A stretch of DNA of 26,867 nucleotides from a virus, in IMG/VR virus record IMGVR_UViG_3300025771_000155, positions 1 to 26,867 of that record; one strand, written 5' to 3'. This document shows positions 1 through 26,867 of this stretch, in pieces. The notes under the pieces were generated by a model. It worked only from the letters and a program-made list of their open reading frames with translations, had not been told where the DNA came from and did no database searches. Both the position numbers and the translations under genes were made by a program. Within the stretch, counting starts at the first letter, position 1. Each line of letters begins with the position of its first letter.

Positions 1-205
1 TAACTCTTTTAAATATTTGGTTATCTACGCCTGCAGTGCCACCAGAGGGCACTATATAAATAGTCGCTTCAACTGGACTAGATGAAGTGTTGTGTAATGC
101 TAGATGCTTAATAACTGTAGTCGTAGATGTTGGCACAGTGTAATAAGTCGCTGTGGATGCTGTTAGATTACTAGGAGCAAACAACCGTTTTGGTGTGGTT
201 GTCAT
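1..205 (-). CDS. Partial CDS, hypothetical virion-associated protein (C-terminus off window)
   Basis: The gene starts at 205 (ATG overlapping the TAA of the upstream gene as TAATG) and runs off the left edge, so only about the first 68 residues are visible. They are rich in Thr, Ser and Val with short beta-strand-like stretches. A segment like IYIVPSGGTAG resembles the FTIYQVTGTAGG segment of the next gene upstream and a similar segment in the gene at 12305-12592, suggesting related small beta-sandwich phage proteins. No enzyme motif is visible. Its place after the tail accessory genes suggests a virion or tail-associated role, but this is inference. Confidence 0.75.
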   Translation of the reverse strand, partial: MTTTPKRLFAPSNLTASTATYYTVPTSTTTVIKHLALHNTSSSPVEATIYIVPSGGTAGVDNQIFKRV

Positions 206-744
206 TATTCATCCTCTAAACTGTCAAAATGGAAAGTTATTGTACACTCGCAGGCACCTGTACCAGAATTGCTAATAGCAATAGCTGTGTTCTGGGGTAA
301 TATAATATGGCCCATTACGGGTATGTCGTCTGAGTAATTAGCTATAACTCGTCTTTTCCCCAACACGCTACCCAGAGTTAACCCTGTGACAGAGGCATCG
401 CCCGTAGCCGTGACTGAAGCTGTTTCTGTAGCTGTGTGGTACATATTTACTGGTGTAATGGCTGAAGCACCACCAGCCGTGCCTGTAACTTGGTAAATAG
501 TGAACACGGCATTAACAGCAGTACCAACCATAATATGGTCTATAACCAAAAGGTCTGTGGTACTGTCGTTTTTTAAATAAATAATTTCTTCATCGCCGCC
601 CGAAGTCGTATAACTAGACGTTAAAGAGTAGAGTTTCTTTTTCATAGCCGCATCTACACACTCAGCAGAAACAAAACCTCTCGTGAGTACCCTGCCGTTA
701 GAGTCTGCATTAATCGCTTTTCCGTTAAAGCCTTCAATCTTCAT
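205..744 (-). CDS. Hypothetical virion-associated protein, 179 aa
   Basis: This is a 179-residue protein, beta-rich, small-residue-rich and without signal peptide or membrane segments. The middle (about residues 58-130) has the pattern of a small beta-sandwich with a Gly-Thr-Ala-Gly-Gly turn, like the neighbouring partial gene at 1-205 and the protein at 12305-12592. The C-terminus is acidic (DSLEDE). The start overlaps the end of a 45-residue gene by 11 bases and the stop overlaps the next start by one base, so it is translated from the same late message. Function unknown; a decoration or tail-associated protein is possible. Confidence 0.75.
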   Translation of the reverse strand: MKIEGFNGKAINADSNGRVLTRGFVSAECVDAAMKKKLYSLTSSYTTSGGDEEIIYLKNDSTTDLLVIDHIMVGTAVNAVFTIYQVTGTAGGASAITPVNMYHTATETASVTATGDASVTGLTLGSVLGKRRVIANYSDDIPVMGHIILPQNTAIAISNSGTGACECTITFHFDSLEDE

Positions 745-871
745 TCAATTCCACTCCTGAGCTGTACTCGTCTTCTAGTCTAATGTTTATGTTTCTTAAC
801 TCTATTAAAATTAGTTTTAATAAGTCCTCAATGGTCTTTTCTTCTTCTTTCTCGTCAACAATGTAACTCAT
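734..871 (-). CDS. Small acidic coiled-coil-like protein, 45 aa
   Basis: The short gene begins with MSYIVDEKEEEKTIEDLL and ends ELNED before a TGA at 734-736. Its ATG (869-871) overlaps the TGA of the upstream gene in an ATGA junction, and its end overlaps the downstream gene by 11 bases. This is the same translational coupling used throughout the late operon and is the main reason to believe it. The centre (about residues 14-34) is an amphipathic Leu/Ile heptad-like helix. It sits at a conserved-looking slot after a gp10-like tail factor. Function unknown. Confidence 0.65.
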   Translation of the reverse strand: MSYIVDEKEEEKTIEDLLKLILIELRNINIRLEDEYSSGVELNED

Positions 872-1371
872 ACAAAGAACCACTCATCTTCTTGAGGAAA
901 GTATTTAAAGTGTAGAGCTGTGCCTTTTTTATTTATGTATATTTGACTATGACCGTTTATTTTCTTTGTGGATTTTATTTTTATTTTTGAGTTGTCAGCG
1001 TTTCTAACTACACATTCACCATGTTGCGGTAGTGTAATCTCTGATTTTTTCTCGGCATTAACAAAGTCAAAAGGAGCGCAAGTATAATTGCTTGATACTG
1101 AAACCGTATTGAATATTGAGTTTTCAGGAACGTAATCATAAGAATTAGAAAGACATTCTAATTGTTTTTTAATTTCCCAGACTTGAGCAGCATATCCCGT
1201 TGAATCGTATACATCGCGATTTTGTGTTGACTTAACATCGTCCGAACCGCCGCCCGTTCTTATCCAAATGTCATGAGCCCATCTTATAAAATATTCAAAG
1301 AATGGCCTTAGTTCTGGGTCGTTTAATATTTTCCTTGGTATTGGCGCTACAAACGGGTCAACCTTCACCAT
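868..1371 (-). CDS. Hypothetical tail-module protein, 167 aa
   Basis: This 167-residue protein starts MVKVDPFVAPIPRKILND and overlaps the end of the gp10-like gene by 7 bases. The N-terminal half is helical with several Trp and Tyr; the C-terminal half (about residues 85-167) is beta-rich with alternating Lys/Ile, ending in FPQEDEWFFV. Short proteins with a 'PFV.PIP..IL.DPEL..FF..W' start are frequent in podovirus tail modules after the tail accessory factor, so a virion component is likely. No catalytic motif is seen. Family name not recognised. Confidence 0.75.
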   Translation of the reverse strand: MVKVDPFVAPIPRKILNDPELRPFFEYFIRWAHDIWIRTGGGSDDVKSTQNRDVYDSTGYAAQVWEIKKQLECLSNSYDYVPENSIFNTVSVSSNYTCAPFDFVNAEKKSEITLPQHGECVVRNADNSKIKIKSTKKINGHSQIYINKKGTALHFKYFPQEDEWFFV

Positions 1372-2756
1372 CCTGCTCCTTTCAAATCAATAGCAGCACC
1401 GTGAAAACCTACGAAACAAGGGTCAGATACTCTTATTCTAATTACTACGTCATAGAAAGACTGCATGTTATACCACTCTACACGCTTAACGCTTTCACCC
1501 TCACGACCTATTTTCACCCAGTCTTCACCAGTAAATGACCTACCGCCATCGATTGAACATGAGAACATTATCTCAGGGTCTGGAACGTCAGTATTGCCTA
1601 CACCCGTCTCCATAATGGCCTCAGCCCGACTCATTAGAATCCTTGAGCCCGGTATTCCGAGTTGAAGTCCGTTGACTGGTGCTGAGTCTCGCTGTCTTAT
1701 GATCGTGGCTCCGTTTGATGTGTAAGTATTAAAGTCCCACTCGTACACGTCGCCAGAATCGTAATCACAAACAAGGTGTTTCCCAAAAGCATAAACATAG
1801 CCGTTAATTAAATGTCGGCCTAGACTTGTTCCGGTGCTTAACCTTACCCATTCGCCCGTTCTCTCAGAAAAAGCCAGTGTGAGCTGCCCAGTTTGTAAAA
1901 TGTAGAAATTCTGTCCGTCCAGATTACAAACATAGCCTTGAGAATTTTCTGTGGCATCCTCTCTTAGCTCTTTAGCTATTGCTGAGGGGGTTATGTTTTC
2001 AGGCTGGTATGAGGTCATTCTATAAACCTGGTCATCGTCGCCTAGAAAGTATAGATAACTCTCTGAACTAGCAATGCTGAACGATGACTTAACCCCACGC
2101 CTGACCGTTGACTGCTGTATTCTGTCAAAGGGTGGTGATCCTGTGCCTGAGTTATACCAGACTTCAAAAGAGGACTCACCAGCAATGTAAAGCCGTTCAT
2201 TGAAGGCATAAACTTGTTTTATGTCGTCTGGGTAACTCTCTGCAGTCGCATAATTCAAACCGTCTATACTTGTTGGGTCGCCTGCGTCAGCACTACAGAA
2301 TCTCGCGCCTGTTCCCTGGTAGATAACCTGATTATTAATGTATGTGACCGTTTGGGCGTTCTCTAAATCTGTGTCTGTAACCGTTGAGAGGCTTGTGTTG
2401 TATATTTGAGTGCTTGAACCGTTTCTTATTATTAAATTAGTACCATCTGAAACCATCGAACAACGATCTGTGCCTAGGATAGTCCCTGAAATTGTCGTTC
2501 TGTTTCCGTTTTGGTCTATTTCTATGAGAGCTGTATCGACTATTAAATATACTTTGTCGTTGTGTAGCTCCATTCCTCTAGTCGTTCCAGCCACACCTGA
2601 GCTAAAAGGCTTCTCTCCTGGCCACGGTAATAAAGCTGCAGGGCTCCGGCCTGACACATGTGTGTCAATGTATAGATTCACCGATGATTGACTAGACCAA
2701 AAGCGTGAGCGTGATTCGTTTTCACCGCCTACAAAGTTTAAAGGTACTGTTCTCAA
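1365..2756 (-). CDS. P22 gp10-like packaged-DNA stabilisation / tail accessory factor
   Basis: In P22, gp10 sits between the portal-bound adaptor ring and the tail needle and keeps packaged DNA in the head. This 463-residue product has the length and texture of that family. It has an N-terminal segment with SSVNLYID followed by PWPGEKPF, then GTTRGMELHNDKVYLIV (about residues 59-75), and repeated blade-like beta motifs such as RLYIAGESSFEVWYNSG and SYLYFLGDDDQVYRM, consistent with a beta-propeller-like core. It follows the adaptor gene with a 4-base overlap, the expected order. The assignment rests on pattern and gene order. Confidence 0.8.
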   Translation of the reverse strand: MRTVPLNFVGGENESRSRFWSSQSSVNLYIDTHVSGRSPAALLPWPGEKPFSSGVAGTTRGMELHNDKVYLIVDTALIEIDQNGNRTTISGTILGTDRCSMVSDGTNLIIRNGSSTQIYNTSLSTVTDTDLENAQTVTYINNQVIYQGTGARFCSADAGDPTSIDGLNYATAESYPDDIKQVYAFNERLYIAGESSFEVWYNSGTGSPPFDRIQQSTVRRGVKSSFSIASSESYLYFLGDDDQVYRMTSYQPENITPSAIAKELREDATENSQGYVCNLDGQNFYILQTGQLTLAFSERTGEWVRLSTGTSLGRHLINGYVYAFGKHLVCDYDSGDVYEWDFNTYTSNGATIIRQRDSAPVNGLQLGIPGSRILMSRAEAIMETGVGNTDVPDPEIMFSCSIDGGRSFTGEDWVKIGREGESVKRVEWYNMQSFYDVVIRIRVSDPCFVGFHGAAIDLKGAGW

Positions 2757-3364
2757 GGGGTAGCGCCTTCTGAATACATTGCTGGTGCTGGGCCAAACCT
2801 GCCGCGCATTTCTTGCTTTTGAGCATCAAGTAGTTTTTTCTCAAACGTACCATCGTAATAGCTTGCCGCTTCCTCATCTCTTGCCCACCTATACAATTCT
2901 GAAAGGGTGCCGTATAGATAAAGGTCTGGATACTTCGTTAAAACGTCGTTAGTCGTGTTTGAATCGCTTAATGCTGTTAGTGATACGTAGTAACTCATTT
3001 CAACCGTGTAGCCGCTGTCTGGTACTCGGTTGAACTCCAATTGTGATGTTACCGTGAAGTATTCTGGGACACCTGAGTTGGGCTCAACTGTCATGGATTC
3101 GGGAGATTTAAAACGAATCTCTCTAGGGTTTGCGCCAACAAGGGTTAATCGTCGCATCTCCAGAAAGTTGTCTGGTAATTGTAGAAACCTGTCTGCTGTT
3201 GGCATCGTTGCCGTTGAGCGTTGCTCGTTTGTTCTTAATTTGAGCCTTGCGTTTATCCTTGCTTCGCATAAATCGATAAAATCGTCTATTACATCACTAA
3301 TGTCTGTTCTGTGTGAGAATCTCTCAACAGCTTGCTTCAGATTCGCGTAGTTATTTAAGGCCAT
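2753..3364 (-). CDS. SU10/P22 gp4-like head-tail adaptor protein
   Basis: This 203-residue protein opens with NYANLKQAVERFSHRTDISDVIDDFIDLCEARINARLKLR, which matches the helical start of the phage adaptor family (SU10 adaptor type: helical region, then a small beta region with 'P.FL.LPDNFLEMRRL'). The adaptor ring joins the portal to the tail. The middle gives LPDNFLEMRRLTL (about residues 63-75); the C-terminus carries a Tyr-rich helix (LYLYGTLSELYRWARDEE) typical of the family. It overlaps the methyltransferase gene by 10 bases and the gp10-like gene by 4. It is separated from the capsid gene by three sugar/methyl-transfer genes and one small gene, which is unusual. Confidence 0.8.
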   Translation of the reverse strand: MALNNYANLKQAVERFSHRTDISDVIDDFIDLCEARINARLKLRTNEQRSTATMPTADRFLQLPDNFLEMRRLTLVGANPREIRFKSPESMTVEPNSGVPEYFTVTSQLEFNRVPDSGYTVEMSYYVSLTALSDSNTTNDVLTKYPDLYLYGTLSELYRWARDEEAASYYDGTFEKKLLDAQKQEMRGRFGPAPAMYSEGATP

Positions 3365-3870
3365 GCTTTAACCACCACGTAAAACCCGCCTGGGGTTTGT
3401 GAATAGGAATGAATGTCGAACCGTTCCCAAATTTTAGGAAGCCACCATCTGAAATCTTCTTGAATGAGGTGAGCGTTTCTACCGTCCGAAAGGACTTTGA
3501 CTGCTGGGCCTGTGTGGATAGTAAAAAACCCAAACTCTTTTGTGACTCTTTTTAAGTCGTCTAGGACGTTATCTAATAACTCAGGTTCAATATGTTCTAG
3601 TACGTCAATGCAGGTAACAAACTGTCTGGGGTTTGGTGTCTCAGACCATTCTGGGCGGGCAGGGTCGTATAACTCTATTTTAACCTTGTGGTTAGGGTTA
3701 ATATTCTGAGCTAGCCTGCCTTTTCCTGCTCCGTAGTCGAGCATTTCTTCAATGTTCAAGGTGTTGATAATGTTTGTTACTAAAGGAGCAAATTGAACCG
3801 AAGCCACCCCATAATTAGGGTTTTCGTGTAGCTTTTCTTGTTCTTCTCTGTATTTTTCACTAATCAGCAT
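3355..3870 (-). CDS. Class I SAM-dependent methyltransferase, small
   Basis: The 171-residue product shows a SAM-binding motif I, LDYGAGKGRL (residues 44-53), an acidic strand-2 end (ELYDPAR, about 66-72), and a motif like CIDVLEHIEPE (87-97), the usual 'DVLEH' of class I methyltransferases. It is compact, without a target-recognition domain of a DNA methylase and without an (N/D)PP(Y/W) motif, so DNA methylation is not indicated. It lies directly after two glycosyltransferase-like genes, overlapping the previous one by 11 bases, which suggests action on a sugar or glycan. Substrate unknown. Confidence 0.8.
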   Translation of the reverse strand: MLISEKYREEQEKLHENPNYGVASVQFAPLVTNIINTLNIEEMLDYGAGKGRLAQNINPNHKVKIELYDPARPEWSETPNPRQFVTCIDVLEHIEPELLDNVLDDLKRVTKEFGFFTIHTGPAVKVLSDGRNAHLIQEDFRWWLPKIWERFDIHSYSQTPGGFYVVVKAWP

Positions 3871-4516
3871 GAGTGGCCAGCCTTAGCTCGTTTCTCCATT
3901 CTCTAGCAAACTCCTGGTCTGCATAACCCTGAAAACATGGAGTCCCTAAAGTAAAATGGACAATCTTTGCGTTTGGGTTTGGGTCGTATTCTCCGACTAG
4001 GTGGTTGTATTCTTTTGGTATCTCACCAATATTGGTGCACCACTCAAACCTGTGCAGGTATTTGCCGCTGGCATTATTCACAACTTCAGGAGTAAGGTTT
4101 TTTACTGGCTGTCGGTAGCAATTAAATAGAATTAGGCTTGACCAGTTTTTCATAGGGTATTCGTGCTGAACATTGCCTAGAAACTTGGTTTTAACCTTTG
4201 ATTTGTAGTCATGCTTAACCACTGCTACATCATCAGTAAGTGACATATAATCTAGTAACTCGTGAATGTCACACCTGACCAGCATATCACAATCCATGAA
4301 TAGGGCGATTCCCTTATAGCCAGCGAGGTAGGGCGTCAAGAATCTTGAAAATGAGAACTCTGTGCTACCGTCCTCTATCCCCCTTGTGAACTCTGGAATG
4401 TTACGTTTATTAATTGGTATGAACTCACACGGCCTCGATGAATGCCTCATTATACTGTTGCATAGAACGTGATAGGCTACCGTTTCCCTTTTGTCGAATC
4501 CTATAAATATTCTCAT
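3860..4516 (-). CDS. Glycosyltransferase, GT-A fold (GT8-like)
   Basis: The product starts MRIFIGFDKRETVAYHVL, the usual N-terminus of a small glycosyltransferase group, and has FMDCDMLV with a DxD metal/sugar-nucleotide motif (D75 and D77 from this start). Later VHFTLGTPCF resembles the C-terminal metal-binding His segment of GT8-like enzymes. An in-frame ATG at 4588 exists, but the start at 4516 is preferred because an AAGGA Shine-Dalgarno stands 6 bases upstream and because homologous-looking sequence begins there. This still leaves a 92-base out-of-frame overlap with the upstream gene. Acceptor unknown; virion or host-surface glycan is possible. Confidence 0.8.
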   Translation of the reverse strand: MRIFIGFDKRETVAYHVLCNSIMRHSSRPCEFIPINKRNIPEFTRGIEDGSTEFSFSRFLTPYLAGYKGIALFMDCDMLVRCDIHELLDYMSLTDDVAVVKHDYKSKVKTKFLGNVQHEYPMKNWSSLILFNCYRQPVKNLTPEVVNNASGKYLHRFEWCTNIGEIPKEYNHLVGEYDPNPNAKIVHFTLGTPCFQGYADQEFAREWRNELRLATHAD

Positions 4517-5807
4517 TAATATCCTTAACTGAGCGTTTAAAGTCTCCCCTATGGAGCTTAACAGAATTGAACCATGGGAATGACTCACCTTCTGAATGGT
4601 ATCTATAACCAGCGTACTCTGGTACTAATACATGACAAGGAACACCAACAGCACCAGCGAAATAGACCACCGTATTACACACTGTAACAACGGCATCCAG
4701 GCAGGAAACAAGGGCTAATAGTTCTTCAAGGTCTGAACCCTTTTTAACTGATCTGGGCCAGTATTTAATGCCGTATTTTTCTAATTCCTTGGCATCTACT
4801 TCTTTGTAGTCTAAGCAAACTAACTGGTAATTTTCTGTAAGTGGTAAGAATGTCTCAAGGGTAGTGGTTCTATACTTCATGCCCGTTTCTTTAGAGCCAC
4901 CCATCATAGAGAATCCTACCACGGGTTTATCACCGTCTAACAATGATGACCACTGCTTAACCCTTTCTGGGTCTGGGGTTAGAATTGGGTTGCCTGGGAA
5001 TGACTTATGGTCGCGCCTAAAGAAATAGGGTAATTGCCCCATTGAGATTTGATAGTCGAACTTATGTTCATCCACCAATGGGCTATGGTCTGAGAACCTA
5101 TTTCCGTATACAGGGCAAGAAAATGAACGGTCAAATATTGAATGCGTTCTTTTGTCTACTTCTAAAATTACATTATTTGTTTCCAATAAATCAGGAACAC
5201 AGGTAGCGAACATGATCTCGTCGCCCACTCCCTGTTCCCCATACACCACCACTGTGCCTTCTTGGCCTTCCCACTCGGGAACACCGTAGTCTCTTTTAAC
5301 GCGCTCTTTAACGCCTTGTGTCATGTAATACTCATCCCACCCTGACCAGTCTCTTAACATGAGTTTAGCTAAACCGCGATTATGTAAAGCTGAGTTTAAA
5401 TTAGGGTCAATCTTTAATGCTCGGTTGCTGTATTCAATGGCTCGTTGAGGTCTGCCCGTTTGAAGATACATCAAGCCTTTGTTGGCAAGTGCTGAAGCGT
5501 TAGACGAGTCTTTTTCTAGTGCCTTGTCGAATATTTTAAGGGCTTTATCTCGGTCAATATTTTCTATTGCCATTCCCATATTAGACCAAATTTCTGAACG
5601 GTTGGGTCTCATTTCTGCACACCGTCTAAAAACGTGATAGGCCAAACCATCTTTTCCAGAATCCAAAAGAATATAACCTGTTAGAAATAGGGCCAGCTCT
5701 CCGGATTCTGTCTCTGGCTCTTCATTCAGAACTTCGTTGCAAATACTTAAAGCTAATTCTGGATTGCTTGAAGCTATGCTTTTAGCTTCTCTAACACGTT
5801 CCATCAT
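4425..5807 (-). CDS. TPR repeats fused to a GT9-like glycosyltransferase domain
   Basis: The 460-residue protein has an N-terminal solenoid of TPR units (about residues 10-155; for example GMAIENIDRDKALKIFDKAL and KGLMYLQTGRPQRAIEYSN) followed by a domain resembling heptosyltransferase/GT9 C-terminal halves. The latter shows VVVYGEQGVGDEIMFATCVP near residue 187 and PVVGFSMMGGSKETG near 295, then DAVVTVCNTVVYFAGAVGVP (about 374-393), the nucleotide-sugar binding end. It starts in an ATGA overlap with the upstream small gene. TPR parts often mediate protein contacts, so a virion-protein acceptor is an idea only. Its last 92 bases also encode the start of the next glycosyltransferase. Confidence 0.8.
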   Translation of the reverse strand: MMERVREAKSIASSNPELALSICNEVLNEEPETESGELALFLTGYILLDSGKDGLAYHVFRRCAEMRPNRSEIWSNMGMAIENIDRDKALKIFDKALEKDSSNASALANKGLMYLQTGRPQRAIEYSNRALKIDPNLNSALHNRGLAKLMLRDWSGWDEYYMTQGVKERVKRDYGVPEWEGQEGTVVVYGEQGVGDEIMFATCVPDLLETNNVILEVDKRTHSIFDRSFSCPVYGNRFSDHSPLVDEHKFDYQISMGQLPYFFRRDHKSFPGNPILTPDPERVKQWSSLLDGDKPVVGFSMMGGSKETGMKYRTTTLETFLPLTENYQLVCLDYKEVDAKELEKYGIKYWPRSVKKGSDLEELLALVSCLDAVVTVCNTVVYFAGAVGVPCHVLVPEYAGYRYHSEGESFPWFNSVKLHRGDFKRSVKDINENIYRIRQKGNGSLSRSMQQYNEAFIEAV

Positions 5808-6127
5808 ATTTTAGATACTGTCCTTAGATACTTGTAGTCTGGCGAGTTGAGAAGCTTTTCAATTCTGGGTAGGTCTTCTTTCCTGTTCCAGTCGATATTA
5901 TATTTTCGCTTCCATTCCATTAATACGATATTAGGAACACGAGCAAAATGGTAATGATCTGACTTTATCCCTGCGCGTTTGTATTCGTCGTTATTCTGTC
6001 GTTCTTTGTTGTGCTTAATAATGTTCCGAGTGTCTTGTGATGAATGGATAGTAAAACCACCTTTACCATCACCCTCAAAGTAATCTGTGATACCCGTTTG
6101 CGGGTCGTAATTCAGTATTTTAGCCAT
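5804..6127 (-). CDS. Conserved hypothetical head-module protein, 107 aa
   Basis: The product begins MAKILNYDPQTGITDYFEGD and ends with LNSPDYKYLRTVSKI. The pattern 'YDP.TGI..YF', then a 'NK..QN' helix, then 'W....G....L...LNSPDY.YLRT' is one I know from small unannotated proteins that follow the capsid gene in many podoviruses. A GAGG Shine-Dalgarno stands 5 bases before the ATG, just behind a strong hairpin (6139-6154) after the capsid gene. Charged and soluble, without signal or membrane segment. Function unknown; a small head or assembly protein is plausible. Confidence 0.8.
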   Translation of the reverse strand: MAKILNYDPQTGITDYFEGDGKGGFTIHSSQDTRNIIKHNKERQNNDEYKRAGIKSDHYHFARVPNIVLMEWKRKYNIDWNRKEDLPRIEKLLNSPDYKYLRTVSKI

Positions 6128-6138
6128 ATAACCTCAAA

Positions 6139-6154
6139 GGGGGCCGAAGCCCCC
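6139..6154 (-). terminator. GC-rich UUCG hairpin after the capsid gene
   Basis: On the minus strand GGGGGC pairs with GCCCCC around a UUCG loop, a very stable hairpin, followed by only three T before GAGG (the next gene's ribosome binding site). The U-tract is short, so partial termination or 3'-end protection of capsid mRNA is more likely than full termination. It would raise capsid transcripts over the downstream genes. Confidence 0.6.
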
Positions 6155-6170
6155 AATAGAATGAACCTTA

Positions 6171-7499
6171 TTACGATGTGGTTAAATCTGTCACCTTACC
6201 TGAACTCGCTTCATTCTTAGAACACAGAGTATACTCAACGATCATCTGGCGTTGTTCACTGTCTCCAGTTTTCGCCAGTTCGTTAAGCTCCATTGGTCGC
6301 AAGTAATTAACAGACCAATAATCCATATCTAAAACAAAAGCAGTCTGGTCTCGTTGGAAACGGTTAGGAACTACTTTTAAAGTTCCAAAGTTTGACTTAT
6401 AAAAGTCTACCGCGCCAATCAACGTAATGTCAGAACCAGCACTAGCTGGTGTTTCAAGTGTAGAGATACCACTAAAACCGCTCACAATAGCACGGTTGAA
6501 AGGGCCAACCATGATAGTTGTGGGGTCTCCGCCCTGAGTCCAGCACTTTTGAATAACGTCATCTAATGAGGCTTTGGTAAATGTACCTGCCACCGTTGAA
6601 TCAGTTGGTGCTGTAGTTGGGATTGATGGAGAACCAGCCGCGCCAGGAGTGGTTTGAGCTGTACCTGTACCTAAAGATGTTTTATTAGTAGATAACCACG
6701 ACTCAAGAGAAGCAAGAGCGCGACCTGTACCAGCACCACCAGCCGAAGCTGCTTGATTCTGGGTAAGGGCAAACTCCATATCACGCTTGATCTCTTTACC
6801 GCGTTTTGCTACTTGGTAGGCTAATTCATCAGATCTACCTGCTTGATCAATTGCTCTAGCAGTACCAGAAACAATAGCCGTTTTTTGCGAGATTTGGCAG
6901 TAGTTAGCAACTCGTGTAGTAGGACTAAGAGTTTTAGCTGTTGGGTTATCACCCTCAATTGCAATGTTACTAGCTGCTGCATCAAGGGTATCTGTTTGCC
7001 ATTCGCTAAGAACTGCAGAAGCAGAACCACGGCCTACACCGTTTAAGAAAGGAGTATCTAACGGACTAATATCGTAAATCATCAGTATTGTTATCGTGGA
7101 TTTTTTAATTGCCACTTCTACATGTTTCCATGCAGCTCAGACTATATCATCACTGTTAGGCCAGTGCTGGGCGCTCGTGGGCGGGTTATTGTTGGGACTC
7201 ACCGCCTAGTCGTTGCACCTTCCAAGATACTAAAACCCATCTTGGCTTGGCTCAGGATTACCCTCGTCTTTACGTTAGGGCTTTCCCTGAATTCACCCAG
7301 TTTTCAAAAGTGCCTTGCTCTATGACATTTACCACAAAGAGCAACTCTTCTTTAGTTATCGTAAATGTCATACTTTTGTCCTAAAGCATCTTTTGGGACT
7401 TGAAAGTATAACGATATGTTGTACTTTGTGTCAATCCATTAAATCTTCACGATTACCCACCGTAGAATAGGTAATAACTGTATTAGTTGGGACTGTCAT
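6171..7499 (-). CDS. Major capsid protein (DUF5309/SU10-type), split by a group I intron
   Basis: The coding sequence is the join of 7434-7499 (22 codons, starting MTVPTNTVITYSTVGNREDL) and 6171-7082, giving 325 residues. The junction reads NREDLMD then MIYDISPLDTPF, restoring the family signature 'NRED L.D.IY.ISP.DTPF' expected in SU10/DUF5309 HK97-fold capsid proteins. A plain ORF would begin at 7115 with a spurious MAIKKSTITIL that is intron sequence. GAGG stands 8 bases before the ATG at 7499. Further family segments are GRGSASAVLSEWQTDTL and the C-terminal LDMDYWSVNYLRPM. It follows the scaffold gene, as expected. Protein assignment is firm; spliced structure is inferred from sequence. 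Confidence 0.88.
7083..7433 (-). ncRNA. Group I intron, ORF-less, within the capsid gene
   Basis: The 351-base insert has the conserved group I core in order. P is near 7293-7278 (TGAATTCAGGGAAA), Q at 7259-7244 (AATCCTGAGCCAAGCC), R at 7221-7205 (AAGGTGCAACGACTAGG) and S near 7149-7136 (ATATAGTC). P7 pairs GACTA (7211-7207) with TAGTC (7144-7140). P6 is CCAAGAT/ATCTTGG and P8 is CACTG/CAGTG. P1 pairs exon GGAT (7437-7434) with GTCC (7399-7396), placing a U-G wobble at the 5' splice site; the intron ends in G (7083). A 12-bp perfect hairpin (7372-7361 with 7332-7321) fills the P2 region. No homing endonuclease gene is present. Confidence 0.9.
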
Positions 7500-7509
7500 T
7501 TTTCATTCC

Positions 7510-8379
7510 TCATAAGCCTAAGTATTGTTTGATTGCGGCCTGAGCATCGTTTCTACTTCCTGTCTTTTTCAGCCTTTCTCTAGCTGAATTTGTTTTAACA
7601 GGTTGAGACTCACCACCTCCGGCTTGTTGGCTCCTTGGTGGTTGCTTGGCACGCTTGGTTTCTATCGGCTTTGAACTTATCTCATCGAACAATGCAGCCT
7701 TACGTATAACCTTTATGAGCCTGTGATCGTACACAGACGCCATATCATTTTCGCTGAATCCAGCCTCGGTTAACGTTTTAGCCATTTTCTTGAGATCAGC
7801 ATTCATCTTTCCATCATCAAGCCATTCTGGCACTGCTTCCTTCCATTTAGCTTGTTCTGCTTGGATTAATTCCTGCTGTTTTTTGCTCATCTCTTGAGTG
7901 AGTTGGTCTTTATACTTCTTAACCTTATCACGTTTAGAGTCGAACTTGTTCCGCTGCCGATAGTATTCTTCAGGGTCGGACTCTCTCAGCTCTTTCATTT
8001 CATCGCTATCCAGGTATTGAGCCTCACCGTACAACAGAGATTCAATTTCCTGTAACTGACTAGCAATTTCATTTTCTTTAGCTTCAAGCGCCTTTCGCCT
8101 TTCCGCAACTTCAGAGGTCTTCTTTCGGTAGTCGGCTTCCATCATTAACCCTTTGGGGATTAAATCAAGATCAACGTCTTCCGTCAGTACATCGAACTCT
8201 ATGTCGCGGTCGTTTAGTTTCGCTTTCACTCGTCTGGGTTTGGATTCTGTGTCGCTCTGGGGCGTTTCCTCCGTTTCCTTCTTAGTTTCTACAGGGTCTT
8301 CACCCTTTGCTTCGGTTGGCTTATCAGCTCCGAGAAATGACCGTAAACGGTCGTGTACGGCTCCGCTAGGGTTGGCCAT
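7510..8379 (-). CDS. Capsid scaffolding protein
   Basis: This 289-residue protein is highly charged and mostly helical, with a long coiled-coil-like stretch from about residue 85 to 180 (for example AERRKALEAKENEIASQLQE). Low-complexity Pro/Glu/Thr segments lie near the N-terminus (about 20-48) and Gln/Ser/Gly-rich sequence near the C-terminus. It ends in a basic helix (about 265-289), where scaffolds contact coat protein. A segment KAKLNDRDIEFDVLTEDVDLDLIPKG (about 52-77) is common in phage scaffolds of this group. It lies between portal and capsid genes, with GAGG before the ATG. Confidence 0.82.
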   Translation of the reverse strand: MANPSGAVHDRLRSFLGADKPTEAKGEDPVETKKETEETPQSDTESKPRRVKAKLNDRDIEFDVLTEDVDLDLIPKGLMMEADYRKKTSEVAERRKALEAKENEIASQLQEIESLLYGEAQYLDSDEMKELRESDPEEYYRQRNKFDSKRDKVKKYKDQLTQEMSKKQQELIQAEQAKWKEAVPEWLDDGKMNADLKKMAKTLTEAGFSENDMASVYDHRLIKVIRKAALFDEISSKPIETKRAKQPPRSQQAGGGESQPVKTNSARERLKKTGSRNDAQAAIKQYLGL

Positions 8380-8384
8380 AAAAT

Positions 8385-8630
8385 CTACCTCATGATTCGT
8401 TTAATGTTTAACTCGTTTAAATCGTCTACTTTACCTTCTCTAATGTGATGCTGTAGAACTCTTTCAAAAGCTGCTACGGCTCGCAACATGTAATAAAGGT
8501 CTTCTCTTAAGTCTGCTTGGTCGTGTGCGCTTAGAGAAATATTCTTATAACAGGCTTCCCTTATTTCATTGATTGCAGACTTTATAAAGTCATTGTCTAG
8601 TGTGGCTTTGGCTTTTTCTGCTCTGTTCAA
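8385..8630 (-). CDS. Small helical protein between portal and scaffold, 81 aa
   Basis: The gene starts at a TTG (8628-8630) that overlaps the portal stop as TTGA, with AGGGG about 7 bases upstream. There is no better ATG near. The product is all-helical and charged (MNRAEKAKATLDNDFIKSAI), without membrane segments. A similarly small helical protein is often found at this position in P22/SU10-like head modules. Function unknown. Confidence 0.72.
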   Translation of the reverse strand: MNRAEKAKATLDNDFIKSAINEIREACYKNISLSAHDQADLREDLYYMLRAVAAFERVLQHHIREGKVDDLNELNIKRIMR

Positions 8631-10600
8631 ATCAATGCCCCTGGCACATTTTTATTCGTGTCTGCTTCAATCTTTGTAAGTTCGGCAGCAATCTTGTCAT
8701 CGTGCTGCATCTGATCTTGTATAAGTTTGGCTTGGTCAACCATGGCCTTTTCACGAATCTTCGCTATTTCTCTCTGAGTAGTAGCTTCTTGTTTAATTGC
8801 TTCAGCTTCGGCCAGCGGGTTTTGCATATTTTGCTGCATGGCCTGATTTTCTCTAGTGAGTCTCTCAATCTCAGCTATGAGTAACTGCTGAGGTACTTCG
8901 GGGTCATTAAAATACAACTCAATCTCTTTAAGGCCCACCTCTTTAACTAGCTGTGAATAAGCGTTGTATAACTTCTTGCTGTCAGCAAGGGGTAACCCTA
9001 ATTCCATGGCCGACTTAATCTCAGATATTAGATAACCAATGTTGGCGACTTTCTCTTGTCTATCTCCAGAACCCACTCCAACATCAATAGTGCAATAGGT
9101 TTTATGCTTCCACTCTGCAGGGTCAATGACTTTGGTTTCACCGAATAATCGGATTTGGATAGATTCATCTTGATACTTTGAAGCAAGAGCAGCAATCTTT
9201 TCGAATATTTCTCTTATTGCACCATCTGCAGCAAGTCTAGCAACAGTCTCAACACGCATCTGAGCCGCGTCCCTCTGTCCCACAAAGGCTACTGCTGTCT
9301 TGTTAAGAATCTCCGTATCTACGCCTTGAGAATACCTTGTAACCCCTGAGCGAACCTCTCTCATTGTGTCCGAGTATTCTATTGCTTGGAGTATTTGCGG
9401 TGTCTGGTTGTCAGTTGGGATAGGCATAAGTGAATCACCAATTGGCCCACTCCCATCAACTCTCACAACACCACCAGGTCTAGGCGTTAGAAGGTCGTCC
9501 AGTTGAACACGGTCATTCACAACCATTCTATTGAAGTTTGAAGCGTATATGTTGTTCAGCATTTGTCTAAGTAGGTGAGACTTTAAGTATTGAATGTCTG
9601 CTACTTGGTCTGCTGGACATGTCCCGATAGCCTTGTGTGGCATTGGAACGGGAACCATCACACAGAAAGGATGGTCATCAACACGCCTTTTTTCTAGTAC
9701 CTGGTTGCCAGCGTAGAAGACCTGCCACAGCTCGCTGATACCGTCCTCATCAGCATCCATGTAGACATAATATTCACCCAAATAAATTACATCTTTTGAA
9801 CTGTCATTAGTTGGGTTTGATTCATAGTCTTCTTCTAAATCGTAATTCCTAGCTAGCTTTACCTCGTTGTCTAGTTCTTCATCTTTTCCTAGTGATTTTA
9901 CTTGTTCCTTGCTGAAACCCATTTGAATTAGCTCAGAACGGGTTTTAGGTGATCTTTGGCCTATGAATGGGGGTTCTTCAAAATCTCTCGCTCTACGTGC
10001 TATTAGAAGCTCATCGGGTGGGATATTCTCAATCTTTGGGCGTCCAGTTGATTCTACCCATTCACCCTCAACATCTGTAAGACCGTCCTTGTTCTTTCTA
10101 GCCTTTGTAATCCTGAACTTTGGCTCCATCTTGAGCCGCATAACTTCCATATCATCTAGATTATTATACTCATCTGCCTCTATTTCTTCTGAGTCATCCC
10201 AAAATACTTTTACCACTCCTGTGTATTGGAGTAGGGCATCTTTAAACATGTTATATAGTATGGTGTTGCCTTTGTGTTGATTAGCAAAAACCCACTGGCA
10301 GTACTCGGTTTTATCTTCTGCCTCTTGATCGAATCTTGAATCTGTAGCGGTGAATTTGGCAACGTACTTACCTTGGGTAAACGTCCTCATCAGATGGGGT
10401 ATCATAGTCTCTACAACGTCTGAAACGTCTGATGTGACCATCTGTGATAAGCCTTCAATCTCATCACCAAACGGTCTTTGATTATAGTAATCGAGCAGGG
10501 TTTTCCGGTTGGAGTTGATCTTGCTCCCTTCCCCCAGAAACCCCAGAGCCATTCTTTCTTCGGCTCCTACGATTTGTGCTATTTCCTGATCTGTCTTCAA
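8627..10600 (-). CDS. Portal protein (P22-like family)
   Basis: The 657-residue product forms the dodecameric DNA-entry ring at the capsid vertex. The N-terminal pattern DQEIAQIVGAEERMALGF, then LLDYYNQRPFGDEIEGLSQMVTSDVSDVVE, is typical of P22-like portals, as is SDTMREVRSGVTRYSQG (about residues 408-424), followed by NKTAVAFVGQRDAAQMRVE. The C-terminus (about 570-640) is a Gln/Glu/Ala-rich helix, the barrel or crown region. The start is a TTG at 10598-10600. An in-frame stop lies three codons upstream and the next ATG (10552) would cut into the conserved start, so TTG is preferred. It overlaps the small coiled-coil gene by 119 bases. Confidence 0.88.
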   Translation of the reverse strand: MKTDQEIAQIVGAEERMALGFLGEGSKINSNRKTLLDYYNQRPFGDEIEGLSQMVTSDVSDVVETMIPHLMRTFTQGKYVAKFTATDSRFDQEAEDKTEYCQWVFANQHKGNTILYNMFKDALLQYTGVVKVFWDDSEEIEADEYNNLDDMEVMRLKMEPKFRITKARKNKDGLTDVEGEWVESTGRPKIENIPPDELLIARRARDFEEPPFIGQRSPKTRSELIQMGFSKEQVKSLGKDEELDNEVKLARNYDLEEDYESNPTNDSSKDVIYLGEYYVYMDADEDGISELWQVFYAGNQVLEKRRVDDHPFCVMVPVPMPHKAIGTCPADQVADIQYLKSHLLRQMLNNIYASNFNRMVVNDRVQLDDLLTPRPGGVVRVDGSGPIGDSLMPIPTDNQTPQILQAIEYSDTMREVRSGVTRYSQGVDTEILNKTAVAFVGQRDAAQMRVETVARLAADGAIREIFEKIAALASKYQDESIQIRLFGETKVIDPAEWKHKTYCTIDVGVGSGDRQEKVANIGYLISEIKSAMELGLPLADSKKLYNAYSQLVKEVGLKEIELYFNDPEVPQQLLIAEIERLTRENQAMQQNMQNPLAEAEAIKQEATTQREIAKIREKAMVDQAKLIQDQMQHDDKIAAELTKIEADTNKNVPGALI

Positions 10601-10676
10601 GAGTTTTCACTCGCTCTTTTAATTCGTTTAATTCTGCTCTTAAGGCTTTAATCTCTGCTGCTGTTCTAAAATCCAT
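10482..10676 (-). CDS. Small coiled-coil protein overlapping the portal start, 64 aa
   Basis: The ATG (10674-10676) overlaps the terminase TAA in a TAATG junction. The first half (MDFRTAAEIKALRAELNELK and on to about residue 29) has clear Leu heptads of a coiled coil. The second half is Arg/Gly/Asn-rich and read over the portal N-terminal coding sequence in another frame (119 bases shared). The non-overlapping first 25 codons and the junction suggest a real gene. The composition of the second half follows from the portal frame, so it may be unconstrained. Function unknown. Confidence 0.55.
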   Translation of the reverse strand: MDFRTAAEIKALRAELNELKERVKTLEDRSGNSTNRRSRRKNGSGVSGGREQDQLQPENPARLL

Positions 10677-11986
10677 TAAGCCATGCCTATTTTTGGCTGT
10701 TGTAGTTTTCTCTTTTGTCTGGGTTCTTCAAAGCATATCGCTGAAAGGCCGTGAGAGTCTGCTGAGTGACTAGCCCAGTCGTGATTGGGCCCTAAGTCTA
10801 TACCGCGCTTATCGTCTATTTTGGCGCTGTAATATGCCAGTGCAGAACAACCAGATTCACACTTTTTACTAAACCACATTTTATGAAACAGATTTCTTGT
10901 TTGTTCGATTCGCTGTTTAGCTGCGCCCTTGCCTTGATTCGGAACGACTACTACAGGATAACCAGCATCCTCAAAGGCTTTTCGATAGTTAATATCGATT
11001 ACTTTATCGTTTGTCTCACCGTCATGAGGGAGCCATATTTTAGCTCTGTCTGGCGTGTAACCTTCAGACCGTAACCATGTCAAATGATGCGCTATGTCCT
11101 GGCCTTGGGATTCGTAGTGGTTCAGGTAGTTAATTTTCTGCGGCTCTATTTGACTAGCCCAGAATACAAAGTTGTCGCTCTTTGCACCTGTTCCACCAAT
11201 GTCTGCGTAAAGCCTTACAACCTTGAGCGGATTCTCTGGAACGTCTACCAGCCAGCGCCCTTCAGCCCTGGCTTTAATGATGTGTTTCGTGTAGTAAGAG
11301 CCTGGCTTAACTTCTAAATACTCGCCTTCCCAAACATGCCCATAAGTGTCTGGTCTTTTCTCTTTATCGTCGAGTCGCTCTTGTTCGAGTGACGTTAGAT
11401 GCCACCATGGATTATCACGCCAGTTTATCTCAACAACTATTGAGTCTTTAGGGGGGTCTTGTCTAAACCTTTGGTCTGTTGGGCTTCCCTTTCTCTCAGG
11501 GTTCCATGTTATCCAAATCTCCGAATCTTGCTCTCGAACTGTTGGGACTACTTTTCGCCAGCACTCGTCCGTGACTGGTTCAGCCTCATCTACCCAAAGT
11601 ATTAAGATTCTACTCTTAGACTTTATTGAGTCTATGTTGTGTCTTAAACCTTGAAAGACATACTGAATTGAACCGCACTTTGTCCTTATGTACTTCTCGC
11701 CACAGTCATAAAACTGGCTTAAGTATTCGTCTTCTTGTATTGAGAATTTAATCTCTGCAAAAGAGGATTCATCTAAAGAGTTTTGTAATTCTCGACCACA
11801 AAGAATAATACCTTGCTTACCTTCAGAAGCTAGACTTATCCCCCTGGCTGCGGTCATCTTTGCAAAAGTTCTGGTCTTTCCCGAACCCCTGCCACCGTAG
11901 GCTAATTTATACCTACAAAGGTTCCATTCACCGTCTTTTATAAAAACAGGTATTAATTTACTTGGTATCTCTATTTGATGCATCAA
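10676..11986 (-). CDS. terL: Terminase large subunit (Terminase_3 type)
   Basis: The DNA-packaging motor ATPase and nuclease, 436 residues. Walker A is GGRGSGKT (31-38), Walker B is RILILWVDEAE (126-136), and ITWNP (159-163) is the coupling motif region. The C-terminal RNase-H-like nuclease has YADIGGTGAKSDN (260-272, first Asp D262), WLPHDGE (318-324) and HDWASHSADS (402-411), providing the acidic metal ligands. The start is ATG ATG at 11986, within the end of the TerS-like gene (29-base overlap). All key residues are present, so it should be active. Family assignment is strong; packaging style (pac or cos) cannot be read. Confidence 0.93.
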   Translation of the reverse strand: MMHQIEIPSKLIPVFIKDGEWNLCRYKLAYGGRGSGKTRTFAKMTAARGISLASEGKQGIILCGRELQNSLDESSFAEIKFSIQEDEYLSQFYDCGEKYIRTKCGSIQYVFQGLRHNIDSIKSKSRILILWVDEAEPVTDECWRKVVPTVREQDSEIWITWNPERKGSPTDQRFRQDPPKDSIVVEINWRDNPWWHLTSLEQERLDDKEKRPDTYGHVWEGEYLEVKPGSYYTKHIIKARAEGRWLVDVPENPLKVVRLYADIGGTGAKSDNFVFWASQIEPQKINYLNHYESQGQDIAHHLTWLRSEGYTPDRAKIWLPHDGETNDKVIDINYRKAFEDAGYPVVVVPNQGKGAAKQRIEQTRNLFHKMWFSKKCESGCSALAYYSAKIDDKRGIDLGPNHDWASHSADSHGLSAICFEEPRQKRKLQQPKIGMA

Positions 11987-12275
11987 CGCCCTTTATACCA
12001 ATAGCCTGAATTATTAAAGCGTTCCCGTTTTCCCCTGTAACCTCCATATCTACTGCTTTTAAGTCTGGCAAGTACTTATTTATAAGCTTCATTCTTGTTT
12101 CAATGCCTATCTTCAGCCTAGCAACGTCATCCTTGTTTATTTCCTGGTCTAAATCTTCTATTTTATTAACATTATCAATTACTTTCTCTACATGCTTTTG
12201 CCTGCTTAACAGCTCCCTTAAGCTTTCTTGTCTTTCGTGTTTATGCCTTTGTGCTAGGCTTTGGCCCTTCTTCAT
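11958..12275 (-). CDS. Putative terminase small subunit-like protein
   Basis: The 105-residue protein lies immediately upstream of terL with a 29-base overlap, and a GAGGGA ribosome binding site precedes its ATG. It is basic and helical in the first half, then shows ARLKIGIETRMKLINKYLPDLKAVDMEVTG (about residues 52-81). The 'RLKLI.KYLPDLKAVE' pattern is common in short proteins preceding Terminase_3-type large subunits. A clear HTH is not evident by eye, so the small-subunit call depends on position and this pattern. Confidence 0.6.
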   Translation of the reverse strand: MKKGQSLAQRHKHERQESLRELLSRQKHVEKVIDNVNKIEDLDQEINKDDVARLKIGIETRMKLINKYLPDLKAVDMEVTGENGNALIIQAIGIKGVDASNRDTK

Positions 12276-12304
12276 AGTTCCCTCAGTGGGTTGACTATTA
12301 AATA

Positions 12305-12592
12305 TTAATAACCCGATGTTGAGTAAGTGATGTTACCGTTTGCGCCTGTTCCGGTTATTGCAAAGTGCAGGCCGTTGTTGGCGCTTATTGGGTGTGGGAA
12401 TGTAACAGTTTTTGCACTGTTTTCAAATGCTACTGAATCAGCATGTAAGACTGTACCTGATGCTGCCGTGTTGTCGTAGACTGTTATAGTAGCGTCTACT
12501 GCGTTATTAGATATGATAGTAACAGAACATAATAAGCATTTGCCTGTAACTACTGTTCCCGCTGTAAAATCAGCTGATTGTACTTTTAACAT
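12305..12592 (-). CDS. Hypothetical beta-sandwich-like virion protein, 95 aa
   Basis: The product is 95 residues, beta-rich, with the pattern VTIISNNAVDATITVYDNTA (about residues 24-43) followed by a Gly-rich C-terminus. It resembles the small proteins encoded at 1-205 and 205-744, hinting at a family of related surface or structural proteins on both sides of the head module. No signal peptide. Probably virion-associated because its neighbours are. Function unknown. Confidence 0.72.
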   Translation of the reverse strand: MLKVQSADFTAGTVVTGKCLLCSVTIISNNAVDATITVYDNTAASGTVLHADSVAFENSAKTVTFPHPISANNGLHFAITGTGANGNITYSTSGY

Positions 12593-12600
12593 TTTAACAC

Positions 12601-13011
12601 CTATACGATAGTTGCCAGACTTGCGCCAAAGTCAACAGTGAAAGTTTCTGTATCATTTAATGTTATGCTTGAGCCGTAATCAAACCAACAGACAAGGTTA
12701 TCGCTCGCTGCTGTATCGTTATATATTACAGCATACTGGAACGGCCCTATTGTGCCGCCTGATGCCGTGAAAGTTACATCCGTAGCTGCTAGGGTAGCTG
12801 TGCCGCCTGACTCTGTGTAGGTGTTGGTAATATCATCACCACCTGCAGTGTACCCATTGCCCGCGCTTATTTCCGTTATATCTGTTTTAACGGTATTAGT
12901 AGCGACTGGGGCAGAGTTTGTCAGCATTACTCTTAATGTGTCTGTATTCAGGTTGTGTGTACCTAGTCCAACCTGTTCTACAAAGTCTTGAAATTTATTG
13001 TATGTAGCCAT
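12601..13011 (-). CDS. Phage structural protein, 136 aa
   Basis: The product reads YNKFQDFVEQVGLGTHNLNT followed by LRVMLTNSAPVATNTVKTDI, and later IGPFQYAVIYNDTAASDNLVCWFDYGSSI with TFTVDFG. This matches a widespread family of small phage virion proteins with 'YNKF..FVE.....HNL.TD.LKVMLTN..P....TVK.DITEI..GNGYTAGG'. Length (136) is usual. The start follows directly on the upstream stop (TAA ATG). Usually annotated only as structural or hypothetical; exact position in the virion unknown. Confidence 0.8.
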   Translation of the reverse strand: MATYNKFQDFVEQVGLGTHNLNTDTLRVMLTNSAPVATNTVKTDITEISAGNGYTAGGDDITNTYTESGGTATLAATDVTFTASGGTIGPFQYAVIYNDTAASDNLVCWFDYGSSITLNDTETFTVDFGASLATIV

Positions 13012-14688
13012 TTATTGAACCGTCCACGTGTCTGAATTGTTAGATTGTACTTCCCAGATTCCCGATGAATAGCTTAAAGTAACATTAGAGCCTGTAAGCG
13101 TATAAGCACCAGACTCCATGTCTAAAACATAAGTTCTTAAAAATGCCTGACTCACGCCTGTTAGTGTGTAGCTTCCAGAATCGCAGGTTAAAGTATATGT
13201 AGAGCTGGCGGGGTTGTATGTTAGTGTTACGTCCTGCCCTGTTAGCGTATAGCTCCCTGAGTCGGCAGGTAATTTATATCCTTTTAAGAGCCCTACTGTC
13301 TGGCCTGTTAAAGAATAACTACCAGAATTAGCTGGAAGTTTAACCCCTCTTTTTAACCCTGTGGCCGTACCTGTTAAAGCATAGCTTCCAGAGTCAGCCT
13401 GAACCTTAGAACCTTTATTAAGTCCTGTTGTTGTACCTGTGTATGTGTAGCTGCCTGAATCTGCTGTTAGGGTGTAAGCGCCTGTTGCTGTTGCTGGCCC
13501 AATAGTTAAAGCAGCCCACTTTCTAGCAGTACCAGCCACTGTACTAGGGAAACTCAAAGAGAATCCATTTGTATCAAAGCTGCTAAAAGTGCCTATGTTA
13601 AGGCTTGTAGTTCCTCCAGTGAGGTCGTCTACTGCGTTTGAATGCCATTGTGATGCAGCGTTGCTTGTACCTACATTGTGCTCCGAACTGTAAGCCAAAC
13701 AATACTCATTTGTAGAATCAAAAACTGAAACCCCAAAACCTTCCTGGTTCTGCAGCGTGTTTTCTGCGGTACAATCGCTAAGCATTAAAAATGCAAAATC
13801 AGGCTCAAAACCTGGTGCTGTTGTTGAATATGTTCCCGTAGAAGTCGGGCTATCTAAAGAATCAATACTTATATCAGGTGAGTTTGTGAATTTTAAAGCT
13901 AAAAAATCAACGTAGTCGCTCGCGCTATTGCCTGAGTCGATTGTTATTGTGAAGCCGCTAGAATCAAAAGTCCCGACTGAGCCACGCCAAGTCACAGAAC
14001 CGTTATATATCTGACCAATGCAGGAGTCATTTCTTAGCATTGTCTGCACAGCAGTGGTGGCAGAGCCATCTTTGTCAGAAAACAACAAACACCTTTGAGT
14101 ATCAACACCATCATTATGTGCAATACCCATACTAAATATATTCTCAGAGCCACCGCTTACACCATAGCCTCCATGTCCTGTACCCATAAAAAACACAAGG
14201 TCTGGCTCGAAGCCTACTGAGGTTATATCGTTTGCGCCCGTGGTAGTTGTTAGCTTATGATTCCCTACGTATGCATTACTTACATCAGAACCGCCTATCA
14301 ATATTGCAGTAACATGTCTAGTAACACCTGTTGTCGCTGCAATATTTATCTGAACACCATCCGTAAGCCAAGAATTCCAGCTTATGACGTACTCGCTTGA
14401 ACCTGATGTGACAGAATAAATGTTTATGCATCTATCATTCCTTGAGAGCCTAAATGTGTCTGATGTTGTGACATTATCCTCAGATGCGACAGCCGACATA
14501 TACTCAGAGGTGCCGTCAGCAAACCCCATACCGAAATGAGCTCCGTCTGTCCTCTGCGCTCCGTCAGTAGTACCACCCCACAAAAAAATAACGGACGATG
14601 GTGTTCCAAATCCGCTAATCGTTATGTTTTGCGTACCTGTTGATGTATTTAAAGCTACAGTCGTGGCTCTAAACTTTACGTCAGCCAT
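13012..14688 (-). CDS. Large beta-rich surface-type protein with six C-terminal SGSYTLTG repeats
   Basis: The 558-residue protein is Ser/Thr/Gly-rich and low in Lys. Residues 1-400 contain two copies of a repeated domain-like pattern: GFEPDLVFFMGTG (near 180) and GFEPDFAFLMLSD (near 295) are matching strands. Residues 405-542 are six imperfect repeats of about 22 residues built around ADSGSYTLTG (near 405, 427, 449, 471, 498 and 519). Such repeats are seen in phage and bacterial surface proteins and form beta-solenoid or stalk-like regions. Start overlaps the upstream stop as TAATG. A fibre, decoration or adhesion protein is likely; no enzyme motif is visible. Confidence 0.8.
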   Translation of the reverse strand: MADVKFRATTVALNTSTGTQNITISGFGTPSSVIFLWGGTTDGAQRTDGAHFGMGFADGTSEYMSAVASEDNVTTSDTFRLSRNDRCINIYSVTSGSSEYVISWNSWLTDGVQINIAATTGVTRHVTAILIGGSDVSNAYVGNHKLTTTTGANDITSVGFEPDLVFFMGTGHGGYGVSGGSENIFSMGIAHNDGVDTQRCLLFSDKDGSATTAVQTMLRNDSCIGQIYNGSVTWRGSVGTFDSSGFTITIDSGNSASDYVDFLALKFTNSPDISIDSLDSPTSTGTYSTTAPGFEPDFAFLMLSDCTAENTLQNQEGFGVSVFDSTNEYCLAYSSEHNVGTSNAASQWHSNAVDDLTGGTTSLNIGTFSSFDTNGFSLSFPSTVAGTARKWAALTIGPATATGAYTLTADSGSYTYTGTTTGLNKGSKVQADSGSYALTGTATGLKRGVKLPANSGSYSLTGQTVGLLKGYKLPADSGSYTLTGQDVTLTYNPASSTYTLTCDSGSYTLTGVSQAFLRTYVLDMESGAYTLTGSNVTLSYSSGIWEVQSNNSDTWTVQ

Positions 14689-15014
14689 TAACTTATACCG
14701 TTAATCCAAGACCAGAAATTTATCTCGTTATATATTGTTGGCAAAACTTCACTTTCTGCTAAAACCAAATAACCAAAAACTCTGACAAAATACGCTTCTT
14801 TATTTGCTACTAAATTAGATTTTTGATACAAGGTTGTAGCTTCTGCCGTTTGGTCAGTATCTAAAGATAAGGCAGATACGATATTAGAAGCGCTTATGTT
14901 TCCTCTGTTAAAATCGTGCAGCAGTTCTTTAAATACGTGTATGCTTATTTTATCTAACTGCTCGCGCTCATTTGCAGGTACAGCGCCAGTTAATCTCTGG
15001 TATAAAGTATGCAT
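14688..15014 (-). CDS. Hypothetical helical protein, 108 aa
   Basis: Starting MHTLYQRLTGAVPANEREQL, this 108-residue protein is mainly helical. ATG at 15014 overlaps the TGA of the FN3 gene; a GTG one codon earlier is the alternative. It contains EYF-like aromatic residues near the C-terminus (YFVRVFGYLVLAE, then INFWSWINGIS), possibly a hydrophobic packing surface rather than a membrane segment. It is coupled to both neighbours by one-base overlaps. Function unknown. Confidence 0.72.
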   Translation of the reverse strand: MHTLYQRLTGAVPANEREQLDKISIHVFKELLHDFNRGNISASNIVSALSLDTDQTAEATTLYQKSNLVANKEAYFVRVFGYLVLAESEVLPTIYNEINFWSWINGIS

Positions 15015-15381
15015 CACTCAACCTCTGCCAAATCGTTATGTATGACCGTTGGTATTCCATTTACAATAATTTCAATTTTCATTTTGATAGTTTCGGGTGG
15101 CTCTTTTTCATAAGCGACCAACCTCGGTATAACTTCGCTTTCACCTGCCGAGTTATACGCCAAAACACCGATTACAACACTTTCGCTTATTTCAGTCTGA
15201 AAACTTAACTCTGTGCTTTCTTGTAGCAGTATTTTCTCACCGTCTTTGTACTGATATACGCGATACCCGTCACAGTCATCGCATGCAGACCATGTTGCTT
15301 TTAGAGTCTGTGCGTTTGCTACTACAGACATAAAAAAGCCGCCAAAATTAGGCAGCTTATTGCAAGATGGGGTAGCTTCAT
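15014..15381 (-). CDS. Secreted FN3-like protein; signal peptide and domain joined by putative -1 frameshift
   Basis: Two frames make one sensible protein. Frame A starts at ATG 15381 (AGGT about 6 bases upstream) with MKLPHLAISCLILAAFLCL and stops at 15322. Frame B (15014-15331) begins MSVVANAQTLKATWSACDDC and continues as a fibronectin-III-like domain with DGYRVYQYKDGEK and VLAYNSAGESE. Joining A to B by a -1 shift at T TTT TTA (15337-15331, read GC-T TTT TTA in frame A) gives a typical signal peptide ending near ANA before Gln-Thr. Frame B alone has no ribosome binding site and starts in the middle of this signal. Either a programmed frameshift or one missing T in the run explains this. 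Confidence 0.65.
15331..15356 (-). promoter_or_regulatory. Hairpin plus U UUU UUA slippery run
   Basis: GCTGCC (15356-15351) pairs with GGCGGC (15343-15338) with one G-U pair around a 7-base loop, then six T follow and an A (15331). The heptamer T TTT TTA is in register with the upstream frame, the arrangement used by -1 frameshift sites. The same hairpin followed by T6 also looks like an intrinsic terminator, so both readings must be weighed. Confidence 0.5.
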
Positions 15382-15615
15382 TTTATTACCTAAATTTAAG
15401 GGTGAACGCACCCCAAAACAGCTATGCCATGAATTCTGAGTTTGGCGACCTAGGAACATGGATAACTAAAAACCAAAGATCGGAGATACGCTCTTATGAA
15501 ATGCGAAAGGGGCCGTGGTAGGACACGAACCCCTTTCTGAATACTTGTATTTCTCCATTACAAGCCAGAACCCTATAAAACACTACAAGGCCCATACTAT
15601 TAATTTTCCCCCATT
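15382..15615. other. Non-coding gap between early and late modules
   Basis: No convincing gene is seen here. It holds a tRNA-like element (15508-15592), a small GGGTG/CACCC hairpin (15400-15413) followed by a T-rich stretch on the minus strand, and the ribosome binding site for the gene starting at 15381. By position it should contain the late promoter, but I see no good -35/-10 pair. Confidence 0.5.
15508..15592 (-). tRNA. Degenerate tRNA-like element
   Basis: On the minus strand the ends GGGCCTT and ACGGCCC pair with one mismatch, and GGGGTTCGTGTCC resembles a T-arm with the TTCG signature. CTTGTA and TACAAG pair perfectly around a 9-base loop containing T-GGA. The D-arm does not fold and the T-stem has mismatches, so this is a remnant, an atypical tRNA or chance. 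No firm anticodon is assigned. Confidence 0.22.
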
Positions 15616-15625
15616 TTAACGGGGG
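15608..15625 (-). repeat. CCCCC/GGGGG hairpin with a stop codon in its loop
   Basis: The last codons of the gene ending at 15616 fold as CCCCC (15625-15621 read on the minus strand) with GGGGG (15612-15608); the TAA stop is in the loop. The minus strand has AAAA rather than T after it, so it is not an intrinsic terminator there. It may protect the 3' end of the early message. Confidence 0.4.
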
Positions 15626-16146
15626 TTGTCAAGTTCCTTAACACATATCCCGACATCACGCAATATCCTATGTTCTAATCTGCTCACAACGTGATCTAAG
15701 TGTCTTATTATGTCCTCTCTCGCTTGTCCTCTCATAGCTGCTCGACCTGTTGCATATTTCAATATCACATCAGAGCACTCTAAAATCCCGTTCTTGAGGC
15801 TTTCCACTTCCAGAACCCTACGGGTAAGGTATGAGCCTAGAATGGCCGTGTCGCGTCTCATAGGAGCTTCTGAGTAGTATATTCTCGAAAATGCCTGTCT
15901 GTGTGCCTTGTTACCCTCTGCTGAACTGATTATTTTACCAGCAATTAAGCCATTCATGATTATATTAGACGTATTAATGGCCTTCTGTTTACTCTGTTTG
16001 GCGTACTGTGGATCGGTAAACTTTCCCCGTGATTTTCTCCTGCATGGCTCGTGTGTTCCCCTGGCCCCAAGGTCAAAGTCTCCCCCACTTGACGGTTTGA
16101 GAGTGCTGAACGCATAAGCTCTGATTAAATTCTCTCTAGCTGACAT
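15616..16146 (-). CDS. Unknown protein at the early/late boundary, 176 aa
   Basis: The start is taken at ATG 16146 (MSARENLIRAYAFSTLKPSS) because the longer ORF from 16170 adds residues read inside the upstream gene; the overlap is then 11 bases. The product is basic and helical, with Gly-Gly-Asp-Phe-Asp-Leu-Gly-Ala-Arg-Gly early and several Arg-rich helices later (HLDHVVSRLEHRILRD). I do not recognise the family. It is the last gene before the gap that precedes the late operon, where lambdoid phages keep their late antiterminator Q, so a late regulator is a positional guess only. Confidence 0.65.
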   Translation of the reverse strand: MSARENLIRAYAFSTLKPSSGGDFDLGARGTHEPCRRKSRGKFTDPQYAKQSKQKAINTSNIIMNGLIAGKIISSAEGNKAHRQAFSRIYYSEAPMRRDTAILGSYLTRRVLEVESLKNGILECSDVILKYATGRAAMRGQAREDIIRHLDHVVSRLEHRILRDVGICVKELDNPR

Positions 16147-16348
16147 AAGTAAGCACCCCGTCAGAACCACAATACCTCAAGCTTGATACAAAACCCAAAA
16201 ACTGATCCAAATTATTTAGCGAGCAAACATAAGATTCATCCTTGCTTCTTAAAATTTTAAATAAGTTGCTGTTATTAAAATCCAACCTCAAGCCATGTTT
16301 TTTTAATTCTTTAACACCGTAGTAAAACATAATGTAATCATCTAACAT
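16136..16348 (-). CDS. Hypothetical protein, 70 aa
   Basis: The product starts MLDDYIMFYYGVKELKKHGL. It is a small mixed alpha/beta protein with two Cys and no recognisable motif. It overlaps the zinc-ribbon gene by 11 bases and the next gene by 11 bases, in line with the operon's packed style. Function unknown. Confidence 0.6.
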   Translation of the reverse strand: MLDDYIMFYYGVKELKKHGLRLDFNNSNLFKILRSKDESYVCSLNNLDQFLGFVSSLRYCGSDGVLTYVS

Positions 16349-16562
16349 TTGGCACCTCCCACATTCCTTGTAATCTTAGCTGCTCGATTTTACTCTGCTC
16401 TGGTATTTTCTTATTTAATTTTCTTAGCCTCTGAGTGCATGAGACACACTTGCCGCTTTTCGTGTAATACTTTCGTGATCTGCACCCTTCAACCTTGCAT
16501 GGCTCCCCGATGCGCGTGTGGCTCGATTCCTTTCGATGAACTGGTTTAAACTGGCCCGTCAT
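16338..16562 (-). CDS. Small zinc-ribbon protein, 74 aa
   Basis: The product has four Cys in the spacing C-x4-C-x11-C-x2-C (CKVEGC at about residues 22-27, then CVSC at 39-42) with Arg/Lys-rich flanks, as in small zinc ribbons that bind nucleic acid. The rest is basic and helical (TQRLRKLNKKIPEQSKIEQL). It overlaps the AlpA-like gene upstream by 17 bases. Role likely in early gene regulation or DNA metabolism; partner unknown. Confidence 0.65.
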   Translation of the reverse strand: MTGQFKPVHRKESSHTRIGEPCKVEGCRSRKYYTKSGKCVSCTQRLRKLNKKIPEQSKIEQLRLQGMWEVPNVR

Positions 16563-16905
16563 TGTATCCCCTCTTTCCGTGAACTAGATAAAGTTCAACA
16601 TCACTCACTAACCAGCTTTTAGCCTCCATTCTCACATTCCGAGACATATTATCTGTGAGTGCTGGCGCGAATCTACCTGTTGTTATTTTTTCTCTTAAAT
16701 CTTTTTCGTTAATTTTATACTCTCTAAGTATCTCGTAATAACTTATTGTTTCTGTGGACTTTGGTTTTAATACTTGGATTACACCCCCGTTTTTTAAAAA
16801 CTCCCTTGTTAGTTCCTCCAGTTCTGCACTTCTCATTCTTTTGACTTCCCAGCATTCAAGAAAAAAGACCTCGTGTTCTTCTTGCATTTCAACAGAAATA
16901 GACAC
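16546..16905 (-). CDS. AlpA/excisionase-like winged-HTH DNA-binding protein
   Basis: The C-terminal half (about residues 53-107) reads ISYYEILREYKINEKDLREK, then TGRFAPAL, then SWLVSDVELYL. This is the layout of MerR-superfamily AlpA/excisionase domains: a helix-turn-helix, a Gly-Arg-Phe wing, and a 'W..SDVE.YL' closing helix. The N-terminal half is helical and acidic with no known domain. Such proteins act as phage regulators or recombination directionality factors, but no integrase is seen in this window. The start at 16905 overlaps the preceding small gene by 17 bases. Confidence 0.6.
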   Translation of the reverse strand: MSISVEMQEEHEVFFLECWEVKRMRSAELEELTREFLKNGGVIQVLKPKSTETISYYEILREYKINEKDLREKITTGRFAPALTDNMSRNVRMEAKSWLVSDVELYLVHGKRGYNDGPV

Positions 16906-17095
16906 AACAGGGATTCAGGACACATTTTTTAAGCAGTTCTAGCTCCTTGCCCCGATCAATGCCTAAGTCTTGTAATAGTAATTCTAAATCCTTTAAAACT
17001 TCTTCTTTGTCAAAACCCTCTGAGCTAATAGTTCTGTGTTCGTCTTGATATGATGCCCTAAAAATATTCCCTTTTTTATTCACCGTTATTTGCAT
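16889..17095 (-). CDS. Hypothetical protein, 68 aa
   Basis: The product starts MQITVNKKGNIFRASYQDEH and has an amphipathic helix (FDKEEVLKDLELLLQDLGID) followed by a Cys-containing C-terminus (KKCVLNPCCVYFC). It overlaps ninG by 10 bases. The beta-strand start plus a helix resembles small HicB-like or anti-restriction folds, but the similarity is too weak to name. Function unknown. Confidence 0.6.
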   Translation of the reverse strand: MQITVNKKGNIFRASYQDEHRTISSEGFDKEEVLKDLELLLQDLGIDRGKELELLKKCVLNPCCVYFC

Positions 17096-17700
17096 TCCAT
17101 TTTCTCCATGTTTTGTTTCTTTAGTATGTTAGCCTCTTTTCTGTAGTAGTCTCTAATTTCTCTTAGTTCGTCGTGTGTGTATTTCATTGGTGGCTCTGGT
17201 GATTCTAATTTTAACACACGTTGCAAACCTATTTTTCTTATTAAGTTCTCTCTGTAGCTTCCGCTGTCGCCTTGCTTGAACCTGTTGCAACTAGATAACT
17301 GTTTGTGCACGTTGTCAGCGTTAAATCTCTTTTCAGGGTATGCGCCTACACTCAAATAATGGCCTGCGTCCCAGGGTGAACCAGTTATGTATTCTTTATC
17401 TATTGTGCCACCGCAACAAATACAAGTATCAAACCAATCCCTTTGAACTATCCATCTATTGAACTCTCTTTGCGCTTCCTTTGTTAACTGTCCCTTACCC
17501 TTTATTAACTCCTTGCGTTTTCTTAAATCCCTCTTAACGCTTTTCCGTTCTTCATCCTCCTTTTTCTTTAAAATTTTCTGGCTGTACTTAAAACCGCACG
17601 AAGGTGAGCACCATTGTTGCAAACTGTTTTTCTTTTCATACTCTCCCTTGCATATTTTACATTTATATTTTTTCGGCTTTTTCTTTCTCCCTTTCTTCAC
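17086..17700 (-). CDS. ninG: NinG/Rap-like recombination protein
   Basis: Lambda NinG (Rap) resolves recombination intermediates and promotes Red-dependent recombination. This 204-residue protein has the N-terminal zinc finger (C14, C17, C31, C35), then a Lys-rich coiled helix (40-75), and CICCGG (93-98). The family core is SPWDAGHYLSVGAYPEKRFN (108-127) followed by NVHKQ (130-134), SSCN (136-139) and YRENLIRKIG (149-158). Length matches the family. It pairs functionally with the annealase encoded on the plus strand at 25845. The start overlaps the preceding small gene by 38 bases. Confidence 0.9.
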   Translation of the reverse strand: MKKGRKKKPKKYKCKICKGEYEKKNSLQQWCSPSCGFKYSQKILKKKEDEERKSVKRDLRKRKELIKGKGQLTKEAQREFNRWIVQRDWFDTCICCGGTIDKEYITGSPWDAGHYLSVGAYPEKRFNADNVHKQLSSCNRFKQGDSGSYRENLIRKIGLQRVLKLESPEPPMKYTHDELREIRDYYRKEANILKKQNMEKMECK

Positions 17701-17848
17701 TCATCCTCCTTGTATAATCTTTGTAGTCATCCTTGAATTTATTTCGCCACCATATTTCCCAGTTATAACTTTTACCTGGCACCTTTTGTTTTCGTATGCG
17801 CCACACATAACGAGCAGCGCATAGTTTTAGGTGTTCGTAATCAGTCAT
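17663..17848 (-). CDS. Hypothetical basic protein, 61 aa
   Basis: The ATG (17846-17848) overlaps the stop of the NAMPT-family gene as ATGA, and the 3' end overlaps ninG by 38 bases. The product is rich in Lys, Arg, Trp and Tyr (RYVWRIRKQKVPGKSYNWEI) and ends in a charged helix, as in small nucleic-acid-binding proteins. No family recognised. Coupling to the previous gene is the best evidence that it is translated. Confidence 0.55.
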   Translation of the reverse strand: MTDYEHLKLCAARYVWRIRKQKVPGKSYNWEIWWRNKFKDDYKDYTRRMSEEREKEKAEKI

Positions 17849-19317
17849 AAATATTTATACAATCTATCTCTAATATTGCAAAATTCTTCTTCATTTTTTA
17901 TTATTCCGTTCTCAAAAACAACCTTCAATGAACCTTCCATTTCTTCTGATTCACTTACGTTGTCATATAATTTGTATTCACCATCTTCGAAATTAACTTT
18001 AAGCAATCCTTTTGCGGATTTCTTGCTACCATTATCCGTTGCTGGGTCTTTAAAAATGCTTTTTCTTTCCCCGTTAACAACCCCACTAGTTGCTTTTACA
18101 GCAAAACCAAAGCTATCCCTAGTTACATATTGATAAGTGTAAGACCCAACACCAAACACAACATTGTCAGACGAGAATCCTTTTAATTTTAATAACTCAA
18201 GTATTCTTTTAGCTCTATCAAGAGTAATTGAGTCACCATAAATTAGGCCAATCTTTTGATCTAATCTTTTAAATCCTTTTTCAGTTTCGGTGCCTCCAAA
18301 AGTATCCCATAGGCATCCAACAGCACCCATGTATTCAGGGCTACCAGCTTTCGCAGATTCATCCCCGCAAATAATCTTTACCGGGTCACCACTATCTGGA
18401 CGAATCACAACTTTACCGTTTCGCTCATTTATTGTTTTCTTTAGCTTGGGAAGGTAATCTGTAATAACTTTCCAAAAATCCCAAGTATCAGAAACAATTG
18501 AAACAATTCCTTCAGGATATGTTTCGGTTATTAATCTTTTGAAAGTATCAAACTCACCTTGTTTTGAACCCATGCACATCACCGAATGTTCGGTAGCAGG
18601 TACAGAAAATCCAATAGGTTCACTTCCAAAGTAATAATCTTCAATTAAATCTATTGCAGGTACTGTGTCCGTTCCGAGAAAGCTAGTTAAATGAGCTGCT
18701 CCGCTTAAAGCTGCATCGTAAATGCTTGACATGCCTCTGAAAGAGAAATCGTGAGCTTGAAAGTTTATAAATTCTAAGTTTGCCCCTGTTTCCTCTGCGT
18801 ATTTTGTCAACAGCCTTTTGTATTCATATGCAGTAGTCGCTGATGTTATCGGCTTCCACATATAGCAAGATAAAACAGTTTCTATGTAATTAGTCAGCCA
18901 GAAGAATTCAGGGTGAGTGTTTACTATTGTTAACAAAGGTACACCTATTGGGACTCTTGACCCTTCAGGCAAGGCTTTTATTTTTATTGGCAAATACCCT
19001 AACTCATGCAATTTTCTTATATGTTTAAAATCGAAACAGTTTTCATGTAAAGAGCTGAACATTCTTCTTTTATATTTTTCAATAACATGTTCAACATCAA
19101 GGCTGAAGAAATTATTATTCCATTCATCAATAAGGAAACTTTTTAAAAAGTACTGCAAACCAAAAAAAACAACTTTATGGTCAAAGTCGCCTAGAACATT
19201 GGCGAGCTTATCGCTTCTAGCCGATAAGTTAGAATAAACTTCGGTTGTTCCTGCTGGGTATTGGTTTCTGTGATCAGCTTTATAAAAATCTATTGCTGTT
19301 AATGGGTTAATGTACAT
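17845..19317 (-). CDS. nadV: NAMPT-family enzyme (NadV; candidate nicotinamide ADP-ribosyl transferase, Namat)
   Basis: The 490-residue product is a full-length nicotinamide phosphoribosyltransferase-family enzyme. It shows FYKADHRNQYPAGT (11-24), HDFSFRGMSS (189-198), SVPATEH with the catalytic His (H244), VSDTWDFW (275-282) and RPDSGDP (306-312). The glycine loop binding the phosphates reads GVGSYTYQ (389-396) instead of the GSGGGLLQ of cellular NAMPT. Adjacent to a PRPP-synthetase-family gene two bases upstream. In the phage NARP1 pathway the homologous pair makes ADPR-pyrophosphate and joins it to nicotinamide, rebuilding NAD+ that host defences destroyed. Activity as classical NadV (NMN synthesis) remains possible. 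The sequence is visibly more A+T-rich than the head genes. Confidence 0.9.
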   Translation of the reverse strand: MYINPLTAIDFYKADHRNQYPAGTTEVYSNLSARSDKLANVLGDFDHKVVFFGLQYFLKSFLIDEWNNNFFSLDVEHVIEKYKRRMFSSLHENCFDFKHIRKLHELGYLPIKIKALPEGSRVPIGVPLLTIVNTHPEFFWLTNYIETVLSCYMWKPITSATTAYEYKRLLTKYAEETGANLEFINFQAHDFSFRGMSSIYDAALSGAAHLTSFLGTDTVPAIDLIEDYYFGSEPIGFSVPATEHSVMCMGSKQGEFDTFKRLITETYPEGIVSIVSDTWDFWKVITDYLPKLKKTINERNGKVVIRPDSGDPVKIICGDESAKAGSPEYMGAVGCLWDTFGGTETEKGFKRLDQKIGLIYGDSITLDRAKRILELLKLKGFSSDNVVFGVGSYTYQYVTRDSFGFAVKATSGVVNGERKSIFKDPATDNGSKKSAKGLLKVNFEDGEYKLYDNVSESEEMEGSLKVVFENGIIKNEEEFCNIRDRLYKYL

Positions 19318-19319
19318 TT

Positions 19320-20159
19320 TTAAAATTTTCCTAGAACAGTTACAAAATCAGTTTCTTCTATCGAATTGAATGGAATGTATACAAATATGTGCTTAATGTT
19401 CTCCCTTAGCGAATCAAATCCATTTGAAAAAATTCCGTGAGTTACATACAGATATATGTCCCTTGCTCCATTTTTTTTCAATTCTTCAGATAGAGCAATA
19501 AACGTCCTTCCGCCGTCGCATATGTCGTCTATTATTATTAAGTCTTTTCCATTTACATCACCTCCAACAGAAACCTTATCAATGGAGCCGTCCAAATGGT
19601 TTCTAATCTTTTCACAATAAACAACGCTCATCTCATATATTTTTTCAAGAGGCTCAACTTTTTCTCTAGACCCCTTATCTGGGCTTATAATAGTTAATCC
19701 TTTGTTATTAATTAATTGACCAAGTCCAGAATTTTTAACAAATTCGTATTGAAAATTAGGAAGTGAATTATGTATTAATTCTAAAGCCACATCAGAATGA
19801 GGATCCCATATTTCTACACAATGAAAATTCATTGAATTTATTATGTTTGCTACTACTTCCAAGCTGAAAGCTTCTCCATAATTGCAAACCCTATCTTGTC
19901 GTGCATAAGGTAAGTAGGGGCACACAAGTCTTATTTTGGAATTTGGTGCTATTCTTCTAACTGCATCAACGGTAAGAATCATAAAAATTAAATCATCTGA
20001 AGACTTAATGTGAGATTTAATTACATTATGACCTATATTAACTTTTGCTTCAGATATGTTTACGTTGCATTCGCCCCCAGAGAATTTAGTGCATACCACC
20101 TGTTTTCCGTTAAGCTTAATATATGGCATAAATCTATGCCAATTTTCCTTAGCTCCCAT
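19320..20159 (-). CDS. prs: PRPP-synthetase-family kinase (candidate ADPR-PP synthetase, Adps)
   Basis: The 279-residue product follows the ribose-phosphate pyrophosphokinase layout: PYLPYARQDR (81-90), YGEAFSLEVVANII (94-107), WDPHSD (118-123, the metal-binding segment), SPDKGSREK (159-167), a YCEKIRN segment where the Lys/Arg flexible loop lies (181-187), and the PRPP loop LIIIDDICDGGRT (207-219). It is shorter than cellular Prs (about 310-315 residues). GGGAG stands 10 bases before ATG 20159; an inner ATG at 20129 is an alternative. Paired with the NAMPT-family gene, it fits the NARP1 system, where this enzyme transfers pyrophosphate to ADP-ribose. Confidence 0.88.
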   Translation of the reverse strand: MGAKENWHRFMPYIKLNGKQVVCTKFSGGECNVNISEAKVNIGHNVIKSHIKSSDDLIFMILTVDAVRRIAPNSKIRLVCPYLPYARQDRVCNYGEAFSLEVVANIINSMNFHCVEIWDPHSDVALELIHNSLPNFQYEFVKNSGLGQLINNKGLTIISPDKGSREKVEPLEKIYEMSVVYCEKIRNHLDGSIDKVSVGGDVNGKDLIIIDDICDGGRTFIALSEELKKNGARDIYLYVTHGIFSNGFDSLRENIKHIFVYIPFNSIEETDFVTVLGKF

Positions 20160-20173
20160 AACTTTTAAACTCC

Positions 20174-20626
20174 CTATGCTGTCATGCCTTGATCTTGTCT
20201 CATACCGTAATACACCGAGTCCTCTGGTATAGTTATTGGTATTCTGTAGTCAATGCAGAAATTATGTATACATGTCATAAAATTAAAAAACTGCTTAACT
20301 GATAAATCACTCGTGTGTTTTGGTATAGTCCTGTGCATTACCCTTTTTTCTGCGCAATCCCAAAACGGCTCAACTATTGTCGGTAGATACATTCCTTTTA
20401 GTTTAGCTTTTATCGTCTCCTTACTGACTGCTGCACCGCATTCCAAATGTATTTTACCTACAGATTTAAAATAACGTGATATTTCATCGCACCACATGTG
20501 GAGCAGGGAGTTTTGGTCTTTGCTTCTGCCATCATCCAAAGTTACAACCGTTGGGCATGAAATAGAATCTACTGCATCTAATGCATCTTGCTTTGAGCTG
20601 CTTCCTGTAACGTTAATTCTAATCAT
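20174..20626 (-). CDS. ninB: NinB (Orf)-like recombination mediator
   Basis: The product has TVVTLDDGRSKDQNSLLHMW (about residues 26-45), containing the 'RS.DQN...W' signature of lambda NinB/Orf and related phage proteins, then EISRYF and a helical C-terminal half with MHRTIPKHTSDLSVKQFFNF (about 96-115) as in the family. NinB loads recombinases at single-strand junctions. Length (150) is usual. It fits with NinG and the Red-beta-like protein in the same phage. The assignment is by motif; the C-terminal half is not lambda-like. Confidence 0.75.
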   Translation of the reverse strand: MIRINVTGSSSKQDALDAVDSISCPTVVTLDDGRSKDQNSLLHMWCDEISRYFKSVGKIHLECGAAVSKETIKAKLKGMYLPTIVEPFWDCAEKRVMHRTIPKHTSDLSVKQFFNFMTCIHNFCIDYRIPITIPEDSVYYGMRQDQGMTA

Positions 20627-20652
20627 CTAGTGCTAAAACCTCCTGCCAGCTT

Positions 20653-20871
20653 CTAACGTTCATCTGGAACCATCTCATCAGTTTGTTTGTAGTTAGTCAT
20701 ATACTTATCAAAAAGATCACCGATAACTTTTAAAAGCTCTCCTTTTGCTTTTTCAATATTAATCTGATCTATTGAGTATTTATCCTGCTGTACTAAAGAC
20801 CAGACATCATTGATTAAAGTTTTCCCTGAAACTACAACCTCAAATCTGTAATAATCAGCACGATCAATCAT
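20653..20871 (-). CDS. Hypothetical protein, 72 aa
   Basis: The product starts MIDRADYYRFEVVVSGKTLI and ends QTDEMVPDER. It has a short beta-rich start and a helical second half (KAKGELLKVIGDLFDKYMTN). Not recognised. It stands between the CsrA-like and NinB-like genes with short spacers on both sides. Function unknown. Confidence 0.6.
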   Translation of the reverse strand: MIDRADYYRFEVVVSGKTLINDVWSLVQQDKYSIDQINIEKAKGELLKVIGDLFDKYMTNYKQTDEMVPDER

Positions 20872-20886
20872 TAGTAAAACCTCATA

Positions 20887-21099
20887 TTAATCTTGTCTAA
20901 ATCTAGCATCATGCAATGGCCATCCCCGTCTCTCTAAAACTTCCCGTCTTAAAATATTCAACTCTTTGCTGAAGTGAAAATAAAGCGTGATTATATCACC
21001 GTCCAACTCCACATTAAATGATCCCAATATAATCTCGTCTTCTCCTTCTCCGTATGTTATGTAAGTTTCCTGCCCTGGTCTGCGTGTTATTTTTAACAT
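20887..21099 (-). CDS. csrA: CsrA-like RNA-binding regulator
   Basis: CsrA binds GGA motifs in mRNA leaders, mostly over ribosome binding sites. This 70-residue protein starts MLKITRRPGQE, matching the MLxLTRRxGE start of CsrA. It has five beta-strand-like stretches ending IITLYFHFSKELNILRREVL (about residues 36-55), which matches 'VRIGV.AP.EV.V.REEI' including the RNA-contacting Arg (R51/R52) and Glu. It is slightly longer than host CsrA (61), with extra residues in the central loops and a basic tail. Phage-borne CsrA could retarget host or phage translation. Confidence 0.72.
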   Translation of the reverse strand: MLKITRRPGQETYITYGEGEDEIILGSFNVELDGDIITLYFHFSKELNILRREVLERRGWPLHDARFRQD

Positions 21100-21108
21100 G
21101 GTTCTCCT

Positions 21109-21315
21109 TTAGGCTTTAACTTTTCCGCAATATAAAACACTTGATAATGCAATTTGGTTTATTTCAACGCCACCTTCAATACTATCATTTTTTATTAGAT
21201 CAAAAACCTTCTTCATTGTTCCTTTTGTCCATTTTTTCTTTAAAAAAATTTCAATTGAACCTGAACAACTACCGTTGAATGAGTAACACACAATGTATAA
21301 GTGATATTTTCCCAT
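21109..21315 (-). CDS. Hypothetical protein, 68 aa
   Basis: The product starts MGKYHLYIVCYSFNGSCSGS. It has a beta-strand N-terminus, then a charged helix (KKWTKGTMKKVFDLIKNDSI) and a hydrophobic C-terminal strand. Three Cys are present without a metal-site spacing. No family recognised. It lies between the CsrA-like and DUF551-like genes in the same operon. Confidence 0.55.
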   Translation of the reverse strand: MGKYHLYIVCYSFNGSCSGSIEIFLKKKWTKGTMKKVFDLIKNDSIEGGVEINQIALSSVLYCGKVKA

Positions 21316-21331
21316 ATTAACCTCTCCCTAT

Positions 21332-21523
21332 TTATCTCGGATACTCAAAGTAATCCCAGTGTGTTACTCCATCCAGCTTGTATTGATCTCCGCTGTGAGA
21401 GTGGAAAAAACATTCTTGATCTATGCAATAGTAACCACAAAACAAATCTCCATTTTCATCTAACATCGCCAATATTCTTTTAGGGTGAGGCAGTACTTCT
21501 TTAGCGTCTTTCCATTCTATCAT
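21332..21523 (-). CDS. DUF551-like small protein, 63 aa
   Basis: The product reads IEWKDAKEVLPHPKRILAML, then FCGYYC, and ends GVTHWDYFEYPR. The pattern 'W......LP.....VL........GYY.......THW.....P' is that of DUF551, a small phage/bacterial domain of unknown function found among early phage genes. Its start overlaps the end of the helicase-loader-like gene in an ATGA-type junction. Confidence 0.65.
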   Translation of the reverse strand: MIEWKDAKEVLPHPKRILAMLDENGDLFCGYYCIDQECFFHSHSGDQYKLDGVTHWDYFEYPR

Positions 21524-21960
21524 TTTAGATTCTCCCTTATCTCGTTAATAAATTTACTCCTAGAATCTTTTGATTTCTCCTTTGCTGTTTGGTCTTCAAT
21601 CCTGTTAGACCTGGGTAGTATTTTGTATGCTTGCCAGTTAGTTGAGTGTTCGTCTTTTTGAAGACAGAAGTTTCTAAACTTTTTAGCATCAAGATACTTT
21701 TCGTCAGAGTCTAAAAAACGCTTGTAACCATTATAGATTTGTTTTGCTGTTAGTCCCTGACAAAGTTCTGTGAATATTTCAAACTGGTCTCCATCAGTTA
21801 AACCCATTCGGTCTATCCAAAAATCCCCTTGTATCCTTGTCATTTGATCCCATAGGTACGCTATACCCCTCTGCACGTGATTCTCTGAGCTTTGCTTTTG
21901 CTCTTTCGAGTCTGTGCCAGTATTGAGTGGGCGTTTCACCAGGTCTCCTACCGATTTCAT
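21520..21960 (-). CDS. Lambda P-like helicase loader, start uncertain
   Basis: The core YLWDQMTRIQGDFWIDRMGL (about residues 36-55 from this start), followed by LTAKQIYNGYKRFLDS and AKKFRNFC, matches P-type replication proteins ('LW..M...YG..W', 'G.T..Q...GL......W.P....F...C') that bring DnaB to the origin. The frame is open from 21966 (TTG), with an ATG at 21960 and a GTG at 21876; all lie inside the preceding O-like gene, so 83-167 bases overlap in another frame. The next ATG (21843) would drop part of the core. Gene order O then P supports the call. Confidence 0.65.
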   Translation of the reverse strand: MKSVGDLVKRPLNTGTDSKEQKQSSENHVQRGIAYLWDQMTRIQGDFWIDRMGLTDGDQFEIFTELCQGLTAKQIYNGYKRFLDSDEKYLDAKKFRNFCLQKDEHSTNWQAYKILPRSNRIEDQTAKEKSKDSRSKFINEIRENLK

Positions 21961-22858
21961 CACCAAGTCCCTCCATGGATGGGTGTATTTTTTTAGGCTT
22001 GTCGTCGTAATAATTTTCTAGTGCGGATTTCCTTTGCTTTGGTTGTTCAGGTATGTAAATTTCATCCTCCCAGCATTTTTGGTTTAACCATGTCGAAGGG
22101 TTTTTCCAGTTGGGAGCAAAGCCTTCCAGTTTTTTCTGAGCTGCTTTTTCTTCAGTCTGATCTTGCAATGCCTTGATCATTGTGTCGAGTAGATTTTGAT
22201 CAGGCTTAATTTTCATCCATTTCTTGTGAGCGTCAGCTTTTGATTTTTTGACTGGGTAATTAGACCAAAATTCATCAAACCTATGTTCTAGTGCTTTGGT
22301 TGAAATATCATCAGGTGAAAATGGTGGCTTGTCGTAGTAATCAGTGTGTGAATTATGATCATCAAGAACATCGTGAGCTGGAAGCGAACAAGGGGTTTTA
22401 TGTTCTGGTTCTTGGTTCTTGGTTTCTGGTTTATGGTTATTGGTTAGTGGTTCTTGGTTAATGGTTAATGGTTTATGGTTAGCATTCCGTTCGCAATGCG
22501 TTCGCAATGCGTTCGCATCACCATTTTTCTCGCTATTGCTGGGTTCTTTTTCCCAACGTGCTTTTGCAGACTTTTTAGCTTTCTCAGATTTTTCTTTGTA
22601 CTTATCAACGATTTCTTGAATAGAATCGTCAACCCATCCTATTTTTGTTAGCTTAAAAAAGTCATCAAGAACAATTTTTATACTATCTTCATTTCCTCTA
22701 AGCCTTGTTAACCTGGCTATTTCTTCGACTTTTTTTGGCAGAGGCGATTCATTTTTAACATACAAGTCAATCATTCGTCTGTATGCTAAATCTTCAATGG
22801 GTGAAAGGTGAGCAGTTCTGGCAGAATAATCGCCAATGTTGAATTGGTAATAGTGCAT
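21794..22858 (-). CDS. DUF1376 (YdaU-like) O-type replication protein
   Basis: The start is ATG 22858 (MHYYQFNIGDYSARTAHLSP), matching the DUF1376 N-terminus, then IEDLAYRRMIDLYVKNESPL. The longer ORF to 22915 reads into the leader hairpin. Residues 1-85 are the DUF1376 domain; 88-126 are Lys/Glu-rich linker. Residues 127-154 are four 7-residue repeats of the N(H/Q)(K/E)P type, set by DNA repeats at 22407-22480. The C-terminal part has RFDEFWSNYPVKKSKADAHK, typical of phage replication proteins. Length is 354. Followed by a P-like gene, as O-P in lambda. Probably the origin-binding initiator. Confidence 0.78.
   Translation of the reverse strand: MHYYQFNIGDYSARTAHLSPIEDLAYRRMIDLYVKNESPLPKKVEEIARLTRLRGNEDSIKIVLDDFFKLTKIGWVDDSIQEIVDKYKEKSEKAKKSAKARWEKEPSNSEKNGDANALRTHCERNANHKPLTINQEPLTNNHKPETKNQEPEHKTPCSLPAHDVLDDHNSHTDYYDKPPFSPDDISTKALEHRFDEFWSNYPVKKSKADAHKKWMKIKPDQNLLDTMIKALQDQTEEKAAQKKLEGFAPNWKNPSTWLNQKCWEDEIYIPEQPKQRKSALENYYDDKPKKIHPSMEGLGDEIGRRPGETPTQYWHRLERAKAKLRESRAEGYSVPMGSNDKDTRGFLDRPNGFN
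22407..22480 (+). repeat. Eleven GGTT units on an exact 7-base period (iteron-like)
   Basis: GGTT occurs at 22407, 22414, 22421, 22428, 22435, 22442, 22449, 22456, 22463, 22470 and 22477 with 3-base spacers that mostly end in T. The 7-base period is not a multiple of three, so the encoded 7-residue repeats look like a by-product of a DNA-level repeat. It sits inside the O-like gene, where lambda has its origin iterons. Confidence 0.75.
22488..22519 (+). repeat. Three CGTTCGCAAT-like direct repeats, 11-base period
   Basis: Three copies of CGTTCGCA followed by AT, AT and TC stand head to tail directly next to the GGTT array. Together the two arrays cover about 110 bases of the replication gene. 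They may be further initiator sites or the boundary of an origin. Confidence 0.6.
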
Positions 22859-22859
22859 A

Positions 22860-22962
22860 AATAATACTCTTAAATATGGCCCCTGGTGAGAATTTGCCGA
22901 GCAAGGTTTCAACAAGGGCGTTGTAGATGCGGCAACAGAGAGCCATATTTAAGAATACTATT
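22860..22962 (-). promoter_or_regulatory. 21-bp leader hairpin abutting the O-like start codon
   Basis: In the minus-strand transcript the arms 22962-22942 and 22880-22860 pair over 21 bp. The only two non-Watson-Crick positions are G-U and U-G. The 61-base loop contains a nested UUGCCG/CGGCAA stem and a CAAC/GUUG hairpin. The 3' arm contains the AAGAG ribosome-binding-like sequence and ends one base before the ATG at 22858, so the fold would block initiation. Confidence 0.65.
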
Positions 22963-22981
22963 AAATTAGGTCTTCCATCAC

Positions 22982-23066
22982 CCTGCTTATTTTTTAACGG
23001 TTCTCACGCCGTATATGCCGCCCTTTAACCAGTAGCGCCTGGGTTCCCCCTGACCTTGACGGCAGG
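22982..23066 (-). ncRNA. Possible structured RNA upstream of the replication gene
   Basis: CCTGC (23066-23062) can pair with GCAGG (22986-22982), closing an 85-base region. Inside are GGG-GGAA-CCC (near 23050-23041, a GGA in the loop), CCAG/CTGG and GGTT/AACC helices, and GCCGT which could pair with ACGGC over a distance. No known riboswitch is recognised. The GGA loop could suit the phage's own CsrA-like protein. Confidence 0.3.
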
Positions 23067-23097
23067 TTTATTATACTACACTTATAGAGTTATTAAA

Positions 23098-23286
23098 CTA
23101 TTTTATCTCCCAAAAAAAAGTATATTTAGCGCCAAAGATGCTTAGATTAATTCTCTGAGCAATCATCCCAACAGCACACCCCGCATATAAAAGACTGTCG
23201 CCAGTTATCCCTAATATTTTAATGCAAACAAATCCACCCAATAGCATAAGCAAAACTAGTGTTACGCTTGATAATATGTAATTCAT
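23098..23286 (-). CDS. Small inner-membrane protein, two TM segments, 62 aa
   Basis: The product starts MNYILSSVTLVLLMLLGGFV, a first hydrophobic segment, followed after ITGDS by a second (LLYAGCAVGMIAQRINLSIF), and a short aromatic tail. No charge pattern of a holin with a long basic tail is seen, and its early-gene position argues against lysis. It may be a superinfection or membrane-acting early protein. Function unknown. Confidence 0.6.
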   Translation of the reverse strand: MNYILSSVTLVLLMLLGGFVCIKILGITGDSLLYAGCAVGMIAQRINLSIFGAKYTFFWEIK

Positions 23287-23301
23287 TGTTTTATCTCCCT
23301 G

Positions 23302-23556
23302 TTAATCTCCGTAAATGTTCCAACTTTCAAACCCCATCTGAACGCGCCAGTCGTCAAAAATTGGCGGTATTTTTTGGGGTTTTACTATGTGCAAATAATT
23401 AGAATTAGTTGAAGCTATGGAGCCATCCTCACCTACTATGCAAACAATACCATGTTCACGCACCTCTGAAATACACAAAAAAAAGCCTTTTTCGGGTAAA
23501 TCACAAATCTCACATACTAATCCCTTCACAGCCCTGCCTCCTTTTCTGATTTCCAA
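23302..23556 (-). CDS. Hypothetical protein, 84 aa
   Basis: The product starts MEIRKGGRAVKGLVCEICDL and has a CEIC pair (about residues 15-18), then beta-rich sequence (FFLCISEVREHGIVCIVGED) and an aromatic C-terminus (FDDWRVQMGFESWNIYGD). A zinc knuckle would need two more ligands, not evident here. Family not recognised; early-operon neighbour genes are equally small. Confidence 0.55.
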   Translation of the reverse strand: MEIRKGGRAVKGLVCEICDLPEKGFFLCISEVREHGIVCIVGEDGSIASTNSNYLHIVKPQKIPPIFDDWRVQMGFESWNIYGD

Positions 23557-23578
23557 CGCCCATTTTCTCTAAATAAAC

Positions 23579-23761
23579 TCATGCTCGCTTCCTCCCTTTG
23601 CTAACTCCAACCAACCTGGCAGCCCATGATTCATCTGGATGGTCATACCAAACCTGGACACCTTCACCCAAACGTTCGGCCTGTTTTAGCGCTCCTGAGT
23701 CTGTGCGAGCGCTTGAAAGTATTGTTTTTTCCCCTATTTTAAAGTAGTAGTATTTTTTCAT
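23579..23761 (-). CDS. Hypothetical protein, 60 aa
   Basis: The start is set at ATG 23761 (MKKYYYFKIGEKTILSSART) because AAGGG stands 6 bases upstream; an ATG two codons earlier (23767) abuts that sequence. The product has a strand-helix-strand look with ALKQAERLG in the helix and a basic C-terminus (VSKGRKRA). It overlaps the zinc-finger gene by 4 bases. Function unknown. Confidence 0.6.
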   Translation of the reverse strand: MKKYYYFKIGEKTILSSARTDSGALKQAERLGEGVQVWYDHPDESWAARLVGVSKGRKRA

Positions 23762-24084
23762 TTGCATCCCTTATCCCTTATGTGTTGTTCTAGTGCGTCT
23801 TGACCTCTACACCAGGTTCCACAAACTTTGCACTCGTGTGTTTTTTCTTTTCTTGAGTGCTTTGCATCCATGTGCATTGATCTACCTTTCCATGTAGTAA
23901 AATGTTTCCCACATACACCACATGAGTATTTTTTCAAGTCTCCTATTTTTGGTCTTTTCTTTTGTTCTCTTTCGTGCTCCTGTTCGTCTTCTAAAGACCT
24001 TGGATATCCGCACGCATCTCCCAAATACTCGCCAGTGTACATATCAAGAACACCATCTAAAACTAAATCCGCATACTCTCCCAT
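23758..24084 (-). CDS. C2H2-type zinc-finger protein, 108 aa
   Basis: Residues 53-76 form a classical finger with C55, C58, H71 and H76 (C-x2-C-x12-H-x4-H), containing the YSCGVCGKHF start usual for eukaryotic-like fingers. Residues 83-107 form a second with C85, C88, H101 and C107 (C2HC). The acidic first 45 residues (DLVLDGVLDMYTGEYLGDAC) are a separate region seen in some phage early proteins. DNA or RNA binding is likely. The tandem-finger form is uncommon in phages compared with single zinc ribbons. Confidence 0.72.
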   Translation of the reverse strand: MGEYADLVLDGVLDMYTGEYLGDACGYPRSLEDEQEHEREQKKRPKIGDLKKYSCGVCGKHFTTWKGRSMHMDAKHSRKEKTHECKVCGTWCRGQDALEQHIRDKGCK

Positions 24085-24093
24085 AATGCACCC

Positions 24094-24291
24094 CTAATCG
24101 TTATATCCGCCACAAGCAGGACAAGGCCCGCAGTTATTTGCAACAATATCAAGGCAGCCCCGTTTAACTCTCTCAGCGCGTTCTGGCTGTCTTTTCCATA
24201 GCTCTGTAAGCTGCCTTTTAAGATTGGTGTTGTACTTTTCCATAGCCTCAATCCGTCTATTAAGTCGTTCAACTTCCTTGTTCAAGTCCAT
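24094..24291 (-). CDS. Small coiled-coil protein with a CPAC motif, 65 aa
   Basis: The ATG (24289-24291) overlaps the TAA of the TetR-like gene (TAATG). Residues 1-45 are a strong coiled coil (KEVERLNRRIEAMEKYNTNL), followed by CGPCPACGGYND at the C-terminus, a half zinc-ribbon that could be completed by C46 or in a dimer. An ORF in another frame at 24063-24272 is judged a shadow of it. Function unknown. Confidence 0.6.
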   Translation of the reverse strand: MDLNKEVERLNRRIEAMEKYNTNLKRQLTELWKRQPERAERVKRGCLDIVANNCGPCPACGGYND

Positions 24292-24584
24292 TAAAGCTCT
24301 CCCTTCTCTTTCGTTTTCTTTTCTATCAACCTGGCAATCTTCTGGCTTAGTTTACGAGCACATCGCTTTTCTCTCTTGTACACGTAGCCCATAGCGTTTG
24401 TGTAGTAGAGTTTATCAATGACCTGGGGCCAAAGCTTGTCTAAGTCCACATTGTCATAAAAAGCCTTACGGCTATGACCAGACTCTTGAATAATCTCGCT
24501 GTACGTTATTGATGCCGAGCTGTACTGCTCTAAGAGTCTCAGAGCAGCATCGATGAAAACGTCTTTGTCAATTTTCTGTGTCAT
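24291..24584 (-). CDS. TetR-N-like HTH mini-protein, 97 aa
   Basis: Residues 6-60 (FIDAALRLLEQYSSASITYS, then EIIQESGHSRKAFYDNVDLD, then KLWPQVIDKLYY) resemble the TetR N-terminal DNA-binding domain, 'I..AAL.L......TTY..I...G.SR..FY..V..K..L'. The ligand-binding C-terminal domain is missing. Instead a Lys-rich tail follows (REKRCARKLSQKIARLIEKK). It may regulate early phage genes without a ligand. The start overlaps the upstream stop by 4 bases. Confidence 0.58.
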   Translation of the reverse strand: MTQKIDKDVFIDAALRLLEQYSSASITYSEIIQESGHSRKAFYDNVDLDKLWPQVIDKLYYTNAMGYVYKREKRCARKLSQKIARLIEKKTKEKGEL

Positions 24585-24793
24585 AAAGTTACCCCATACT
24601 CGCTGTCTATTAAGTCAAATACTTCCCTGTCTGACTCATCCATAAATGTGAATACCTCATCATCGTCACCAACTACTGGCAATAAATCGTAAAAAGCGTG
24701 TGGAGACCAAATGTTATTTTCTGGTTCATCTAAACTCTCTCCGTAAAAATACACCCCGTTTATACTTTCAGCTTTGTAGTAGCCTTTCTTCAT
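24581..24793 (-). CDS. Hypothetical acidic protein, 70 aa
   Basis: The product starts MKKGYYKAESINGVYFYGES and becomes strongly acidic (DDDEVFTFMDESDREVFDLI). Acidic small early proteins sometimes mimic DNA, but there is no recognised inhibitor motif. It is the second gene of the minus-strand early operon. Function unknown. Confidence 0.58.
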   Translation of the reverse strand: MKKGYYKAESINGVYFYGESLDEPENNIWSPHAFYDLLPVVGDDDEVFTFMDESDREVFDLIDSEYGVTL

Positions 24794-24831
24794 TTATTTA
24801 TCTCCATTATGTCGTCGCGTTATTGCGTTGA

Positions 24832-25098
24832 CTATTTCAGTAATTCGTTTTTAAGTTTTTTAGCCAATCGTCCTTCTTCAGTATCAATAAATTTCGGCCA
24901 AAGAAGCAATTCTTCAAGGCTGAAACACATTCTAAAGTCATCAAGTGGGTCTTTTTCTACTTCCTCAAATCGATCAGAAAATTCATAGTTAATTACTAAA
25001 TTTTTTATACACTTGGATGCTTCTTTTACTGAATAAGTATTCATTTCTCTTTTAAATTTCTGAATTGAAATTAAGCTACCATCAAACATGATTTTCAT
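24832..25098 (-). CDS. Hypothetical protein, 88 aa, first gene of the early operon
   Basis: The product starts MKIMFDGSLISIQKFKREMN and is helical with mixed charge (NYEFSDRFEEVEKDPLDDFR) and a basic C-terminal tail. GGGAG stands a suitable distance before the ATG, and a promoter is placed at 25132-25159. No family recognised. Being first and early, it may act in host takeover, but nothing visible supports a specific role. Confidence 0.62.
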   Translation of the reverse strand: MKIMFDGSLISIQKFKREMNTYSVKEASKCIKNLVINYEFSDRFEEVEKDPLDDFRMCFSLEELLLWPKFIDTEEGRLAKKLKNELLK

Positions 25099-25131
25099 TT
25101 TGTTTCTCCCTGTTTGCGTTGACTTGAGACA

Positions 25132-25159
25132 ATAATAACACTAATACAGGCATGTGCAA
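25132..25159 (-). promoter_or_regulatory. Sigma-70-like promoter for the early operon
   Basis: On the minus strand TTGCAC (25159-25154) and TATTAT (25137-25132) are separated by 16 bases, just upstream of the gene starting at 25098. This is a good bacterial promoter by eye. Confidence 0.55.
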
Positions 25160-25183
25160 GTACTTTTACACTCTTGTATTGAT

Positions 25184-25342
25184 TTAATTGGCTTTAGGTT
25201 TACATGTCTTAGTACTATATAAGCTGAGCATTTCATCAATGAGTTGCTGCATAGTGATATCACGTTTAGCCGCTATGGTTTTAAGTCTCACTTTGCTAGC
25301 AGTCTTAATTCTTATTGTTGTCGTGTCATTCTGTGCGCTCAT
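25184..25342 (-). CDS. Arc/MetJ-type ribbon-helix-helix regulator, 52 aa
   Basis: The short gene starts at ATG 25342, with GGGGA 6 bases upstream, and ends TAA at 25184. Residues 7-42 read TTTIRIKTASKVRLKTIAAK then RDITMQQLIDEMLSLY: one beta strand with alternating Thr/Ile/Arg (the DNA-contacting strand) and two helices, the classical RHH layout of Arc-like repressors, which work as dimers on palindromic sites. A perfect palindrome lies nearby at 25413-25428. It is the minus-strand gene nearest the divergent control region and may control both sides. Confidence 0.72.
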   Translation of the reverse strand: MSAQNDTTTIRIKTASKVRLKTIAAKRDITMQQLIDEMLSLYSTKTCKPKAN

Positions 25343-25412
25343 GTCATCCCCTATTAAGTTAATTTAATTATTTTACTGTTTTGCTCATTGCTATTATTGA
25401 CGTATAACTATG

Positions 25413-25428
25413 TGTAGATTAATCTACA
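25413..25428. promoter_or_regulatory. Perfect 16-bp palindromic operator candidate
   Basis: TGTAGATTAATCTACA is its own reverse complement. It overlaps the -10 hexamer of a plus-strand promoter, so a bound dimeric repressor would block the recombination operon. The adjacent RHH protein is one candidate ligand. Confidence 0.6.
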
Positions 25429-25503
25429 AATACATGCAGCGCAACAAGACATGTTCTGCATGAAAACAAGATAAACGCGAAAACATGCACAGGAGATTGA
25501 GCC

Positions 25504-25521
25504 ATGCAATTGAGGGACTAA
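25504..25521 (+). CDS. Possible 5-codon leader peptide MQLRD
   Basis: AGGAG stands 8 bases before an ATG that reads MQLRD and a stop. The following RNA can form GAGGG/CCCTC and AAAGC/GCTTT alternatives before the next gene's AAGGAG. It looks like a small leader or attenuator, but a 5-codon ORF is easily random. Confidence 0.3.
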   Translation: MQLRD

Positions 25522-25566
25522 AGCCCCTCCCCAGCTTTACGGGTTAACTAAATAAGGAGATTGGGT

Positions 25567-25848
25567 ATGTTTGGATGGGATAGCGCTTTGGAATTGATTG
25601 GAGACGCCCTGTGCGACGTAGGAGACGACTTAATAGAACAACTGGCAGAAGAGCTTGTTTCGGGTGACTTCGCCGCCAGCCCTGCCCTCGTTCGATTGGG
25701 TGAGATTCTGAGAGAGCACAAGCAGACATTTGAGAATCCAGAAATACCCACACTCAGAGAGATACACTTTGCTGAGAGTGATGAGGCTTTAGAAAAGCTT
25801 ATGGACAATCTACACAGAGTTGAAGATATGCAGGAGGCAGTAAAGTGA
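25567..25848 (+). CDS. Hypothetical protein preceding the annealase, 93 aa
   Basis: The start is ATG 25567, with AAGGAG 7 bases upstream; an in-frame TTG at 25561 is less likely. The product (MFGWDSALELIGDALCDVGD) is acidic and helical with no recognised motif. It overlaps the annealase gene by four bases (GTGA), so both are made together. Possibly a partner or regulator of recombination; unknown. Confidence 0.7.
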   Translation: MFGWDSALELIGDALCDVGDDLIEQLAEELVSGDFAASPALVRLGEILREHKQTFENPEIPTLREIHFAESDEALEKLMDNLHRVEDMQEAVK

Positions 25849-26762
25849 GAAAATCAATACTAGCTAAATTCTCAGACCGTTATAGCGTCGATCCTAGCAA
25901 TATGCTGGACACGCTAAAGAACGTGGCATTTAAGCAAAAAAATGGTCATATCACTAATGAGCAAATGATTGCACTTTTGGTAGTAGCAGATCAGTACAAG
26001 TTAAATCCTTTTACTAAAGAGATTTACGCTTTCCCAGACAAAGGTTCAATTGTGCCAGTAGTCGGCGTTGATGGTTGGAGCAGAATTATAAACAGTCACG
26101 AGAATTTTGACGGAATGGAGTATAGCTACAGCGACAGCATTGTGACAGAGACAAACGCTAAGCCCTGCCCTGAGTGGGTAGAATGTAAAATGTACAGGAA
26201 AGACCGTTCGCACGCTGTTGTTGCGAGAGAGTATCTTGACGAAGTGTACAGACCGCCAATTAACGGCAGGAACGGTCCTTGGCAGACTCACACGAAGAGA
26301 ATGTTAAGACACAAAGCAACTATTCAATGCGCCCGTCTCGCTTTTGGATTTGTAGGAATATATGAAGAAGATGAGGCCCAGAGGATTATTGAGTCTGAAG
26401 CCAAGGACATTACACCAACAAAACCGACCGAGAGAGACATACAGCGCTTTCAGAGCTTGATTAGAGACAAAGATGGTGTAGGTATGGTTCTGCTTCAAAA
26501 AGAGCTTCCTGAGCGAGTATTTGATGGTTTGTACCACACTTTTCCCCCTGGTCAGAAAGTATCTGGAAAGGCTGAAGCAAACGAAGTTCTACAAAATGGT
26601 TATGCTTACTTTATAGACGTAGTAAACCAAATTGAAGAACACGCACAAAACCAAGACTTGACTGGACTTTTAGAGATAAAACAAGAAGCAACAGAAGAAG
26701 AACTTGCATTGATTTACTCAAGGTTGAAACCAGAAGTTAAAGACATTTTTGAGGGAATTTAG
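25845..26762 (+). CDS. bet: Red-beta/RecT-family single-strand annealing protein
   Basis: The 305-residue product starts at GTG 25845. The family core is ADQYKLNPFTKEIYAF (48-63) followed by PVVGVDGWSRIINSH (71-85), then WQTHTKRMLRHKATIQCARL (146-165) and GFVGIYEEDEA (168-178). It coats single strands and anneals homologous DNA in phage recombination and replication. The C-terminal region (about 190-305) is variable and acidic, as in the family. It lies divergently from the main early operon; the exonuclease partner would be downstream, outside the window. NinG and NinB-like proteins on the other strand complete a lambdoid recombination set. Confidence 0.9.
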   Translation: MRKSILAKFSDRYSVDPSNMLDTLKNVAFKQKNGHITNEQMIALLVVADQYKLNPFTKEIYAFPDKGSIVPVVGVDGWSRIINSHENFDGMEYSYSDSIVTETNAKPCPEWVECKMYRKDRSHAVVAREYLDEVYRPPINGRNGPWQTHTKRMLRHKATIQCARLAFGFVGIYEEDEAQRIIESEAKDITPTKPTERDIQRFQSLIRDKDGVGMVLLQKELPERVFDGLYHTFPPGQKVSGKAEANEVLQNGYAYFIDVVNQIEEHAQNQDLTGLLEIKQEATEEELALIYSRLKPEVKDIFEGI

Positions 26763-26764
26763 GT

Positions 26765-26867
26765 ATGAAAATAGGTGTTAATTTAAAAATAGACGTTACC
26801 AAGATTGATAAAACAAGAATATTCGAAGGCAAAAACGGCAAATATGTAGACATGGTTTGTTTCGTCG
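26765..26867 (+). CDS. Partial CDS, hypothetical protein after the annealase
   Basis: The gene starts at ATG 26765, two bases after the annealase stop, with AGG in between, and runs off the right edge. The visible start, MKIGVNLKIDVTKIDKTRIF followed by GKNGKYVDMVCFV, resembles small phage proteins that often follow RecT-type genes and have a beta-rich, ssDNA-binding-like look. Function not established. Confidence 0.7.
   Translation, partial: MKIGVNLKIDVTKIDKTRIFEGKNGKYVDMVCFV

Follow-up and report, generated by a model that had tools for sequence, protein, structure and literature searches.

A predicted NARP1 NAD+ reconstitution gene pair in the nin-like region of a small tailed phage

Introduction

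Do two adjacent genes of a small tailed phage, one of the PRPP-synthetase family (adps) and one of the NAMPT family (namat), encode an NAD+ reconstitution system of the NARP1 type or do they serve conventional salvage of nicotinamide? Under the NARP1 mechanism, a host defence would cleave NAD+ to ADP-ribose and nicotinamide, Adps would move pyrophosphate from ATP onto ADP-ribose to form ADPR-PP, and Namat would join nicotinamide and ADPR-PP into NAD+ in a single step without NMN. As NAD+ would be made in one step from ADPR-PP, no NMN adenylyltransferase would be needed. A homologous pair of phage ICP1 (i.e. orf228/229) restores NAD+ and defeats Nezha (PMC11559045), and the pairs of phage SPbetaL1 and of Paenibacillus foliorum work both in vitro and in cells, countering Kongming and SPARSA, respectively (PMC12774641). 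Among small phages, NadV-like genes have been reported for about 2% (PMC9503650). The pair studied here is located in an IMG/VR virus record, the whole of which was analysed (i.e. a linear fragment of 26,867 bases, hereafter the window).

Results

Both genes of the pair are on the minus strand. The first, adps (19320-20159), encodes a putative ADP-ribose pyrophosphate synthetase of 279 aa, and the second, namat (17845-19317), a putative nicotinamide ADP-ribose transferase of 490 aa. Each ORF starts with ATG and is uninterrupted, the gap between them is 2 bases (19318-19319) and a GGGAG sequence is found ~10 nt 5' of the adps start codon. The products matched Pribosyltran_N/Pribosyl_synth and NAPRTase plus NAMPT_N, respectively, above the curated Pfam cut-offs, and were assigned by PHROGs as a ribose-phosphate pyrophosphokinase and a nicotinamide phosphoribosyl transferase. 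The initial annotation had described a PRPP-synthetase-family gene and a NAMPT-family gene two bases apart; coordinates, families and spacing were all confirmed by these ORF, Pfam and PHROGs results. Scans for promoters and terminators gave a signal no higher than in shuffled sequence. A toxin-antitoxin reading (i.e. ShosT/PsyrT) was considered from PADLOC output for the pair and its neighbours and was dropped, the weak C-terminal PRTase matches being taken to reflect a shared fold.

The association of the two families was examined in 79 viral and 44 bacterial loci that had been collected with the NAMPT-type protein alone as query. A same-strand Prs-family gene was present in 72 of the viral and 39 of the bacterial loci, and those without such a partner were mostly at contig ends. 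Pairing of Prs- and NAMPT-family genes is far beyond chance.

The pair is flanked by homologues of NinB and NinG. A NinB/Orf-like recombination mediator (20174-20626, minus strand; phrog_72, E 2.5e-18) lies directly upstream of adps. Downstream, a 61-aa ORF (17663-17848, minus strand) with no family in Pfam or PHROGs shares 4 bases with the end of namat and is followed by NinG/Rap (17086-17700, minus strand; PF05766, 163.6 bits). The pair may be expressed together with the nin-like genes. PHROGs also identified, all on the minus strand, TerL (10676-11986), a portal (8627-10600), a scaffold (7510-8379) and a major head protein (6171-7115), and the record further encodes head-closure proteins and an annealing protein of the Bet/RecT type. 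The pair is carried by a small tailed, podovirus-like phage that has nin-type genes. Both genes and the same downstream flank recur on L002, a second contig of this virus, at 99.97% identity from window position 20319 down to 12801, so that a single error of assembly does not account for the linkage of the pair to phage genes. The nearest homologues of the pair are chromosomal, as would be expected if the contig were a fragment of a bacterial chromosome and the pair a NARP1 operon of the host, but the phage structural and recombination genes sharing the contig, together with the repeated linkage in the second contig, make such an origin barely credible.

The GC content is 32-38% in the region of the pair versus about 39-44% in the structural genes. 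The relatives of the head and portal proteins are in Pelagibacter, rhizobial and methylotroph phages, all at <50% identity. A nucleotide search with the first 24 kb of the window returned no match among 50,697 phage genomes, and a profile search of the linear fragment found no phage integrase (PF00589). Several other features of the window and its sister contig were observed. A 47-base stretch outside the gene pair (16891-16937) is missing from the second contig. Two genes upstream of NinB, a 70-aa ORF (20887-21099, minus strand) had a CsrA match of 22.5 bits, below the cut-off of 27, and is possibly a CsrA-like phage RNA-binding protein. A 119-aa ORF (16546-16905, minus strand) matched the SutA RNA-polymerase-binding domain at 23.3 bits, below the cut-off of 29.3. 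Between the head and adaptor genes, positions 3355-5807 of the minus strand encode a methyltransferase-like protein, a 242-aa phrog_28018 protein of no assigned function and a 460-aa TPR protein, cargo that is unusual inside a structural module.

The first enzyme was compared with housekeeping Prs by profile score, phylogeny and individual residues. The window Adps scored 147 bits to TIGR01251, within the Adps band; in an internal control of eight bacterial NARP1 genomes, the NARP1-linked genes scored 133-166 bits and the housekeeping Prs, found in seven of the genomes, 347-425 bits. A 149-row tree placed the window protein in a 15-row set of Adps homologues (support 98) and split off eight typical housekeeping Prs at 99, with support of only 71 for the root branch, which includes one long divergent row. 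The phylogenetic comparison of Adps with Prs proposed in the initial annotation thus places the window protein with the Adps homologues and apart from typical housekeeping Prs. In comparison to E. coli Prs, the ATP and catalytic positions are kept (i.e. RQDR, H121, K184, R186 and D211-D212) while changes of the Adps type are found at HS for HA, V124 for Q and DGGRTF for DTGGTL, the stretches DPHSDV, KIRN and DDICDGGRTF all being of the Adps type. The last of these, the ribose-phosphate loop (residues 211-220; 19500-19529, minus strand), contains G216, shared by 127 of 139 homologues (T/S in Prs), and F220, shared by 137 of 139 (L/I in Prs). In PRPP synthetases, the loop at the DTGGTL position holds the 5'-phosphate of ribose-5-phosphate. 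As it is this loop that is changed, the Adps sequence would fit a substrate whose 5' group is bulkier. Structure prediction (pLDDT 90.3) gave the full PRPP-synthetase fold, with a Z of 23.6 over 257 residues. No Adps structure exists (PMC12774641), and the substrate specificity suggested for the window protein is alignment-based.

For the second enzyme, the best matches by sequence among solved structures were 9w5x and 9w5w at 535 bits, with mammalian NAMPT at about 260; both entries are depositions of SPbetaL1 Namat (accessions per PMC12774641). The predicted model had a mean pLDDT of 88.9, and its closest fold was also 9w5x (TM 0.93, 53% identity). All of the SPbetaL1 catalytic residues (i.e. 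F189, R192, D215, H245, R306, D308, R399, D13 and Y15) are identical in the window Namat. The residue tables for the two proteins agree with the earlier statement that both genes keep their catalytic motifs. Only three differences from SPbetaL1 Namat were observed in the core or NAD-contact positions, namely Ala362 to Ser, Phe392 to Tyr and Arg40 to Lys, and Ser occupies the Ala362 position in 102 of 111 other Namats. The NAMPT_N scores were 41-44 bits for the window protein, 27-32 bits for three Namat-type proteins and 93-138 bits for six true cellular Nampt.

The residues of the selectivity clamp were then compared. Clamp-helix residues select ADPR-PP, and the Namat motif has been defined as GSX-Phi-X-Phi-X-Phi-TRD with aromatics at positions 3 and 7 (PMC12774641). 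The window protein reads GSYTYQYVTRD at residues 391-401 (18115-18147, minus strand) and has both aromatics (i.e. Y393 and Y397). The motif was missing from all six phage NadV controls, and the corresponding stretch of six cellular Nampt-type proteins is GMGGxLLQ. In the clamp loop, an Arg stacks or, where Lys or Tyr is present, the following residue does so (PMC12774641). The window Namat has Lys37-Leu38, and a Leu in this position cannot pi-stack, although only one other pair is more frequent among 112 Namats; the loop differs in this respect both from SPbetaL1, with its stacking Arg40, and from the Bas63 type, with Lys followed by an aromatic residue.

A 118-row tree placed the window protein on the Namat side of a branch (support 100) separating the Namat clade of 112 rows from phage NadV. 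A careful 44-row tree to which cellular Nampt had been added gave the Namat clade 100/100 support and a branch length of 1.85, so that in the suggested comparison of Namat with NadV and Nampt the window protein again lies with Namat. Neither protein of the pair groups with its counterparts of cellular salvage (i.e. housekeeping Prs and PRPP-type Nampt).

The next solved structure after SPbetaL1 Namat was 9ke8, the NMN-bound NadV of Haemophilus ducreyi (HdNadV; L218, NC_005329.1, plasmid pNAD1, 3828-5315). Expression of this enzyme in E. coli raises intracellular NMN by 7.4-fold (PMC6095924). In the tree, HdNadV nests among the Namats, next to that of SPbetaL1 (57% identity). As a PRPP-using enzyme sits within the Namat clade, membership of the clade alone is no proof of ADPR-PP use. 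In HdNadV, the clamp is GAQTYQRNTRD, in which Gln and Arg occupy the positions of the two aromatics, and a search of the 5.6-kb plasmid found no Prs-family gene. HdNadV appears to be a natural case of loss or reversion inside the Namat clade; it goes unmentioned in the Namat structure paper (PMC12774641). Judged from the residues and gene content, ADPR-PP and PRPP behaviour appear to be separated by the clamp residues and the Adps partner, both of which the window has.

HdNadV also bears on whether the phage pair performs conventional nicotinamide salvage, in which Prs would supply PRPP, NadV would produce NMN and an NMN adenylyltransferase of the host would complete NAD+, as in a NARP2-like system without its own adenylyltransferase. 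The enzyme families would be the same, Namat can still form NMN from PRPP in vitro (PMC12774641) and an NMN producer is known from within the clade. Both clamp aromatics are, however, present in the window protein and absent from HdNadV and all other NadV tested, which mostly read GMGGxLLQ, and the window enzyme, unlike plasmid-borne HdNadV, is accompanied by a partner whose loop residues are of the Adps and not the Prs type. Conventional salvage is accordingly highly improbable. The absence of a visible NMN adenylyltransferase had been cited earlier as a sign of NARP1 rather than NARP2, and the profile search agrees: PF01467 had no match in the record, a linear fragment, and matched in 14 of 14 control genomes. 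Thus, the arrangement that defines NARP2 (i.e. NadM or NadR beside NadV) was not found in this fragment.

The gene pair is very probably a NARP1 NAD+ reconstitution system. This interpretation, first put forward in the initial annotation, draws support from clade, clamp-helix residues, Adps-type loop residues and score bands; the pair would be expected to perform the two NARP1 reactions and may protect the phage against NAD-depleting defences.

The origin of the pair was examined through its relatives. In both trees, the window genes group with pairs from Alphaproteobacteria, Cyanobacteria, Verrucomicrobiota and Bdellovibrionota and with three other viral contigs (L003, L004 and L005). The window Namat shares 63-68% identity, and the window Adps 40-47%, with the bacterial members, and the nearest genuine named phages reach about 50-54% for Namat. 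By sequence, the window pair belongs with the NARP1 pairs of bacterial chromosomes and apart from the characterised phage pairs. The records of the related bacteria are mostly MAGs, and several of the contigs have clearly chromosomal neighbours (e.g. an RND efflux pump and an ABC transporter). An 'Acinetobacter phage' whose Namat is 62% identical was not counted as phage evidence on account of its chromosomal neighbours. This record (L124, CAKLQF020000015.1, 'Acinetobacter phage MD-2021a') has the chromosomal genes fepC, an AraC regulator and methyltransferase/MTHFR and, beside adps-namat, a gene resembling NrtR; it looks like a mislabelled bacterial contig. In the related viral contig L003, a RyR-domain (PF02026) protein is encoded at 6795-7829, 306 bases downstream of namat, a layout matching the RyDEP arrangement of PMC13232231; the RyR profile had no match in the window record, and the control likewise matched nowhere.

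An NrtR-like gene (i.e. Nudix plus winged helix) was present within the stretch in 28 of the 30 bacterial loci with room on both sides versus none of the 79 viral loci with room, and a profile search for NrtR (PF21906) found none in the window record. Counted at or near adps-namat, an NrtR-like regulator occurred in 35 of 44 chromosomal NARP1 loci (L141-L184). Five bacterial loci (L147, at 7492-7977, L152, L162, L165 and L176) have a Macro-domain gene at or near the pair. The NrtR family senses ADP-ribose (PMC9503650). No publication linking NrtR with NARP1 was found in the literature covered, which for NARP1 comprised PMC12774641, PMC11559045 and PMC13232231.

The NrtR-like neighbour of the chromosomal pairs, the closest relatives of the window genes, points to a housekeeping origin, and the phage pair could by extension use NARP1 chemistry for general recycling of NAD+ and ADP-ribose during infection (i.e. 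auxiliary metabolism) in place of counter-defence. The phage copy, however, lacks NrtR, the phage pairs tested to date serve in counter-defence and a fitness cost in the absence of the defence is reported for NrsAB (PMC11559045), making a purely metabolic role unlikely. Most simply, an ancestor of the phage may have acquired the enzyme pair without the regulator. We tentatively propose, at slightly less than even chances, that the phage took both catalytic genes from a NARP1 operon of a chromosome, one linked to NrtR and responsive to ADP-ribose, and lost the regulator, such that the pair would now be under nin-region control.

Discussion

The window pair is a clear further example of the known NARP1 and not a new system. 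It resembles SPbetaL1 NARP1 of a Bacillus phage (WIT26982 and WIT26983; Namat PDB 9W5W/9W5X) in gene order, near-zero spacing and NAD-site residues, and the clamp helices carry the same motif (GSFTYQYNTRD in SPbetaL1). Identities are, however, 53% for Namat and 30% for Adps, the clamp loop has Lys in place of Arg and the Adps loop reads DGGRTF where SPbetaL1 has SSFGGTF. The anti-Nezha system NrsAB of ICP1 (i.e. orf228/orf229) is likewise a two-gene operon of the same families with a clamp identical to that of the window, but shares only 51% and 35% identity and belongs to a virulent phage of about 126 kb. Podovirus ctKR88 (MW202524, 42.6 kb) is also a small podovirus with a NARP1 pair; its Namat is 53% identical, and its pair has a repressor and RusA as neighbours and no nin genes beside it.

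Among cellular sequences, the chromosomal loci L141-L150 (alphaproteobacterial, cyanobacterial and verrucomicrobial) are closest to the window, falling in the same clade in both trees. Chromosomal NARP1 is usually found beside an NrtR-like regulator and sometimes a Macro-domain gene, whereas the phage copy is without NrtR. One chromosomal bacterial pair, pfNARP1 of Paenibacillus foliorum, has been shown to be active (PMC12774641). H. ducreyi NadV (pNAD1; PDB 9KE8/9KEO) also lies in the Namat clade and is 48.6% identical to the window protein over 98% of the latter, yet converts PRPP to NMN, lacks the clamp aromatics and has no adps on its plasmid.

A well-supported NARP1 pair is added for a small podovirus-like phage, the modestly unusual points being the nin-region location in a small phage and the chromosomal type of the pair. 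For the field, clamp residues and an Adps partner may tell ADPR-PP from PRPP enzymes and clade membership does not, and an NrtR-like neighbour marks the chromosomal copies and is absent beside the viral ones. If the proposed acquisition is true, chromosomal NARP1 would be the source for at least this phage lineage, and the presence or absence of NrtR would be a simple marker of host versus viral NARP1 copies.
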